DNA of 64,000 bases from Pedobacter sp. SL55 (GTDB lineage Bacteria; Bacteroidota; Bacteroidia; Sphingobacteriales; Sphingobacteriaceae), in NCBI RefSeq assembly GCF_026625705.1, contig NZ_CP113059.1:4092001-4156000 (forward strand), written 5' to 3'. Under the pieces are notes generated by a model. That model searched no databases and had not been told where the DNA came from. It saw only the letters and a list, made by a program, of their open reading frames with translations. The translations under genes were made by a program, and so were the position numbers. Below are positions 1 through 64,000 of the stretch, one piece after another (positions within the stretch are counted from its first letter, which is position 1; each line of letters opens with the position of its first letter).

Positions 1-2953
1 AAGGCAGCTCTTGACTTACATCTCCTGCCGCATTTTTTACTTTTAGCACACCATTATAGGTACCCATGCCAATATTGGCGGGCACTGAAATAGTGATATT
101 GGCACTGCTTGCTGGCGCTACAATTATTGGCAAGGCGGCATCACTTACGTTAGCTAAACCTGCCGCAAGTGCGGCCCCATCCCAAATGATACTGTAAACC
201 GTTGGATTTACCCTAGGGTTAGCAAAAGGCAAAGCAATATTTACTTCGCCTACGCAAACTGGATGAGTGGGCGATAAGGTTACCAACGGAGGTTCTCTTA
301 CTACATAAGGCTCGCTGTATTTGCAACCATTGGCATCAGTTACAGTAAGTGTGTATTGGCCCGGCAGTAGGTTACCAATATTTTGACTAGTAACCACGCT
401 ACCATCGGGATAAAGCCAGCTATAGGTATGTGCACCCACCCCACCGCTAGAAACCACAGTGATAGCTCCGTTATTAGCACCATAAACAGTGATATGACTA
501 ATGGTTTCCGTTAAATCTAATAGCGGTTTGGGCTGGTTAATGGTTAATGCACCAATACGATAGGCACCCAGCGGATCGGTTACCCTAAACTGAATAGTAA
601 TTACGCCAAAAAAACGTTCTACAGGTACAAAAAGAAATGCGCCATTTGGGTTAAGGGTAAAAGTTCCTTTACTGGTATCGTAAGTTCCTTCTAGCGTATA
701 TACTAAAGTAGCAGGTGTGTGTGCCGCATCAGGGTCGGTTGCGGTGAGCGTTCCTTGCGCTTTTACGTCACATTCTATCACATCTATTTCAAAATCGTTA
801 GGCAGGGGCTTGGCATTGATATGAACATCTTCTCCAGTTGAAGTGGGTAAATCTCCATTGTAATTATTGCCATGCACATCGCCGGCGTTACCGGTTTCGT
901 ACGCCGTGTTACTGCCAGCAAAGGCATTATTTTTTGCCGTTACCCTTCTGTTTGGATTAGCAGAAGTTCGGGTTGGGTCTAGATAGGTGGCTTGTGCACT
1001 GGCATGATGCATACCCTCAGCTACGTTATTAGCTATATCTACATTGATGGTAAAAACCACCTGCCCGCCTGGAGCAATGTTATAAGCATTGGCTAAATTG
1101 GTAGAACCAATGTAGTATACGCCGCCAACCAAGTTAAACGTTGGATTAGTTGCCCCCGTAGCACCTACCATACTAGCAGTGATAGAAGTTAAGGTAAAAC
1201 CAGCAGGCAATTTAAGTTCGGCCTGTACACCACCAGCATTACCACCCGTAGTAGCGTTGCTTAAAGTAAAAGTGTAAATAGCTGTAGTGCCTGCATTTCT
1301 ACTTCCGGGTATACCCGGATTAGCTTCGGTTAAAACAGCCGTTAGTTCTGGATAGCAGATTTGGCCGCCACCCTGTAAATAGGTTGGCAAATCGGTATTG
1401 GCAAATGGACTACGTAGGCCATCCCTTCCATCAGAAGCTCCATGCGCTATCCCATTGCCATCATTTGCCTTTCCAGAAGCCCCTCTGGTTACGGTAGCAT
1501 TTACCACTGCACCTGGTACATTGTAGTAGACTACACCACCACCGCCACCACCTCCGGGCCCATGCTCATTGTTATTATCATTTACGGTATTACCGCCCCT
1601 ACCGCCATTGGCCTGTACTGTTAAAGTAGCACCAGCGCTATTAGCTAAAGATCTGATAAAAATAGTACCACCAGCACCACCGCCACCAGCACCATCGGGT
1701 GCTCCGGCGTATTCGCCACGCTCGCCATTACCTCCGTTAGCTACAATTACACCGTTACCTACAATTTTTTCTACGTTTACTAAAATGATACCGCCGCCTA
1801 CACCGCCTTTAACCCCTGTAGAAGCATTATTAGCATCGCCACCGCCGCCGCCGCCGCCCATAATTAGCCTAGTTAAATCTAAGGCAAAATTAATTCCGGG
1901 CCTGCCACCATTAGGATCGGTACTGCCACCACCGCCCTGCCAGCCTAGTCCACCAACGCCGCCCTGCCCACCGTTACCGCCACCGCCACCGCCAGCATTA
2001 TGATCGTTACCGCCACCGCCAGCATTAGCTGGTGCACCGCGACCGTAAGAACCTCCTGGCAAACCTTCTATACCGTTATCTACATCCGTGTAGCCATCGT
2101 ACATGTAACGAGGTGTGCCGGCAATGCCTTCGCCTTTACCTACAGAGCGGGTATCGGTAGATTCTAAAACATAAATATTGCTTTTGTTCTGCCCCGGATC
2201 TGTGGATTGGTTGGGTCCAAAACCTCCCCTAAAACCTTTCTCGGACGCATCAATTTTAAAACTGTTAAAATTCATGTTGCCCGCCACATCAAAAGCAATT
2301 ACACCACCCGCCCTACCATTATAGGGCACTGTAGTAATATCAGAAGTTAAGGTTAAGTTAGAGTACTGGGGCACCCTTACAATTTGAAACCTTCTTTGCC
2401 CACGGGTGTTAGTTGGCGCCGAATTTACATACTCATTTACCACCCCGTTTCCAGGGCCAGCACCTCTAAAATTTAAAGTTCCGCCGGTAATTGGCAGGGC
2501 ATTTAGTGCAATTACATATTCGAATTTGCCCGAGTAGCCCATAGTAGTGTAACCCGTACCACCCAAGCCATCGGCACCACTGTTATTAGTACCAGAGCCA
2601 TAACGTCTACTATCCTGATAGTTAATTTCGGCATCCTGCATTTGGATAATCAGGATCAAATCTCCTGGACGGATAGCTACATTTCCGTAATTGTTGCCAT
2701 GCGTATCTGTGGGTGGCACCGGATCTAACTGAATAAAAGTTTGTCCCACTTGCAAAGTTTTATTACCCGAAACAGGAAAGTAAGTGTTGATGGGATTTGT
2801 ATTGGTACTTGGCCCGTCTATACCCGATGTTCCGCAAATTTGAGCGTTTGCAGAAAAAACATTGATTAGCCAAAAAAGCACCACGAATAAGCATTGGCTT
2901 AGCAGCGCATTTTTTTTAGATATAGAACGTTTCAGCGCATCAATTTTTAACAT
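1..2953 (-). CDS. Large glycine-rich secreted surface protein with SprB-like repeat (3' end outside window)
   Basis: This minus-strand reading frame is open from the ATG at 2953 to the window edge, giving about 984 visible residues; the C-terminus is missing. It begins with a basic stretch and a hydrophobic signal peptide ending near A-N-A-Q (about residue 37). Residues about 305-490 are extremely glycine- and asparagine-rich (runs of GGGGG). Residues about 500-640 resemble DUF11-like adhesin modules. Residues about 725-805 look like a cadherin/tandem-95 type domain (TATDPDAAHTPATLVYTL), and residues about 805-890 match the SprB repeat pattern ending in GQYTLTVTDANGC. Such proteins in Bacteroidota are usually exported by the type IX system and carry a C-terminal sorting domain, which cannot be checked here. 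A role in adhesion or gliding is inferred, not shown. The proline-rich open frame on the plus strand here is the mirror of the glycine tract. Confidence 0.85.
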   Translation of the reverse strand, partial: MLKIDALKRSISKKNALLSQCLFVVLFWLINVFSANAQICGTSGIDGPSTNTNPINTYFPVSGNKTLQVGQTFIQLDPVPPTDTHGNNYGNVAIRPGDLILIIQMQDAEINYQDSRRYGSGTNNSGADGLGGTGYTTMGYSGKFEYVIALNALPITGGTLNFRGAGPGNGVVNEYVNSAPTNTRGQRRFQIVRVPQYSNLTLTSDITTVPYNGRAGGVIAFDVAGNMNFNSFKIDASEKGFRGGFGPNQSTDPGQNKSNIYVLESTDTRSVGKGEGIAGTPRYMYDGYTDVDNGIEGLPGGSYGRGAPANAGGGGNDHNAGGGGGGNGGQGGVGGLGWQGGGGSTDPNGGRPGINFALDLTRLIMGGGGGGGDANNASTGVKGGVGGGIILVNVEKIVGNGVIVANGGNGERGEYAGAPDGAGGGGAGGTIFIRSLANSAGATLTVQANGGRGGNTVNDNNNEHGPGGGGGGGVVYYNVPGAVVNATVTRGASGKANDGNGIAHGASDGRDGLRSPFANTDLPTYLQGGGQICYPELTAVLTEANPGIPGSRNAGTTAIYTFTLSNATTGGNAGGVQAELKLPAGFTLTSITASMVGATGATNPTFNLVGGVYYIGSTNLANAYNIAPGGQVVFTINVDIANNVAEGMHHASAQATYLDPTRTSANPNRRVTAKNNAFAGSNTAYETGNAGDVHGNNYNGDLPTSTGEDVHINAKPLPNDFEIDVIECDVKAQGTLTATDPDAAHTPATLVYTLEGTYDTSKGTFTLNPNGAFLFVPVERFFGVITIQFRVTDPLGAYRIGALTINQPKPLLDLTETISHITVYGANNGAITVVSSGGVGAHTYSWLYPDGSVVTSQNIGNLLPGQYTLTVTDANGCKYSEPYVVREPPLVTLSPTHPVCVGEVNIALPFANPRVNPTVYSIIWDGAALAAGLANVSDAALPIIVAPASSANITISVPANIGMGTYNGVLKVKNAAGDVSQELP

Positions 2954-3257
2954 AGCTAACCAAAAAAATGCACACGAGCTGTTTAAACAACTTATTCCTT
3001 TAGGTATAAATCTTCACAAAATGTGTATCTATTCTTTATTGTGTTTGAGCGTAATCCCATAAAGATTTTAAACCTTTTAGGAATAACTTAACCAAATGTA
3101 AACGATATTTCACATATAGTGAAATATTTTCTACACTTTATAACTTAAACATAAATAAACACCCTTTAAATGGGTAAAAAAATACTCAAAAAGCACTTAA
3201 ATTAGAAAAAACAATCATCATAAAAACAGCAAAATTCCCCAATATTACCCAATAAAA
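2954..3257. other. Intergenic region without recognised gene
   Basis: This AT-rich stretch lies upstream of the large surface protein and downstream of the DUF4397 lipoprotein gene, both on the minus strand. It should hold the promoter of the surface protein gene. I see no convincing TAnnTTTG element and no coding frame with a plausible start. Confidence 0.4.
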
Positions 3258-3290
3258 AAAGTCGCTACATTTTACCGTAACGACTTTACC
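3254..3290 (-). terminator. Rho-independent terminator after the DUF4397 lipoprotein gene
   Basis: Arms AAAGTCG (3258-3264) and CGACTTT (3281-3287) form a hairpin, extended by partial pairing inside. Read on the minus strand the stem is followed by a run of seven T. It lies 25 bases past the stop of the 3316-4005 gene, so it fits as the terminator of that transcript. Confidence 0.75.
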
Positions 3291-3315
3291 TACATCTACT
3301 TACAAAAATCAATAA

Positions 3316-4005
3316 TTATTGCTCAACTACGTGAAAATCAACTTTTACACCATCTAAAGTATCAAACCATACCAAATATATCTTACCCTCTTTAAATTCG
3401 TTAATCCCAAAACGGGTCAACACATTTTTTTCACTTACATTAACGGTAATCTCGGTACCTACAAGCAATTCCGAATACACTGGATAATCGCCAAACTTCA
3501 AAGCTAAATCTGGTACCGTAGCCGAATTATTTATCGATTTTACGATTAAAGACCTATCCTCGAAAGTTAAAGCCAAGTTTAAAAACCTTACCCTAAACTT
3601 ACCTGCTGCTGGTATTTTTGGTTCGTTAATATAACCAGCAATCGCAGGTTTTGCCTCTTTTGTTTGGTAATAAAACAACGTATATTGAGCATTTCCATAC
3701 AAAATGGCATCTATTGCCGCAGTAGCCTTAGCTTCTGTAGCATTGCTTGACCATAAGACCGTTTGCCCAGACTTAACCTTTATATAGCTACCGTAGGTCG
3801 CATACTCAATGGGCTGGTTAGTGAGCTTTTGATTATCCTGATAAAAGTCTTGCGGATCAGCATTGACATAGCTATTCACAAAACGTACTTTAGCATCCCC
3901 CACTTCCATTACCGGAGTTTCTTTTTTACAAGCTCCCAAAACCATGGTGCCCATTGCCACTAAAACAAAAGCTATCGGTCTAATTTTTAGCTTAATCCTT
4001 AACAT
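3316..4005 (-). CDS. DUF4397 domain lipoprotein
   Basis: This 229-residue protein has a lipoprotein signal peptide with the lipobox LGAC near residue 25, so it is probably anchored in the outer membrane or periplasm. The body starts with AKVRFVNSYVNADPQDFYQD, the opening of a DUF4397 domain (a beta-sandwich found in many secreted Bacteroidota proteins). A second similar segment begins near FRVRFLNLALTF, so there may be two related halves. No catalytic motif is visible. Its ATG directly abuts the TAG of the preceding gene (4006-5106), so the two are almost certainly cotranscribed and perhaps translationally coupled. The function is unknown. Confidence 0.75.
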   Translation of the reverse strand: MLRIKLKIRPIAFVLVAMGTMVLGACKKETPVMEVGDAKVRFVNSYVNADPQDFYQDNQKLTNQPIEYATYGSYIKVKSGQTVLWSSNATEAKATAAIDAILYGNAQYTLFYYQTKEAKPAIAGYINEPKIPAAGKFRVRFLNLALTFEDRSLIVKSINNSATVPDLALKFGDYPVYSELLVGTEITVNVSEKNVLTRFGINEFKEGKIYLVWFDTLDGVKVDFHVVEQ

Positions 4006-5106
4006 CTATCTATTTTTAAAACTGTAGCCATACCATTTATTAAGGAAATTAATGATGGCCCTATTGAACCTTTCGGCAGCAATCTCTCGTACCATTTCGT
4101 TATTTCTAACAGTAATACCAGGTGTTTCTGCCTGTATAGAAGAAATATTGTCTTTATAGCCCGTAGTACTCCCTAAAACAACCGTACCATATTTACGGGT
4201 ACAATACCCTCCATTAAAGTAGGGGCGTTTTTTAGGCTCGCCCTTGGCATCGGTGCCGAAAAGCGCTGCATCGGCAACCAAGGTTTTGATATTTGTACCA
4301 GGTACGGCCACTACCTTCTCTGCCTCTAGCAAACCACCGAAACTATAGGGGCCTCTAATTAGCTGCGAAAAAGGCACTTCTGGATGTGCTTTCACTATTG
4401 CTGCAATAGAAGAAGAATCTGCCAGTTGATCTAAATATTCATCGCTTTGAGAAATTGCATATCCACTTATCCCATAGCCCAGCTCTGTTTGATCAATAAA
4501 CTTACTGCTCAGCTCTTTTCCTTTTACCGAAATATAAGGTTGCGGCGTTTGGTAGCTATGTGCCTGACCATGCAAATCTAAAAACAAACCACCTTTACCA
4601 TTTTTCTGTATTTCGCCCATTCTTTCTCGGGCGGCTTTTAGAAGGCTATGATAACTCAAGTAGGTTTGCTTTCCATCTTCGCTGGCATATCTTTTATCTA
4701 CCTCGTTGGGGAAAGTATTAGGATCTACTCTTTTTCTGCCAATGGTATTGATCACAATCCATGCTCTTTTTTTAGTGGCAGATTTAAAGTTTGCGGCAAT
4801 TTCTATAGCCAATGGCAGCGTATTGATATCTCTGCCGGTAGTTCCGGTTTCTGGAATCACGGGATCGCCAACACCAATACCATCATGGGGTACACCCAAT
4901 AACAGAGGAGCATCATCATCTCCTACCACCAATTTCACATACTGTTTAAAACCAAATACCGTATCGCCAGGCTTATAACTTTTACCTTCATAAGTAAATA
5001 ATGAATTGGCAGATTTCTGGTCACTATTTTTAAAGGAAACAATGATGATGATTAAAACCGGCAACAAGAGCAAGGTGTACTTCATTTTCAATTTAGTGAA
5101 TGACAT
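4006..5106 (-). CDS. Secreted N-formylglutamate amidohydrolase-like protein
   Basis: The 366-residue protein has a hydrophobic N-terminal segment (LLLLPVLIIIIVSF); a second start 21 bases downstream (MKYTLL) would give a tighter signal peptide. Motifs of the N-formylglutamate amidohydrolase family are visible in order: PHDG, GRDINTLPLA, an N-x-x-GRKRVDPN element and DLHGQAH. The PHDG and DLHG histidines are the expected metal ligands. Cytosolic members hydrolyse N-formylglutamate in histidine breakdown, but an exported copy beside a lipoprotein is unlikely to do exactly that. The family fold also resembles zinc carboxypeptidases, so the substrate could be a peptide or amidated amino acid. It is the first gene of a two-gene transcript with the DUF4397 lipoprotein. 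Confidence 0.7.
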   Translation of the reverse strand: MSFTKLKMKYTLLLLPVLIIIIVSFKNSDQKSANSLFTYEGKSYKPGDTVFGFKQYVKLVVGDDDAPLLLGVPHDGIGVGDPVIPETGTTGRDINTLPLAIEIAANFKSATKKRAWIVINTIGRKRVDPNTFPNEVDKRYASEDGKQTYLSYHSLLKAARERMGEIQKNGKGGLFLDLHGQAHSYQTPQPYISVKGKELSSKFIDQTELGYGISGYAISQSDEYLDQLADSSSIAAIVKAHPEVPFSQLIRGPYSFGGLLEAEKVVAVPGTNIKTLVADAALFGTDAKGEPKKRPYFNGGYCTRKYGTVVLGSTTGYKDNISSIQAETPGITVRNNEMVREIAAERFNRAIINFLNKWYGYSFKNR

Positions 5107-5349
5107 TTTAAAAGGTGTTTAAACTATAGACTATACTTTTTGTTAAAAGGCTCGATTTTATTTTAAATTAATTGATTTCAAATCAAAAGCTCCTCCTTTT
5201 CAATCTCTGATTAGAGAGAAACAATACGGATCTTAGCACACCACAACAAGCAGTGCGTTTACGCTAACGTTTCCGTAACTATTTTAATGCTTTAATCATT
5301 AAGCTATGCGCTAAAATATGTATACTTGACTATTCCTTATATAACTAAA

Positions 5350-6516
5350 ATGAGCAAGAAACTATTACAGACGTGGCGTTGGTACGGGCCAAACGACCCG
5401 GTATCACTACAAGATGTTAAACAAGCAGGCGCATCGGGCATTGTAACTGCGCTGCACCATATTCCGCATGGCGAAGTTTGGCCACTAGCAGACATACAAG
5501 AGCGCAAAGCGATTATAGAGGCAGCAGGGTTAACGTGGAGCGTAGTAGAAAGTGTACCCGTTCACGAGGCCATTAAAACCCGCAGAGCCAATGCCCAACA
5601 ATATATCGAAAACTATAACCAAACGTTGAAAAACTTGGCGGCCAATGGCATAAAAACGGTTTGCTATAATTTTATGCCCGTTTTAGACTGGACACGTACG
5701 CAGTTAGATCTAGAAATGCCAAACGGCGCAAAAGCCCTATATTTTAACTGGACAGATTTGGCCATTTTCGACATCTATATCTTAGAAAGAGAAAATGCCG
5801 CCGCCGATTTCCCGGCCTCAATTTTGGAGAAAGCAAAGGCTAAATTTGCCACGATGAGCCAAAAAGATATCGACTTTTTACGCATCAACGTGTTAATGGG
5901 CATCCCTAACGAAAAAGAAATAGAACTGGAGACTTTAAGAGCTAGCATTGGCGAATACAAAACTATTGGTCACGATGGTTTAAGAGCTAACTTGGCCTGG
6001 TTTTTATCTGGCATTGCCGAAACCTGTACCACATTGGGCATTAAGATGACGATACACCCAGATGACCCACCCTATCCTATTTTAGGTTTACCACGTATTG
6101 CAAGTACCAAGGAAGATTTTATCGATATTTTAAAAAGAGTAGACCAGTCTTTTAATGGCATTTGCTATTGCACCGGCTCGTTAGGCGCTGGAACTAAAAA
6201 CAATTTGGTTGAAATTTTTGAAGCGGTTAAAGAACGTGTTTACTTTTTACACCTGCGCAATGTTAAAAAAGACGAAGAAGGCAACTTTTTTGAAGCAGAC
6301 CACTTGGGCGGAGATGTAAATATGTATGATGTGATGAAGGCTGTTACTGCCGAAAATGCGAAGCGAAATGAGCCCATGCCTTTCAGACCAGACCACGGGC
6401 ATCAAATGTTGGACGACTTGAACAAAGTAACCAACCCTGGCTACTCGGCAATAGGTAGACTACGTGGTTTAGCAGAACTGCGTGGTTTAGAGCTAGGTAT
6501 TACTGGAAACTATTAG
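5350..6516 (+). CDS. uxuA: Mannonate dehydratase
   Basis: UxuA removes water from D-mannonate to give 2-keto-3-deoxygluconate, a step in glucuronate catabolism. The protein is 388 residues from the ATG at 5350 (MSKKLLQTWRWYGPND), close to the E. coli enzyme length. A TTG 24 bases upstream extends the frame but adds nothing family-like. Expected motifs are present: TWRWYGPNDPVSL at the start, TIHPDDPP and HLRN for metal and substrate binding, and FRPDHGHQM near the C-terminus. The gene stands alone, divergent from the 4006-5106 pair and followed by a tRNA gene. Its product links with the uronate/alginate locus near the end of the window, although the two are about 44 kb apart. No UxuR-like TTGGTnnACCAA site is visible in its upstream region. 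Confidence 0.95.
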   Translation: MSKKLLQTWRWYGPNDPVSLQDVKQAGASGIVTALHHIPHGEVWPLADIQERKAIIEAAGLTWSVVESVPVHEAIKTRRANAQQYIENYNQTLKNLAANGIKTVCYNFMPVLDWTRTQLDLEMPNGAKALYFNWTDLAIFDIYILERENAAADFPASILEKAKAKFATMSQKDIDFLRINVLMGIPNEKEIELETLRASIGEYKTIGHDGLRANLAWFLSGIAETCTTLGIKMTIHPDDPPYPILGLPRIASTKEDFIDILKRVDQSFNGICYCTGSLGAGTKNNLVEIFEAVKERVYFLHLRNVKKDEEGNFFEADHLGGDVNMYDVMKAVTAENAKRNEPMPFRPDHGHQMLDDLNKVTNPGYSAIGRLRGLAELRGLELGITGNY

Positions 6517-6560
6517 CAAAAGAAATTTCAAACTTTTTTCTAATTATTATTTAGAAATTA

Positions 6561-6568
6561 TATCTTTG
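6561..6568 (+). promoter_or_regulatory. -7 promoter element of tRNA-Arg
   Basis: TATCTTTG is an exact match to the Bacteroidota -7 consensus TAnnTTTG. It lies 47 bases before the mature tRNA 5' end, which is sensible for a tRNA precursor leader. The -33 element is not obvious. Confidence 0.6.
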
Positions 6569-6614
6569 CACCACCATAAGAAAAACGGTTGTAAAATTGT
6601 TTGTTTTATGAGAG

Positions 6615-6688
6615 GCCTCCATAGCTCAGCTGGATAGAGCACCGGTTTTCTAAACCGTAGGTCACAGGTTCGAATCCTGTTGGGGGTA
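6615..6688 (+). tRNA. trnR: tRNA-Arg, anticodon TCT
   Basis: A complete cloverleaf can be drawn. The acceptor arms are GCCTCCA (6615-6621) and TGGGGGT (6681-6687), with G-T pairs at 1-72 and 4-69. The D arm is GCTC...GAGC. The anticodon arm CCGGT-TTTCTAA-ACCGT places TCT at positions 34-36, reading arginine AGA; the outermost pair of this arm is mismatched. The T arm is ACAGG-TTCGAAT-CCTGT. CCA is not encoded. It is transcribed alone, with its own promoter and terminator. Confidence 0.95.
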
Positions 6689-6693
6689 CTGCG

Positions 6694-6730
6694 AAGGGCT
6701 TTTAGGTAACACTAGAAGCCCTTTTTATTT
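6694..6730 (+). terminator. Terminator of tRNA-Arg
   Basis: Arms AAGGGCTT (6694-6701) and AAGCCCTT (6716-6723) form a perfect 8-bp stem, followed by a T-rich tail. It begins 5 bases after the tRNA. Confidence 0.85.
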
Positions 6731-6942
6731 TTAGCTTTTAAAGGATATCTGTCGGATTTGGCGCACATTTGTTGCGCAGTTTATAAATCTTGTTAATTAA
6801 TTCGCTTAGTTTCTAACTACATCATTACTTCCTCTACTTCTGACGAAAGCACTTGCTTAGACATTTAAACTTTTGCTTATTTTAGCTTCATCAAGAATAA
6901 AATTCATCCTCCAATACAAAATAGTATTTTGTCAGAACTTAC

Positions 6943-9612
6943 ATGTCAACGCTTTTAAAAACATTTATCCTAGTTATTTCCCTACTAACTTTAGCTTCGC
7001 TTTACCTAATTAAGCAAAGAAAAAAGAAATATACCAATGCAACTTATTTGGCTAGGCTAAAAGAGCTGACTGAATTTTTAAGCTTGATTAAATCTTTAGG
7101 AGGGTATATTACATGGGTGGAACGCGACAACATTAAATTAACCTACGCAGCTACGGGCAGCTTCTTTAAAAACAAAAACAAATTTTATAAGCAAGAACCA
7201 CGCATTAGTCGGTTTAACGAGATTTACCACAGCTTTGAACAGCATATAAAGCAACATAACCTAAACTACGTTAAAGCAGAAAAAGAGCGCCTTAAATTAT
7301 ACTTTGATGATATTGAAGGTAAAAGTTTAGACGAGCAGCAGCGCAGCGCTTTAGTTACAGACGAGTATTCGAACCTCATTATTGCTGGTGCGGGCTCTGG
7401 TAAAACTTTAACCATACTGGCCAAAGTAAAATACCTTATAGAGCAAAAAAATGTAAGTCCAGAAGATATCCTATTGTTATCATTTACCAATAAAACTGTT
7501 GAAGACCTTAACAAAAGAATTATGGCACTCGGCCTAGGCACCCGTGCGGTAACATTTCATAAATTAGGCTATGACATCATTAAAAAATTCGAGAACAACA
7601 TACCAGTTATCACAAATGAAAATACGTTAGGTAAGGTAATTGCCAATTATCTAAAAACCGATATACTAAACGATAGGAAAGCCTTAGAAGCTTATGTGGA
7701 GTATGTAGCCTGCTACATGAATATACCCGAAGAAAATGACAGCTACGATTCGCTAGGGAAAAAAATAGATACCGAAAAAGGAATTGATTTACAAACCTTA
7801 AAATCTAAATGCGAACCGCCAAATATTGTTAAAACCGTAAAGCTAGATACCATTCAGGGCGAGAAGGTTAAAAGTGTGGAAGAACTGATTATTGCTAATT
7901 TCTTGTATGTTAACGGCATTGAATATGAATATGAAAAAGCCTACCCACACGGCACAGGAGTATATCGCCCAGATTTCTACCTCACAGATTATGATATTTA
8001 TTTAGAGCATTTCGGGGTTGATGAACATAATGAAGCGAAATGGCTATCATCTCTTAATGAAGCAAAGTATGTGGAAGACATGTTGTTGAAACGTGAAACC
8101 CACAAAAAATACCACACTAAGTTGCTAGAAACTTATTCTTATTACAATAGGGATAAAATCTTATTGAGCAAGCTAAAAGAAATCTTAACAGCAGAAAACG
8201 TATTGTTTAAGCCGCTGGATTCGAAAGACATTTACACTAAGGTTTCGGAAAATGACCAAAACTTTGGCAAAGAAATTATTAAGCTTATCGAGGGATTTAT
8301 CAACCTAGGTAAATCAAGAAAAATGGAGGAGGTAAATTTAAAGGAGATTTACTCCGCTAAGCTCAGTGTTAAAGAGCTTTTTATGGCCGAGCGGCAAGAA
8401 ATGTTCTTGAGTTTTACGTTGCCTATTCTCAATAAGTATAACCAAATTTTAAGGGAACGCTGCGAGATAGATTTTAACGACATGATCAATAGGGCAACTG
8501 ATTTAATCAAGAACAAGCAACCAAAATACAGCTACAAATACATTATTATTGATGAATATCAGGACATTTCGTTTTCCCACTTTAATTTAATCAAAGAGAT
8601 CAGGGATCTTTCTAGCGCTCGCCTAACCTGTGTAGGCGACGACTGGCAGTCCATTTATCGTTTTGCCGGCAGTGATATCTCCCTATTTAGCAATTTTGGA
8701 AAATATGTAGGCTACCATGAACAATTATTGATAGAGCAAACGTTTAGAAACTCGCAGGCACTAATAGACGTATCTGCAAATTTCGTAAAAAAGAACCCAA
8801 AACAAATTGCTAAAAATCCAATTTCAAAAAAAGAAACTGTTGCTTCGCCAATAAAATTTGTACATCATGGCCGTGCCAATATTGAAGTAACTTTTCTAAA
8901 TGAAGTGCAAAATTTGGTTAGCCGATATGGCAAAACTTCAATTTTGGTTTTGGGAAGGCACAGCTTTGATGTGATTGATCTAATTAAATTTTCTAACGGC
9001 AACATCAAATTTATAGAAAGAACAGGCAAATTGGAAGTAAAGGGATTTGAGGATGTAGAAATTAATTTCTTAACCGTTCATAAATCTAAAGGCGCAGAGG
9101 CTGACAACGTGATTTTACTGAACCTTAAAAATGATTGGCTTGGTTTCCCGAATAAAGCAACTGACGATCCTATCCTATCACTACTTTTAAGTGACGATGA
9201 AACTTATAGGTTTGCTGAAGAGCGAAGGTTGTTCTATGTTGCCTTAACACGCACCAAAAATGAGGTCGTATTGTTTATCCCTGATGAAGCGAGCCCATTT
9301 GTAGACGAATTGCTCGAAGACAACAACTACCTTTTAGCAAAAAATGCTAAATCTTTTCAAAGCACCAATTGTCCTTATTGCAAAACGGGAAAGTTAATGG
9401 TAAAACAAAATCCGCTAAACAACAGTCGGTTTTTAGGCTGCTCTCATTATCCAATCTGCAATCAGACTTTCAAAAATTTGGAGATTTTAGATAAAAACTT
9501 ACTTTGCTCTAGTTGCGAAAGCGGCTTTATGGTAAGAAGGACTGGCAAGCACAGTGCTTTTTTAGGATGTACCCAATACCCGAAGTGCAACAACACCATT
9601 AAACTGAAATAG
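6943..9612 (+). CDS. UvrD/helicase IV-like superfamily 1 helicase with nuclease-like insert and C-terminal zinc fingers
   Basis: This 889-residue protein begins with a transmembrane segment (LLKTFILVISLLTLASLYLI), unusual for a helicase. All SF1A motifs follow: Walker A IAGAGSGKT (about residue 148), DEYQD (motif II), GDDWQSIYRFAGSD (III), QTFRNSQ (IV), TVHKSKGAEADNVIL (V) and RRLFYVALTRTK (VI). Between motifs Ia and II lies an insert with GIEYEYEKAYPH, RPDFYL and IYLEHFG, the layout of a PD-(D/E)xK-like nuclease domain seen in some helicase IV relatives. The C-terminus has two topoisomerase-type C4 zinc fingers, CPYCKTGKL...CSHYPIC and CSSC...CTQYPKC. Closest in plan to E. coli helicase IV (HelD), but longer. 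DNA repair or defence against foreign DNA are both possible; the gene is monocistronic and its neighbours give no hint. Confidence 0.85.
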   Translation: MSTLLKTFILVISLLTLASLYLIKQRKKKYTNATYLARLKELTEFLSLIKSLGGYITWVERDNIKLTYAATGSFFKNKNKFYKQEPRISRFNEIYHSFEQHIKQHNLNYVKAEKERLKLYFDDIEGKSLDEQQRSALVTDEYSNLIIAGAGSGKTLTILAKVKYLIEQKNVSPEDILLLSFTNKTVEDLNKRIMALGLGTRAVTFHKLGYDIIKKFENNIPVITNENTLGKVIANYLKTDILNDRKALEAYVEYVACYMNIPEENDSYDSLGKKIDTEKGIDLQTLKSKCEPPNIVKTVKLDTIQGEKVKSVEELIIANFLYVNGIEYEYEKAYPHGTGVYRPDFYLTDYDIYLEHFGVDEHNEAKWLSSLNEAKYVEDMLLKRETHKKYHTKLLETYSYYNRDKILLSKLKEILTAENVLFKPLDSKDIYTKVSENDQNFGKEIIKLIEGFINLGKSRKMEEVNLKEIYSAKLSVKELFMAERQEMFLSFTLPILNKYNQILRERCEIDFNDMINRATDLIKNKQPKYSYKYIIIDEYQDISFSHFNLIKEIRDLSSARLTCVGDDWQSIYRFAGSDISLFSNFGKYVGYHEQLLIEQTFRNSQALIDVSANFVKKNPKQIAKNPISKKETVASPIKFVHHGRANIEVTFLNEVQNLVSRYGKTSILVLGRHSFDVIDLIKFSNGNIKFIERTGKLEVKGFEDVEINFLTVHKSKGAEADNVILLNLKNDWLGFPNKATDDPILSLLLSDDETYRFAEERRLFYVALTRTKNEVVLFIPDEASPFVDELLEDNNYLLAKNAKSFQSTNCPYCKTGKLMVKQNPLNNSRFLGCSHYPICNQTFKNLEILDKNLLCSSCESGFMVRRTGKHSAFLGCTQYPKCNNTIKLK

Positions 9613-9728
9613 AAGCTTACTTATTCTAGTAAAAAGGTAACAAAGATGCCGGCTACTAAAAATCTTCGCGAAGAAAACTAGCCAATGCCTTATTTATACT
9701 TTTACCTATGCAAACTCTCCAAAAACTA

Positions 9729-9753
9729 GAGTACGGTTTAAATTAGCGTACTC
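9729..9753. repeat. Small hairpin between convergent genes
   Basis: GAGTACG (9729-9735) and CGTACTC (9747-9753) form a perfect 7-bp stem between the helicase gene and the convergent VIT gene. There is no clear T run on either strand, so it may be a weak terminator or a chance palindrome. Confidence 0.35.
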
Positions 9754-9800
9754 AACTTTAAACTTTAGCAACTAAACACCAATACCCCGCCACTATCCCT

Positions 9801-10502
9801 TTACACATTAACCCCAAACAAGTATCCCACTAGCGCCGAAAGCCCCATGGCTATAGAGCCCCAAATGGTAATGCGCACAATAGCCTTTGTGATATTAGAC
9901 CCACCAGTTTTGGCCGCTTTAGCGCCCAAGATCATCAAAAAAATTAGGGTGGCACCATATAACCAATACTCCATGTGTTTTACTGGCGCAAATAACACCA
10001 CCAACAAAGGCATTAAGCCGCCTACGGTAAACGCTGCACCAGAGGCCATTGCCGCTTGTATAGGATTGGCCTTGCTTACCTCGTTAATACCCAATTCATC
10101 TCGTATATGAGCCGCTAAAGCATCTTTCTCGCTAAGTTCTATTGCTACCTGCATGGCGGTTTCCTTTGTCAATCCACGCCTTTCATAAATTTGAGCTAAA
10201 ATCTGTAGTTCTTCTTCGGGCATGGTCTTTAGTTCAGCTTTTTCCCTTTCAATATCGGCTTTTTCGGTATCCGTTTGCGAACTTACAGATACATACTCGC
10301 CAGCCGACATGGATAAGGCCCCGGCCACCAAACCCGCTACCGTAGCCAATAAAATAGGCTCTCTGGTACTACTTGCTGCAGCTACCCCAATGGCCAAGCT
10401 GGAAATAGAAATAATACCATCATTAGCACCTAAAACCGCAGCCCTAAGCCAATTACTTTTATGGATGTAATGCTGCTCTAAATAATTTTCAATTGTAATC
10501 AT
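9801..10502 (-). CDS. VIT1/CCC1-family metal transporter
   Basis: The 233-residue protein matches the VIT family, which moves Fe2+ or Mn2+ across membranes. The start YIHKSNWLRAAVLGANDGII is the family signature of the first helix. It is followed by GLVAGALSMSAGEYVSVSSQ, a cytosolic helical hairpin rich in Glu (TEKADIEREKAELKTMPEEEL) that binds metal in characterised members, and three further membrane segments toward the C-terminus. Length and layout are complete. It lies 29 bases downstream of the two-component system genes on the same strand and could be cotranscribed with them, which would make it a candidate target of that regulator. Direction of transport is not predictable. Confidence 0.9.
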   Translation of the reverse strand: MITIENYLEQHYIHKSNWLRAAVLGANDGIISISSLAIGVAAASSTREPILLATVAGLVAGALSMSAGEYVSVSSQTDTEKADIEREKAELKTMPEEELQILAQIYERRGLTKETAMQVAIELSEKDALAAHIRDELGINEVSKANPIQAAMASGAAFTVGGLMPLLVVLFAPVKHMEYWLYGATLIFLMILGAKAAKTGGSNITKAIVRITIWGSIAMGLSALVGYLFGVNV

Positions 10503-10531
10503 ACTGATGAATTTACACTATAGCTATTAAA

Positions 10532-11802
10532 TTATTGTATGGAGTGAGGGGTAAAAAATACCGCAAAAGTATGCACACCTGTCTGATAGGAGTACGTAAT
10601 ACCAAACTGATGTAGTTCTACAATTTGTTTAACAATGGCCAAGCCAAGCCCCATACCTTCTGAAGATGGCGACTTGTAAAAACGATCAAAGGCAATTTTA
10701 TCATCCAATGGCTCGTTAGTACCTGTATTGCTAATCCATAAAGCCTGGCTATTTAGTTTAATATCAATGCTGCCGCCTTCGTGATTGTGCCGTATGGCAT
10801 TACCAATTAAGTTATCTAATAAAATATCGGCCAAATATCGGCTCATTAGCAAAGTGTGATCTTGCAAGTTTATATGTACAGCAATACCTTTTTGTTGCGT
10901 AAATTCTTGAAAATATTGTAGTTTTTCTACCAAAATGGATTTGAGGTTAAGTTGTTCCCTATCCCGTAGCAGGTTATTATCTATTTTTACCAGCAACAAT
11001 AAAGACTGATTGAGCTTGGTAAGTTTGGCTGTAGCTCTGTACAGATCAATCAGGTTTTTACTTTGCTCTTCACTCAAATTGGCAGACTGTAACATCATGT
11101 CTAATTTTGCATTGATTACCGCAATTGGTGTCATCATCTCATGCGAAGCATTCTCTGTAAACAACTTAATTTCTCTGTAATCTGATTTTACCCGTTGCGA
11201 GATATCTACAATGGCATCATTAAGTTCTTTAAATTCGGCTATGGAAGTTTACTTACCTGCGCAAAGTTTTGCTCTTGGTTAAGGTTAAACGATTTAAGAT
11301 TAAGCAGCAATTGTTTAAAAGGCAGCCACATTTTCTTCATCATGTAGCGGCTTACCAACAGTAGTAGCAGCAGCAACGCCAATACAGGCAAAATAATCAC
11401 TAAAAAAATACTTTTCGCTTGGTCGATATGGGCAATTTTAGAAGCTATGATTTTAACGCGATAAGTTTGTGCCCCCATCTGCAAGTCTTCTTCTAAATAT
11501 CTGCCCGTTTCTTCTACCTGTTTTTTGGTGTTATAGAAAATGGTATCCCCGAAATGTCTTTTTAGGCTAAGCCGCCCAACTTGATGGTATTCTATAACCA
11601 AATCTTCGAAGGCGGTATGTGCCGGAAAACTTTCTTTTTTTGTGGTATAATCTTTTACCTCCAGCAACTCCTCTACCAAGTAATTGTCAATCTGCCTGTT
11701 TAGGTAATTGCTTAGTGTATGATAAAAAAGATAGCCTATCAGCAACAAACCTGCTATACTGGTGATCAATAACACCCTATTATATGCCGTAAACAACCTC
11801 AT
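10532..11802 (-). pseudogene. Sensor histidine kinase, interrupted by a frameshift
   Basis: Two frames together encode one kinase. The first part (11239-11802) has a transmembrane helix near the N-terminus, a sensor loop, a second helix (LVIILPVLALLLLLLLVSRYMM) and a HAMP-like start; it ends in a premature TAG at 11239. The second part (10532-11164) has the H box ENASHEMMTP, the N box DNLIGNAIRH and the G box GMGLGLAIVKQ. The missing linker is intact in the second frame across 11165-11245 (AEFKELNDAIVDISQRVKSD), so one missing base, most simply an A in the short run at 11248-11250, restores the whole protein. It overlaps the response regulator gene by 4 bases (ATGA). It may be a true frameshift or a sequencing error. 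Confidence 0.85.
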
Positions 11803-12476
11803 TCGTCGGCAAATTTATAACCTACGCCATACACCGAGTGGAAGTAATCTTTACAACCTCCATCTACCAGCTTTTTCCGTAAGTTTTTAATATGTGTATA
11901 GATAAAATCGAAGCTGTCGGCCATATCGGCATGGTCGCCCCAAATGTGCGTAACTAATGCCGATTTAGCAATTACCTTAGATTTATTAGCCAAAAAATAC
12001 AGCAACAAATCAAATTCTTTACGGGTAAGGTTAATGGCTAGGTTATTTACTTTTACCGTTTTACGCTGAATATCAATGGTTAGCTCATTAAAAACGATAA
12101 GATCATTGCCTTTAAAAGACCTGCGCCTTACCACCGCCAAAATGCGGGCACTCAGTTCCGAAAGATGAAAGGGCTTGATCAAATAATCATCGGCACCCAA
12201 GCTTAAACCCTCTATGCGCTGATCTATTGAACTTCTGGCGGTAATGATAATGACGCCAGCGCTTTTATCTTCTTTTTTTAGTTGTAGCAACAGCTTTAAA
12301 CCATCGCCGTCTGGCAAAGTAAGGTCTAGCAAGATACAGTCATAATCATACAGGGCTATTTTTTCTGAGGCCGTATCAAAGCGGTCGGCAAAGTCGCAAA
12401 CATTGCCTTCGGCCTTCAAATAATCCATGATATTTAACCGCAGTAGTTCTTCATCCTCAACAACTAAAATCTTCAT
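11799..12476 (-). CDS. OmpR/PhoB-type response regulator
   Basis: The 225-residue protein has a receiver domain (about 1-118) with acidic pocket E7/D8, phosphoacceptor D51 in LLDLTLPDGDG, conserved T in IITARS and K in LIKP. A winged-helix DNA-binding domain follows (about 125-223), with the typical NLTRKEFDLLLYF and HSVYGVGYKF segments. It is the upstream partner of the interrupted kinase, overlapping it by 4 bases, so the pair forms a two-component system that activates or represses unknown genes. The VIT transporter downstream and the DUF3570/ApbE redox cluster upstream lie on the same strand. The 33-base gap to DUF3570 suggests the system may be cotranscribed with that cluster. Confidence 0.95.
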   Translation of the reverse strand: MKILVVEDEELLRLNIMDYLKAEGNVCDFADRFDTASEKIALYDYDCILLDLTLPDGDGLKLLLQLKKEDKSAGVIIITARSSIDQRIEGLSLGADDYLIKPFHLSELSARILAVVRRRSFKGNDLIVFNELTIDIQRKTVKVNNLAINLTRKEFDLLLYFLANKSKVIAKSALVTHIWGDHADMADSFDFIYTHIKNLRKKLVDGGCKDYFHSVYGVGYKFADE

Positions 12477-12509
12477 AAGCCATTAGCGCTAACCAGACCA
12501 ACAATTTAG

Positions 12510-13706
12510 TTATTTATATTTAATATTTAACGAAACGATGTTAGAACTCATGTTTATATTTTTGGAGTAATGCCCGTAACGCAACTCTAACATACTTAAA
12601 TGCTGAAGCCCGAATACCCCTTTTGGTGGTGCCAAGCGTATACCTAAGCCATAAAAGTTGCTATTGAACTTAGACAGGTCGTAATTGCTGTTGTAATACT
12701 GATCGGCAATAGTATGGCGCTGGTACGGCGCAAAATATTTGGCTGCCGTTTGGCTATAGTATCGGTAAAACGGACTTAGCGAGAAAAATGGGTTCATTTT
12801 AATGGGCAACTCTAGCTCTGCTGTGTGTGCGTTAAGCCCCCAATTATCGGTATAAAAACGATAATAGGTTCTGATGATCAGGTTATCGCCCAAAAAGTAA
12901 TTGGCCCTAAAACCCAAAGGCAATTTAAAGCGGCTGTTAGGTAATTTCTCTTGATGTACGCTGCCATATGTAAAATACACCCTATGAAATGGTAAACTTA
13001 GGTAACCGCTTTGCTGTACCACATCGGCGAGGAGCATGAGCTGTAGGCGCTGGTTGACAATTTGCGAATAAGACAGTGAACCAGCAAAGGTATTTCTGGC
13101 TGCCGTACCCCCTGTTTCGTGTTCGCCGCCGTTGGCCCTAAATTCTATCGGCAAAATTAACGTAACCTGATCCAGATAGGTTTGAAATTTAGCGGTAAAC
13201 TCGCCATTTCTATCTTTAGTTTTAGCAGAAAAAGCCACATTACCGCCAAAAGAGAGGTAATCGTACTCGGCAGATGAGGATAAGCCAAAAGCCAGAGTGG
13301 TGCCTTTTTTCTCGTTCTCGATACTCCAATTTAAAGAAGGATAAATGCGAGTATCGGCATGAGAGGCAGAAGAATTGGCCTGCAAATCTATTTTATCTGA
13401 CGAAGCTGAGGTGTAATGATCTATGCCTACCTCTAAACCAAAGGTATGCTTACGTTCTTTGCTGTCGTATTTGGTCAGCTTTACATCGAACACATTGGCA
13501 ATATCGGTTAGTTTTTGCGAACCTATACCGCCCGTTACTGCGGCATTGTTGCCATCTTGTGTGTAGTAGCTAGATACCAGGTTAACTTCTTCGAGCTTTA
13601 ACTTGCGACTTTGGTAGCCGGTGTTTTCTGCTTTGGAATTAGTTTGTGCAAAGCTTGGATGCAAGAGCGCAAAGGCCATAGCTACCGTTAAAAATACTTT
13701 TTTCAT
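12510..13706 (-). CDS. DUF3570 family outer-membrane beta-barrel protein
   Basis: The protein is 398 residues with a cleavable signal peptide (MKKVFLTVAMAFALLHPSFAQ). The rest alternates amphipathic strands with aromatic girdles and ends in SLNIKYK, as expected for an outer-membrane barrel. The N-terminal region contains VSSYYTQDGNNAAVTGGIGSQ, which I recall as typical for DUF3570. This family usually sits next to DUF4266, an ApbE flavin transferase and a thioredoxin-like protein, and here exactly that order is seen (13742-15346). It is the last gene of the run. The molecular role is unknown; an outer-membrane partner for a periplasmic redox pathway is an inference from gene order. Confidence 0.85.
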   Translation of the reverse strand: MKKVFLTVAMAFALLHPSFAQTNSKAENTGYQSRKLKLEEVNLVSSYYTQDGNNAAVTGGIGSQKLTDIANVFDVKLTKYDSKERKHTFGLEVGIDHYTSASSDKIDLQANSSASHADTRIYPSLNWSIENEKKGTTLAFGLSSSAEYDYLSFGGNVAFSAKTKDRNGEFTAKFQTYLDQVTLILPIEFRANGGEHETGGTAARNTFAGSLSYSQIVNQRLQLMLLADVVQQSGYLSLPFHRVYFTYGSVHQEKLPNSRFKLPLGFRANYFLGDNLIIRTYYRFYTDNWGLNAHTAELELPIKMNPFFSLSPFYRYYSQTAAKYFAPYQRHTIADQYYNSNYDLSKFNSNFYGLGIRLAPPKGVFGLQHLSMLELRYGHYSKNINMSSNIVSLNIKYK

Positions 13707-13741
13707 CAGTGTAAGTTTAAGATGAGATGAATATTTGCGAA

Positions 13742-13975
13742 TTAATTACAGCCGCAACCGCCGCCACTTTTACCTGCATTGGCGCCCGAGGCACCCTCTC
13801 GGTAACCTTGAAAACTTAACTCAGTTTTTTCTACCTTTCGGTTAGACAAAGCCATTTCCGCATCGTTCAATCTGTTTTTTTGATATTCTTTTACCGTTGT
13901 GCAAGAACTTGCCAAGGCCAACAGCGCTAGCAGTAACATTGGCAGTAAACGGTGCTTTTTTGATTTTGTATTCAT
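13742..13975 (-). CDS. DUF4266 small lipoprotein with C-terminal Gly-Cys tail
   Basis: This 77-residue lipoprotein has lipobox LASSC near residue 25, then TTVKEYQKNRLNDAEMAL, which fits the DUF4266 family. The C-terminus is KSGGGCGCN; the two cysteines in a glycine tail are a striking feature that could bind a metal, form a disulfide or carry a modification. The segment REGASGAN lies just before it and resembles the S/T-G-A-S/T site used by ApbE flavin transferases, but with Asn in the acceptor position, so this is only suggestive. It overlaps apbE by 4 bases (ATGA), which implies translational coupling with the flavin transferase. The function is not known. Confidence 0.8.
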   Translation of the reverse strand: MNTKSKKHRLLPMLLLALLALASSCTTVKEYQKNRLNDAEMALSNRKVEKTELSFQGYREGASGANAGKSGGGCGCN

Positions 13976-14922
13976 TTGAGATTGATATTTTTACTGGTGT
14001 AGATTTGATTATTATCGTCGATAATGATGCAGGCCAAATGATGAATTTGGTTGATAAGGTTTAAGCCAGCTTTAACGCCCATAATGGTTACTGGAGTAGC
14101 CATAGCATCGGCTATTTCTGCATTGGGACTAATGATAGTTACGCTTTTAATACCTCTTACAGGCAATCCGGTTTTAGGATTAATGGTGTGCGAATATTTG
14201 ATGCCATCAATCATCACATACTTTTCGTAATTGCCAGAAGTAGCTACCGCCATATCGGTTACATTGAGGTAAGAAAATGGCAGTTGTTTATGATCTGGGT
14301 TAACTACGCCGATGGTCCACGGCTGGCCGTTGGGCTGATTTCCCCAAGCGGTAAGGTCACCAGAAGCATTTACAATTCCGCTAACTATACCTTCCCTTTT
14401 TAACAGGGCTTTAGCCATTTCTGCGGCATAACCTTTTCCAATACCACCAAAACCAATGCGCATACCTTTTTCCTTCAGTTTTACGGTACAATTTTCATGA
14501 TCTAAGATGATATTTTGATAATTGATGAGCCTTACCATAGCTTTAGCTTGGTCTGCACTGGGCAATGTGCTCATGTGTTGATCGAAATTCCAGAGCCTTT
14601 TATCAATAGAACCGTAAGATAGATCAAAAGCCCCATCGGTTATTTTAGAAATCCTTATGGAACGTTCAATCAGGCTAAATACTTCCCTATCAACTTTTAC
14701 GGCTGTCACACCAGCTTGTTGGTTAATCTGGTTGGTTTGGCTACGCTCATCAAAAGTGGTCAGCAATGCCTCGATCCTTTTAATTTCATCAACTGCCAGA
14801 TCCAATTTAGCGTTTGCCCAAGCTTCATCTTCTGCTACTACCGTAAGCTCAAAAGTATTACCCATTAACCTTTGGCTGCGTTTAAAAGATTGTAAAGCAA
14901 GCTCAATACTAGTGGTTAGCAT
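13972..14922 (-). CDS. apbE: FAD:protein FMN transferase (ApbE family)
   Basis: ApbE covalently attaches FMN from FAD to Ser/Thr of target proteins in the periplasm. Motifs seen: RLMGNTFELTVVA at the domain start, TFDERSQTNQINQQAG, GFGGIGKGYAAEMA, NASGDLTAWG, SHTINPKTGLPV and IADAMATPVTIMG, the last with the metal-binding Asp. I chose the ATG at 14922, which overlaps the thioredoxin stop by 14 bases; the longer frame from 14967 would overlap by 59 bases and adds no signal. With either start there is no clear signal peptide or lipobox, which is odd because most ApbE proteins are exported. The real target protein is not obvious; DUF4266 and the cytochrome b are the local candidates. Confidence 0.9.
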   Translation of the reverse strand: MLTTSIELALQSFKRSQRLMGNTFELTVVAEDEAWANAKLDLAVDEIKRIEALLTTFDERSQTNQINQQAGVTAVKVDREVFSLIERSIRISKITDGAFDLSYGSIDKRLWNFDQHMSTLPSADQAKAMVRLINYQNIILDHENCTVKLKEKGMRIGFGGIGKGYAAEMAKALLKREGIVSGIVNASGDLTAWGNQPNGQPWTIGVVNPDHKQLPFSYLNVTDMAVATSGNYEKYVMIDGIKYSHTINPKTGLPVRGIKSVTIISPNAEIADAMATPVTIMGVKAGLNLINQIHHLACIIIDDNNQIYTSKNINLK

Positions 14923-15346
14923 TACAAATTTGTTTAACGGTAGCGGTAAATTGGGTTGGGGTTTCATCGGGCAATCCTTCCCAAGTTTTAATCACTTTAC
15001 CCTCTGCATTTAGCAACAGGATGTAAGGAAACCTTCCGTTAGGATTATATTGGTCGGCCAGTGCCTCGTTTTGTTTTTTTATATCAACAGGCAACTGATT
15101 TTTTTTATTACGTGGAAAATCGGCATTCACGAGCACCAAATTTTGATCTGCCATCTTTAAAAATCCCGCATCGGTAAAAATTTCCTTGTGCATCCTAATG
15201 CAAGGGATACACCAATCTGAACCAGAGAAATTCAACAAAATAAATTGGTTTTTCTCTTTAGCCAATTTCTTTGCATTCTCGAAATTAGCTTCCCAAGGAC
15301 TTACTGATATGCCCATAGTAAAGATTAAAAACAGTAAGGTTTTCAT
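14909..15346 (-). CDS. Periplasmic thioredoxin-like protein
   Basis: The 145-residue protein has a short signal peptide (MKTLLFLIFTMGISVS) and a thioredoxin_7/DUF255-type fold. The active site is GSDWCIPCIRMHKEIF, a WC-x-x-C dithiol, and the cis-proline region is GRFPYILLLN. It probably reduces or oxidises disulfides in the periplasm. Within this cluster its natural partner could be the Cys-Gly-Cys tail of DUF4266. It overlaps apbE downstream and lies 46 bases from the cytochrome b gene upstream, so all five genes are probably one transcript. Confidence 0.9.
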   Translation of the reverse strand: MKTLLFLIFTMGISVSPWEANFENAKKLAKEKNQFILLNFSGSDWCIPCIRMHKEIFTDAGFLKMADQNLVLVNADFPRNKKNQLPVDIKKQNEALADQYNPNGRFPYILLLNAEGKVIKTWEGLPDETPTQFTATVKQICNANH

Positions 15347-15392
15347 ACGTTGTGAGATTTTGGATTTTTATTTGAGGTTAAAGAAATACAGA

Positions 15393-16027
15393 TCAGTTAT
15401 CTGCGTTGCCACCATTGATTATGTCAGATACTATTCCGGGTTGATTGCTTTTTTCGGCAATGACTACCCCTACAATATGGATTATAATGAACGACAGTAT
15501 GAGGTACATGACCAGCTCATGCATTTCTTTGACGCTATGCGCTACGGTATCGGATATACTCAATTGTTCATGAAATTTTATGCTTAACCCACTGATGGCC
15601 ATAAACGCCAACATTGCATAAAAAAAGACATAGCTAAACTTACCAAAAGTTCTTTAACAATCGATTTATCTTTTTGTACACGATACAGTAAAAATGCTTT
15701 CTTTATTTTTTGGGATAATTTTTGATTACTGTTTTGCGAAAATTCTGCAATTAACCGATAAACCAGCAAAGCAATTAGTGCATAACCAACGTAAACGTGC
15801 CAATCCCATACCTTTTCTTCTAAACCGTGGGCCACTGCTTTGGCTTGCTGTGCCGTTAAAGATGCGCCTTGTTGCTCGAGTTGCTGTGCTATAAACTTGG
15901 CGTTGCTTTTTTTATCTAACAAGGTAGAATTTAAGAACACGGTAAATAACGAACCGCTTATTACCATGACATTGATCCTATGCCAAAATATAACATGTGC
16001 TGTATATTTTTTAGTTGCCTTGTGCAT
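15393..16027 (-). pseudogene. Cytochrome b561-like membrane protein, interrupted by a frameshift
   Basis: Two overlapping frames (15584-16027 and 15393-15614) together encode a four-helix b-type cytochrome. The first half has HVIFWHRINVMVISG and WDWHVYVGYALIALLVYRL; the second has YAMLAFMAISGLSIKFHE and VKEMHELVMYLILSFIIIHIVG. The histidines sit as expected for two hemes of the cytochrome b561/hydrogenase cytochrome b family. The frame breaks at a run of seven A (15620-15626; T on the coding strand); one more base would fuse SLAMSFF to YAMLAFM. Such proteins pass quinol electrons to periplasmic partners. It heads the ApbE/DUF4266/DUF3570 cluster. Possible sequencing error at the homopolymer. 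Confidence 0.8.
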
Positions 16028-16177
16028 ATTACTAGATTTGATGTGTTAATAAGTACAAACCTAAAATGCAATTCTGAAGAAATTCTGTAGCTAATTTAGC
16101 TGTTGTTAATTTGTACAAAACAATTGGTAAAAGCCATCCAATTAATATATTTACGGCAAATCATCTAATTTTAAAAA

Positions 16178-16885
16178 ATGAATATCGCATTAAGTGTTTT
16201 TAATTGGAGTGGCGGAAAAGATAGTTGCTTAGCGCTACACCATATTTTACAAAATCAACTTTTCGATATCAAATATTTGCTTACTACAGTAAGCCAAGCC
16301 TACAATCGGGTAAGTATGCACGGCGTACGCGAAAGCCTTTTGGTTAAACAGGCAAATAGTTTAGGCCTTCCGCTGTATCAGGTAAAGTTACCAGAGCTAC
16401 CAGATATGGCTACCTACGAATTAGAGATGAACAAGCACCTTACCTTGCTTAAAGCCCAAGGCATTACACATGCTATATTTGGCGATTTATTCTTGGCAGA
16501 TCTAAAGGCTTATCGGGAAAGCAAACTCGCCGAAATAGGATTAACAGCCGAATTTCCATTATGGAAAAGAGATACCACAGCAGTATTAAAAGAATTTATT
16601 TCGCTCGGCTACAAAACCATTGTAGTATGTGCACAGCAAGGCCTCGAAAATTTTTGCGGCCGCATCATAGATGAGCATTTTATTGATGAGCTTCCGGCAG
16701 GCATAGATCCATGCGGCGAAAACGGAGAGTTCCATACTTTCGTGTTTGATGGCCCTTTATTTAAAAAGCCAATAAATTTCACTTTGGGAGAAAAAATATT
16801 CAAAACCTTTGCGGCACCTAATGGAGAAACAGAACAAGGATATTGGTACATAGATTTAATTGACGATGAAGCAACAGCAAAATGA
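16178..16885 (+). CDS. Dph6-like ATP pyrophosphatase (diphthine-ammonia ligase family)
   Basis: The 235-residue protein belongs to the N-type ATP pyrophosphatases. The P-loop-like motif is NWSGGKDSCLALHH near residue 9; the Dph6 signature region GENGEFHTFVFDGPLF lies near residue 185. In eukaryotes Dph6 amidates diphthine on elongation factor 2, but bacteria lack diphthamide, so the bacterial substrate is unknown. The start is supported by an A-rich leader directly upstream. The gene is monocistronic and divergent from the cytochrome b cluster. Confidence 0.85.
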   Translation: MNIALSVFNWSGGKDSCLALHHILQNQLFDIKYLLTTVSQAYNRVSMHGVRESLLVKQANSLGLPLYQVKLPELPDMATYELEMNKHLTLLKAQGITHAIFGDLFLADLKAYRESKLAEIGLTAEFPLWKRDTTAVLKEFISLGYKTIVVCAQQGLENFCGRIIDEHFIDELPAGIDPCGENGEFHTFVFDGPLFKKPINFTLGEKIFKTFAAPNGETEQGYWYIDLIDDEATAK

Positions 16886-17139
16886 GGAAATGAGTAATAA
16901 GCCCTGCATCTTCTAAGCTCCTACTTTTCAATTTTCTCGCTACTTATATCCCACTGCCGACTTCAAATTCCTCACAACCCCAAAAACCTTACAACCTACA
17001 GTGCTTAAAAGTTGCAAATACTTAATTTGATACTAATTTAGCATGACTATTGCGCTTGCCTGTAAAAACGCGTTTCAAAAATCCTACAAAATTTAGTTGA
17101 AACCCAATTACAGGTTAATTGCATAACCTATCTACATTA

Positions 17140-17508
17140 ATGACAGCACCAAGTATTAAAAGAAGCAAGCAACTTACCCAAAACTATTTTCAGTTCTTGG
17201 ACAAACACATTATGGAAGTGGCTGTAGGAAAAGCAACCAGCTTCATGGAAATTAACCAAATTGCCAGCGAGTTATTTGTTTCTCACAAACATTTAACAGA
17301 TACTGTACAGCAAGAAACAGGTAACCACCCCTGCCACTTCTACGATCTTAAAATTATTGAGCAGGCAAAACAAATGCTCACAAATACCAACCAATCTATT
17401 TCGGAAATTGCAAGGTTACTTACCTACGACCCCTCTAACTTTCTAAAATTTTTCAAGAAAATGGAGGGAAAAACACCAGGGCAATTCAGAAATGAAAGCA
17501 GAAAATAA
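17140..17508 (+). CDS. AraC-type helix-turn-helix regulator
   Basis: From the ATG at 17140 the protein has 122 residues and consists almost only of an AraC DNA-binding domain. The first helix-turn-helix is around IASELFVSHKHLTDTVQQET, and the second is around ISEIARLLTYDPSNFLKFFK followed by KKMEGKTPGQFRNE. There is no ligand-binding domain. A TTG 21 bases upstream extends the frame but is a poor start. It is followed on the same strand by an SDR, a small membrane protein and a SnoaL-like lipoprotein, so it probably regulates that group. Confidence 0.85.
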   Translation: MTAPSIKRSKQLTQNYFQFLDKHIMEVAVGKATSFMEINQIASELFVSHKHLTDTVQQETGNHPCHFYDLKIIEQAKQMLTNTNQSISEIARLLTYDPSNFLKFFKKMEGKTPGQFRNESRK

Positions 17509-17592
17509 AATTCCGAAAAGCTCACCACGATATTTTTTTCGGGAATAAAGACCTTTACAAATAATTATTATCTAACTATAAAAATTGAAAAA

Positions 17593-18348
17593 ATGAGCAG
17601 AAACGACGTAAATGGAAAAGTGGTTCTTATTGCTGGTGGCGGTAAAAACTTAGGCGCATTATTAAGCAAAGATTTTGCGGCTAAAGGTGCAAAACTAGCT
17701 ATACACTACAACAGCGAGAGTTCTAAAGCAGAAAGTGAAAAAACTTTAGCCGAAGTAAAAGCTATGGGTGCAGAGGCTTTCTTGTTTCAGGCCGACTTAA
17801 CTAAAGTAGACAACATTGCCAAACTATTTGATGAAACCATTGCCAAATTTGGAGGGGTTGACATTGCCATTAACACTGTAGGTATGGTACTAAAGAAACC
17901 ATTTACAGAAACTACAGAGGCAGAGTACGACGTGATGTTTGGCGTAAATTCAAAATCAGCTTATTTCTTTTTGCAAGAAGCGGGCAAAAAAATAAACGAT
18001 AATGGTAAAATCTGTACCATAGTTACTTCTTTGTTAGCAGCCTATACTGGTTTATATTCTACTTATGCGGGCGCCAAAGCTCCTGTTGAGCATTTTACTA
18101 GAGCAGCTTCTAAAGAATTTGGCGCCAGAGGTATTTCGGTAACTGCGGTAGCACCAGGCCCAATGGATACGCCTTTCTTCTACGGTCAAGAAAGTGAGGA
18201 TGCTGTTGCCTACCACAAATCAGCTTCGGCATTGGGTGGCCTAACAGATATTAAAGACATTGCACCGTTGGTAGAGTTTTTAGTAACCGAAGGATGGTGG
18301 ATTACCGGACAAACCATTTTTGCAAATGGCGGATATACGACTAGGTAA
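17593..18348 (+). CDS. Short-chain dehydrogenase/reductase
   Basis: The 251-residue protein is a classical SDR. The cofactor loop reads AGGGKNLGA instead of TGxxxGxG, N91-A-like NTVGM follows, and the catalytic Tyr and Lys are in STYAGAK. The C-terminal part (TAVAPGPMDTPFF, ITGQTIFANGG) is typical. The serine expected near VTSLLAA is present. Probably NADPH dependent, because the residue region after the second strand (HYNSESSK) lacks the NAD-type Asp. Substrate unknown. Adjacent to the AraC regulator, a pair often seen in Bacteroidota. Confidence 0.9.
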   Translation: MSRNDVNGKVVLIAGGGKNLGALLSKDFAAKGAKLAIHYNSESSKAESEKTLAEVKAMGAEAFLFQADLTKVDNIAKLFDETIAKFGGVDIAINTVGMVLKKPFTETTEAEYDVMFGVNSKSAYFFLQEAGKKINDNGKICTIVTSLLAAYTGLYSTYAGAKAPVEHFTRAASKEFGARGISVTAVAPGPMDTPFFYGQESEDAVAYHKSASALGGLTDIKDIAPLVEFLVTEGWWITGQTIFANGGYTTR

Positions 18349-18418
18349 AATCAATTTAAATTAACACGAGAAAGGTAGGCAACACGTTTGTTTACCTTTT
18401 TCTTATCAACAACAAACT

Positions 18419-18769
18419 ATGGCTATAAAAATATTAAACTCCATTTTAATACTCGTTGCAGTATTTATGGGCTTAAAACAAGGCTGGGCAATGCTATCTA
18501 GCAAACCAGAAATGCTAGAAATGTTTAGCAAGTGGAATTTTTCTAAAACAGCAATAATGGTTAACGGAGCTGTAACTATAATAGCAGCCTTGTTAATTTT
18601 GTTTCCCAAGACTTTTGTATGGGGCAATTTTTTAATGGCCGCAGGCATTTTAATGATCATTTGCCTGCAGTTGTGGCACAAAGATTTAAAGGGGGCGGCA
18701 ATAGAAATTCCATTCTTATTGCTTAACCTCATTATTGTGTACTTACAACACCCTTTAAAGAGCAATTAA
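18419..18769 (+). CDS. Small DoxX-like membrane protein
   Basis: The 116-residue protein is mostly hydrophobic, with about four membrane helices (ILNSILILVAVFMGL, VNGAVTIIAALLILF, NFLMAAGILMIICLQL, IPFLLLNLIIVYL). The first helix with LKQGWAML followed by a short loop resembles DoxX-like proteins. No enzyme motif is seen. It lies 70 bases after the SDR gene and 1 base before the SnoaL-like lipoprotein gene, so it is in the same operon. Confidence 0.7.
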   Translation: MAIKILNSILILVAVFMGLKQGWAMLSSKPEMLEMFSKWNFSKTAIMVNGAVTIIAALLILFPKTFVWGNFLMAAGILMIICLQLWHKDLKGAAIEIPFLLLNLIIVYLQHPLKSN

Positions 18770-18770
18770 A

Positions 18771-19190
18771 ATGAGAATTATAATTCTATTAGTCATGTCT
18801 GTACTGGCATTAAACGCTTGCGGACAAAGCAATAAAAAAACTACACCTCAAAAAGCACAAAAAATGGAGCTCACAAAAATCTCAAACGAAAACGTAAAAA
18901 AGGCCATAGCAGCTTTACAAGCTAACGATAAAAGTGCTTGGTATAGCTATTTTACTAGCGATGCCATTTTTACTGATGATGGCAGAACACTATCCTTCAA
19001 ATCTTTTTTTGACAATGCCTTTGACAAAAAAGAAAAGTTTTTAGATATAGACAAAGTAGCCAATGAAGGAAAAGACATATATGGCCAATTTGAGGCAGGA
19101 CAATGGGGTACTTTCCGTGTGTTTTTCAAGTTCCATCAAAATGCCGAAGGAAAATTTAACCGATTAGATATTGGACAGGCAGCAAAATAA
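18771..19190 (+). CDS. NTF2/SnoaL-like lipoprotein
   Basis: The 139-residue protein starts with a lipoprotein signal (LLVMSVLALNAC, then GQS). The rest looks like an NTF2/SnoaL fold: VKKAIAALQANDKSAWYSYF, SDAIFTDDGRTLSFKSFFDN and a final beta sheet WGTFRVFFKFH. Members bind or transform small molecules; no specific activity can be assigned. It is the last gene of the AraC-SDR-DoxX-SnoaL run and is followed by a hairpin element at 19240-19302. Confidence 0.75.
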   Translation: MRIIILLVMSVLALNACGQSNKKTTPQKAQKMELTKISNENVKKAIAALQANDKSAWYSYFTSDAIFTDDGRTLSFKSFFDNAFDKKEKFLDIDKVANEGKDIYGQFEAGQWGTFRVFFKFHQNAEGKFNRLDIGQAAK

Positions 19191-19239
19191 AGCAACACTA
19201 TTCTTGTTTATTTTAGGCTAATTAAAATTGTATTTGTTT

Positions 19240-19302
19240 GCAACATGAATTACGGATTTCATACTATGCGGATGTTTGGTAAGCATCTGTAATTCATGTT
19301 GC
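19240..19302. repeat. Long inverted repeat, possible terminator
   Basis: Arms GCAACATGAATTACGGAT (19240-19257) and ATCTGTAATTCATGTTGC (19285-19302) pair over 17 of 18 positions around a 27-base loop. It lies between the converging SnoaL-like and DUF2975 genes. No long T run follows, so it may be a repeat element rather than a classical terminator. Confidence 0.6.
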
Positions 19303-19321
19303 GAACATCTTATATTTAATT

Positions 19322-20137
19322 TCAAATAGTTAATTCATTTTCTTTTTTTGCTATAATCGCTTCTTTAATAACGTAAGCAATTAATATAATTAGCATACCT
19401 ATACCTACCTTCGAAAAACTAAATACATTATAAAAATCCAAACTTAGATCAATAAAATTATATCTCTTGTCATTTAGCACATCGGTGGTTTCCAAAAATC
19501 GAACTCCCATTATTTTTGAACTGATATAACCAAAAATAAAAGCGATAATTTCCTTACATATCATTAACCAACCAAAGCCCGCAATAAGTTTAAATGTGCT
19601 CTGCTCAAAAATCTTATCCACCATATATCTATTAAGCAGCTTAATTAAGAGCCAAAAGAATAAAATGGTAAACAATAAATCTAGTTGCTCTGACAAACCA
19701 AAAAAGAACGAATATTTCTTATTGGTAGAACTTACATAAGCTTCAACGGGTTCACTTATTGTAAAACTATTAAAAACCGTAACCTCTTCATTTTCAAAAG
19801 AGCTTATACTACTGGCAGTTACCGCTGTTATTGTCCTGTTCTTACTTTCCTCACGCCGCTTATTTGAAAAAGAAAGATCTTCAAATTCATTATGAATACG
19901 TCTTTGACCATCCTCGTAGCTAATTACCGTATCTGGAATGCTTAACCGCAGCTTCGTTTTTAGTTTATAGCCTTTTTGAGTAGAACCGAAGGTAAAATCG
20001 CCATAAGTTGCATAGGTTTTCATCTTAAACAAGCTTGCCGAGATATTTACTAAAAGGGTAATTACTAAGAGTACAAAACCCAGCAGCAAAAATGATCTAA
20101 GCACTCTAGCCACCCAATAGTATCTTACTTTTTTCAT
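19322..20137 (-). CDS. DUF2975-like membrane protein
   Basis: The 271-residue protein has an N-terminal helix (FLLLGFVLLVITLLVNI), a long exoplasmic beta-rich loop, and three C-terminal helices ending in IGMLIILIAYVIKEAI and KKENELTI. The final motif, a charged stretch ending in E-N-E-L-T-I, is a mark of DUF2975 proteins. These are usually followed by a small XRE regulator, which is absent here. The function is unknown. It is monocistronic. Confidence 0.7.
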   Translation of the reverse strand: MKKVRYYWVARVLRSFLLLGFVLLVITLLVNISASLFKMKTYATYGDFTFGSTQKGYKLKTKLRLSIPDTVISYEDGQRRIHNEFEDLSFSNKRREESKNRTITAVTASSISSFENEEVTVFNSFTISEPVEAYVSSTNKKYSFFFGLSEQLDLLFTILFFWLLIKLLNRYMVDKIFEQSTFKLIAGFGWLMICKEIIAFIFGYISSKIMGVRFLETTDVLNDKRYNFIDLSLDFYNVFSFSKVGIGMLIILIAYVIKEAIIAKKENELTI

Positions 20138-20493
20138 CTAATTTGTTTTTGTAAGGTTATTAAAATTTATTTTGTGTTGATTTTTATTTACTAACTGCCT
20201 ATATTTTTACACACCTGCATTCGTCTGTTGTCAGCACTTCCAAAACTCTTGTCAGCTAAAAGTTTGATTTTAGTGCAAATGCAACAAAAATTCGTTTACA
20301 AAACTAGATATTTATTTTTATTTAGCAACATATATTTATTGAAATTCAATAAATATTAAATTCTAATCAAAAAACATAAAGTATAGACACACCATAAACT
20401 TGGAATGATTTTTGCTACAAACAAATCGTTCAAAAATACATGACAAAACATAACATTTTCAGTAATTTAAGTTTCTATTCCGCATAAAAAACG
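20138..20493. other. Intergenic region between divergent DUF2975 and rpoD genes
   Basis: About 360 AT-rich bases without a plausible coding frame or structured RNA that I can recognise. It contains the promoters of both flanking genes. Confidence 0.4.
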
Positions 20494-20501
20494 TATTTTT
20501 G
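20494..20501 (+). promoter_or_regulatory. -7 promoter element of rpoD
   Basis: TATTTTTG matches the Bacteroidota -7 consensus TAnnTTTG exactly and lies 38 bases before the sigma factor ATG. Confidence 0.55.
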
Positions 20502-20538
20502 CAGAATCGAAAAATCCAACGAGGACCAATACATATAA

Positions 20539-21402
20539 ATGAGACAACTCAAAATAACCCAATCCATCACCAATCGCGAAAGTCAATCGCTAGACAAGTA
20601 ATACTTACACGAGATTGGAAAAGTAGATTTAATCGCCGCTGAAGAAGAAGTAATTTTAGCTCGTAAAATACGTGAGGGAGATCAAGCCGCTCTTGAAAGA
20701 TTAACAAAAACCAATTTACGTTTCGTGGTTTCGGTAGCTAAACAATACCAAAACCAAGGTTTAACGCTCGGAGATTTAATTAATGAGGGAAACTTAGGCT
20801 TGATTAAGGCAGCCAAACGTTTTGATGAAACTAAAGGTTTTAAGTTCATTTCTTATGCGGTATGGTGGATTCGTCAGTCTATTTTACAAGCTATTGCAGA
20901 GCAAAGCCGTATTGTACGTTTGCCTTTAAACCAAGTAGGTTCGTTAAGCAAAATTAGTAAAGCGTTCTCTAAATTGGAGCAAGAATACGAGCGTGAACCT
21001 TCTCCAGAGGAATTAGCTGACATTTTAGAAACTACGGTAGATAAAATCTCTGATACTTTGAGTAACTCTGGTCGTCACGTATCTATGGATGCTCCATTTG
21101 TGCAGGGAGAGGAAAATACATTATTAGATGTATTAGAAAATCACGAGCCTAATACCGACAGCAACTTAATTAACGAGTCGCTTTCTGAGGAGATTAAACG
21201 TTCTTTATCAACCTTAACAGAAAGAGAACGCGAAATTATTGTGTTATTTTTCGGCTTAAGCACTAACCACCCACTTTCTTTAGAAGAAATTGGAGAGAAG
21301 TTTAACTTAACCCGCGAGCGTGTACGCCAAATTAAAGACAAGGCCTTACAGCGTTTACGCCACACTTCAAGAAGTAAAATTTTAAAATCTTACTTAGGCT
21401 AA
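20539..21402 (+). pseudogene. rpoD: Primary sigma factor RpoD with an in-frame TAA at codon 21
   Basis: The frame starts at ATG 20539 (MRQLKITQSITNRESQSLDK), hits TAA at 20599-20601, then continues [17 protein letters not shown] and on to 21402 without other defects. Without the extra codon it is a normal Bacteroidota RpoD of about 286 residues. Region 1.2 (SLDK-YLHEIGK) is split by the stop; region 2 ([16 protein letters not shown]), region 3 and region 4.2 ([17 protein letters not shown]) are intact. No ATG, GTG or TTG restarts the frame before GTG 20725, which lies inside region 2. The housekeeping sigma factor is essential, so this is an assembly error, a second degenerate copy, or a recoded gene. 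A terminator follows at 21468. Confidence 0.85.
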
Positions 21403-21467
21403 CCTCAAAATAAAAGCCTACTTAGTGTAAGTTAAACACACTGTTATACAATATTTTACAAGAAAAT

Positions 21468-21511
21468 AAAAGTAAAAAAGATTGGGTACTCGCTCAATCT
21501 TTTTTACTTTT
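21468..21511 (+). terminator. Strong terminator hairpin after rpoD
   Basis: A perfect 17-bp stem: AAAAGTAAAAAAGATTG (21468-21484) pairs with CAATCTTTTTTACTTTT (21495-21511), with a 10-base loop. The T-rich distal arm serves as the U tract. The hairpin also contains promoter-like elements for gap. Confidence 0.85.
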
Positions 21512-21512
21512 G
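21482..21512 (+). promoter_or_regulatory. Candidate gap promoter embedded in the rpoD terminator
   Basis: TTG at 21482-21484 and TACTTTTG at 21505-21512 match the Bacteroidota -33 and -7 elements with 20 bases between them. The -7 box is 31 bases before the gap ATG. Both elements lie in the arms of the terminator hairpin. Confidence 0.55.
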
Positions 21513-21543
21513 CGGCAATTTCTAACCAAAATAATTTTCTTGT

Positions 21544-22992
21544 ATGTCTAATAAATATCAGTCGGAGTTTCAAAACTGGATTGAAAAAGAAAAAAAAGCA
21601 CTTGAGTTAATTAAGTGCGTAGGCCATCTGTGGTTCGATAGATCTATTGAACTGGTGCTTTTCCGTAAACCACTGTTTGATGTAGGCAGTAGCGAAATTT
21701 TAGCTTATCGCCATTATGCAAAAGAAATCAGCGGAAAAGACATTTCGATCTACGAAACTTTAGAATTGGCCAATACCATTGCCAAGTCTAGTTTAGCGCC
21801 ATCTCGCATTGATGTAGGCAGGCTAGCCTCTGAATGGCTTGACGAAAGCAATACGCAATCTTCTATGCACGATTTCATCATCAGTAAATTGGGCAAACAC
21901 ATTGGCAAAGATAAGATGAGCTTAAAACCAAAAGACGTAGTTTTATACGGCTTTGGTCGCATTGGTCGCATTGCAGCAAGAGAATTGATTGTGCAGGCCG
22001 GAAAGGGCGAGCAATTGCGTTTGCGTGCCATTGTAACACGCAGCTACAGCGACGAAGAGCTCACCAAACGTGCCGAGCTGTTACGTACCGATTCTATCCA
22101 TGGTCCTTTTAACGGCACCATTGTAGAAGATCATGAAAATAAAGCACTCATTATTAATGGACAAACGATTTACCTCATTGCTGTTAAAAATCCAGAAGAA
22201 GCAGATTATACCGCATACGGCATTAATGACGCCTTAGTGATTGACAATACTGGCGTTTTTCGCGACCGTGAAGGACTGAGTAGGCATTTAAGTGCCAAAG
22301 GTGTAAGCAAAGTATTGCTCACTGCGCCTGCCAAAGGCGATATCCCCAATATAGTTACGGGAATTAACGATAGTGATTTTGATTTTAAAGAAGAAAACAT
22401 ATTCTCTAATGCTTCTTGTACTACTAATGCCATTATTCCGGTTCTTAAAGTGATAGAAGATGGCTTTGGCATTGAAAAAGGCCATATAGAAACGGTACAC
22501 TCTTACACCAACGATCAAAATTTATTAGATAACTACCATAAAAAATATCGAAGAGGCCGCTCGGCAGCACTAAACTTGGTAATTACCGAAACTGGCGCAG
22601 ATAAAGCAGTAGCAAAAGTATTACCTCAATTGGCAGGCAAATTAACGGGCAATGCAGTTAGGGTACCCACGCCTAACGTTTCACTTGCTATTTTAAATTT
22701 ATCATTAAACCAAGAAACCAGTAAAGAAGATATAGAGCAGCTATTAAAAGGAGCATCACTGTTTGGCGATCTTTCTGAGCAACTAGAATATTCTGTTTCT
22801 AATGAGCTGGTAAGTACCGATTTGATAGGCAACAGCCACGCTTCAATTGTAGACGGACCAGCTACTATACTATCAAAGGATGGGAGATCTGTAGTATTGT
22901 ATGCCTGGTATGATAACGAATATGGTTACACACGCCAAGTAATTAGGTTAGCTAAAAAAATTGCGGGTGTAGTAAGGCTAACTTACTATTAA
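21544..22992 (+). CDS. gap: Glyceraldehyde-3-phosphate dehydrogenase, long form
   Basis: GAPDH converts glyceraldehyde-3-phosphate to 1,3-bisphosphoglycerate. This 482-residue protein has about 125 extra N-terminal residues before the Rossmann fold, which begins at VVLYGFGRIGRIAAREL; this long form is known in Bacteroidota and some proteobacteria. The catalytic cysteine is in SNASCTTNAI, and the partner histidine is in ETVHSYTNDQ. The C-terminal WYDNEYGY motif is intact. It is monocistronic with a terminator on each side. The long forms are thought to favour gluconeogenic or NADP-linked use, but that is not decided by the sequence. Confidence 0.95.
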   Translation: MSNKYQSEFQNWIEKEKKALELIKCVGHLWFDRSIELVLFRKPLFDVGSSEILAYRHYAKEISGKDISIYETLELANTIAKSSLAPSRIDVGRLASEWLDESNTQSSMHDFIISKLGKHIGKDKMSLKPKDVVLYGFGRIGRIAARELIVQAGKGEQLRLRAIVTRSYSDEELTKRAELLRTDSIHGPFNGTIVEDHENKALIINGQTIYLIAVKNPEEADYTAYGINDALVIDNTGVFRDREGLSRHLSAKGVSKVLLTAPAKGDIPNIVTGINDSDFDFKEENIFSNASCTTNAIIPVLKVIEDGFGIEKGHIETVHSYTNDQNLLDNYHKKYRRGRSAALNLVITETGADKAVAKVLPQLAGKLTGNAVRVPTPNVSLAILNLSLNQETSKEDIEQLLKGASLFGDLSEQLEYSVSNELVSTDLIGNSHASIVDGPATILSKDGRSVVLYAWYDNEYGYTRQVIRLAKKIAGVVRLTYY

Positions 22993-23007
22993 GCTGATAA
23001 AATAATG

Positions 23008-23041
23008 GAGAGAAACAAATGGTTGCTCAAATGTTTCTCTC
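23008..23041. terminator. Bidirectional terminator between gap and the carotenoid operon
   Basis: GAGAGAAACA (23008-23017) and TGTTTCTCTC (23032-23041) form a perfect 10-bp stem between two convergent transcripts. It is followed by TATTTATAT on the plus strand. Confidence 0.7.
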
Positions 23042-23067
23042 TATTTATATAAAGAATGTCGAATAAA

Positions 23068-23772
23068 TTAAACGTTCCTGTTATTCTTTAATTTAACCAA
23101 AAACCTCTCGTAAAGAAAAATATTCAATCCGATTAAACTCATTCCGTAAAAAACATCTTCGAAAGGAATAGTTTTAATACGAATACCTATAATTTCTTGA
23201 TTGTTGTACCAAACAATTGGTGCATCTAAACCCGTACCAGTCAAAATGCCGTTTACAATTAAAAATGGAACGATCATGATGAGGTAAGTGAAATAGAACT
23301 GCCCAAGCCAATTGGGCTTTTTAATAAATCCTAGATAAGCTATAAGCAAGGTAAAAACCAAGAAATTCATCATTGGGTACATCTTATTGTAATACACTGC
23401 AAACATCACTAAGCCAAAAACCACCAAAACTACCGAAATCAACTTTGTGGAGTAATTACGTAGCCCCAATTCTTTCCAAACCCCAAAACAATGGTAAGAG
23501 AACAAACAGGCGTAAGGAATACAGAGAAAAAACAGAATTTCTTCGATTGGCAAATTCCAGATAAATATTCCTACAATATAATCTGGGTTAAAGCCCCAAA
23601 CCCCTTTTTCTGTAAACCAAACATCCCATATTAAAAATAAAATGGTAGTAATGATATTTGCAGGCAAAAAGGCCTTTACATTTTTCCAAAACATCAATTT
23701 CGGATGAAAGGAAGCGATAAAAGGAACTATTACCGAGAAAAAGTTAACGAGTAGATAGGTATAATGCTTCAT
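23068..23772 (-). CDS. Lycopene cyclase, fused CrtYcd type
   Basis: From the ATG at 23772, which overlaps the crtZ stop (ATGA), the protein has 234 residues and about six or seven membrane helices. It contains two repeats of the heterodimeric-cyclase type: NIITTILFLIWDVWFTEKGVW with NLPIEEILFF, and the C-terminal half with KTIPFEDVFYGM. The paired PxE(E/D) elements are the mark of CrtYc and CrtYd domains fused in one chain, as known in Bacteroidota and archaea. It should close both ends of lycopene to give beta-carotene. The upstream-extended frame has no support. It is the last gene of the carotenoid operon. Confidence 0.85.
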   Translation of the reverse strand: MKHYTYLLVNFFSVIVPFIASFHPKLMFWKNVKAFLPANIITTILFLIWDVWFTEKGVWGFNPDYIVGIFIWNLPIEEILFFLCIPYACLFSYHCFGVWKELGLRNYSTKLISVVLVVFGLVMFAVYYNKMYPMMNFLVFTLLIAYLGFIKKPNWLGQFYFTYLIMIVPFLIVNGILTGTGLDAPIVWYNNQEIIGIRIKTIPFEDVFYGMSLIGLNIFLYERFLVKLKNNRNV

Positions 23773-24251
23773 GAGTTGTTTTGTTGCATTTTTTGTTGAC
23801 GATAGGCTTCGCGAAAGTATTTGAATGGCACCCAAAGCATACCAAAGCACTCGCCATGGTGTTTACCCAAATGTTTATGGTGCATTTTATGTGCCCGCCT
23901 AATGGCTTTTAGGTAAATATTATTGGTATTTCTAAACCATTTAAAACGTTGATGTATAAAAATATCATGCACCATGAAATAACAGAAACCGTAAAGGGTA
24001 ATACCACCAGCTACAGCCATCATAATTACATTGCCATAAATAGAGCCCAAAAGAAACAAAACGATAGCGGGGGTAGCAAAAATCAAGAAAAAGAAATCGT
24101 TTTTTTCAAAAACCTGTCCATCATCTTTTTTGTGGTGGTCTTTGTGCAAGTACCATAAAAAACCATGCATTAAGTACCTGTGAGCTAGCCAAGCTACAGA
24201 TTCCATTACAATAAAGGTGCCTAATACGCAAAGTACAATTATTAAAACCAT
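23769..24251 (-). CDS. crtZ: Beta-carotene hydroxylase
   Basis: The protein has 160 residues from the ATG at 24251, one base after the previous stop. It belongs to the fatty acid hydroxylase superfamily, with the expected di-iron histidine motifs HRYLMH, HKDHHK, HDIFIH and HKMHH. Three or four hydrophobic helices (LIIVLCVLGTFIVMESVAWL and others) embed it in the membrane. CrtZ hydroxylates the beta rings of beta-carotene to give zeaxanthin. It is translationally coupled to the lycopene cyclase gene. Confidence 0.92.
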   Translation of the reverse strand: MVLIIVLCVLGTFIVMESVAWLAHRYLMHGFLWYLHKDHHKKDDGQVFEKNDFFFLIFATPAIVLFLLGSIYGNVIMMAVAGGITLYGFCYFMVHDIFIHQRFKWFRNTNNIYLKAIRRAHKMHHKHLGKHHGECFGMLWVPFKYFREAYRQQKMQQNNS

Positions 24252-24252
24252 A

Positions 24253-24717
24253 TTAACCAGCTTTAAATATATTAAGTATTTGAGTGGTACGATAATCAAA
24301 AATATGTGCTAGCTTTTTACGCACAATTAAAGTATTTGCCAATCTGCCTAGCCAACCAAACGAAATAGCGTAGGTTACTTTGTCTTTCATTAATACTTTG
24401 CCGTCTTTTTCTTCAAAAGTATGTTCGTGGTGCCAATAAGCATAAGGGCCTTTCAACTGCTCGTCTGCGAACGAATATGGCGCATTAACCGAGCTAATTT
24501 GGCTTACCCACTTTAACGGTACACCAGCCAAAGGCCTAACTACATACTCAATAATTAAACCGTTATGAATGTGTTGGGGCAAATTAGGGGTAACCACCTT
24601 AAATTCCATTTCTTTGGGCGTAATTTTAGACAAATTACTCGGATTACTAAAAAAGTCCCAAGCCTCTAAGAGCGTAATGGGCAATATAGTTTCTCTATAT
24701 AATTGATATTTTTTCAT
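24253..24717 (-). CDS. SRPBCC (START-like) protein in the carotenoid operon
   Basis: The 154-residue protein has the helix-grip pattern of the SRPBCC superfamily: RETILPITLLEAWDFFSNPSN at the start, KITPKEMEFKV, and a long C-terminal helix (LANTLIVRKKLAHIFDYRT). Members bind hydrophobic ligands in a deep cavity. Its place between idi and crtZ suggests binding or transfer of a carotenoid or isoprenoid, but no role has been seen directly. It lies one base from its neighbours on both sides. Confidence 0.75.
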   Translation of the reverse strand: MKKYQLYRETILPITLLEAWDFFSNPSNLSKITPKEMEFKVVTPNLPQHIHNGLIIEYVVRPLAGVPLKWVSQISSVNAPYSFADEQLKGPYAYWHHEHTFEEKDGKVLMKDKVTYAISFGWLGRLANTLIVRKKLAHIFDYRTTQILNIFKAG

Positions 24718-24718
24718 C

Positions 24719-25243
24719 TCAGGCCACTTTATTTAAAATCTCTTTATCTACCACTTCGGCTAAAATAATTTTAAACCAAGGTGTGTATTTAGTTGGGTTA
24801 TTTTTTACGTCTTCTTCCAATTCGTTTAAGCCTAAGTATGCCCAATTGGCTACTTCACTTTCATCGGGTTGTGGTGTGCCAGAAAATCTGCCAAAAAAAA
24901 CGTGGTCAAACTCATGCTCCACTAGTCCGCCGCCAACATCGGCCTTATAAATAAAACTATATATCCAATTGGTTTCACATACAACGCCCATTTCCTCTCT
25001 TAAACGTCTATCTACAGCAATTTGCAGCGTTTCTCCTACCCGCGGGTGGCTACAGCAAGTGTTTGTCCACATGCCGCCACAATGGTATTTATTAGCGGCT
25101 CGTTGTTGCAACAAAATTTCATTTTTATCATTTAATAAAAAAACAGAAAAAGCACGGTGTAGTTTCGCTTGCTGATGTGCCTGCATTTTCTCCATCACAC
25201 CGACTTCCCTATCTTGTGTATCTACTAATATTACGTTTTCCAT
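24719..25243 (-). CDS. idi: Isopentenyl-diphosphate delta-isomerase, type 1
   Basis: The 174-residue protein matches type 1 Idi, a Nudix-fold enzyme that interconverts IPP and DMAPP. The catalytic cysteine is in TNTCCSHPR, and the Nudix-like helix contains VDRRLREEMGV with the catalytic Glu. The metal-binding histidine region (LHRAFSVFL) and EHEFDHVFFG are present. It provides DMAPP for carotenoid synthesis and is packed tightly between the SRPBCC gene and the unknown 25244-25753 gene. A geranylgeranyl diphosphate synthase (CrtE) is not in this window. Confidence 0.95.
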   Translation of the reverse strand: MENVILVDTQDREVGVMEKMQAHQQAKLHRAFSVFLLNDKNEILLQQRAANKYHCGGMWTNTCCSHPRVGETLQIAVDRRLREEMGVVCETNWIYSFIYKADVGGGLVEHEFDHVFFGRFSGTPQPDESEVANWAYLGLNELEEDVKNNPTKYTPWFKIILAEVVDKEILNKVA

Positions 25244-25753
25244 TTATTTGGCAATAGCTTCTAATTGTTGTCTTTCTGTAGGTGTTAATTTCTGCTGCTT
25301 CATAAACGAAACAATGGTCTTCGTCAGTTCTTGATCCAATACCTTTTTATCATCGTTTAGGCTTCTTAAAATCAATTCTTTATCTGCTTCAATATGATCA
25401 TTATAACCCAAAAGAGCTGGCGCAGAAACTTGCGTTGCATATCTCAAAAACACTAGCTCTACATTGTTGCTTTCTTTAGCAATAGCTTTGTTAAGCGTTT
25501 TTTTACCTGTATTAAAATAACTTAGCTTAGTGATAGGATTAAATACGTGTTTGGCCATCATCATTTTGGTTGCTCCGGTATATCCCATTACAAAAGCATT
25601 TTGTTGTTGCTTAGACAAAAGCGCAAGTAAACTTTTTGCGGTTTGCTTGCTATCTACAGATTTAACATACATGGCTCTCACACTTTGTTTTGATATTTCT
25701 GTAGACCACAAAAAAAATATTGATACGATTATAAAAATTGGTTTAGCCCACAT
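25244..25753 (-). CDS. Unknown protein in the carotenoid operon
   Basis: From the ATG at 25753 the protein has 169 residues; this start overlaps the crtB stop by 11 bases. A signal-anchor (AKPIFIIVSIFFLW) is followed by an all-alpha, Lys- and Gln-rich region: KQTAKSLLALLSKQQQNAFV, GYTGATKMMMAKHVF and RQQLEAIAK. The segment GKKTLNKAIAKESNNVELVFLRY looks like part of a TPR-like helical repeat. No enzyme motif is seen. Being tightly packed between crtB and idi, it is likely an accessory factor for carotenoid synthesis or membrane placement. Confidence 0.7.
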   Translation of the reverse strand: MWAKPIFIIVSIFFLWSTEISKQSVRAMYVKSVDSKQTAKSLLALLSKQQQNAFVMGYTGATKMMMAKHVFNPITKLSYFNTGKKTLNKAIAKESNNVELVFLRYATQVSAPALLGYNDHIEADKELILRSLNDDKKVLDQELTKTIVSFMKQQKLTPTERQQLEAIAK

Positions 25754-26597
25754 TTGCCGATAATCTTTCCGGAGCCTGCGGCACAAAAAAGGTGTTTAGC
25801 ATGAGTAATGCCTTTTGGAAATCGGGCACTCTTACCCTTTTCTCCATAATTTGCTGCGCAGGGATCTCCTGTATTTTTCTAAAAAGTGATTTATAATAAA
25901 TATAGGCCAAATATACACCCTTTTTAGCGCAACGAGGCAATTTCAAAATACCATTTAGCGCTTCATCAAATTCGGCATTAATTTCACGCTCAATAATTGC
26001 CTTATCCTCTTCGGTAAAACATTCAAAATTCATGTTAGGAAAATACATTCTCCCCAATTCATAATGGTCTGCTTTGATATCTCGTAAAAAATTCACTTTT
26101 TGAAAAGCAGAACCTAATTTCATAGCTGCCGGACGAAGCTTATTGTATTCTTGCTCATCGCCATTACAAAACACTTTTAGGCACATTAGCCCTACTACCT
26201 CTGCCGAACCAAAAATGTACTTATTATACAATTGTGCAGTATAAACCTGCTTTTTTAAGTCCATTTCCATGCTGTCTAAAAAGGCATCTATCAGCTCAAC
26301 ATCAATTTGGTAACGATGAACAACCTCTTGAAAGCTATTTAAAATTGGGTTTAAACTAATTTTATTTGCTAGAGCTGCTGTAGTTTCCAACCTTAATTGA
26401 TCCAACAGGCCCTTCTGATCAAAATCATGGAAAGAGTCTACAACTTCATCCGCTAGTCTAACAAACCCGTAGATTGCATAAATGGACGGGCGAATGCTAG
26501 GCGCCAAAAATTTGATGCCCAAAGAAAATGAGGTGCTGTATTTTTGGGTGGTTACTTGGCTACATATTGCCGAAACCTGATCAAATAGTGCTTTCAT
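25743..26597 (-). CDS. crtB: Phytoene synthase
   Basis: CrtB joins two GGPP molecules head to head to make phytoene. The 284-residue protein carries both Asp-rich motifs: DEVVD in YGFVRLADEVVDSF (about residue 52) and DIKAD in NFLRDIKADHYELGRMYFP (about residue 173). The start KYSTSFSLGIKFLAP is typical. It lies 2 bases downstream of crtI and overlaps the unknown gene after it. Confidence 0.95.
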   Translation of the reverse strand: MKALFDQVSAICSQVTTQKYSTSFSLGIKFLAPSIRPSIYAIYGFVRLADEVVDSFHDFDQKGLLDQLRLETTAALANKISLNPILNSFQEVVHRYQIDVELIDAFLDSMEMDLKKQVYTAQLYNKYIFGSAEVVGLMCLKVFCNGDEQEYNKLRPAAMKLGSAFQKVNFLRDIKADHYELGRMYFPNMNFECFTEEDKAIIEREINAEFDEALNGILKLPRCAKKGVYLAYIYYKSLFRKIQEIPAQQIMEKRVRVPDFQKALLMLNTFFVPQAPERLSANVG

Positions 26598-26599
26598 AG

Positions 26600-28083
26600 T
26601 TATTTTTGGTGCTTTATGATGTAATTGGCTACTACTTGTCCGGAAATAATGGAAGGCGGAACGCCTGGCCCTGGAACAGTAAGCTGACCTGCATAGTATA
26701 AATTATCTATTTTTTTATTTTTTATCGATGGCTTTAACACGGCCGTTTGCCCCAAGGTATTTGCCAACCCGTAAGCATTGCCTTTAAAAGCATTGTAATC
26801 CTTTACAAAATCGGTATAAGCATAAGTGGTTTTGCTAACAATGTTTTCTTTAAACCGCTCACCGCAAAAATCTTCTAACCGATCTATTATTTCATCAAAA
26901 TACTTAGCTCTTATCTCTTCTGTATCTTGTAAGCCAGGAGCTACAGGAATAAGCAAAAATAAATTTTCCATCCCTTCTGGAGCAACAGCAGCATCTGTTT
27001 TAGATGGGCAACATACGTAATATAAGGGGTTTTCTGGCCATTGCTGCGTTTCATAAATGGCTTTGGCATGCGTATCAAAATCTGTTTCGAAAAAAAGATT
27101 ATGATGCTGTAATTTAGGAATTTTTTTATTTACACCAATATAATATAACAAGCAAGAAGGTGCCATTACTCTTTTATCCCAGCTTTTTCAGAATAGTTTC
27201 TTAACGGTTTTGGCAACAAATGCTGATCGATATGATGATAATCTCCGGCGCCAATTACTACATCTGCTTCAATTTCTCCTTGAGCAGTAATTACTTTTTT
27301 TGCTTGCCCAGCCTGCACTTCAATTGATTGCACGGCGGTATTTGTTTTAAACGCTACGCCTTTTTCTACTGCCAAAAGGTGCATTGCTTGTGCCAATTTG
27401 CCGAAGCCACCCATTGGATACCAAGTACCTAGCTTAATATCCGCATAATTCATCATGCTATATAAAGCCGGAATATTTTTAGGTACCGCACCCAGAAACA
27501 ATACTGGAAATTCTAAAAGTTGCAACAGCTTTGGAGATTTAAAATAACGGCGAACGTGCTTAGCGAACGATTGTAGCAAATCTAACTTTGTAGCGGCCTT
27601 AATTACTTTAACGTCCATAAATTCGGAAATGCTTAAACCCGGCTTATGCACAAATTCATTAATTCCAACGTTATATTTATATTCGGCTTCTGCCAAAAAC
27701 TGATCTAATTGAACAGAACTTCCCTCCTCAATTTCTTCAAACGCATTTTTTAATGCCTGATAGCTTGCCGGCACAGCAAGCACGTCATCTTTTCCGTAAA
27801 TAACCTGATAAGATGGATCTAAACGTTTAAGCTCGAAATAATCTGTGGTAGATTTGGCAAATTGATTAAAGAATTTCTCCATCACTTCTGGCATCCAGTA
27901 CCAACTAGGCCCCATATCAAATGTAAAACCATCTTTCTCGAACACTCGTGCTCTTCCGCCTATTTCTTTGTTTTTTTCTACTACAGTTACACTGTAACCT
28001 TTGTCTGCCAAAGTAATAGCCGCACTTAATCCGGCAAAGCCGGCGCCGATAACTACTATACGAGGAGGAACTTTATGCATCAT
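26600..28083 (-). pseudogene. crtI: Phytoene desaturase, interrupted by a frameshift
   Basis: The first part (27166-28083) starts with the FAD-binding VVIGAGFAGLSAAI and contains GGRARVFEKDGFTFDMGPSWY. It runs off frame at NYSEK and stops. The second part (26600-27166) continues with MAPSCLLYYIGVNKKI and ends with YYAGQLTVPGPGVPPSIISG, the C-terminal desaturase signature. One extra base in the run of five T at 27184-27188 (A on the coding strand) would join them as EKSWDKRVMAPS. The start at 28083 (MMHKV) is chosen because the more upstream ATG at 28104 lies inside the -7 box. Since all other operon genes are intact, a sequencing error is quite possible. Confidence 0.9.
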
Positions 28084-28097
28084 TTTTGTGTATACAA

Positions 28098-28147
28098 CAA
28101 ACATACATCTATTTTGTTTAACTTTAATTAAAAAAAAATAAACAAAA
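28098..28147 (-). promoter_or_regulatory. crtI promoter with candidate CarH operator
   Basis: On the minus strand the -7 box TATGTTTG occupies 28105-28098. Seven bases upstream begins an inverted repeat, TTTTGTTTA (28112-28120) and TAAACAAAA (28139-28147), spaced by 18 bases. It therefore covers the region between -7 and -33. The same repeat precedes the regulator gene at 29106-29142. Confidence 0.65.
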
Positions 28148-28210
28148 AAAATGTTACAAATCGCTATACAAGCAAAACGATTTACTCACACAATATACAG
28201 ATTAATATCG

Positions 28211-29092
28211 TTAAAACTCGGCTGCTAAATCTCTAAGCGTCTCAAATATTTTAAAATGCGAAGGAAAAGTTGCTTCTGACTCGTAAATACCTGCACTAGC
28301 TATAAAAACTTTTTTTGTAGATGGAACCACAATTAGCTTATTAACAAAAGCGGTAATATCTCCTAACGAGATGGAGTTAAACACACTGGTTATTAAAATA
28401 TCAGGATCGCTAATTTGCAAAATCCTTGATAGATCGTTCAAAGGTACGGCCTGTCCAAGGTAAATGGTTCGGTAACCTTTGTTTTTCAACAGATAATTAA
28501 GAAATAGCATTCCCAATTCATGGAGTTCGGTTTCGGGCAAAAACATTAACACTTTTTTTGCTTTTGCATCCATTATAGTGGCGGTGTTGTCTATAGCGGC
28601 AATTAGCTTTTGCCTAACCATGTTACTAATAAAATGCTCTTGTGCCGGATTGATGGAATCTATTTGCCACATGATGCCTATGCGGCTAAAGAAAGGAAAA
28701 ATAATGCGATTGATGGTATCTTCGAAGCCTAAACGTGCCACGGCTTTATAAAACGCCTGATGAAATAAAGCCTCATCCAAATCAATCATACTTAACATCA
28801 GGCCATCAAAAAGGTCTTCATCGCCAGTTTTAACAAAACTTAAGTCTTTAACCTTTTCTATAATTTCGCTGGCATTCATTTTGGCAATGTGCGAAATTTT
28901 AATTCCGCTTCGATTAAGCACATTTACATTGAGCAGTAATTTAAGATGCTCGTTACCATAATAACGTATGTTAGTTTGAGTTCGCAAAGGGGTAATGATT
29001 TGATATCGCTTTTCCCACATACGCAATGTAGCCGCCCTAATTCCAGTTAGAACTTCTAGTTCTTTTATTGAATACTTAGCGATTATTCCCAT
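28211..29092 (-). CDS. CarH-like MerR regulator with B12-binding domain
   Basis: The 293-residue protein has an N-terminal MerR domain (YSIKELEVLTGIRAATLRMWEKRYQ) and a C-terminal cobalamin-binding domain. It keeps the W-x9-EH motif (W at MWQIDS, EH at QEHFI) and the E-x-H-x-x-G motif (ETELHELG) that in CarH/CarA proteins bind adenosylcobalamin. CarH represses carotenoid genes in the dark and is released by light through B12 photolysis; that mechanism is known for the family and inferred here. It lies just upstream of crtI on the same strand, with a matching inverted repeat at both promoters, so it probably represses itself and the crt operon. Confidence 0.9.
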   Translation of the reverse strand: MGIIAKYSIKELEVLTGIRAATLRMWEKRYQIITPLRTQTNIRYYGNEHLKLLLNVNVLNRSGIKISHIAKMNASEIIEKVKDLSFVKTGDEDLFDGLMLSMIDLDEALFHQAFYKAVARLGFEDTINRIIFPFFSRIGIMWQIDSINPAQEHFISNMVRQKLIAAIDNTATIMDAKAKKVLMFLPETELHELGMLFLNYLLKNKGYRTIYLGQAVPLNDLSRILQISDPDILITSVFNSISLGDITAFVNKLIVVPSTKKVFIASAGIYESEATFPSHFKIFETLRDLAAEF

Positions 29093-29105
29093 GATACCAA
29101 AAGCA

Positions 29106-29142
29106 TTTTGTTTAAGCTATTACAATACAAATTTAAACAAAA
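29106..29142 (-). promoter_or_regulatory. Candidate CarH operator at its own promoter
   Basis: TTTTGTTTA (29106-29114) and TAAACAAAA (29134-29142) are separated by 19 bases. On the minus strand a -7 box TAAATTTG (29135-29128) lies inside the repeat. The half-sites are identical to those upstream of crtI. Confidence 0.65.
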
Positions 29143-29212
29143 ATTGTTTTCTCCAGAATAACAAAAGCTTCTAAAAAACTAAACGAGTTAAAAATATATA
29201 CACTGATAATCT

Positions 29213-29220
29213 TACTTTTG
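29213..29220 (+). promoter_or_regulatory. -7 element directly before the WD40 gene
   Basis: TACTTTTG matches TAnnTTTG and ends 4 bases before the ATG at 29225, so transcription could start at or next to the start codon. Confidence 0.45.
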
Positions 29221-29224
29221 TTTC

Positions 29225-30124
29225 ATGCTAAGACACCTACACACCTTTACAGGGCATCAAAATCCCATTTATGCACTGGTAAAATCTGATAAAGAGGGTA
29301 TTTTTTTTACAGCTGGCAACGACAAAGGTGTGGTAGAATGGTCTTTGAAGAAAATGGCATTTGTGATGGTAAAACTACCTGTGCAAAGCTCTGTTTACTA
29401 TTTGCATAATTACAACAATCAGTTGTTTATAGGAGAGAGAAGTGGTGCTTTCTCTGTTTTCGATTTTGAAAAACAAGAAGTTGTCGCCAGAATTAATGCA
29501 CATCCAAAACCTATTTTTGGAATGGCAACTATTGCAACCAAAAAGGAATTACTTACCAGTAGCGAAGATGGGACGGTTGCCATTTGGTCGCTAAATGATT
29601 TTTCGGAAATTTATCGTTTGCCAATTTCTAATGAGACAGTACGGTGTATCGCTGTATCACCAGATGAAAAGGAAGTTGCTTTTGGCTGTAAAGATGGCAC
29701 TATACATATTTACCATGCTCAAGATTACAGCTTAAAGCATGTGTTAAAAGAGCATACGATGGCCATTACATCGATAGCTTATCATCCTTTTGGAAAATAT
29801 TTGATTTCTGGAAGCAGAGATGCACAATTAAAAATTTGGGATTTACCAACTTATGAACTGAGCAAAAGTATTCCTGCCCACATGTTCGGCATTTACGATA
29901 TCGCTTTTCATCTTACGCTACCTTATTTTGCAACGGCAAGCCAAGATAAAAGCATTAAGCTTTGGGATGCCGAAAACTTTAAGCTTTATAAGATCATTAG
30001 TATTGAAAAAATGGGCTTCGGGCACAGTCATTCGATCAACAAACTAACTTGGAGCCACGATGGCAGCAAATTACTATCTACTGGCGATGATAAAAAAGTG
30101 ATGGTTTGGGAGTTAGAAAGTTAG
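29225..30124 (+). CDS. WD40 repeat protein
   Basis: The 299-residue protein is built of about seven WD40 blades, for example LHTFTGHQNPIYALV, HTMAITSIAYHPFGKYLISG with LKIWDLPTYEL, and SINKLTWSHDGSKLLSTG with VMVWELES at the end. It has no signal peptide and no added catalytic domain, so it is a single cytosolic beta-propeller, likely a protein-binding scaffold. It is divergent from the CarH-like regulator, sharing about 130 bases of promoter region, so its promoter could also be affected by that regulator. No partner is evident. Confidence 0.9.
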   Translation: MLRHLHTFTGHQNPIYALVKSDKEGIFFTAGNDKGVVEWSLKKMAFVMVKLPVQSSVYYLHNYNNQLFIGERSGAFSVFDFEKQEVVARINAHPKPIFGMATIATKKELLTSSEDGTVAIWSLNDFSEIYRLPISNETVRCIAVSPDEKEVAFGCKDGTIHIYHAQDYSLKHVLKEHTMAITSIAYHPFGKYLISGSRDAQLKIWDLPTYELSKSIPAHMFGIYDIAFHLTLPYFATASQDKSIKLWDAENFKLYKIISIEKMGFGHSHSINKLTWSHDGSKLLSTGDDKKVMVWELES

Positions 30125-30130
30125 GAACCA

Positions 30131-30240
30131 GGTATCAGTGGTCAGGTATCAGGCAATAGTTTCAGTTGGGGATTTTTAGTTGGAACAATGAACCAACCAA
30201 CCAACCAACCAACCAACCAACCAACCAACCAACCAACCAA
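30131..30240. repeat. Dispersed 22-mer plus AACC tandem tract
   Basis: 30131-30152 is a 22-base word with two copies of GGTATCAG; the same 22 bases occur inverted at 53442-53463. At 30191-30240 the tetramer AACC is repeated about 12 times, followed by AATGACC/AATGAACC words. This is intergenic, ahead of the DUF3820 gene; no coding frame is affected. Confidence 0.75.
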
Positions 30241-30280
30241 TGACCAATGAACCAATGAACTAATTCATTACCTTTAAAAA

Positions 30281-30490
30281 ATGAACCCAGAATTACTTAA
30301 AGAGCTTGTTGCAATGAGAATGCCTTATGGCAAATATAAAGGTTGGGTTTTGTGCGATATCCCAGAGCATTATCTAGTTTGGTACCAAAGCAAAGGTTTT
30401 CCGGCTGGGAAATTGGGAATGTTGTTAGCTACACTTTATGAAATTAAGCTAAATGGGCTGGAATATTTGTTGCAGCCGTTGAAAAGGTAA
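30281..30490 (+). CDS. DUF3820 family protein
   Basis: The 69-residue protein has the DUF3820 core: RMPYGKYKGWVLCDIPEHYL and WYQSKGFPAGKLG. This fold is linked by distant similarity to nuclease-associated proteins such as the exonuclease X C-terminal region, but no activity is known for the short form. It is complete and monocistronic. The tetranucleotide tract upstream lies about 40 bases before its start and might affect expression. Confidence 0.8.
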   Translation: MNPELLKELVAMRMPYGKYKGWVLCDIPEHYLVWYQSKGFPAGKLGMLLATLYEIKLNGLEYLLQPLKR

Positions 30491-30493
30491 GCC

Positions 30494-30558
30494 ACTTGTC
30501 AGGCTGAGCTTGCCGAAGCCTTTTGTAAGAACATTTCGACAAGCTCAATGTGACAAGT
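30494..30558. repeat. REP-like inverted repeat (GAGCTTG-CGAA type)
   Basis: ACTTGTCA...TGAGCTTGCCGAA at the left and TTCGACAAGCTCA...TGACAAGT at the right form a nearly perfect hairpin between the converging DUF3820 and TonB receptor genes. The word TGAGCTTGTCGAA is a frequent intergenic palindrome in Bacteroidota and may also act as a terminator. Confidence 0.7.
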
Positions 30559-30563
30559 TAATA

Positions 30564-32978
30564 CTAGAATTTAAAGTTTAAGCTTAACAAGAAGTTACGT
30601 GTAGCTTGTGGATAGAAATATTCGTATCTACCAAAATCTCCATTAGATAGGTAAGCACCAGCACCACCATTGGCCGCATAACGTACATCAAAAATGTTAT
30701 TCACTAAGAAGTTTAATCCAATATTTTTAATGCCTAATGCTTTTACATTATAAGTCAAACGCAAATCATTAATAAAAAAAGCATCTAAAACTCTTTCTTT
30801 TGATGACGTATTATCTAAATTTTGCTTACCTACATATTTACTTACCAAAGCAATCCCAGCGTTTTTATAAGTGTATGCAAACTCATTTGAACCTATAAAA
30901 CGTGGCGAATAAGCAATATTGGTATTGCTATAATCGAAAGTCAACAATTCGCCAATTCTGGTATCATCATAAACATATTCGGTAAAGTTCTTGATCTTAC
31001 TTTGGCTTAAAGTTGCTGTTGCTGTCCACGAAAAATTCTTAACAATTTGCCAACGAGCATCTAACTCTAAACCAATACGGTAACTATCTGGCACATTCTG
31101 ACGGGTTTGCCCACCTACTTCATTTAATTTGCCCGTATTAATCAATTGATTCTTGTAAATCATAGCGAAACCATTGGCACCAATATTAAAATTACCTTGT
31201 TGTGTGCGGTACCCGAACTCAATGTCTGTTAAGTTTTCGTGTTTAGGTCGCGTTCCTGTATTGGAGTCTGTAAAATCTCTTCTATTCGGCTCTTTGTTGC
31301 CTACAGCAACAGAAGCATAAACATTGCTTCGGTCTGTTAAGCTATAAGTTAAACCAAACTTAGGATTGAAAAATTCTAGACGGGCATTTTGTTGCGCAAA
31401 ATTAACCGCATCTAATCTGCCATAGAAAGAATAGAATACATTACGATACTGCAGATCTGCATAGAGATTTAATTTATCTAATTGATAGTTAACCCTTCCG
31501 AAAATATTGAAATCACTCTTAAAAGCATCATTATCGTTATACCTATGACGTATGCCAGATGCATTGCCGGCCAAATCGTAAACATTATAGTTGGCAAACT
31601 GTGCCCAAACCACTTCGTCGAAATGTCTTCCTTCGTAACGATTGTAAGCGCCTCCTAAAGTGAAATTTAAATTATTTGATGGTGTATAGGCTAACGAATA
31701 GGTTGTTCCGTAAAAATCATTATCTAACCATAACCTGCGTACTAAATCAGAAGTATTATAAAATGTTACAATATTATCGGTAATTGGATCTCTAACCACA
31801 ACTGGCAAAATTTTATATTCCGATAAGTTTTGGGCTGTCTTAAATTCTTCGTAATAACCTCTGCCATAAGTGTAGTGCAAAGCGGCATTAGCCACCAATT
31901 GCTTACTTAAGTTGCGGGTATAAAATAACTGATAGTGATCTTGCTGATAGTTATCCGTTTGGTTTTCATAAGTAAAATCGTTGTGTCTACGATTCGTTTG
32001 CAGCATTTCTCTATCAATACCATTCCATGCTTGGTAAGTTTTTTCAGTACCGCTAAATACATTTACACGCAAAATATCATTTTTACCATAATAGGCACCC
32101 GTTACAAAAAACGATTTCAAATCTGAAGATGCCCTATCTACGTAACCATCAGATTTAATACGAGATAAACGAGCATCAAAACTAAATTTATTGTTGATTA
32201 AACCTGTACCCGCACTTACCGTGTTTCTCCACGTTTCGAAAGAGCCATAAGTATTGTTCAACTCGGCATAGGCCGAATCTCTTCTGGTAGTAGTCTGGAT
32301 ATTTAAACTAGCACCAAAAGCACCAGCGCCATTGGTAGATGTGCCTACACCACGCTGAATTTGAATGTTATCTACCGAAGAAGCTAAATCTGGTAAGTTA
32401 ATAAAGAAACTGCCCTGACTTTCGGCATCATTCAACGGAATACCATTTAGCGTTACGTTGATACGTGTAGCATCGCTACCTCTAATGCGTATACCGGTGT
32501 AACCTATACCAGCTCCAGCATCAGAAGTCACTACTACCGATGGTGTTTGGTTAAGCAAATAAGGTAAATCTTGCCCTTGGTTGGTTTTCTCTAAATCGGC
32601 CTTGCTTAAATTCTTGTAGGTAAACGCTGCATTTTTAGCTACTCTGGTTGCACTTACTACTACCTCATCGGCAACAAAAGACAGTTGTTGCAAAGTAAAA
32701 TCTGCTGTAGTGTTGGCAGCAACCGTTACACTCTTCTCTTGTGTAGCATAACCTAAATAGCTTACTACTAAGGTGTAACTTCCCGCTGGCAAATTACTAA
32801 ACTCGTAAACGCCATTAGCGTTAGTACCCGCAGTAAAGTTTTTGTTTTTTAATTTCACACCAGCGCCAGAAAGCGCTTTACCTTCGGTTCCGGAAACTTT
32901 TCCCGAAATTTTGAACTGTGCCAACGCCACAAGCGGACACAGCAGTGCAGCCAAAACTGCAAATCTTAATTTTTTCAA
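30564..32978 (-). CDS. TonB-dependent receptor, probably for thiamine
   Basis: The 804-residue protein has a signal peptide (FAVLAALLCPLVALAQ), a carboxypeptidase-regulatory-like domain (KISGKVSGTEGKALSGAGV, residues about 22-100), a plug (DLPYLLNQTPSVVVTSDAG, IRIRGSDATRINVTLNGIPL, about 135-230) and a 22-strand-type barrel ending in NFLLSLNFKF. It is a normal receptor, not SusC-like in length. The leader contains a TPP riboswitch, so import of thiamine or a precursor is the best guess; in Bacteroidota such riboswitch-linked receptors are known. No thiamine biosynthesis gene follows. Confidence 0.88.
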   Translation of the reverse strand: MKKLRFAVLAALLCPLVALAQFKISGKVSGTEGKALSGAGVKLKNKNFTAGTNANGVYEFSNLPAGSYTLVVSYLGYATQEKSVTVAANTTADFTLQQLSFVADEVVVSATRVAKNAAFTYKNLSKADLEKTNQGQDLPYLLNQTPSVVVTSDAGAGIGYTGIRIRGSDATRINVTLNGIPLNDAESQGSFFINLPDLASSVDNIQIQRGVGTSTNGAGAFGASLNIQTTTRRDSAYAELNNTYGSFETWRNTVSAGTGLINNKFSFDARLSRIKSDGYVDRASSDLKSFFVTGAYYGKNDILRVNVFSGTEKTYQAWNGIDREMLQTNRRHNDFTYENQTDNYQQDHYQLFYTRNLSKQLVANAALHYTYGRGYYEEFKTAQNLSEYKILPVVVRDPITDNIVTFYNTSDLVRRLWLDNDFYGTTYSLAYTPSNNLNFTLGGAYNRYEGRHFDEVVWAQFANYNVYDLAGNASGIRHRYNDNDAFKSDFNIFGRVNYQLDKLNLYADLQYRNVFYSFYGRLDAVNFAQQNARLEFFNPKFGLTYSLTDRSNVYASVAVGNKEPNRRDFTDSNTGTRPKHENLTDIEFGYRTQQGNFNIGANGFAMIYKNQLINTGKLNEVGGQTRQNVPDSYRIGLELDARWQIVKNFSWTATATLSQSKIKNFTEYVYDDTRIGELLTFDYSNTNIAYSPRFIGSNEFAYTYKNAGIALVSKYVGKQNLDNTSSKERVLDAFFINDLRLTYNVKALGIKNIGLNFLVNNIFDVRYAANGGAGAYLSNGDFGRYEYFYPQATRNFLLSLNFKF

Positions 32979-33049
32979 CTTATTGTTGTTTTTTAGTTAA
33001 ACCCATCGGTTGTAGGGGTTACGCCCGACATTAGTTAAACTTCATAAAC

Positions 33050-33230
33050 CATCCCTACGCCAGCATTACCTGGATCAGGTGCATTTGAGGTTTTAAGTTC
33101 TACGTTTTAAGTTTTTAAGTTCTACGTCTTCAGACTTACTACTTATCACTTACTACTTATTACTCTACATCTCAAAATGGGTATGATCTCAGCCTTTATT
33201 TGTGTTTCTTACAAAACAAGGCACCCCTTA
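33050..33230 (-). promoter_or_regulatory. TPP riboswitch (THI element) with expanded P2-P4 junction
   Basis: On the minus strand the conserved parts appear in order: GGGGTGCC (33228-33219 area), P3 closing GGC, CTGAGA (33192-33187), ATACCC (33184-33179), ACCTGATC (33080-33073), GGTAATGC and GCGTAGGGA (to about 33052). These are the TPP-binding signatures. Between ATACCC and ACCTGATC there are 98 bases instead of a few. A six-base stem (TTTGAG with CTCAAA) closes this insert, which contains direct repeats. Downstream, CCCTAC (33017-33012) could pair with GTAGGG of the riboswitch 3' end, a possible switch toward an off state. Confidence 0.85.
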
Positions 33231-33588
33231 TTGATGCTGCAAAGGTATTATTCTTTTTCGAAAAGCAAAACTTGATTTATTTTTTATTATTAAACGTTAG
33301 TTCTATTCATTTTCAGTAAAATTTTAGTAGAAAAGCAAAACCTGTGTTTCTTTTTTATCGAAAGCCCTGCTTTTCATTACAATTCCTCGCCTCGCAAGCT
33401 CGGCTGTGGGCTTTTCATTACAATCAGGTTTAAAAAACAAAAAACATCTCATAAAACTTCGCAAGCTTAGCATCATTCTTTATTTGTTTGCCGTAAAAAT
33501 TAAATACAAAGTTTTAGAAGCAATAGCCAAGCAACGCAAAGAGAGAGTTGCAAATAATCCCTATATTTAAACAAGCAACCTTAAAAAA
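33231..33588. other. Intergenic promoter region between divergent genes
   Basis: About 360 bases between the TPP riboswitch and the DinB-like gene. It includes a short repeated word (AAGCAAAACTTGATTT and AAGCAAAACCTGTG; CTTTTCATTACAAT twice). I see no gene. Confidence 0.4.
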
Positions 33589-34164
33589 ATGACCAACAAT
33601 TACCTCGAAAGCGTTAAAAAGCAATTCCAGTATTACAAAATGCTCGGCGATAAAACTTTCGCTCAGCTAACTGAAGAAACTTTGTTTTGGCAATACAATG
33701 AAGATAGCAACAGCATTGCTATGATTGTAAACCATCTTCACGGTAATATGCTTTCTCGATTTACAGCGTTTCTCACTACCGACGGCGAAAAACAATGGCG
33801 AAATAGAGATCTAGAATTTGAGCACCAGACGGTCAGTAAAACCGAGATTTTAAGAAAATGGGAAGAAGGTTGGGCTTGCCTTTTCAATGCAATTGCCCCG
33901 TTAAACGAAGCTGATTTAGATAAAATCGTTTATATACGCAACCAAGGCCACACGGTAACAGAAGCTATTAACAGGCAATTGGCACACTACCCCTACCATA
34001 TCGGTCAAATGGTAATGCTGGGCAAAATGTTGGCTAGCCAAGGTTGGCAATCGTTATCTATTCCAAAAGGAAAATCTGAAGCATATAATGCAGAAAAATT
34101 TGCCGAGCAACCCCAAAAAGCTCACTTCACAGATGAATTTATAAACAAACCAAATGAAAACTGA
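33589..34164 (+). CDS. DUF1572/DinB-like protein
   Basis: The 191-residue protein is a four-helix-bundle DinB-superfamily member. The putative metal-binding histidines are in IVNHLHGNMLSRF (about residue 48) and QLAHYPYHIGQMVMLGK (about residue 139), as expected. Related proteins include thiol-transferases such as BstA, but this one cannot be assigned a substrate. It overlaps the following DUF1801 gene by 11 bases, so the two are cotranscribed. Confidence 0.85.
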   Translation: MTNNYLESVKKQFQYYKMLGDKTFAQLTEETLFWQYNEDSNSIAMIVNHLHGNMLSRFTAFLTTDGEKQWRNRDLEFEHQTVSKTEILRKWEEGWACLFNAIAPLNEADLDKIVYIRNQGHTVTEAINRQLAHYPYHIGQMVMLGKMLASQGWQSLSIPKGKSEAYNAEKFAEQPQKAHFTDEFINKPNEN

Positions 34165-34543
34165 GATACAGGATTACAACAACAAGCAGTTAGCTGAAGA
34201 CAAAGCTATTTGCGATTTACTAGCACTAACCATTGATGTTGAACTGAGCGAAGCAGAAAATAAAATTTGGCATGCGCATCCGGTTTGGTTTTTAGATGGC
34301 AACCCAGTTGTTGGTTATAGCAAGTTGAAAGACAGCGTTCGTTTACTGTTCTGGAGCGGGCAATCTTTTGAGGAAGAAGCCTTGCAAAACGAAGGTAAGT
34401 TTAAAGCTGCCGAAGCTCGTTATACCGCTGTTGAGCAGGTAAACATAGCAGACTTAAAGCGTTGGTTAGCAAAAGCGAAGGACATTCAATGGGATTATAA
34501 AAACATTGTTAAACGAAAAGGAAGATTAGAAAGGTTAAAGTAA
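34154..34543 (+). CDS. DUF1801 (YdhG-like) protein
   Basis: The 129-residue protein has features of the DUF1801/YdhG fold: IWHAHPVWFLDGNPVVGYSK, VRLLFWSGQSFEEEAL, and a final basic segment after YKNIVKRKGRLE. The group is related to the frataxin-like Bacillus Fra (YdhG), but a function in iron handling is unproven here. It is translationally coupled to the DinB-like gene. Confidence 0.8.
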   Translation: MKTEIQDYNNKQLAEDKAICDLLALTIDVELSEAENKIWHAHPVWFLDGNPVVGYSKLKDSVRLLFWSGQSFEEEALQNEGKFKAAEARYTAVEQVNIADLKRWLAKAKDIQWDYKNIVKRKGRLERLK

Positions 34544-34593
34544 TTGTAGTGATTAACTTCTGCCTAATTTACTACGTTTTCAAGTTAATATCC

Positions 34594-34626
34594 CAAAAAA
34601 GTCTCTCGCAAATGCAAAGAGACTTT
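34594..34626 (-). terminator. Terminator of the 34642-35190 lipoprotein gene
   Basis: AAAGTCTCT (34598-34606) pairs perfectly with AGAGACTTT (34618-34626). Read on the minus strand the stem is followed by a T6 run. It lies 16 bases past the lipoprotein stop. Confidence 0.8.
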
Positions 34627-34641
34627 ACCAGTATCATTAAT

Positions 34642-35190
34642 CTATTTCGTTGCTATTGGATTAGCTTTCACTACCGAGAAAACATATTTCCCTAAGTCGT
34701 ATCCCTTAAAATCAGCTACATGGATTAACTTAACATCTTTGCGACTACCTTGTCTGTACATCATCGCATCTAAGGTATATTTGCCATCTACTTTTACTTG
34801 CTGCGCTATATCTGCCGGCATTATACCGTCAATAGTTACTTGGATGTAATTTAAAATAGAACCCGAGGGGCGAGTGTTATCATTATATCCAGCGAAAGTA
34901 CCTAATTTAACATCTTGGCCACTTATGGTAGTATCTCTGATTGATTTCAATTGTAAAGGCATATCTTTTAAGAAATTTTGCTCATTACTCCAACGTTTTA
35001 CCTCATGCTGAAACTTGTCGGTTATTTCTTCATTGGTATTGTCGCCGTTAGTCCACTCTGGGTGTTGGGCAACAAATTCAGATACTTTTTGCTCTATAAA
35101 AATGTTTGATGCGGTAGTTGCTTTTTGGGATTCGCTATTGGTGCATGATAAAGCTGCTGCAGCTACAAAAAACAGGAAAATTCTTTTCAT
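34642..35190 (-). CDS. Unknown lipoprotein
   Basis: The chosen start at 35190 (MKRIFLFFVAAAALSC) gives a 182-residue lipoprotein with lipobox AALSC; the longer frame to 35226 disrupts the signal. The body has EQKVSEFVAQHPEWTNGDNTNEEI and a beta-rich C-terminal half with VKLGTFAGYNDN and DLGKYVFSVV. I do not recognise the family. It is monocistronic with its own terminator. Confidence 0.75.
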   Translation of the reverse strand: MKRIFLFFVAAAALSCTNSESQKATTASNIFIEQKVSEFVAQHPEWTNGDNTNEEITDKFQHEVKRWSNEQNFLKDMPLQLKSIRDTTISGQDVKLGTFAGYNDNTRPSGSILNYIQVTIDGIMPADIAQQVKVDGKYTLDAMMYRQGSRKDVKLIHVADFKGYDLGKYVFSVVKANPIATK

Positions 35191-35733
35191 AATTGGCGTT
35201 TTTATTTCTAATGATAAAGAACGCAAGTTTTACTTTAAAATTGGAATTTTACTTGTAAAAGGGTTGATACAGGAGAGCAACTGAGACGTTGTGGATTGCT
35301 GATTAGGGGTGTTTGAAAGAAGAAATACCATATAAGTTAACACGAATCGATGGCGGGAACGCCAAAGGTAGATGTTCCTTTGTTGGTGTCCCCCGCTAAC
35401 AAATATTAAGCTTCGAACAACTTTAATTGCTGATCGCCATACTACCATTCCCAAGAACGTCATCCCAGATTTAGTCTGGGATCATAATGCGGTAGCTAGG
35501 TTATTCGAGATTGAGACATGTTTCAATTTCCTTTCTATCGCTTTAAGATTCCCGCCTACGCGGGAATGAGGCAAACCGCATAAGACTATACAAAAGTGAA
35601 TGATGAGGTACAGAAGATGTCGCAGAAAGAAAGAAAAAACGCCGAAACCGTACTACCACTCCCAAGAACGTCATCCCAGATTTAGTCTGGGATCGTAATG
35701 CGTAAACTAAGCTGTTTATATTTTCTTAAAAAA
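35191..35733. repeat. Intergenic cluster of REP-like palindromes and a duplicated 52-base unit
   Basis: No real gene is seen. Contents: an imperfect inverted repeat at 35353-35396 (GCGGGAACGCCAAAGG against CCTTTGTTGGTGTCCCCCGC); a 52-base unit at 35440-35491 repeated at 35651-35702 with two mismatches, each with the hairpin ATCCCAGA/TCTGGGAT; and ATTCCCGC-CTAC-GCGGGAAT at 35548-35567, a relative of the hairpin at 43947. These look like dispersed palindromic elements. The small frame at 35230-35463 runs across them and is not credible. Confidence 0.75.
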
Positions 35734-36462
35734 CTACTCTAAAATAAACTCAATTGGCATTTGATAAGATACCCTTACTGGATTCCCATTTAATATAGCT
35801 AGATTCCATCTTTTCAGAGCTATTAATCTTTTAGCTTCTTCATCCAAACCGTAACCCAAACCTTTATCTACTTTAATATTTGTGATTTCCCCGTATTTTT
35901 CAACGATGAAAGAGAGATACACTTTACCCTTGATTTTATTTTTTTTCGCATCTTCAGGATAAACCGTCTTTTCTTTTATAAATGCATTTAAAGCGTCTAA
36001 ACCTCTTGGGAACGAAGCCATAAAAATGTTCGGAGTTTTACTATCATATATCCTACTCTCTTCCTTTACAGGTTCGGGTCTACGCCCGTCATCTCCTACA
36101 TAATTCATTAAGACGAGGCCATCTTTATGAGGTTTAGGGGTAAACCTTATTACACCTTTTACTCCCTCGGCTCCATAAATGCTAATTGCTTCTTCCTTAC
36201 TTAAAATCTCTACCAATTTAATCCTAGAGGCATCCCATTGTTGAAACGGGGAAAGGTCTGTTATCTCTCCATCCAAAACGATGATTGGCTTTGTCTTTTT
36301 CTTTAACAAATCACGGTAAACAGAGTCGATACTCTTTTGATCTGAAAACTGCAATGTCTTAGATTTAATTATCCTTTTCGTTTGGTTAGGGGCTTTTTGA
36401 GCATATAGGCTACTAACCCAAGCTACACAAACAAATAATATGATTAGTTTTTTCATTTCCAT
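35734..36462 (-). CDS. Exported TonB C-terminal domain protein with a plug-like segment
   Basis: The 242-residue protein has a cleavable signal (LIILFVCVAWVSSLYAQ). Residues about 58-110 (PIIVLDGEITDLSPF, EEAISIYGAEGVKGVIRF) resemble the plug domain of SusC-type receptors. Residues about 155-242 form a TonB C-terminal domain: YPEDAKKNKIKGKVYLSFIV, GYGLDEEAKRLI and YQMPIEFIL. There is no membrane anchor or proline-rich linker, so it is not a normal energy-transducing TonB; it is a secreted relative of unknown role. Its ATG directly abuts the valS stop (TAA-ATG). Confidence 0.8.
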   Translation of the reverse strand: MEMKKLIILFVCVAWVSSLYAQKAPNQTKRIIKSKTLQFSDQKSIDSVYRDLLKKKTKPIIVLDGEITDLSPFQQWDASRIKLVEILSKEEAISIYGAEGVKGVIRFTPKPHKDGLVLMNYVGDDGRRPEPVKEESRIYDSKTPNIFMASFPRGLDALNAFIKEKTVYPEDAKKNKIKGKVYLSFIVEKYGEITNIKVDKGLGYGLDEEAKRLIALKRWNLAILNGNPVRVSYQMPIEFILE

Positions 36463-39144
36463 TTACAATGCCGCTAAGCTCTCCTTAATAATCTCTATTT
36501 TCGATTCTGCATCTGCTTTTTTGTTGCGCTCGTTTTCGATGATTTCTGGTTTTGCATTTTGCACAAAACGCTCGTTGCTCAACTTCGCATCAACAGATTT
36601 GAGGAAACCTTGCAAGTAGGCTAGTTCTTTCGTCAAACGTTCTTTCTCCGCATCAGCATCAACATTTTGGCTTAGTGGGATAAAAAACTCATCCTTACCT
36701 ACCATAAAGCTCGCTGCACCTACAATTTTATCACTTACAAAATCAGCTTTGCTTACATTGGCCAATTTGTAAACAATGTTTAACCAGTTGTTATAATTAA
36801 CCTCAGAATTTGATTTAATGCTTAATTCCAGAGCCTCTTTTGGAGAAATCTGACGGGTATTTCTTACGTTTCTAATTTCCGAAACCAGCCCCTTAACCAA
36901 CTCTGCTTCTTTCAATAAGCAATCGTTTACGGCACCAACAACAGGATAGTCGGCTACAATACAACAATCCATCTCAGCACGTTGGCCAAACAATTCATCG
37001 TGATAAAGCTCTTCGGTAATGAAAGGCATAAACGGATGCAATAATTTCAAGATCTGCTCAAAGAAGTTCACTGTAGCCGCTTTGGTAGCAGCATCTACAG
37101 GTTGCTGATAAGCTGGTTTTACCATTTCTAGGTACCAAGCGCAGAAATCGTCCCAAACCAATTTATAGGTAGCCATTAAAGCTTCCGACAAACGGTATTG
37201 CTTAAAGTTATGCTCAATTTCTACCAATGCTTCGCTAAATCGACTTTCGAACCAAGCGATGGCCTGCTCGTTAGGATTACCCAAGTTGGCATCAGTTTCC
37301 CAGCCTTTTACCAAACGGAAAGCATTCCATACCTTGCTGGCAAAGTTTCTGCCTTGTTCGCAGTAAGCTTCATCGAACATTAAATCGTTACCCGCTGGGC
37401 TCGACATTAACATCCCTACCCTTACACCATCTGCTCCGTATTTTTCAATTAAACCAATTGGATCTGGTGAATTACCCAATGATTTAGACATTTTACGGCC
37501 CAATTTATCACGAACGATACCTGTTAGGTATACGTTAGTAAATGGCTTTTTGCCCGTAAACTCACGACCAGCCATGATCATACGTGCTACCCAGAAGAAT
37601 AAAATCTCTGGCGCAGTTACCAAATCATTAGTTGGGTAATAGTAGTTGAAATCTTTGTTATCAGGATTTTGGAATCCATCGAAAACAGAAATTGGCCACA
37701 ACCAAGACGAGAACCAAGTATCCATCACATCTTCATCTTGTTTTAAGTCTGAAGGCTGTAAAGCTGGATCTTTCAACTTCGCTTCCTCAAAAGCTTCTTC
37801 CTGTGTTTTGGCTATTACATACGTTCCATCTGGTAAATACCAAGCCGGAATACGCTGTCCCCACCACAACTGGCGAGAAATATTCCAATCGCGAACATTT
37901 TCCATCCAATGACGGTACGTGTTCTCAAACTTGTTTGGAATTAAGTTTACTTCGCCATTTACTACATCGTCTAAAGCGGGTTGCGCAAACTCTTTCATTT
38001 TCACAAACCACTGTAACGACACCTTAGGCTCAATAACTGCGTCTGTACGTTCAGAGAAACCTACCTGCGATTTGTAATCTTCTACCTTCTCTAAATTACC
38101 AGCTTCTTCAAGCATTTTGGCAATTTTCTTACGAGCCACAAAACGGTCTTCGCCAACTAAAATTTCGGCCTTTTCGTTCAGCTTGGCATCATCATCTAAA
38201 ATATCTAAGAAAGGCGTAAGGTTATATTTCAAGCCTAATTCGTAGTCGTTGGTATCGTGAGCCGGTGTTACTTTTAAACAACCTGTTCCAAATTCCATAT
38301 CCACGTACTCATCTGTCATTACCTCTATTTCGCGGTTAATTAATGGAATAAGTACCTTTTTACCTACCAAATGTTTAAAGCGTTCGTCGTTAGGGTTCAC
38401 GAAAATCGCCGCATCGGCCATGATGGTTTCTGGACGGGTGGTTGCTATAGTCAGATAGTCCGAAGTCCGAAGTCCGAAGTCCAAAGTTTGGGTGTCTAGT
38501 TGCCCATCAATCGTCTTTCCGTCTTTTTGACTAACAAAATACTTGATATAATACAGCTTCGAATTTACTTCTTTACGGATTACCTCTTCGTCAGAAATAG
38601 AGGTTTTTCCCTGTGGGTCCCAGTTTACCATACGGTAGCCGCGGTAAATCAATCCTTTCTTATATAAATGGATAAAACTATCAATTACCGCATCAGAAAG
38701 GTCTTCCTCCATCGTAAAACGAGTTCTGTCCCAATCGCAGCTTGCGCCTAGTTTTTTTAACTGCTCTAAAATAATGCCGCCGTACTTCTCTTTCCACTCC
38801 CAGGCATACTTTAAAAACTCTTCACGAGAAAGGTCTTTTTTGTTGATGCCCTGCTCTTTTAACATGGCTACTACTTTAGCTTCGGTAGCAATAGAAGCAT
38901 GATCGGTACCAGGTACCCAACAAGCGTTTTTGCCCTGCATACGAGCTTTACGGATCAATACATCCTGAATGGTATTGTTAAGCATGTGCCCCATGTGCAA
39001 CACTCCAGTTACGTTTGGTGGAGGAATTACGATGGTATACGGCTCACGCTCATCTGGCTCTGAATGGAAAAAACGCTTCTCCAACCAATAGCTGTACCAT
39101 TTGTCTTCAGTTTCTTGTGGATTGTATTTTGTAGATAAACTCAT
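36463..39144 (-). CDS. valS: Valyl-tRNA synthetase
   Basis: ValS charges tRNA-Val. The 893-residue protein carries the HIGH-type motif PPPNVTGVLHMGHML, the editing domain with TIATTRPETIMADAA and GTGCLKVTPAHDTNDYELG, the KMSKS motif GRKMSKSLGNS, and a C-terminal arm that forms a coiled coil (QNVDADAEKERLTKELAYL and onward). The sequence is complete. One odd point: residues encoded by 38457-38487 (TLDFGLRTSDY) come from a tandem AGTCCGA repeat that seems to have been inserted in frame just before the editing domain. The TonB-like gene follows with no gap. Confidence 0.97.
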   Translation of the reverse strand: MSLSTKYNPQETEDKWYSYWLEKRFFHSEPDEREPYTIVIPPPNVTGVLHMGHMLNNTIQDVLIRKARMQGKNACWVPGTDHASIATEAKVVAMLKEQGINKKDLSREEFLKYAWEWKEKYGGIILEQLKKLGASCDWDRTRFTMEEDLSDAVIDSFIHLYKKGLIYRGYRMVNWDPQGKTSISDEEVIRKEVNSKLYYIKYFVSQKDGKTIDGQLDTQTLDFGLRTSDYLTIATTRPETIMADAAIFVNPNDERFKHLVGKKVLIPLINREIEVMTDEYVDMEFGTGCLKVTPAHDTNDYELGLKYNLTPFLDILDDDAKLNEKAEILVGEDRFVARKKIAKMLEEAGNLEKVEDYKSQVGFSERTDAVIEPKVSLQWFVKMKEFAQPALDDVVNGEVNLIPNKFENTYRHWMENVRDWNISRQLWWGQRIPAWYLPDGTYVIAKTQEEAFEEAKLKDPALQPSDLKQDEDVMDTWFSSWLWPISVFDGFQNPDNKDFNYYYPTNDLVTAPEILFFWVARMIMAGREFTGKKPFTNVYLTGIVRDKLGRKMSKSLGNSPDPIGLIEKYGADGVRVGMLMSSPAGNDLMFDEAYCEQGRNFASKVWNAFRLVKGWETDANLGNPNEQAIAWFESRFSEALVEIEHNFKQYRLSEALMATYKLVWDDFCAWYLEMVKPAYQQPVDAATKAATVNFFEQILKLLHPFMPFITEELYHDELFGQRAEMDCCIVADYPVVGAVNDCLLKEAELVKGLVSEIRNVRNTRQISPKEALELSIKSNSEVNYNNWLNIVYKLANVSKADFVSDKIVGAASFMVGKDEFFIPLSQNVDADAEKERLTKELAYLQGFLKSVDAKLSNERFVQNAKPEIIENERNKKADAESKIEIIKESLAAL
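38457..38487. repeat. In-frame tandem repeat inside valS
   Basis: The heptamer AGTCCGA/AGTCCAA is repeated four times without interruption inside the valS coding region, and it adds no stop or frameshift. The surrounding protein is well conserved, so this is likely an inserted intergenic-type repeat. Confidence 0.65.
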
Positions 39145-39321
39145 TGATGATTAGGTCAAAAAAATAAGATGCAAAAATAGGAATTTGGTTGGTTGGTTGG
39201 GTGGTTTTTTAAATTTTTAGTTTACAAGTTTGTCATCGGAAGGACTGTATTAACGAAATACAAGCAAAAAGCTTTGCCAATCTTACAGACATAGTACAAC
39301 GTAATAAAACCAGATCAGATT

Positions 39322-40235
39322 TTATCTTTTCAACGGCAAATGCACTTCGGCCAACATACACCTAGCACTACCACCTCCATTTTGCTCTATCGTATAAAGC
39401 GGAGCACTCACAATTTTAGAAAATGCAGAAAGCGCAGTAACCTGCGTACCATGCAAGGCTTTCAGCGCTTGCTCAGACATAACCAACAAACTCTCTCCAT
39501 CTTTATTTTGCACTTCGAGCATATTGCCTGCAAAGTGGTTCATTTGCTCAAAAGAAATATCAACAACTGTTTTATGGGTTGCCTTATAACTTTCGAGCAC
39601 CATAATTTTGTCTGCTGTAGACTTAATACTTTCTAAACACACCACTGCAAACTTTTCGCCAATGCACATCATTACATTGGTATGGTAAATTGGGAACCCA
39701 TGCTGGTCTACCGCTTCAAACGCAATGACACGATAGCCAATCAACATCGCAAAATTGTTCAGCACTTCCTCATCTGTACGTACACTTAAACAGGCATAGG
39801 CAATTTTGTTGACCCTGTCTAAAACCATGCTGCCCGTGCCTTCCAAAAAGCGTTCTTGCAGTTCAAAAAAACTTAAATCGGTTAAGTGATCTACTTCAAA
39901 TTTTTTGCTCAACTCATCAATAATATCTTTTTCTTCGCTCTTGCCTTCTGTTTGGCGAGTGCATGGGGTATAAAAACCGCACCATCTTCGTGAAAAGAAA
40001 CCCAATTGTTTGGGAAAATAGAATCAGGTGTTTCTAGTTGCAATGTATCATCAACTACAGTAACATCTATGCCATTTTCACGTAACACAGCCACAAAGCC
40101 ATCAAATTCTGCTAAAGCTTTTTGTTGTACATTGCCCTGCTCGCTTGCTACTTGAAATTTATTATCGCCCGCAGTTTGCTCGTTAAATTTAAAATCAACC
40201 GGGCGTATCATGAGTATATGTGAAGTTGTTTGCAT
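39322..40235 (-). pseudogene. ctlX: CtlX-like citrulline/arginine hydrolase, interrupted by a frameshift
   Basis: The first part (39909-40235) begins with ILMIRPVDFKFNEQTAGDN, typical of citrulline utilization hydrolase CtlX, and includes DSIFPNNWVSFHEDG. The second part (39322-39940 in the other frame) begins within DIIDELSKKFEVDHL, has the catalytic histidine in YHTNVMMCIG and the cysteine in GGGSARCMLAEVHLPLK. They are joined by one missing base in the A5 run (coding strand) at 39928-39932. The family belongs to the amidinotransferase fold with arginine deiminase. It lies downstream of the toxin-antitoxin pair and the deiminase, all on the minus strand, so an arginine/citrulline route is plausible. 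Confidence 0.85.
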
Positions 40236-40236
40236 T

Positions 40237-40539
40237 TTATTTCTCTTTGAGCCTATTTTTATAATCCATTTGCTCGTGTAATATTCTTATAATTTCAATG
40301 CTATCTGGCTTTGTTTCATGGTAGAATATAATATGTTTACCAATGTTTACACCCAATATTGCATCACCTATACCATCGTATTTTTTGCCAATTTCAGGCT
40401 TTTCTGCAATTTGATTAAAAGTATAAATTAAAAGTTCGTAATATTTGTCGGCTTGTTTTTCAGACCAGCTATAATAAGTACAGTACCAAATCTCTGTTAA
40501 GTCTTCAACAGCTTTATTGGTAAATAAATAATTAGCCAT
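40237..40539 (-). CDS. parE: RelE/ParE-family toxin
   Basis: The 100-residue protein is a ParE-type toxin: FTNKAVEDLTEIWYCTYY, QADKYYELLIYTFNQIAEKPEIGKKYD, and the C-terminal HIIFYHETKPDSIEIIRILHEQMDY. ParE toxins poison DNA gyrase, RelE toxins cut mRNA; length and motifs favour ParE. It overlaps the antitoxin gene by 8 bases, the usual arrangement with the antitoxin first. Confidence 0.92.
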   Translation of the reverse strand: MANYLFTNKAVEDLTEIWYCTYYSWSEKQADKYYELLIYTFNQIAEKPEIGKKYDGIGDAILGVNIGKHIIFYHETKPDSIEIIRILHEQMDYKNRLKEK

Positions 40540-40780
40540 TTTTACTTCTGGCTTTTAAGGAAGCTAAATGTTTTTTTGGATCGAAGTCGTGTGCAATACC
40601 GCTATCCAAGCCTTCTTTTATAGCTTTTTTCAAGACAATTGTCTTGTTTTCTTCTTCTTCTAAAAGTCGTAAACCAGCACGTATCATTTCACTGGCATTT
40701 TTATAACGACCTTTAGAAATGCTATTTTCAACAAATTCTTCAAAATAGCTGCCTAATGATACAGAAGTGTTATGTCCCAT
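40532..40780 (-). CDS. parD: ParD-family antitoxin
   Basis: From the ATG at 40780 the protein has 82 residues. It has a ribbon-helix-helix N-terminus (NTSVSLGSYFEEFVENSIS, then GRYKNASEMIRAGLRLLEEEE) and a C-terminal toxin-binding tail (HDFDPKKHLASLKARSK). The extended frame to 40813 would begin inside the promoter and is not used. Binding to the palindrome 21 bases upstream of its start would give autoregulation. Confidence 0.92.
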   Translation of the reverse strand: MGHNTSVSLGSYFEEFVENSISKGRYKNASEMIRAGLRLLEEEENKTIVLKKAIKEGLDSGIAHDFDPKKHLASLKARSKNG

Positions 40781-40800
40781 TACTTTAATAATATGTTTAA

Positions 40801-40829
40801 TTAAAGTTACCAATAATTGGTAACTTTAA
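40801..40829. promoter_or_regulatory. Perfect 29-bp palindrome, ParD operator candidate
   Basis: TTAAAGTTACCAAT (40801-40814) and its exact reverse complement (40816-40829) flank a single A. It lies between the arginine deiminase stop and the parD start, the place expected for an autoregulated toxin-antitoxin operator. Confidence 0.8.
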
Positions 40830-40838
40830 CAAGTTGTG

Positions 40839-42283
40839 CTAAATCTCATCTCTCAAGAGTGGCAAGCTCATACAATGAAAACCGCCCCTGGCTCTTGATA
40901 ATTCTGCTGACGGCATTAACACTAAAGTATCCGTTAACGTTTCTGCATCAACTTTTCCACTTTCTAAATCCTGAATTAAATCTTTCACATTAACTACGTT
41001 AAAACCATTGGCTTTAAAAGCTTCAACGGTTTTATCATTACGATCGTAACCTAGAACTACGCCTTCTTTCAATGCTAACAAATTACAAGAGTCTGTCCAC
41101 TGTTCTCTACTATCGTAAGGGAAAACGCCGTCTCCACTATAAATTACTTTAGTAGGTGTAGTGCTCCCCAAATCATTTCTGCTGATATCGTCTAGCAAAG
41201 CTTCTACATGCTCGTAATATTTAGGTATGCCAGGTTTATCTTTATGGAATTGGATAGCCGTAGTAGCTTCCAATTTTTCGGGTTCTTTTAAAAAATGAAT
41301 AGGCTCTGTGGCATCATAAACCGGACTATGCGCTATGCTATGCAAAATTACCCAAGTGTCTCGTTTTACCTGCGTAAAAACGGTGTCTAAGTGCATATAA
41401 TCTCGCTTAGCTGGAATTTTTACCACCGTTACTTTCTCTACCACATTATTTTCAAAAAGCAACTTAATTGCTTCGTTTGCGCCCTCTTCCGAAGTACGTT
41501 CGCTTACTCCAATTAGCACGTGATTAGGCGCTACCATCATCACATCGCCACCTTCTAAAGTAGTACGAAAAGCAGGCTCATCTCCTGGCCTTAAAAAATG
41601 TTGTGTTGGGTCAGGAATTTCGATGACATTATTTTGGTAGGTAGCAAAAAACGGATGGTTAAAAAAGATGTAACGCATCAACATGGTTTCGCGAACGCGG
41701 GCTTTTTTTGCAGGTTTGTTCAGTAAAACATGATTGTTAATGGTTATACCCACATCGCGAGTAAAAATCAAATTGGGCACCGTGCAAAAACCATCGTATC
41801 ATCGGCCATGGTACCCGAAATAAAAATCTCTGCCAATTCTTTTGGGTCTGTAGCGCTTAACTTTAATTGCAGCTTATAGGTACAGCCCTCTATGGCACAA
41901 ACTGCTGCTGTTAACTTCTTGCTGATATACTCATCTGCCAAAATATCAGCCAATAAATTCTGTAGCTCTATCACATTTTCAGAATTATGGAAGTTTGGAT
42001 GATTGGGCTTGTAAAAACCGCGGTTTGCAGCTTCGCTGTCTATCTCAGCCAGTTTTCCTTTAATCTTTTCCGGATCAAGAAAATACATTAAGAGCTTCGT
42101 ATAATAATCGTATTCGTCTTTTCTAATCGTGTCTAAATGCACAATATCTTCAAAAAGCCAATCTTGCGCTTTAGAAGGGACAACCTTGCCCAAGCCACTA
42201 TCTGGGCTGTGTACCAATAATTTTCTTAACCGTCCAATTTCGGTAGTAACGCCTATCTTAAATGGATTTTGCTGCATGTTCAT
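40839..42283 (-). pseudogene. arcA: Arginine deiminase-like enzyme, interrupted by a frameshift
   Basis: The first part (41768-42283) has IGRLRKLLVHSPDSGLGKV and ends at GTMADDTMVFAR, then runs off frame. The second part (40839-41781) continues with MPNLIFTRDVG, EGGDVMMVAPNHVLIG, and the catalytic cysteine in GGFHCMSLPLLRDE. A single missing base at about 41779-41784 (GCACGG for GCACCGG) restores VFAPVPNLIFTRD. The enzyme converts arginine to citrulline and ammonia. With CtlX downstream it would form an arginine-citrulline-ornithine route. No carbamate kinase or antiporter gene is near. Likely a sequencing error or a recent mutation. Confidence 0.88.
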
Positions 42284-42786
42284 ATCATTTTTGGTGTTGC
42301 TACAAAGCTATTCTTTTTTTCGAAAGAGGCAAATGAGCTCAATAGTTTACCAGAGCAAATGCATTAAAATATTTTTGTCTTGCCAGAAAGGTTTTTCCAC
42401 TTTTTCTTGACAAAAAGTGGAGTAAAAATCAAGGCTTGCATCTATTTTGGTAAAAATTAGTCAAACCACCCTCGAAAATAATTTAAGGTCTTGCCCTTCC
42501 CTTTTGCCTTCTCGCGACTGAAAATTATTTTGTGCAATGCAATTAGAGAGGAACTACAGGTGGTTTCAACTATTTTTCCTCAAAATATCCGCTAGGCCAA
42601 TCCGTTCTTGGGTAAGGTTCTGCTATTATTAGAGTATCAACAAAACAGAATGCTTAATTTTAATGCGTTTGCCCTGAATAGTTCATTTGTTTTATATTTT
42701 TAAGGGACAAAGTTCTTAGTTTCTTACCAATGAGAATTAGTTTACACACCATAGCCTCGTTAAAAAATGTTAAAAAATATTCTCTT
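42284..42786. other. Intergenic region with one hairpin repeat
   Basis: About 500 bases between divergent arginine deiminase and GLPGLI genes. Its only clear structure is the 9-bp perfect hairpin CCACTTTTT/AAAAAGTGG at 42397-42420 (a common Bacteroidota intergenic hairpin, probably a repeat element). No gene is seen. Confidence 0.5.
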
Positions 42787-42788
42787 AT

Positions 42789-42812
42789 TACGAATATTTC
42801 GTAGATTTACGA
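42789..42812 (+). promoter_or_regulatory. Candidate BlaI-type operator at the GLPGLI gene promoter
   Basis: TACGA (42789) - N5 - TCGTA (42799) - N4 - TACGA (42808). A -7-like TAGATTTA overlaps the second dyad (42802-42809), about 53 bases before the GLPGLI start. The same three half-sites with the same spacing occur at 49403-49426 before blaI. Confidence 0.7.
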
Positions 42813-42862
42813 AAAATTAATCGACAGTAAACCATTCATCAACCATTAAATAAAACAAACAG

Positions 42863-43807
42863 ATGAAAATTTTAACCACTACATTAATTGCCGCAACCAT
42901 TAGCACTTTTGCATTCGCACAAAAGGCTGATAAAGCTTTGGCCAGGGTAAGGTACACTTTCTCGCACATGAGAGATACCACACAAAGAGATAATTTCTAT
43001 ACCGAAAACATGCTATTGGTAACTGGAAACAACGCTTCGGTGTATACCAGTTATGATAAGATTAATCGTGATCTAGAAATCAAAAAATCTATAGAAGACC
43101 AAATTAAAAGCCAAGGAGGCACGCTAACAAGTCTCAACATCAACAGAACTTCTACCAAACCTGTTAGCCCTGTAGACTATTTCTATTTTGCAAATGAAAA
43201 TAAGTTCTACACGAAAGAACGTGTGATCAGTAATTACTTGGTAGAGGAAACTGCACCAAAAATTAACTGGAAAATAAATAAAGATACCGCAAGCTTTTCG
43301 GGTATAAAATGCCAAAAAGCAACTGCTTATTTTAAAGGTAGAAACTGGATTGCTTGGTTTGCTCCAGAATTGCCTTTTCAAAGTGGCCCTTGGAAACTAA
43401 ATGGTTTGCCTGGCTTAATTATCGAAGCTCATGATGAAAAAAATGAGGTTAAATTTCAGTTTGCAGGAATTGACAAAGTGATAGAAGAAGAAAAACCTAA
43501 AGAAGCAGAGCAAACTATTGCTATGCCCAATGGTGGCACAGGCACCTTTAAATTTAGTGGCATGGACAGCGGCACTTATTTAGGTAGCGAAATTAAATTA
43601 CCTACGGATGCGGTAAAAACCACCCAAAAAGAAATAGACAAGCTAAAAGAAGCCAGAGACAAAGACCCACAAGGATTTATCAACGCCCAAATGGCAGGAA
43701 GAAACATGGGAGCAAATATAAAAACCAGCACCAGTTTTGTAGCTGCACCTGGCGGAGCCAAAAAAATGGTAATGAATAACCCTATTGAACTGCCCGAAAA
43801 AAAATAA
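42863..43807 (+). CDS. GLPGLI family protein
   Basis: The 314-residue protein has a signal peptide (TLIAATISTFAFAQ) and the family signature NGLPGLIIEAHDE near residue 190. The N-terminal half has the typical ARVRYTFSHMRDT start. The C-terminal 70 residues are polar, with KKLEK-type charged tails. GLPGLI proteins are small exported proteins of unknown function, often next to an outer-membrane receptor-like protein, as here. The promoter has a BlaI-type operator, so expression is probably induced by an envelope signal. Confidence 0.9.
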   Translation: MKILTTTLIAATISTFAFAQKADKALARVRYTFSHMRDTTQRDNFYTENMLLVTGNNASVYTSYDKINRDLEIKKSIEDQIKSQGGTLTSLNINRTSTKPVSPVDYFYFANENKFYTKERVISNYLVEETAPKINWKINKDTASFSGIKCQKATAYFKGRNWIAWFAPELPFQSGPWKLNGLPGLIIEAHDEKNEVKFQFAGIDKVIEEEKPKEAEQTIAMPNGGTGTFKFSGMDSGTYLGSEIKLPTDAVKTTQKEIDKLKEARDKDPQGFINAQMAGRNMGANIKTSTSFVAAPGGAKKMVMNNPIELPEKK

Positions 43808-43946
43808 ACCAAACCAAACAAACTATTTAGGCTGTCTCAAAAATGATGAAATGAATTTGCTAGCGAAATAATATTTTGAAAGTTGCCATGCCCAGTTCTA
43901 CTGCGCATTGTGAAGCAAAATTTATTTTAATTAAAATCGCTTTATG

Positions 43947-43966
43947 ATTCCCGCCTTCGCGGGAAT
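43947..43966. repeat. REP-like palindrome
   Basis: ATTCCCGC-CTTC-GCGGGAAT, nearly the same as the hairpin at 35548-35567. It lies between the GLPGLI gene and the receptor gene, so the two may still be cotranscribed. Confidence 0.7.
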
Positions 43967-44044
43967 GACGATAACGCCAAATTTAATCCTTTTAAAATTG
44001 TGTCCTTCCTATTTTGATACAGCCTTTTACTCACACACGTTCTA

Positions 44045-46690
44045 ATGAAAAAGGTATTATTTATGCTCATTTTTATGAGTGTTAGTACTATTGCCGTGCT
44101 CGCACAAAAGCAAATTAAAGGCAAGGTTAAAGATGATGAAGCTAAGCCGCTTCCTTCTGTTATGGTTAGTTTAAAAGACAAAGAAGGAAGCACGCTTGGT
44201 TTTGCCAGAACTAACGAGAAAGGCGATTTCATAATCAATACAGACGAAAACGGAGCAGACTTAAATTTGGAATTTAGCATCTTAGGTTTTGGAAAGAAAA
44301 CCATTAACCTTTTAGATTTCGCAAAAACCAATGAAATTAGCTTGGCAGAAAGCGAGATTAACCTTAAAACGGTAGAAGTTAAAAATCGCCCTCGGCTAAG
44401 CGCTAACGGAGATACGCTAAACTATAAAACTTCTGATTTTTCTGATAAGCAAGACCGTAACATTGGCGATGTTTTGAAAAAAATGCCCGGTATTGAAGTA
44501 GCAGAAAACGGAAAAATAAGTTATAACGGTAAAAACATCTCCAACATGTACATTGATGGCGACAACTTATTGGAGGATAAATATGGAATTGGCACCAAAG
44601 CTATTCCACATGGAGCAGTAGATAAAGTGCAGGTAATTGAAAAAGACCAGCCCATAAAAATGCTGCAAAAAAACAATACCAGCGATGATGTTGCTTTAAA
44701 CCTGGTAATTAAAGATGACGCCAAGCTAAAAGTGATGGGCGAAGTGAAAGCAGGTTTGGGCGCTCCCGACCGGTTTGATGGCAATGTGAATGCCATGTTG
44801 TTCAACAAAAAGGTTAAGTTCCTCAACAATTTAAAAGGCAACAATATTGGTATTGACCCAAGTTTAGACCTTACCTCATTTAATCCATTGGCAAATGAAA
44901 ACTCTAAACCTGGCAACCTACTCTCTGCCGGAGCAGCAGGCGTACCTACCCTACCACAAAGCCGTACCTTATTTAATAAAGCTGGCCAAGCCAACTTAAA
45001 CAACCTTTTTAAGTTTAAAAACGAACTGCAATTAAGAGCAAATGTTTCTTATTTGTATGATGAACGCAAACAGGTTTATAATAAATCATCGGAAACTAGA
45101 TTGGCTGGGCAAACCATCAGTTACCAAGAAAATCAAGACAATTTTCTTAACCCACAAAAATTAAAAGGTCAATTTACTTTAAACGGAAATACAGATGGCT
45201 ACTATTTTAATAATGCTCTTGCTGTGGAGTATAATCCAACTCGCACAAATTCTAATGTATTTATCAATGGCGTAGGCGCTTTTCAGTCGTTAAAGCAAGA
45301 CATGTTTGCGTTATCTAACGATTTAGGGTATCGCAAAAAACTGAAATCTGGCAACATTTTACATTTGTCATCGGCGGTTAGCAGAAGCACACAGCCAGAA
45401 ACACTAAATATTAAACCGGGTTTAAATGAGGAAATTTTGAATAGCGGCACTCCTTACGCAGCTTTAAACCAGTATTTAGATTTACCCACCTTTTACACCA
45501 ATAACTTTGCTTCAATGGCTTTTCCGAAGGGTAATTTTGTGCAAAGCTACAGGGCAGGTTTCTTAGTTCAACAACAAAACTTATCTACCAATTTAACTAA
45601 ATTGCAAAATAATGGCAGCAGCGAACTTGCCGCAGCCAGCGCTATAAACGATTTAGATTGGCTACGCTCGAGGTTATACATAGAAAATGGCTACGAATAT
45701 ACTACAGACAAAATAACGGCTACAGTTAGAGTTCCTTTGAGCTACAACAGTATTAGTTATGCTGATGCGAACCACGACATGGATAAAAGTCTTCATCGCT
45801 TTTTTGTAAACCCAGCGGTAAGCTTTAAATACCAAACCAGTGCAGAAAACTATGTAAATGCAGCTTACAGTTTCAGAAATAATCTAGGTACCATAGACGA
45901 TGTTTTTAGTGGAACTGTTTTACGCAACTACCGTTCTCTTTTCGCTAATAATGCGCCTGTTTCAGAAAATTCTTCGCACTCGTTTTCTGGCTCTTTTAAC
46001 TTTCGCAAAGCGATTGAAATGATTTTTGGCAACATTAGCTTGAACTACAGCACCACCAACCTCAATACCATTTCTTCATCAATACTTACCGATAATGCGC
46101 AACAACGTATTGTGATTCCACTGGCAAACCAAGCAAAAAACTTTGGCTTAAACTCTGGCCTAAGCAAATACTTATTCGCTTTAAAAAGTACCGTAAATGC
46201 GGGTTTTGCTTATTCGCACAGCCAATTCCAGCAGCTACAAAACAACCAATTGTTGCCTTTCGAAAGCGATAATTTTACTTACAAAGCGGGTATTGAAGCC
46301 AAGTTGACCAAATTTATGAACTTTACTTATCTAGGCACTTTTACCAACAGTAAAAATAAAACTGCCGGTATTGGAATAAGCACTAACTATCAGCAATGGA
46401 GGCAACAATCTGGCTTAGCGGTAACGATGCTCAAATCTGTATTTTTAAATTTCTCTGCAGAACATATTTTTACGCAACAATCTAGTCAGCCAGATTTAAA
46501 ATACCTATTTGCCGATTTTAACATCCGATACAAAGTATTGAAGCTAAAAACCGATCTGGAATTTGGTATTACCAACTTAACTAATGTTAAGCAATTCGAA
46601 GCAATTAACGTTACCGCCAACTCTTTAACGGTAGGAACGTATCAAATTCCGGGAAGAGTAGCCATGTTTAGAGCAACATTTAATTACTAG
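44045..46690 (+). CDS. Outer-membrane receptor-like beta-barrel protein linked to GLPGLI
   Basis: The 881-residue protein has a signal peptide (LFMLIFMSVSTIAVLAQ), a carboxypeptidase-regulatory-like domain (QIKGKVKDDEAKPLPSVMVS, about 22-105), a plug-like part (DFSDKQDRNIGDVLKKMPGI, MYIDGDNLLEDKYGIGT) and a long barrel. Such GLPGLI-associated barrels keep the plug and barrel of a TonB receptor but not a classical TonB box. It probably imports or exports a substrate together with the GLPGLI protein. It ends before a strong terminator (46835-46880). Confidence 0.88.
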   Translation: MKKVLFMLIFMSVSTIAVLAQKQIKGKVKDDEAKPLPSVMVSLKDKEGSTLGFARTNEKGDFIINTDENGADLNLEFSILGFGKKTINLLDFAKTNEISLAESEINLKTVEVKNRPRLSANGDTLNYKTSDFSDKQDRNIGDVLKKMPGIEVAENGKISYNGKNISNMYIDGDNLLEDKYGIGTKAIPHGAVDKVQVIEKDQPIKMLQKNNTSDDVALNLVIKDDAKLKVMGEVKAGLGAPDRFDGNVNAMLFNKKVKFLNNLKGNNIGIDPSLDLTSFNPLANENSKPGNLLSAGAAGVPTLPQSRTLFNKAGQANLNNLFKFKNELQLRANVSYLYDERKQVYNKSSETRLAGQTISYQENQDNFLNPQKLKGQFTLNGNTDGYYFNNALAVEYNPTRTNSNVFINGVGAFQSLKQDMFALSNDLGYRKKLKSGNILHLSSAVSRSTQPETLNIKPGLNEEILNSGTPYAALNQYLDLPTFYTNNFASMAFPKGNFVQSYRAGFLVQQQNLSTNLTKLQNNGSSELAAASAINDLDWLRSRLYIENGYEYTTDKITATVRVPLSYNSISYADANHDMDKSLHRFFVNPAVSFKYQTSAENYVNAAYSFRNNLGTIDDVFSGTVLRNYRSLFANNAPVSENSSHSFSGSFNFRKAIEMIFGNISLNYSTTNLNTISSSILTDNAQQRIVIPLANQAKNFGLNSGLSKYLFALKSTVNAGFAYSHSQFQQLQNNQLLPFESDNFTYKAGIEAKLTKFMNFTYLGTFTNSKNKTAGIGISTNYQQWRQQSGLAVTMLKSVFLNFSAEHIFTQQSSQPDLKYLFADFNIRYKVLKLKTDLEFGITNLTNVKQFEAINVTANSLTVGTYQIPGRVAMFRATFNY

Positions 46691-46759
46691 ACGTTTATAA
46701 AGTTCCTCATTGCGAGGTTGTGAAAAAAAAACTTCGTCCCAACAGTAACCCATTATAAT

Positions 46760-46779
46760 GGGCGAAAAATTTTTCGCCC
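46760..46779. repeat. Perfect 20-bp palindrome
   Basis: GGGCGAAAAA followed by its exact reverse complement (46770-46779). Intergenic; not linked to a T run. Confidence 0.6.
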
Positions 46780-46834
46780 CAACAATAATCTCGCTAAAAT
46801 TTAGTTTATATATACGAGAGCGTTAATTTAGATG

Positions 46835-46880
46835 AAAGCGGAAGTGGCAGGATTGCCGATACTTCCGCTTTTCTTTTTTT
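46835..46880 (+). terminator. Terminator of the GLPGLI/receptor unit
   Basis: AAAGCGGAAGT (46835-46845) pairs perfectly with ACTTCCGCTTT (46861-46871), followed by a T-rich tract on the plus strand. Confidence 0.85.
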
Positions 46881-46936
46881 GATATTTACTGTTACAAAAA
46901 CTGAAAAATTGCGTCTATCATCTAAACCTTCTATAA

Positions 46937-47515
46937 ATGATCAAGGATATACAAATTTTAAATACTGAAATTTTAAGCGACAATTGGTACACGCTAAATA
47001 AAGTTACCTACCAGTTTACCAAGCCAGATGGTAGCCAGCAGATCCAAAACCGAGAAGCTTATGATAGAGGAAATGGCGCCACCATCCTACTTTATAACTT
47101 AGAACAAAAGTCGATTATTCTTACCAAACAATTTCGTTTACCTACCTATTTAAACGGAAATCCCTCTGGGATGTTGATAGAGGCCTGTGCGGGTTTATTA
47201 GATAAAGACAATGCAGAAGATTGTATTAAACGCGAAACCGAAGAAGAAACTGGTTACAAAATAACAGATGTACGCAAAATATTTGAAGTGTACATGTCGC
47301 CAGGTTCGGTAACAGAAATTCTCTACTTTTTTACTGCGGCTTACAATAAAAGCATGAAAGTAAACGATGGCGGAGGTTTAGCTCACGAAGAAGAACATAT
47401 TGAAGTACTGGAATTGGATTTTGAGAAAGCATTACAAATGATTGATAATGGTGAAATTAAAGATGCCAAAACCATAATGCTAATACAACATTTGCGTTTA
47501 AAAAGCATTTTATAA
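46937..47515 (+). CDS. nudK: Nudix hydrolase, GDP-mannose pyrophosphatase type
   Basis: The 192-residue protein has the length and motifs of NudK, which cleaves GDP-mannose and related sugar nucleotides. The Nudix helix reads GLLDKDNAEDCIKRETEEET-G: the RE-x-x-EE-x-G part is intact, while the first conserved Glu position appears as Asn. The dimer-swap segment NREAYDRGNGATILLYN and MSPGSVTEILYFFTA are as in NudK. It follows the terminator of the receptor gene and converges on the M56 gene. Confidence 0.88.
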   Translation: MIKDIQILNTEILSDNWYTLNKVTYQFTKPDGSQQIQNREAYDRGNGATILLYNLEQKSIILTKQFRLPTYLNGNPSGMLIEACAGLLDKDNAEDCIKRETEEETGYKITDVRKIFEVYMSPGSVTEILYFFTAAYNKSMKVNDGGGLAHEEEHIEVLELDFEKALQMIDNGEIKDAKTIMLIQHLRLKSIL

Positions 47516-47529
47516 CAAAAAGTGCCTAA

Positions 47530-49026
47530 CTACAATTCGGCTCTCTTTTTCATCTCTATACGCATTTGAGGTTTGTTCTCGCTACCCTTAATTACGTTAA
47601 TTTGTTCTATTTCGTTCGGATTAAGGTTTTTAATATCGTTAACACGAGAAACTTTCCCATTAACTACATACTCTATTTGATCGTGGGTAGTATTATCTCC
47701 AAATTTAAAAGCTTTAATAGTGACCATTTTTGCTTTGTCAGTTTGTAAGGGTTTGTCATCTTCAAATTTAGCAGTTGCTTTAAACGTAATAGCAATTTTT
47801 TTTGCTTCAGCCATCTTTGCCGTATCAACTCCGTTTTGCCTGTAAATTACCATTTTGTTTACTTTCCCGTTTGTTATGGGGTTGTTTACATCGGTAAAAG
47901 AACCTACTCTTTCTTTCATAGCTGCCATCATTGCTGCCAATTCTGATGCAGTTAGTTTGCCAATAGCGCCACTATCTCTTTTAATAAAAATGGCATTTAC
48001 CACCTCACGCATTTCGAAAACCGTATCGACCTTAATTTTAGTTTCTTGGGTTTTTGCTGATATTTTAGTACGCTTTGCCTTAACCACAGGAGCCACTTCT
48101 TTCGGCTTTTCGTCGCTATCTGCCAATTGAGGAATAATTTTGACCAATTGTGGCAAATTGGTTTTTATTTCTTTTTTTGAAACCGTAAATGCTAAAGTTG
48201 TTGCCAACAATACTGGCAAAGCTAAGGCGTACCTACTTAAAGTTAAACGAGAAGAACGCTTCAAGTTCATCATCTGAATACGTTTCTTTAAATCGGAAAT
48301 ATTGAAATTATTGACAATGGCTACTGAATTGTTTAACTGACCAACGCCCAACAAACTATATTGATAAGCCTTTCTATCCATCCCTTTTTTCAAAATCTTT
48401 TGGTCGGTAATAAACTCTAGGTTTTCTTTTACAGCTTTTTTCATTAACCAAACGCCTGGATTAAACCAATAAAAAACCACACTTAGTTCGGCTAAAATAA
48501 TATCTACAGAATGCCATTGTTTAACATGAACCATTTCGTGTGCTAAAATGGTATCCAATTCCTTTTCGTTGTGCAAGCTAGGATTAACGTAAATAGTTTG
48601 CCAAAATGAAAACGGACTAACACTTTCATCTAAAGTTCTCACTTTGTAGTTAGCTACTGTATTTGGATTAGATTTTTTATGGATTTTGTAAAGTGAGATG
48701 AACTGAATGGACAATCTTACAGTCATAAATAACACACCCAAATAAAACAAAGCGCTTAAAATTGGCCAATTATTAATAAAAAATCCAGTAGGTACTAATG
48801 CCGATGCTTTTTGATTAAGTTCTGGTAAATAAGCAACTACTTCTCGTTGATGGAAAAACTCTGTTAAATCTATGAATGGATAAGCTGTGGAAAAAACAAT
48901 CCCTAAAACCAAAAAACAACGATTTAAAATATAGAAAGTTAACCTACGCAATACCAGATAATAAGTGGCTGCAAATAGCAGCAGCACCAAGTTTATCTTT
49001 AACAGAATAATAAAAAGATATGGCAT
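47530..49026 (-). CDS. BlaR1-like M56 family metalloprotease sensor
   Basis: The 498-residue protein has membrane helices (IILLKINLVLLLFAATYYL, ILSALFYLGVLFMTVRLSI and a further one near ALALPVLLATTLAF) and the zinc motif HEMVH in TILAHEMVHVKQWHS, near residue 165. The periplasmic C-terminal part includes IEYVVNGKVSRVNDIKNLN and EQINVIKGSE, which resembles the plug of SusC-like receptors. In BlaR1/MecR1 systems the sensor triggers cleavage of the BlaI repressor. It lies 2 bases after the blaI gene, so they form the usual pair. The periplasmic ligand is unknown and need not be a beta-lactam. Confidence 0.88.
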   Translation of the reverse strand: MPYLFIILLKINLVLLLFAATYYLVLRRLTFYILNRCFLVLGIVFSTAYPFIDLTEFFHQREVVAYLPELNQKASALVPTGFFINNWPILSALFYLGVLFMTVRLSIQFISLYKIHKKSNPNTVANYKVRTLDESVSPFSFWQTIYVNPSLHNEKELDTILAHEMVHVKQWHSVDIILAELSVVFYWFNPGVWLMKKAVKENLEFITDQKILKKGMDRKAYQYSLLGVGQLNNSVAIVNNFNISDLKKRIQMMNLKRSSRLTLSRYALALPVLLATTLAFTVSKKEIKTNLPQLVKIIPQLADSDEKPKEVAPVVKAKRTKISAKTQETKIKVDTVFEMREVVNAIFIKRDSGAIGKLTASELAAMMAAMKERVGSFTDVNNPITNGKVNKMVIYRQNGVDTAKMAEAKKIAITFKATAKFEDDKPLQTDKAKMVTIKAFKFGDNTTHDQIEYVVNGKVSRVNDIKNLNPNEIEQINVIKGSENKPQMRIEMKKRAEL

Positions 49027-49028
49027 CT

Positions 49029-49394
49029 CTATTTATCTTCAGGTTGTTCAATAAGGTCAATTATCTCTTTTAATTCTGCTGCACTTATCTTTTTATCTTT
49101 AGCAAAAAACGCCACCAATTCTTTATACGAACTTTGGAAATAATCGTTTACAAAACCGTTCATGAAACGCTTCTTATAATCAGCTTCTTTCACTTTGGCG
49201 CTGTAACGAATGGCATTTGCATAACGCTCTCCCTTTAAAAAACCTTTGCGCTCTAAATTTTTTACTGTTGATGCAAGCGTAGTATAAGGCGCTTTAGGCT
49301 CTGGCATGGCATCCATAAATTCTTTAATAAACCCTGGGCCCACTTGCCAAATGGCTAGCATTGCTTCCTCTTCTTGCTGTGTTAACTTCTCCAT
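49029..49394 (-). CDS. blaI: BlaI/MecI family repressor
   Basis: The 121-residue protein is a winged-helix repressor of the BlaI family: EKLTQQEEEAMLAIWQVGPG, PYTTLASTVKNLERKGFLKGER, and a C-terminal dimerisation helix (NDYFQSSYKELVAFFAKDKK). The ATG at 49394 is used; the TTG codon just before it is not needed. The expected M56 sensor follows. A three-half-site operator precedes its start and is copied in front of the GLPGLI gene. Confidence 0.92.
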   Translation of the reverse strand: MEKLTQQEEEAMLAIWQVGPGFIKEFMDAMPEPKAPYTTLASTVKNLERKGFLKGERYANAIRYSAKVKEADYKKRFMNGFVNDYFQSSYKELVAFFAKDKKISAAELKEIIDLIEQPEDK

Positions 49395-49402
49395 CAATTA
49401 AT

Positions 49403-49426
49403 TACGAAATAATCGTAAATATACGA
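49403..49426 (-). promoter_or_regulatory. Candidate BlaI operator at its own promoter
   Basis: Plus-strand reading: TACGA (49403) - N5 - TCGTA (49413) - N4 - TACGA (49422). On the minus strand TCGTATATTTACGA matches 13 of 14 bases of the operator at the GLPGLI gene, with a -7-like TATATTTA. About 8 bases before the blaI ATG. Confidence 0.7.
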
Positions 49427-49520
49427 AAGTTATTGATTAAGAAGCAAAGGTTGATGCGTTAAATTTTGTTAAGGAATTTAAGATGCTTTTGAGAAACTGT
49501 TTAAATTTACGTTAAACTTT

Positions 49521-50891
49521 TTACTTAAAAATAAAACTCCGATTGTCTTTTTTCCAATCTGGACCAACGGCTGTGTTTAACCAAAAGGGAGTTTTTACCG
49601 ATGTTTTATTTTGCCAAATACCATCAGACAGTTGCAAATCGTTACCCATTTTTACGAAACCGCTAGAGAAATTACCTCCATCTACCTGATTATTTTGTAA
49701 GGTTAAGTTTTTGGGTTCGTCTTGGCTTACCAACAATGTTGCTGCATTGATAATGTAATTATTCATGATTTTCACTCCATCTGGAGCCAAAACCCTTTTA
49801 CTATCTTTTCCTGCACCCAACACAAAAGCTTCTCTTCCATTAACAATGATATTATTTTCGATAACAGCATTTTTAACTTGCCAATACTCGTTTAACTCTG
49901 GATTTTCGTAAGCGTTCATTACAGAAATAGCCGCACGCAAACTGGTTCCGGCAATTTTATAAAGATAATTGCCCGTTACTTTTTGGCTTTCGCCAATGAT
50001 GCGGATACCACCTGTATTAGCTACACCATTACCAACCAAATAATTGTTGCTAACCTCAGAGTGGTTGCCATGCCTAAACGTTATGGTACCTACACACTCG
50101 TAAAATAAGTTATTCAGAATTTTATTGTAGCCAGATTTGATAGAAATGATTTCCATTTCGCCATTGCACTTATCGAAAATGTTGTGCTGTACTGTGGTGT
50201 ACGAATCGTTCATAGAATAGGTGCTGGTACCAATACGGATAGTTTCGCCTCCGTTTACCCCTAAATCTGGGCGTGGGCCAAAATAATTGTGGTCTATTTG
50301 ATGATAGTTAGGCTTATCATCTAACCAGACTACCAAGGTTGTACCTTGATGCGTTTTACCAGAAATAGCGCAGTGATCTACGCGGTTATTTCTTCCATGC
50401 AACGACACCCACTTGTAGTCAACCGTTTTATCGCTCGGGTTATAATTTTCGATACTGGTATTGGTTAATCGGCTGTTAGCAGTGTTTTTAGTAAAAATTA
50501 CCACATCATCCTTTAATGAAAAACCATTTTTGAAAGATAATCCATCCACCACTAGCCACTCTCCGTCTATCTTTAAGTTAGAATTTCCCGATAGTATCAC
50601 ACTACCCTTTGTTTCCGCAATTAAGGTAATTGGTTTTTCGGCAGTGCCTTTGGCTTTGAAATTAATCAACTGGTTTTTCCATTCGCCAGCCTTCATCACT
50701 ACCTTGTCGCCAGGCGCTAAAGTTAATGCATTTAACTCTATAGCTGAGCTTATAGTGTAAACCTTAGCTTCTGATGGAGCCTGCTGTTTTCTTTCTTCGA
50801 CTACCTCTGCCACGTTTGAAGCTGTACAAGAGCTGCAAAACACGCAGTTAACCAATAAAAACATCAAGAATAGGCTATTAAATTTTTTCAT
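49521..50891 (-). CDS. Polysaccharide lyase family 6 lipoprotein (alginate lyase-like)
   Basis: The 456-residue lipoprotein (VFCSSC lipobox) is a parallel beta-helix lyase of family PL6, which includes alginate lyases and chondroitinase B. The catalytic region is visible: [21 protein letters not shown] with the Lys base and [10 protein letters not shown] with the Arg acid. It starts near [20 protein letters not shown]. With a second PL6 beside it, SusCD and uronate genes, alginate or a related uronan is the likely substrate. Being a surface or periplasmic lipoprotein, it probably shortens the oligosaccharide. Confidence 0.88.
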
Positions 50892-50912
50892 ACTAATTGG
50901 ATGATTTATTTG

Positions 50913-53225
50913 TTATCGAATATTTGCGCCAATACCATTAGCTAGTAAAGCGTTACCCGCCTTTAATGTGAAATCAAAAGCTTCGGTATCGTTAAACTCT
51001 GACTTAATTTCGAAAATACGTTTGCCTAGCGCTTTATTATAAAAAGTGTCAACCTTACCTGAATTATAAAAGTTACAGTTATCCACCAAAATATTGTCCC
51101 AACGAAATTCTCTAAACTCTACAGATCTACCACCCTGACCACTATTTACGAAATTGGAATTTAACACTCTGGCATATTGCGCACCTAGCAAACGAACGGC
51201 AGAGCCTTGCTCTCTGTTATCTACTTCGTTAAGGGTACAATTTTCTATGGTTACAAAGGGACCCAGTGTACTTTCGTCGTTTCCGCCACGATATACGTTA
51301 ATTGCACTTCCCAAAATATTGGTAAACACGCAGTTTTTAATCACCGTATATTCCGCTCCGTAAATACCTTTATCATCCCTTTCTTCGGCCAAGTTGATAC
51401 CTGTACCAGAAATGTTCCTGAATATTGAATTTGTAATTACCAGGCTATCTGCCAAGGTAGATTTGCTGCCTTTAAAGCCGGCAAATGAACTTTCGTTATA
51501 ATCGTAAAACTCACAGCCATCAATAAATGCTTTGTAAGGTTTATTCATGGGTAATTCTGTAGAGCGGATACCGCAGCGAACCTCGCCAGCACTACCAAAT
51601 GCGCCCTTAAATGCAATGCCGTACACTTTTAACGTTGCCCCATTATCTATAGTGATAAAAGCGGGCAAAGTTTTATTACTACCATTTACAAAGATTGGTT
51701 TGGTTTTTAAGTCTGCTGCCGCTCTAATGGTAATAGATTTTCCTACTACAATTTCGTCCTCCACGCTGTAAAAACCTGTATCAATTAGTTCTAAAACATC
51801 GCCACCGTTTAATTTCGCAATTGCCTGCTGTATAGTATTGCTTTCTTTAGCACTAAGTTTAACAATTTGGGGATTTCGGTTTACGGCTTTTACTTCTTGC
51901 TTATACCAAGCTGCACCCACATCGGCCTTTTGTACAAACTTCATTTTATTTAACGGAGCGCCGTAATTTGCCAAGTAAGGCAACGAAATGCTATTAATAG
52001 TTACGTATGATGGTTTCTTGCTTACAAAACCTTCTTGAACTGCCAGATTTGAAACCACCGCATTGTCTTTAATACTGATGCCACCATCTTTGTTCTCGTC
52101 TGTATAGAGTGCATTTACTGGCTGAACCAATAAATTCTTCGAAAAAATCACATTTTGTGGAGCTAAAGTCCGTTCGGCATCTTTACCTGCACCAAATAAG
52201 GATGGCTCGCAGTTAATGAAAGTATTGCGCTCTATTTTGGCATCAACCACTTGATGATAACGATTAATGAGCGAATTTTGAACGCCGTTCATTACTGCCA
52301 ATGGCGAGCGGAAAGCAGTTCCTCTCAAATCTTTAAATACGTTATCAAAAACTTGGTGCCCTGGATTAATTACCCTTACGCCACCGGTAAATGGCTTGTT
52401 GTTTCCTAAAAATAAATTGCCTTGCACTACATTTTTAGAACCATGCCTTAACACCAAACTGCCTTCACATTCTAAAAAAGTATTGAAACTGATGTTATTT
52501 TCTCCAGATTTGATAGAAACGATTTCTACTTCGCCATTGCAACGTTCGAAAAGGTTATGTACAATCTGAGTTCTTGATGCTGTTAAAGAATATCTAGAAA
52601 CACCAATGCGAATAGTTTCGCCACCATTAGAACCAAAACGCTGACGGCCATTAAAGTAATTTGAATCAATACTGTGATAATTCTGCTGACTACGCTCGTC
52701 GTTAAGCTCTGCAATAATTACTGGGCCAGCATTTAACTTATTGGTAAAAGTGCAATGGTCTACACGGTTGTTCTTTCCCCAAAGTGCCACCCACGAATCT
52801 CCCTTAAACCGTTCTGGTTGACTAAAATCTTCTATCGCAAATTGTGTGATGCGGCAGTTGTTTGCCAAATTATCGTTATCAACCCTAAAATTAATGACAT
52901 GATCTTTTGGGCTGTAACCGTTTTTAAAATGAAGCCCTTTGATGTAGATATATTCGCCTCCTATTTTCAGGTTCGATTTCCCAGAAATCTGTAATTTTTC
53001 CCCTGTTTCGGGTTTTATCCAAATTGGTTTTTCTTTGGTTCCTTTGCCAGCAACCACCAACTGCACATCTGTCCAAACTTTGTTTTTAAGTAAAATGACA
53101 TCTCCAGGCTTGGCTTTGGCAACAGCAGATTTTAATTCTTGTGGCGAGTTTACCAGAATTTCGGCTGCATTGGTTGAAAATACAGTAAGGAAAAGGGCTA
53201 GAAAAAGAATATGGAACTTCATCAT
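50913..53225 (-). CDS. Polysaccharide lyase family 6, two-domain enzyme
   Basis: The start at 53225 (MMKFHILFLALFLTVFSTNAA) gives about 770 residues and a clear signal peptide; the longer frame would start inside repeated DNA. The N-terminal PL6 helix (residues about 25-410) has [21 protein letters not shown] with the Lys and SLVLRHGSKNV with the Arg. A second beta-helix domain (about 440-770) follows, starting near KLSAKESNTIQQAIAKLNG. Two-domain PL6 enzymes of this form are known as exo- or endo-acting alginate lyases. It lies 21 bases before the PL6 lipoprotein gene. Confidence 0.88.
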   Translation of the reverse strand: MMKFHILFLALFLTVFSTNAAEILVNSPQELKSAVAKAKPGDVILLKNKVWTDVQLVVAGKGTKEKPIWIKPETGEKLQISGKSNLKIGGEYIYIKGLHFKNGYSPKDHVINFRVDNDNLANNCRITQFAIEDFSQPERFKGDSWVALWGKNNRVDHCTFTNKLNAGPVIIAELNDERSQQNYHSIDSNYFNGRQRFGSNGGETIRIGVSRYSLTASRTQIVHNLFERCNGEVEIVSIKSGENNISFNTFLECEGSLVLRHGSKNVVQGNLFLGNNKPFTGGVRVINPGHQVFDNVFKDLRGTAFRSPLAVMNGVQNSLINRYHQVVDAKIERNTFINCEPSLFGAGKDAERTLAPQNVIFSKNLLVQPVNALYTDENKDGGISIKDNAVVSNLAVQEGFVSKKPSYVTINSISLPYLANYGAPLNKMKFVQKADVGAAWYKQEVKAVNRNPQIVKLSAKESNTIQQAIAKLNGGDVLELIDTGFYSVEDEIVVGKSITIRAAADLKTKPIFVNGSNKTLPAFITIDNGATLKVYGIAFKGAFGSAGEVRCGIRSTELPMNKPYKAFIDGCEFYDYNESSFAGFKGSKSTLADSLVITNSIFRNISGTGINLAEERDDKGIYGAEYTVIKNCVFTNILGSAINVYRGGNDESTLGPFVTIENCTLNEVDNREQGSAVRLLGAQYARVLNSNFVNSGQGGRSVEFREFRWDNILVDNCNFYNSGKVDTFYNKALGKRIFEIKSEFNDTEAFDFTLKAGNALLANGIGANIR

Positions 53226-53577
53226 TGAACGAAGGAATTTGGTTTTATTGGTTATTGGTTTGTTGGTTGCTACTTCTCCCGCTGATATACGCAGATTTTG
53301 GTTCATTGGTTCATTGGTCTATTGGTTTATTGGTTATTGGTTGCTTTTTCTCCCGCTGATGTACGCTGATTTTAACCGCAGATCTTCGCAGATTTTGGTT
53401 CATTGGTTATTCGTTCATTGGTTATTGATAATTTTGAGCAACTGATACCTGACCACTGATACCCGATCCCTTAAAAAAAATGCTGCCGTCTCAATTGGAG
53501 AAGAAAATAGAAATACTACTTCCTTGTTTTGTCCCAACCGAAACGGCAATCATTTTACATATAAACCAAAAAAATCA
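53226..53577. repeat. Intergenic low-complexity repeat region
   Basis: No gene. Words such as ATTGGTTCATTGGT, CTCCCGCTGAT-TACGC and CGCAGATTTTGGTTCATTGG are repeated. The 22-base word at 53442-53463 is the exact inverse of 30131-30152, also near AACCAATGAACC words. Likely related dispersed elements. Confidence 0.65.
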
Positions 53578-55167
53578 TTATTTCTGTATATAGATATCGA
53601 ACTTAATTGTTGAGTTACCTACGGTGCTATTTACGCTAAACTCTTTCACTTTGATGATACAGTTTTTCATTACCCCGGCGCTATTTGGTATTTGCGCATA
53701 AATAATTGAGGCATTTGTTGTATTGTAAACCTGCGAGCTTGCATGATAAGAAGGTACGCTAGAACTACTTGGCGCTGCTATTCCTGTAAAATAAGCTGCA
53801 TCCATCAAATCAATATCGCCGCTAGCCACATCGCTATATATTTTATCATTAACTGTGGTACCCTGTGTTAACACCCTAAACCTGGTTGCTTTAAAAGTAC
53901 CGTTACCGCGAATCCACGATACGCCGTTACATCTGTAGTTTGTGGCCACGTTAGCGGTATTTGTTGGACTATAGAAGTTCATACTAGCTGTTACGCCACT
54001 ACCACCACCATACATTACAAAAGCCATTTTGTCTTCGTTGGCGCTTAATTCGCAGTTACCTACCACCGCTCCTGTTTCGGATATGAAAACACTATTGGCA
54101 GAGCCAGCAGATGCCGTACCTTGAGCAGACATTACCACATCGCGATAAACAAAACTTCCGTAACTGTAATCTAAAGTAATGATAAACTCTGTTTGTAGAT
54201 CTTCCTTATCTATAGCTATCAATTTTAAATGTTGTGCTCTTTTTCTAAAAGTGTACGCATAATTAAATGAGTAGCTTAAAGTATTATTCAAACTATTTAG
54301 ATCGGCAATTTCTACGTAAGCACCTTGATAATCATCATATATTTTTACTTGTTTTAATCCGGTTATTGATGTAATTAACCCAGTTATAGCCGTTGTTCCG
54401 GTAGTGTTAGGTACTATCGTGGTTGAAAAATTTTCGAACCTAGGCTTGAAAATTGACACATCAACTGGCATGTCGATAATTTGCTCGTTAGTTTGGTTAT
54501 AAATATCGGTTGCTCTAATTTTGATATGTTGAGCTGCCTTACGGTAAGTGTAAGCATAGTTTAATACGTACTCTTTAACATTGGCAATACCAGTAATGCT
54601 GTTTACCAGCACATAAGTGTTCTCGGTTTGGTAATCGTCTAAAATATCAACTTGTTTAATACCAAATTCTGATTTAATGGTAGCCGTAATGGCAGTTGGC
54701 AAACCATTTAAATTGGCATTGATGGTTGCTGGAAATGCACTAAATTGAGGCAGAGCTGGATCTAAATATTTGATAGGCACGAAACCTTCTAAAGAACTGT
54801 TGTTGCCTTGTTTTACCAATACCTTTACCCCTTTTACGGTACTCATATTGTTTACCGGAAAGGCCGCAATTGGGATAGCTAGTTCGTAAGTGGGCGAAAT
54901 TACCCCTTTATTATCGGTTACATGAATTAAAGAATCTGTTTTATCGGTACGTTGTAGGTAGCAATAAACAAATTTAACTCCTTCCGCTGCCGCAATATTG
55001 CTTTTCAGCTCGTCGCCCAAATCAAAGGTTTTGGTTGCCCTGTTAAAGGTATATTCTTTGGCTTCAACGGTTCCTTCTCCAATATCAGAGAAATCGTTTT
55101 TCTTACAACCAACAATTATCGCTATTGCTAAAAAGCAAAACAATAAGGTTTTTAGAATTTTTTTCAT
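53578..55167 (-). CDS. Putative surface glycan-binding lipoprotein (SusE/F position)
   Basis: The 529-residue protein has a lipobox (AIIVGC, then KKN). It has two related modules (ITATIKSEFGIKQVDILDDY and ITGLITSITGLKQVKIYDDY, each followed by an AYTYRK/AYTFRK-AQH segment), so it is a tandem beta-sandwich protein. The C-terminal domain (about 330-529) is unlike these and may bind the glycan. It lies right after susD, which is the usual place of a surface glycan-binding protein. No catalytic motif is seen. Confidence 0.75.
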   Translation of the reverse strand: MKKILKTLLFCFLAIAIIVGCKKNDFSDIGEGTVEAKEYTFNRATKTFDLGDELKSNIAAAEGVKFVYCYLQRTDKTDSLIHVTDNKGVISPTYELAIPIAAFPVNNMSTVKGVKVLVKQGNNSSLEGFVPIKYLDPALPQFSAFPATINANLNGLPTAITATIKSEFGIKQVDILDDYQTENTYVLVNSITGIANVKEYVLNYAYTYRKAAQHIKIRATDIYNQTNEQIIDMPVDVSIFKPRFENFSTTIVPNTTGTTAITGLITSITGLKQVKIYDDYQGAYVEIADLNSLNNTLSYSFNYAYTFRKRAQHLKLIAIDKEDLQTEFIITLDYSYGSFVYRDVVMSAQGTASAGSANSVFISETGAVVGNCELSANEDKMAFVMYGGGSGVTASMNFYSPTNTANVATNYRCNGVSWIRGNGTFKATRFRVLTQGTTVNDKIYSDVASGDIDLMDAAYFTGIAAPSSSSVPSYHASSQVYNTTNASIIYAQIPNSAGVMKNCIIKVKEFSVNSTVGNSTIKFDIYIQK

Positions 55168-55178
55168 CTGCTTAGTTT

Positions 55179-56789
55179 TTAGTATCCTGGATTTTGTGGA
55201 ATGGTAATCTCTGTATTGGTATCAATTTCTCTTTGCGGAATTGGCAACAATAATTTGTTGTTGTTAATGTTAGCTTGTAAAGTAGCCAACGGAATTTGCG
55301 GTCTAAACCTACTATAATAGGCACTATACTCTGCACTGTAATGGTTTTGCATGGTGGTTACCGCTTGTCCAAAACGTACCAAATCAAAAAAACGTTGGTT
55401 TTCGAAGGCAAACTCTAAACGTCTCTCTTTTAACAAAGCAGCCTGAAAATCAGCTTCGCTGGCAATAGCATCTGGGCCAGTTACTGGGTACTGGTAAAAT
55501 GCACTGGTAAAAGTACCGCTGGTAAAATTGCCCGCACCTGCTCTTGCCCTTACTTGGTTAATTAAGCCTACCGAAGTACCAGAAGCACCATTATAACCCT
55601 GCGCTTCTGCTTTCATCAATAACACGTCAGAAAAACGAAGTACCGTAAAATCATTCTCCGCATCGCCCGCTACTACAACTTTAGAAAAGAATTTATTAAC
55701 ATAAAATGGTGTGGTACTGTTAGCATAAACAGCGACTGTTACGTCTCTACGGGCGTCGGAAAAACTAGTTGTACTGGCTGTGAAAGCATTATAAACGCTC
55801 GTGGTTGGATAGTTAAACCCACTACCATCGCCGTTAATTACGGCATCGCCACTACTGGCTGGTGCAAAAAGATTTGCCATTGGATTACCCAAGCCTACCA
55901 AACCCGCTTTATATCGCACAGCGAATAAAATTTCTTTGTTCATTTCGTTATTAATGGCAAATACACGAGCAAAACTACTTTCTAACCCATAGCCGCTATT
56001 GGCTATCACATCATCTAATAGCGTTAACGCATCAGCAGCACGAGGTACCGGTAAGGTTAGGTAAACTTTGGCCAATAATGCTTTGGCAGCCCATGCGTTT
56101 GCCCTGCCTAAATCGGTAGAAACAATTTGTGTGTAGGGCCTTAAACTAGCTTTTGCTACCGCAGCTTCTAAATCTTTTGTAATTAGGTTGTAGGTATCGT
56201 TAATTGAAGAACGATTAACTTTTCTGGCCTGTGCAGCCTCTAAAGGTTCTGTAACTAAAAAAACACCACCGTACAAACGCACTAGGTTAAAATAGTGATA
56301 AGCTCTAATAAAAAGTGCTTGCCCCACCAATTCATCACGTTGTGCTTCGGTAACATCTGCCGTAGGCGTACTAAATACCAATTGATTGTTTTGATAGGTT
56401 ACGCCCAAACTTCTGAGCACATAATTTACGTTTCTGATATTTTTATAAGTTGCTAACCAATAGTTGTAAATTTGCTGGTGTTGTGGCCCAGCGGTGTACA
56501 GGTTAAGCACATTAAGCTCCATGTTGGTATTGGTAGTACTATTTACCGAACGCTGGCGGGCATTATCGCTTCTTAGCTCTGTAAATTGCCATTCGTTAAT
56601 TAGTGGTTCTTGCATGCCGTTGTAGCATCCTGATAAGGCTACACTAACCTCCTTATAATTCTTGTAAAAATTGTTTACCGTTTCGTTAGATACAGGTTCT
56701 ACATCAATTATTTTTTTGCATGAAGTAAGGGCAGCAGCCAATGATACCACAATAATGAAGCGAGTTGTTATTTGTTTAAATTGTTTCAT
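55179..56789 (-). CDS. SusD/RagB family outer-membrane lipoprotein
   Basis: The 536-residue protein has a lipobox (LAAALTSC, then KKI) and the SusD fold: SGCYNGMQEPLINEWQF, EAQRDELVGQALFIRAYHYF, a tetratricopeptide-like scaffold and the C-terminal LLKERRLEFAFENQRFFDLV and LLPIPQREIDTN. It binds the glycan above the SusC pore. It lies 12 bases after susC. Confidence 0.95.
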   Translation of the reverse strand: MKQFKQITTRFIIVVSLAAALTSCKKIIDVEPVSNETVNNFYKNYKEVSVALSGCYNGMQEPLINEWQFTELRSDNARQRSVNSTTNTNMELNVLNLYTAGPQHQQIYNYWLATYKNIRNVNYVLRSLGVTYQNNQLVFSTPTADVTEAQRDELVGQALFIRAYHYFNLVRLYGGVFLVTEPLEAAQARKVNRSSINDTYNLITKDLEAAVAKASLRPYTQIVSTDLGRANAWAAKALLAKVYLTLPVPRAADALTLLDDVIANSGYGLESSFARVFAINNEMNKEILFAVRYKAGLVGLGNPMANLFAPASSGDAVINGDGSGFNYPTTSVYNAFTASTTSFSDARRDVTVAVYANSTTPFYVNKFFSKVVVAGDAENDFTVLRFSDVLLMKAEAQGYNGASGTSVGLINQVRARAGAGNFTSGTFTSAFYQYPVTGPDAIASEADFQAALLKERRLEFAFENQRFFDLVRFGQAVTTMQNHYSAEYSAYYSRFRPQIPLATLQANINNNKLLLPIPQREIDTNTEITIPQNPGY

Positions 56790-56801
56790 GATTTGATGGT
56801 A

Positions 56802-59800
56802 TTAGAAGTTAAAATCAAGACCAAAAGTGTAAGTTCTATTCACTGGGAAACCACCTCTTTGGTAACCCGCCACTACTGGCGATGCATAAGAGGCCGTAGT
56901 TAACCTAGCTTCGGGATTAATTCCTCGGTAAGAACTACCTGTAATAAAAAACACATTATCTACAGAAGCATACAACCTTAAACTACTTACATTAAACTTT
57001 TTAAGTGCCTTAGCTGGTAGTGTATAACCTACAATGATGTTTCTAAGATAGGCGTAGGTTGCACTTTCTACACCGTAATCTGTTAGCAACAAATCTGCGG
57101 CAATACCATTGGTAAAATATGGTGTTTTACCATCGCCGGGGTTGGCTGGACTTACCCATCTATCTTTGATGTATCGCTCGTTCTGTCTTTTCGATTCGTT
57201 ATAGAATAAATCGCCGTTAATTAATTGGCCACCTTGAGAACCCTGCATCAAGATATTCAAATCAAATTTCTTATATCTGATGGTATTGGTTAAGCCCCAG
57301 GTAAAATCTGGAAAAGGGTTTCCCATTATTACCCTATCGCTAAGGTCAATTTTATTATCGCCATTGATGTCTTTTAACTTTACACCTCCTGCGGCAAAGT
57401 AGCCTTGCAAAATAGAGGTTTGTCCGCCAGCAACAGCTGCATCCGCTTCGTCTTGCGATATCCACACGCCATCGGTTTTGTAACCAAAAAACTGCACATA
57501 AGGTTGCCCAACAATAGAAGCGTAAATTTCGCTACGCTCGCCGTAGTTTAGCAAGTAAGGCTCATTACCCCCAAGCTTTAGCAGTTTGTTTCTATTTGCC
57601 GCCACATTAAGAGAGGTTGTCCAATTAAAGTTTTTAGTACCTATGTTGTTAGAGGTAAATTCTATTTCGAAACCTTGATTTCTGATTTTGCCGTTGTTTG
57701 TCCAAAAAGAATCAGAACCAGTAATTGCCTGTTGTGCTTGTTGCAGCAAAAGTTTATCGGTTATGGAGTGGTAATATTCTAAGCTTAACTGAATTTTATT
57801 TCTAAATAAGCCCACATCTAAACCAATATTGGTAGACTTTGTGGTTTCCCACGTGATATTTGGGCCAAAGGTTACCAAATTATTTGGCGATTGACCCGGG
57901 CTAACTTGACCTGTACCTTCGCCAAATACATAGTTAGATCTAAACAACAAATCTAAATAAGAGAATGGCGTGATTCGGTTGTTTCCTGTTTCGCCATAAC
58001 TTGCTCTAATTTTAAGGTTCTCTAACCATTTTTTTGAGCCTTTCATGAACGATTCGGATGCAATGTTCCAACCTGCAGAGAAAGCTGGGAACCAACCTCT
58101 TCTGTTACCTGGGCCAAAAATAGAACTCTCGTCTGTACGTAAACTGGCCGTAGCAATGTACTTGCCTTTATAATCGTAATTTACACGACCAAGGTAAGAC
58201 ACCAAACCAGTTTTTACGTTTACGGGTATAGCTGGTGCTTGGTCAAAATAAGCAGCTTGGTTTAAAGTGCTAAAATCATCTGAAGGAAAATTATAACCAA
58301 TTTGCTGCGAACCTTTTACAGAATTACTTTGCAACGTAAAACCTAATAAACCCGTGAAATTATGGTTACCAAAGTTCTTTTTATAATTCATGGTATTTTC
58401 CCATAGAATATCTACGGTAGTTCCGGTAGTAATGGTGGCTTGGTTTACATCGCCATCTTTTCTAGCCTCGCTTCTTATAAAGTTTCTATCTTCTCTAGAT
58501 AAATAATAAGCTCCTACCGAACTCTTAAATGAAAGATTTTTGTTCGGATTATAGGTTAAATCTGTTCCCGATTGAAAACGATAGCTCTCTTGAAATCTAT
58601 CTTCTCGCTCTGCGTGAGATAAAGGCGTGTTGTTGGTAGATGAAAAAGGAGATACCGCACCTGTACTTTGCCAAAACGTACCATCTGGCATGGTGCCGGC
58701 ATAGTTAAGGTTGGTAAAGTGTCGTGCTTGTGCCCAATCGCCAGATCTGATGTTTGACCATTGCGCATTTTGGTTTACAAATGCCGACGTAAATGCCGAA
58801 TGGAAAACTGGCAAAAACGATGGGAACCTATAATAGTTGGTAAAATTTTCTGACGGACGTTGAATTTTAGTGTATGTTGGGTTAATGTTTACGTTCAACA
58901 TTAGCTTTGGCGAAAGATTAATATCTAATTTTACCCTCACATTGCCCTTGTTGTTCTCGCTATCTTTCATTACGCCTTGGTCTTGCTGCAAGTTGCCCGA
59001 AACGTAATACCTCATGTCTTTTTTACCACCAGCTACATTAAGCTGTAGGTTATAAATACCCGCATTTCTTAACGATTCTTGTTGCCAATCTGTTGGCGAA
59101 CCACTAATTTGGTTTTCGATGATATATGCTGCCCTTTCGTTAGCATTTATCAAATTTTTAGAGGCTGCAGGTACACTAGGATCGTTCTCTCTCAATTTTG
59201 CCTCTGCAAAAAGCAATTCGGTATACTGCGAAGTGGTTAAGATTGGATAAACCTCGTAAGCTTCTTTAATACCATAAAATGATTTTACAGAAAACTTTGG
59301 CTTATCTGCTACACCTTTTTTAGTGGTTACCAAAATTACACCATTTGCACCTCTAGAACCATAAATGGCAGACGAAGCCGCATCTTTTAATACCTCGATA
59401 GACTCAACATCGTAAGGATTGATAAAAGCCAGACCATCTGCAATTGGGTGCCCATCTACTACTACCAAAGGATCTGCATTGGCGTTGATAGAGCTTGCTC
59501 CCCTAACCCGCAAGGTTGGATCTGCTCCAGCTTCTGAAGTATTGTTTTGAACGGTTAAGCCCGCTATTTTACCAATTAAAGCATTATCTAACCTCGAAGT
59601 TGGAATTTCGTCTAAGTTCTTGTTTTCTAGTTTACTTACTGCCGAACTTACGGTTGATTTTTTCTGTGTTCCATAGCCCACCACAATCACTTCGTTCATC
59701 GCACTCACATCATCTACCAAGGTTACGTTAATGGTGGTGGCATTGGCTACCCCTTGTAAATGGGTTTTATAACCTAACGATTTAAACTCTAGTATTTTTC

Positions 59801-60008
59801 CCTTCTGAACAGAAATTTCATACTCTCCTTTTTCGTTGGTAGAAACCCCCTTATTGGTGTCTTTAACTACTACAGAAACACCAGGAATACCCTGTCCATC
59901 TTCAGATTTAACAACGCCTTTAATTTTTACCGTTTGTGCACTTAAGCCCACTGAAAATAGGCAAAGCAGTAAAAAAACAACGCTGCTAGCACAATTTTTT
60001 AATGTCAT
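56802..60008 (-). CDS. SusC/RagA family TonB-linked outer-membrane transporter
   Basis: The 1068-residue protein has a signal peptide (VVFLLLCLFSVGLSAQ), a carboxypeptidase-regulatory-like domain (VKIKGVVKSEDGQGIPGVSV), TonB box-like EVIVVGYGTQKK, a plug with RVRGASSINANADPLVVVDG and a large barrel ending in RTYTFGLDFNF. It imports oligosaccharides, most likely alginate-derived oligo-uronates, together with SusD. Its promoter carries UxuR/ExuR-like operators at 60066-60092. Complete. Confidence 0.95.
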   Translation of the reverse strand: MTLKNCASSVVFLLLCLFSVGLSAQTVKIKGVVKSEDGQGIPGVSVVVKDTNKGVSTNEKGEYEISVQKGKILEFKSLGYKTHLQGVANATTINVTLVDDVSAMNEVIVVGYGTQKKSTVSSAVSKLENKNLDEIPTSRLDNALIGKIAGLTVQNNTSEAGADPTLRVRGASSINANADPLVVVDGHPIADGLAFINPYDVESIEVLKDAASSAIYGSRGANGVILVTTKKGVADKPKFSVKSFYGIKEAYEVYPILTTSQYTELLFAEAKLRENDPSVPAASKNLINANERAAYIIENQISGSPTDWQQESLRNAGIYNLQLNVAGGKKDMRYYVSGNLQQDQGVMKDSENNKGNVRVKLDINLSPKLMLNVNINPTYTKIQRPSENFTNYYRFPSFLPVFHSAFTSAFVNQNAQWSNIRSGDWAQARHFTNLNYAGTMPDGTFWQSTGAVSPFSSTNNTPLSHAEREDRFQESYRFQSGTDLTYNPNKNLSFKSSVGAYYLSREDRNFIRSEARKDGDVNQATITTGTTVDILWENTMNYKKNFGNHNFTGLLGFTLQSNSVKGSQQIGYNFPSDDFSTLNQAAYFDQAPAIPVNVKTGLVSYLGRVNYDYKGKYIATASLRTDESSIFGPGNRRGWFPAFSAGWNIASESFMKGSKKWLENLKIRASYGETGNNRITPFSYLDLLFRSNYVFGEGTGQVSPGQSPNNLVTFGPNITWETTKSTNIGLDVGLFRNKIQLSLEYYHSITDKLLLQQAQQAITGSDSFWTNNGKIRNQGFEIEFTSNNIGTKNFNWTTSLNVAANRNKLLKLGGNEPYLLNYGERSEIYASIVGQPYVQFFGYKTDGVWISQDEADAAVAGGQTSILQGYFAAGGVKLKDINGDNKIDLSDRVIMGNPFPDFTWGLTNTIRYKKFDLNILMQGSQGGQLINGDLFYNESKRQNERYIKDRWVSPANPGDGKTPYFTNGIAADLLLTDYGVESATYAYLRNIIVGYTLPAKALKKFNVSSLRLYASVDNVFFITGSSYRGINPEARLTTASYASPVVAGYQRGGFPVNRTYTFGLDFNF

Positions 60009-60040
60009 AGCAAATCAGTTTATATGTTGGTTAGGTTGTT

Positions 60041-60056
60041 CCGATTTAAAAATCGG
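60041..60056. repeat. Small hairpin in the susC leader
   Basis: CCGATTT (60041-60047) and AAATCGG (60050-60056) form a stem in the 5' untranslated region, about 33 bases before the susC start. Confidence 0.45.
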
Positions 60057-60065
60057 AGCTTTAAA

Positions 60066-60097
60066 TTGGTAAACCAAAAATTGGTATACCAAATATA
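60066..60097 (-). promoter_or_regulatory. susC promoter with tandem UxuR/ExuR-like operators
   Basis: TTGGTAAACCAA (60066-60077) and the perfect palindrome TTGGTATACCAA (60081-60092) lie 15 bases apart. The second is the core of the known ExuR/UxuR box. On the minus strand the -7 box TATATTTG (60097-60090) overlaps it, so a bound GntR-family repressor would block the start of transcription. Confidence 0.7.
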
Positions 60098-60240
60098 TCA
60101 TTAATATTTGTAATCAAAAAAAATAGTAGAACTATTTAAAATTTTGTGGAGAGCTTAAAAAAGAATTTGGCTGTTTGGTTTTTGGTTGTTTAGGCGACCT
60201 GTTCATCACTGCCAGAGATGAAACAATCGCTAATATTGTA

Positions 60241-60373
60241 AGAGGCTGTCTTAAAAGTCACTTGTCATCTCGAACACTAGAGAATGATCTGCTTCAGAAG
60301 TGCTTCTGAAAGAGACTTTATACTCCTTTAGTTGTCGAAATTACGGCATTGCTTTACTTTTAAAACAGCCTCT
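60241..60373. repeat. MITE-like element with 18-bp terminal inverted repeats
   Basis: AGAGGCTGTCTTAAAAGT (60241-60258) and ACTTTTAAAACAGCCTCT (60356-60373) match at 17 of 18 positions. The 97-base interior contains a palindrome, TTCAGAAG/CTTCTGAA. It lies between the SDR and susC genes and has no coding capacity. A sequence like its left end (GGCTGTCTCAAAAATG) occurs near 43831. Confidence 0.65.
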
Positions 60374-60396
60374 TTTATTGGCAGTAATCTCTTTAT

Positions 60397-61149
60397 TTAA
60401 GAGAATGCTAAACCACCGTTAATGTCGATGTTATTTCCGGTTAAGAAACTGGACTCATCAGAAGCTAAATAAGCTACCACATCGGCAACTTCTTTTGCAT
60501 CGCCTTCTCTTTTCAAAGCTGTGGCATTAGCTACGTTAGTTCTAACTTCAGATTTGGTAAAAGTATCGTGGAAAGTTGTCGCAATCATACCTGGTGCCAA
60601 AGCATTTACACGGATACCTTTAGGGCCAAATTCTTTAGCCAAGGCTCTAGTATAAGTCATTACCGCACCTTTAGAAGTTGCATAAGCACTTGCACCCGGG
60701 CCACCGCCATCTCTTGCAGCTAATGATGAGAAGTTAACAATTGAAGAACCTGCTGGCATGAAAGGAGAAACAGATTTCACAGCTAAAAACACCGATTTCA
60801 AGTTCACGTTCATTACGAAATCCCAAAAATCTTCATCCATTTCGGCAGTTGTTTTACGAGCTACTAAACCGCCAACTACATTTACCAATACGTTAATTTC
60901 ATCGCCAAAAGCTTTTCTAGTTTCGGCTACTAAAGCTTCAACTTCTGCGGCTTTAGTCATATCAGCCTGTATGGCAACACCTTGACCACCCGCTTCTTCA
61001 ATTAATTTTAAGGTTTCATCTGCTTGCTCTTTACTATCGAAATAGTTTACTACCACTTTAGCTCCTTCTTTAGCCAATTGTAATGAAACGGCTCTACCTA
61101 TGTCTCTAGCACCTCCAGAAACTATCGCAACTTTGTTTTTTAAACGCAT
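60397..61149 (-). CDS. SDR family reductase, likely 4-deoxy-L-erythro-5-hexoseulose uronate (DEH) reductase
   Basis: The 250-residue SDR has the cofactor motif VSGGARDIGRAV, NVVGG, and the catalytic Tyr/Lys in SAYATSKGAV with Ser at NFSSLAA. The C-terminal ITGGxxxxx-type end reads FLTGNNIDINGGLAF. In alginate loci an SDR of this type reduces DEH to 2-keto-3-deoxygluconate, and its position between the hexuronate transporter and susC supports this. Direct evidence is context only. It lies 19 bases downstream of the transporter, so they are cotranscribed. Confidence 0.85.
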   Translation of the reverse strand: MRLKNKVAIVSGGARDIGRAVSLQLAKEGAKVVVNYFDSKEQADETLKLIEEAGGQGVAIQADMTKAAEVEALVAETRKAFGDEINVLVNVVGGLVARKTTAEMDEDFWDFVMNVNLKSVFLAVKSVSPFMPAGSSIVNFSSLAARDGGGPGASAYATSKGAVMTYTRALAKEFGPKGIRVNALAPGMIATTFHDTFTKSEVRTNVANATALKREGDAKEVADVVAYLASDESSFLTGNNIDINGGLAFS

Positions 61150-61168
61150 AATTTATTATTTAATGTTT

Positions 61169-62447
61169 TTATTTTTTTGATGAAATATATTTGATGCACA
61201 ACCATGATACGGGCACTAAAACTGCCGCCAGTACAAAGAAAGACACATAACTTGTTTGTGTAATTACTGGCACTGCCCAAGTGGTTAATAAGGTACCTGC
61301 AACTGCAGCTGTACCGCCCATTCCGGCTACAGTACCTACATTTTTACCGTTAAAGTAATCACTTGGTAAGGTCTGAATATTACCGATTAAATATTGAAAG
61401 CCAAACAAAGTACAGCCAATTAGTACCATGGCCAACATGGGGGTTTCTTTTAAACTATCTAACTGATAAACAATGGCTACCAATGCAACCAGCATGATTA
61501 CACTCCCTACAGCAATGGCATTTTTACGAGCTTTTGCCGCAGCAATGCCTTTTCTAATTTGAACTGATGCATGGTAACCACCTACTAGACTTCCAATGGC
61601 AGCAAACAGATATGGCACCCAAGTGAAAGCTCCAATTTGTTTGATATCAAACATGAACTGCTCTTTCAAGAATGTTGGCAGCCAAGTTACAAACAACCAC
61701 CAAACTGGATCGATAAAAAACCTGCTTGGTAATAATACCCCAAGTGTTTCTTATTTTTAAAAGTTCTTTCCAAGTTAATGCAGGCGCTTCTTCTTTTACC
61801 TCAGTAGCTACATCTTCTTTCTTGCCTAAAATATGATTTCTTTCTTCTTCGGTAAGCCATGGATGTTTATCTGGCGTAGTTTTGTTGATGTATAACCAGG
61901 GAATAACCCATATCAAGCCCAAAACGGCAATGAGCACAAAAGTCATTTTCCAGCCGAAAATTAGATACAACGCTGCAATTATTGGAGCAGACACTACCGA
62001 ACCTAAAGATGCACCAGCACCAAAAATACCTTGTGCAATTCCTCTTTCTTTTGCAGGGAACCACTCTGCATTGCTTTTGGTTGCCCCTGGCCAGTTTCCA
62101 GCTTCGCTAAAACCTAGCATGAACCTAAAAATATTGAACGACAATAATGATTTTGCAAAAGCATGCAAAGCGATAGAGATACTCCATCCAATAATGGAGA
62201 TAGTCATACCCAAACGAGTACCAATGGCATCCATTAATTTACCTGTAAAAGTCTGTCCCAACGCATACGCAATCATGAAAAAGGTGGTAATTAACGCCAA
62301 GGCAGTTTTGTTGTCTGCATCGGCAATGCCAAATTCTTTGTAGATGTAAGGCCAAAGAATGTTAATGGCGCTTCTATCTATGTAATTAATTACCGTTGCC
62401 AGTCCAATAAGCGCAATAATCCACCACCTTAAACCTTTTACTTTCAT
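61169..62447 (-). pseudogene. Hexuronate MFS transporter (ExuT-like), interrupted by a frameshift
   Basis: The first part (to about 61730) has WWIIALIGLATVINYIDRSA, LGQTFTGKLMDAIGTRLG, and GNWPGATKSNAEWFPAKERG, the ExuT/ACS family signature. The second part (from about 61720 to 61169) has DPVWWLFVTWLPTFLKEQF and GMGGTAAVAGTLLTTW. Both halves are conserved across the junction: TWGIIT then FFIDPVWW. One extra base near 61721-61730 (an A in ACCAAGCAGG) explains the break. The product would import uronates or DEH into the cytoplasm for the SDR downstream. Possibly a sequencing error. Confidence 0.88.
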
Positions 62448-62535
62448 ATATATTTTTTATAAGTTATCCGTTATTAATAGCCACTAAGCACTGGTTTATC
62501 AGCACATTTTTTTTGCTATCGCCATTAATTGTTCC

Positions 62536-62648
62536 GTCATTTCGAGCGTAGCCGAGAAATCTTTTGAGAGATTTGATAATAACCAATCCAAAGATTTAGC
62601 TTCGCCTTCTTAAAGTTCTCCATTCCGCTGCGCTCCAGTCGAAATGAC
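62536..62648. repeat. REP-like inverted repeat (GTCATTTCGA type)
   Basis: GTCATTTCGA (62536-62545) and TCGAAATGAC (62639-62648) flank about 90 bases containing AGCGTAGCCGAGAAATC and CCGCTGCGCTCCAG words, a family very frequent between Bacteroidota genes. It lies between the transporter and the beta-helix protein gene. Confidence 0.65.
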
Positions 62649-62659
62649 TAACAACGTTT

Positions 62660-63682
62660 CTATTTTTTAGTTAGTTCGATATTTGTAATACCTTTTGCGG
62701 CGTTCAACACTTTATTGTCGATATAAACCTCATTTCCTACCGCTTCTCCCTTGCTACTTTTAAGTTTAATGTTTATCCCGTAGCCTTCAGCGTTTACATT
62801 ACTGATGTTATTTTTAAAAATGTTGTAAGCACCCCAGCCTTCGTAAGCACAGTTCACTTGGTAGCCGTCTAGTAAAACCGAGGGTTGTGTATTGTACCCG
62901 ATGTTGTTTGCTATCAGATAATAGTTTCCTTTAATGTCCATCCAACTATCTGCACTATTTTCGCCAGTAATTCCTTGCGCTTCGAAAGTATTTCCTTTGA
63001 TTATTCCACCTGTTGTACCTTCTTTTACATCGATGCACTCGGCAGTCACAAAAGGTCCCAATTTGTTGTTCAACACTTGGTTCGAGTCGCATTTATCTGG
63101 TGCTCCGTTAGTGTATTTTGCCCAGTTGCTGTAAGCAGAGCCGATGTAAATGGCTTCGCCATAACCCGGTCTTTTTTTACCTGTATGCGTTACTTCAGAG
63201 TTTTTAACGGTGTTGTGTTTACTAAAAGTTCTGAAATGAATGCCCTCTTCTCCTAATTGGGTAACAAAAACACCATCAATCACGTTGTAATTTGCACCAT
63301 CAGCAACAATACCTTTCAAACCGTTTTTAACGGTAAAACCTTTTAATTTCCAGTAATTGGCTTTTAAGGATAGCACATAACCTGTTTCTATGCTGCCAGC
63401 GTCTAAAATGGCATTTCTGCCTCCTGTAAGTACAATAGGTTCATTTTTTGTTCCGCTTGCACTCGCTTCAATTACGAATTTACCTTCGTAAACACCATCT
63501 TTTAAAATGATAGAATCTCCGGGCTTAGCCGTTGCCAAAGCTCTTTTTAATTGGCTGCTATTTGCTACTGTAATTGGTTTAGCAGATAAAAAAGGTCGTA
63601 TTGCATATCCCACCTCAGTTAAAGCTGAGATAGCAATAGCGACCATAACCAAATATATGTTGAAGATTTTTTGCATATCCAA
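62660..63682 (-). CDS. Secreted right-handed parallel beta-helix protein, candidate polysaccharide lyase
   Basis: The 340-residue protein has a signal peptide (FNIYLVMVAIAISALTEVGYA) and many beta-helix turns: LKRALATAKPGDSIILKDGVY, LKGFTVKNGLKGIVADGANYN, GIIKGNTFEAQGITGEN. The start, AKPGDSIILKDG, is shared with PL6 lyases, but the catalytic NGGETIRIG element is absent; EAIYIGSAYSNW and FVTAECIDVKEGTTGG sit in its place. It could be a lyase of another family or a glycan-binding helix. It is cotranscribed with the uronate genes. Confidence 0.8.
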   Translation of the reverse strand: MDMQKIFNIYLVMVAIAISALTEVGYAIRPFLSAKPITVANSSQLKRALATAKPGDSIILKDGVYEGKFVIEASASGTKNEPIVLTGGRNAILDAGSIETGYVLSLKANYWKLKGFTVKNGLKGIVADGANYNVIDGVFVTQLGEEGIHFRTFSKHNTVKNSEVTHTGKKRPGYGEAIYIGSAYSNWAKYTNGAPDKCDSNQVLNNKLGPFVTAECIDVKEGTTGGIIKGNTFEAQGITGENSADSWMDIKGNYYLIANNIGYNTQPSVLLDGYQVNCAYEGWGAYNIFKNNISNVNAEGYGINIKLKSSKGEAVGNEVYIDNKVLNAAKGITNIELTKK

Positions 63683-63753
63683 TTTCTTATTTTCCGCTTT
63701 AAGATTGCTTCGCAGGCTCGCAATGACGTAAAGGCGAACGCCAGAAGATTGTT

Positions 63754-64000
63754 TTACTTATGAATACCTAATTCTTTTAAGAAATCGATGATTGCTTTAT
63801 TTACTTCCGAATTTTTTTCTGCTGGAAACTTACCGTGTTCGCCACCTTCTACTGTCATGAACTTGTTTTTTACGCCAAATTCATCTAGCTTGTTTTTCAA
63901 ATCAACAGATTGTTGGTAAGGCACTACTGGATCGGCATTGCCATGTACAATAAATACTGGCGGACTGTCTTTCTTTACTTGAAATAAAGGAGAAACCGAC
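63754..64000 (-). CDS. Alpha/beta hydrolase, C-terminal part (5' end outside window)
   Basis: The last 82 codons of a gene entering from beyond 64000. The visible part has PPVFIVHGNADPVVPYQQS, with the catalytic Asp, and TVEGGEHGKFP, with the catalytic His, then NKAIIDFLKELGIHK and TAA. This is the C-terminus of an esterase or dienelactone hydrolase-like enzyme of the BD-FAE/Axe type. The nucleophile lies outside the window. By position it belongs to the uronate locus and may remove acetyl groups from the glycan. Confidence 0.85.
   Translation of the reverse strand, partial: SVSPLFQVKKDSPPVFIVHGNADPVVPYQQSVDLKNKLDEFGVKNKFMTVEGGEHGKFPAEKNSEVNKAIIDFLKELGIHK

Follow-up and report, generated by a model that had tools for sequence, protein, structure and literature searches.

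Switches made of a repressor and a BlaR1-type membrane protease are known from antibiotic resistance, and the occurrence of a BlaI-type repressor gene beside the gene of an M56 protease in Pedobacter sp. SL55 raises the question of which genes such a pair controls. We analysed a stretch of 64,000 nucleotides around the pair (the window, positions 4092001-4156000 of the 4,440,388-base single-contig genome). An original prediction had noticed one motif in front of both blaI and a GLPGLI gene in this stretch and had proposed that BlaI and M56 govern themselves together with a GLPGLI protein and a receptor-like barrel rather than a beta-lactamase. We consider it quite likely that a BlaI-M56 switch indeed runs a regulon of two operons, its own and the GLPGLI-receptor operon.

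Results

Two exact sites in one genome

The motif TACGA-N5-TCGTA-N4-TACGA is present without a mismatch at positions 42789-42812 and 49403-49426 of the window, in agreement with the coordinates and the identical spacing described before. The first copy, on the forward strand, is a predicted BlaI operator 50 bp from the GLPGLI start (42863) and comprises half-sites 1, 2 and 3 (42789-42793, 42799-42803 and 42808-42812). The second, read on the reverse strand, is the predicted operator of blaI itself; it comprises half-sites 2, 3 and 4 of the larger site described below and lies 8 bp from the blaI ATG (49394, reverse strand). Genome-wide the exact 24-mer has these two copies, both at the predicted GLPGLI and blaI promoters, and the backwards pattern has none, a distribution that is not random, whereas a random frequency would have refuted the original prediction. 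Matches with up to three mismatches number 6 in the window compared to 0.80 expected, and 6 were reached in 0 of 100 shuffles. With up to two mismatches, the genome holds 7 places vs 23 for the reversed control, and places with a single mismatch are absent. As near-misses are not enriched, the two exact sites stand alone, and a chance origin of the pair is ruled out by the shuffles and the reversed controls.

The previously noted match of 13 out of 14 bases around a -7-like element also holds when TCGTAGATTTACGA upstream of GLPGLI is compared with TCGTATATTTACGA upstream of blaI. The -7-like elements are TAGATTTA within the GLPGLI operator (42802-42809, forward strand) and TATATTTA within the blaI operator (49416-49423, reverse strand); the Bacteroidota -7 consensus is TAnnTTTG. 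Because the spacing is the same while the reading directions are opposite, the -7-like element is preceded by the flanking N5 dyad at GLPGLI but followed by it at blaI. A TTTG at 49445-49448 on the reverse strand, separated by a 21-bp spacer from TATATTTA, is a possible -33 element. Its conservation is not general: TTTG at a spacer of 17-23 was found in 9/58 blaI promoters of the non-Mucilaginibacter type and in 16/18 of the Mucilaginibacter type.

A four-half-site parent operator

When the sites of relatives are aligned on TCGTA-N4-TACGA, the shared core that contains the -7-like TAnnTTTA, a parent site TACGA-N5-TCGTA-N4-TACGA-N5-TCGTA emerges. Sequences with a core match below 9/10 were dropped from these counts (18/85 for GLPGLI, 2/60 for non-Mucilaginibacter-type and 1/19 for Mucilaginibacter-type blaI). 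Halves 1-2-3 are those retained at GLPGLI promoters (half 1 is exact in 65/67, half 4 in 9/67), and halves 2-3-4 those retained at non-Mucilaginibacter-type blaI promoters (half 4 is exact in 58/58, half 1 in 2/58). All four halves are exact in 14 of the 18 Mucilaginibacter-type blaI promoters. The identical spacing is therefore real but calls for refinement, in that a larger operator has been trimmed differently at the two promoters, each keeping its own three-quarters. The natural reading of this anatomy is that a dimer would sit on each dyad, side by side.

This anatomy also bears on whether the shared sequence could be a promoter element or copied promoter DNA and no repressor site, a reading that we regard as highly improbable. 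It would fit the position over a -7-like element at either promoter and the proximity of the two operons in many genomes. However, the sequence has no other copy in the genome. The opposite choice of outer half-sites at GLPGLI and non-Mucilaginibacter-type blaI promoters, the complete sites of the Mucilaginibacter type and the persistence of the motif at GLPGLI or receptor operons distant from blaI also speak against such a reading.

Conservation of the motif and of BlaI

The predicted BlaI operator recurs in relatives, where a scan proposed with the original prediction found the exact motif in 61 of 201 family genomes and the reversed pattern in none (0/201). In the genus of the window (g1, 36 genomes), 23 genomes carry the motif, and 17 of these 23 have exactly two sites on the same strand, 5.6-8.8 kb apart. 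Among the first 30 sites with loci, 26 lie upstream of BlaI genes, 1 upstream of a GLPGLI gene and 3 upstream of other genes. We further fetched 80 named loci around M56 relatives, mostly from Pedobacter and Mucilaginibacter. All 142 exact sites therein, palindromic ones being counted on both strands, precede BlaI (86) or GLPGLI (56) genes. The shared target is, as predicted, the GLPGLI-receptor operon and not a beta-lactamase. An exact site was found at blaI in 72 of the 78 loci having a BlaI start and at a GLPGLI gene in 47 of the 55 loci with a GLPGLI start, the other 8/55 having a version with one mismatch. The conserved dyads at blaI are indirect evidence that BlaI binds an inverted-repeat operator at its own promoter. 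Where a second upstream GLPGLI paralogue is present, it often has an operator of its own (e.g. L017, L018, L020, L022). A phylum-wide motif was considered and rejected, with matches in 19/395 genomes vs 7/395 for the reversed control. Outside the class there are 3 motif matches vs 5 for this control. For members of the class that do not belong to the family, the count is 9 vs 2 for the control, with 8 of the 9 upstream of blaI and 1 upstream of a receptor gene. Overall, this distribution is that of a predicted DNA switch retained across dozens of related species.

The same 201 family genomes were also searched with the BlaI protein of the window. In g1, the motif is present in 22/22 genomes with a close BlaI orthologue (E <1e-55) vs 1/14 without; this single genome (G150) has its site adjoining none of five families. 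In a second genus (g14), the values are 25/25 with an orthologue (E <1e-47) vs 0/9 without. Fisher tests, which ignore relatedness, give p values of 6e-9 (g1) and 2e-8 (g14). Across all genera, the BlaI search reaches E 1e-42 or better in 60/61 motif genomes. The reverse association is looser elsewhere: outside g1 and g14, the exact 24-mer occurs in only 13/59 orthologue genomes (E <1e-35), including only 2/32 in g16. From such orthologue genomes, we fetched 19 blaI upstream regions. In g16, TACGA-N5-TCGTA is kept in 10/10 and the third half-site is changed; in the other nine, the N5 dyad is perfect in 4, has one mismatch in 4 and two in 1. Thus, the N5 dyad is the stable part of the operator and the third half-site drifts.

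These data weigh on the alternative that another DNA-binding protein, e.g. a paralogous BlaI, reads the sites and that the neighbouring blaI is merely one more target. The genome does encode further BlaI proteins, and the paralogue at 4016953 has the same half-sites twice upstream, with N6 spacing. However, the motif tracks the orthologue of the window BlaI in both genera, although genomes without it still have a weaker BlaI match (14/14 in g1, 8/9 in g14). Moreover, N6 and not N5 is the spacing at the 4016953 paralogue, and no TACGA/TCGTA dyad is seen in the 120 bp upstream of two further blaI paralogues. We thus judge this alternative very unlikely and retain the neighbouring BlaI as the predicted reader of the sites.

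The N6 arrangement was seen at G000:C1:4016879-4016918 (L007, L011), upstream of a paralogous blaI-M56 pair, where the first of two TACGA-N6-TCGTA dyads overlaps the -7-like TACATTTG. Elsewhere in the genome TACGA-N6-TCGTA occurs at one other place (reversed control: 3), and half-site spacing may distinguish BlaI paralogues. At L012:6252-8993, a paralogous BlaI, an M56 protein, TonB_C and Plug domains and a separate TonB_C protein follow in a row, with the M56 and TonB_C/Plug frames overlapping out of phase, possibly by a frameshift or as two genes. At G000:C1:1746634-1746974 (L009, L010), a Penicillinase_R match beside M56 extends over two frames, one with an internal stop, and looks broken. 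By eye only, two small overlapping genes at 40237-40813 of the window resemble a RelE/ParE-type toxin and antitoxin, and arginine-deiminase-like pieces, possibly split genes, are spread across several frames at 39322-42283.

The repressor and the protease

The BlaI-type repressor (121 aa; 49029-49394, reverse strand) matches Penicillinase_R (PF03965) with 88.4 bits vs a cut-off of 22.6 and can be aligned to S. aureus BlaI (E 6e-7) and MecI. The M56 membrane metalloprotease (498 aa; 47530-49026, reverse strand) reaches 54.7 bits with PF05569 (cut-off 31) and has the HEXXH and EXXXD motifs in the form of HEMVH at residues 163-167 and E204/D208, together with F241 and R249. Residues H163, E164, H167, E204 and D208 are invariant in 47/47 M56 proteins. 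The tail of M56 (residues ~449-482) is plug-like, resembling the plug of TonB receptors. A fold search with the M56 structure model, which is poor, returned no plug match and only a weak BlaR1 match, so that the plug assignment rests on the sequence; a search of PDB chains with the M56 profile gave none at E 1. The Nudix gene (NudK-like, 46937-47515) was rejected as a part of the system, being present in only 11/80 loci, some of which are incomplete, and lacking an operator.

Given these families, the system could be a classical response to beta-lactams or cell-wall damage that happens to include GLPGLI and receptor genes. The proteins do belong to the families of BlaI and BlaR1, and in Bacillus licheniformis a peptidoglycan fragment is reported to set off the BlaI system (PMC3305447). 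However, a Pfam search of the 47 M56 proteins at E 0.1 returned no penicillin-binding domain. The scores also miss by a wide margin the NCBIfam thresholds for BlaR1 (blaR1_generic, 35.2 bits vs 400) and for the staphylococcal BlaI and MecI exceptions (31.1 and 28.6 bits vs 250), and BlaI and GLPGLI together account for all 142 sites of the 80 loci. A classical response is, in our estimation, distinctly unlikely, and we continue with the two-operon regulon.

The GLPGLI protein and its receptor-like partner

The GLPGLI family protein (314 aa; 42863-43807, forward strand) scores 150.6 bits with TIGR01200 (threshold 50). The consensus contains the motif NGLPGLI, and residues L182, P183 and G184 are invariant in 44 sequences. 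Its structure model (pLDDT 76) matches the N-domain of PNGase F-II as well as folds of the LolA/LolB and RseB/MucB types, and a PNGF-II-N/LolA/RseB-like fold is thus predicted. Downstream, an outer-membrane receptor-like protein of 881 aa (44045-46690, forward strand) has a CarboxypepD_reg-like N-terminus as its sole hit (29.7 bits vs a cut-off of 32.3). A homologue from another genome (L187) matches OMP_b-brl_3 with 137.7 bits (E 7e-40), and the window receptor is judged from it to be of the OMP_b-brl_3 type. The two genes abut in many relatives (e.g. L026, L028, L034); in the window, the 237-bp gap between them (43808-44044) holds the hairpin-like stretch CCCGCCTTCGCGGG.

A possible second input at the GLPGLI promoter

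Just upstream of the GLPGLI operator lies a PhoP-like box, GTTAAAAAATGTTAAA (42759-42774, forward strand), a direct repeat with a 10-bp period. Among operators with at most one mismatch, an exact GTTAAA-N4-GTTAAA occurs up to 60 bp upstream in 44/67 at GLPGLI vs 13/75 at blaI (reversed control 0/67 and 0/75). The genome contains 18 copies of GTTAAANNNTGTTAAA vs 2 for the reversed control, several of them not near a gene start as judged by script. GTTAAA-N4-GTTAAA was also observed upstream of genes for a histidine kinase and an OmpR-type regulator (L175, G000:C1:1572500-1578500; the regulator is beside G000:1573694). These genes converge on a second GLPGLI gene that is paired with a receptor-like frame. 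In Riemerella anatipestifer, PhoP is reported to target directly, among others, five GLPGLI genes and one TonB-dependent receptor, and TTTAACA is the best-conserved stretch of its motif (PMC9603813). The TGTTAAA of the window box is the reverse complement of this core, and PhoP control is a possible second input of the GLPGLI promoter.

Targets beyond the blaI neighbourhood

Outside the window's genus, the operator also stands at GLPGLI genes or GLPGLI-receptor operons that are not next to blaI, namely in G068 (~14 kb) and in G142 and G166 (g16 genomes with the full motif, at GLPGLI-receptor operons); G120, a genome of the window's genus, likewise has it at a second locus on another contig. 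In other genera, the operator further precedes receptor genes in G447 and G101, ~270-aa secreted proteins without a Pfam hit (two sites each in G162 and G025) and a 311-aa protein in G168; one G025 site has no clear gene. The ~270-aa secreted proteins behind four- or three-half-site operators in G025 and G162 (L177, L178, L182, L190) share 'DGKxxEW'. These other targets would fit an envelope regulon whose composition varies from genus to genus. In the window genome itself, TACGA-N5-TCGTA occurs at two further places besides the exact operators, one of them inside a mechanical reading frame (L015 5313-5936). The other, TACGAAATTTTCGTA (L011:16221-16235; G000:C1:4024220-4024234), consists of two half-sites 41 bp upstream of a gene for a 409-aa CarboxypepD_reg-domain protein (L011 16277) and, with the third half-site absent, is a candidate third target.

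Discussion

The comparison of genomes supports control of both blaI-M56 and the GLPGLI/receptor operon by BlaI. BlaI dimers, bound side by side to TACGA/TCGTA half-sites, would cover the -7 promoter element and block transcription of the two operons. A signal, presumably from the envelope, would activate the M56 protease, which would cleave BlaI, with a predicted cut before F97 corresponding to N101-F102 in S. aureus BlaI, and both operons would be switched on, the GLPGLI promoter possibly receiving additional input through its PhoP-type response-regulator box. As suggested with the original prediction, this may be a new envelope-sensing system. The products would be a LolA/RseB-like half-barrel protein in the periplasm and a barrel in the outer membrane. 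This combination makes handling of a hydrophobic or lipid-linked ligand, or outer-membrane repair, the most likely role of the module. So far, nearly no function has been attached to GLPGLI proteins, and the word occurs in three of 5.39 million full-text papers. One such protein can now be connected, in dozens of species, with a regulator and its operator, with a receptor partner and with a predicted fold, which makes its function and signal directly testable.

Among the best 9 to 20 literature matches listed per search, none links BlaI-M56 to receptors in Bacteroidota by title, and useful operator sequences were not found in PMC2658668. The predicted GLPGLI fold is like that of RseB/MucB, LolA/LolB and the PNGase F-II N-domain; unlike PNGase F-II, the protein has no enzyme domain, and the sequence match is weak (E 1.7e-4). 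The closest counterparts of the regulators are BlaI-BlaR1 and MecI-MecR1 of Staphylococcus and Bacillus. In both arrangements, a BlaI-family wHTH repressor adjoins a membrane gluzincin, the residues of catalysis and of the cleavage site are conserved, and operator-like dyads occur at the repressor's own promoter. However, the system described here has TACGA half-sites, a plug-like M56 tail and, by Pfam, no penicillin-binding sensor domain, and a beta-lactamase or PBP2a target was not seen in the 80 loci. In FecA-FecR-FecI, a receptor operon is regulated by an anti-sigma and a sigma factor, and a plug-related module takes part in the signalling. It is conceivable, if unlikely, that M56, with a piece of a TonB-receptor plug as its extracytoplasmic tail, reports the state of the outer-membrane receptor or TonB and that the regulon supplies the monitored receptor and its lipid-binding partner. 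If so, the switch would be the protease-and-repressor counterpart of this receptor-coupled signalling. PhoPR of Riemerella anatipestifer resembles the present case in its GLPGLI targets and its TTTAACA core, but is a two-component system, and BlaI and M56 are not mentioned in that report (PMC9603813). Mycobacterial BlaI (Rv1846c) likewise has been tied to functions beyond a beta-lactamase, there to cell division and growth (PMC12565901), here probably to envelope receptor genes. Our findings suggest that a BlaR1-type protease switch has been wired to outer-membrane receptor genes.
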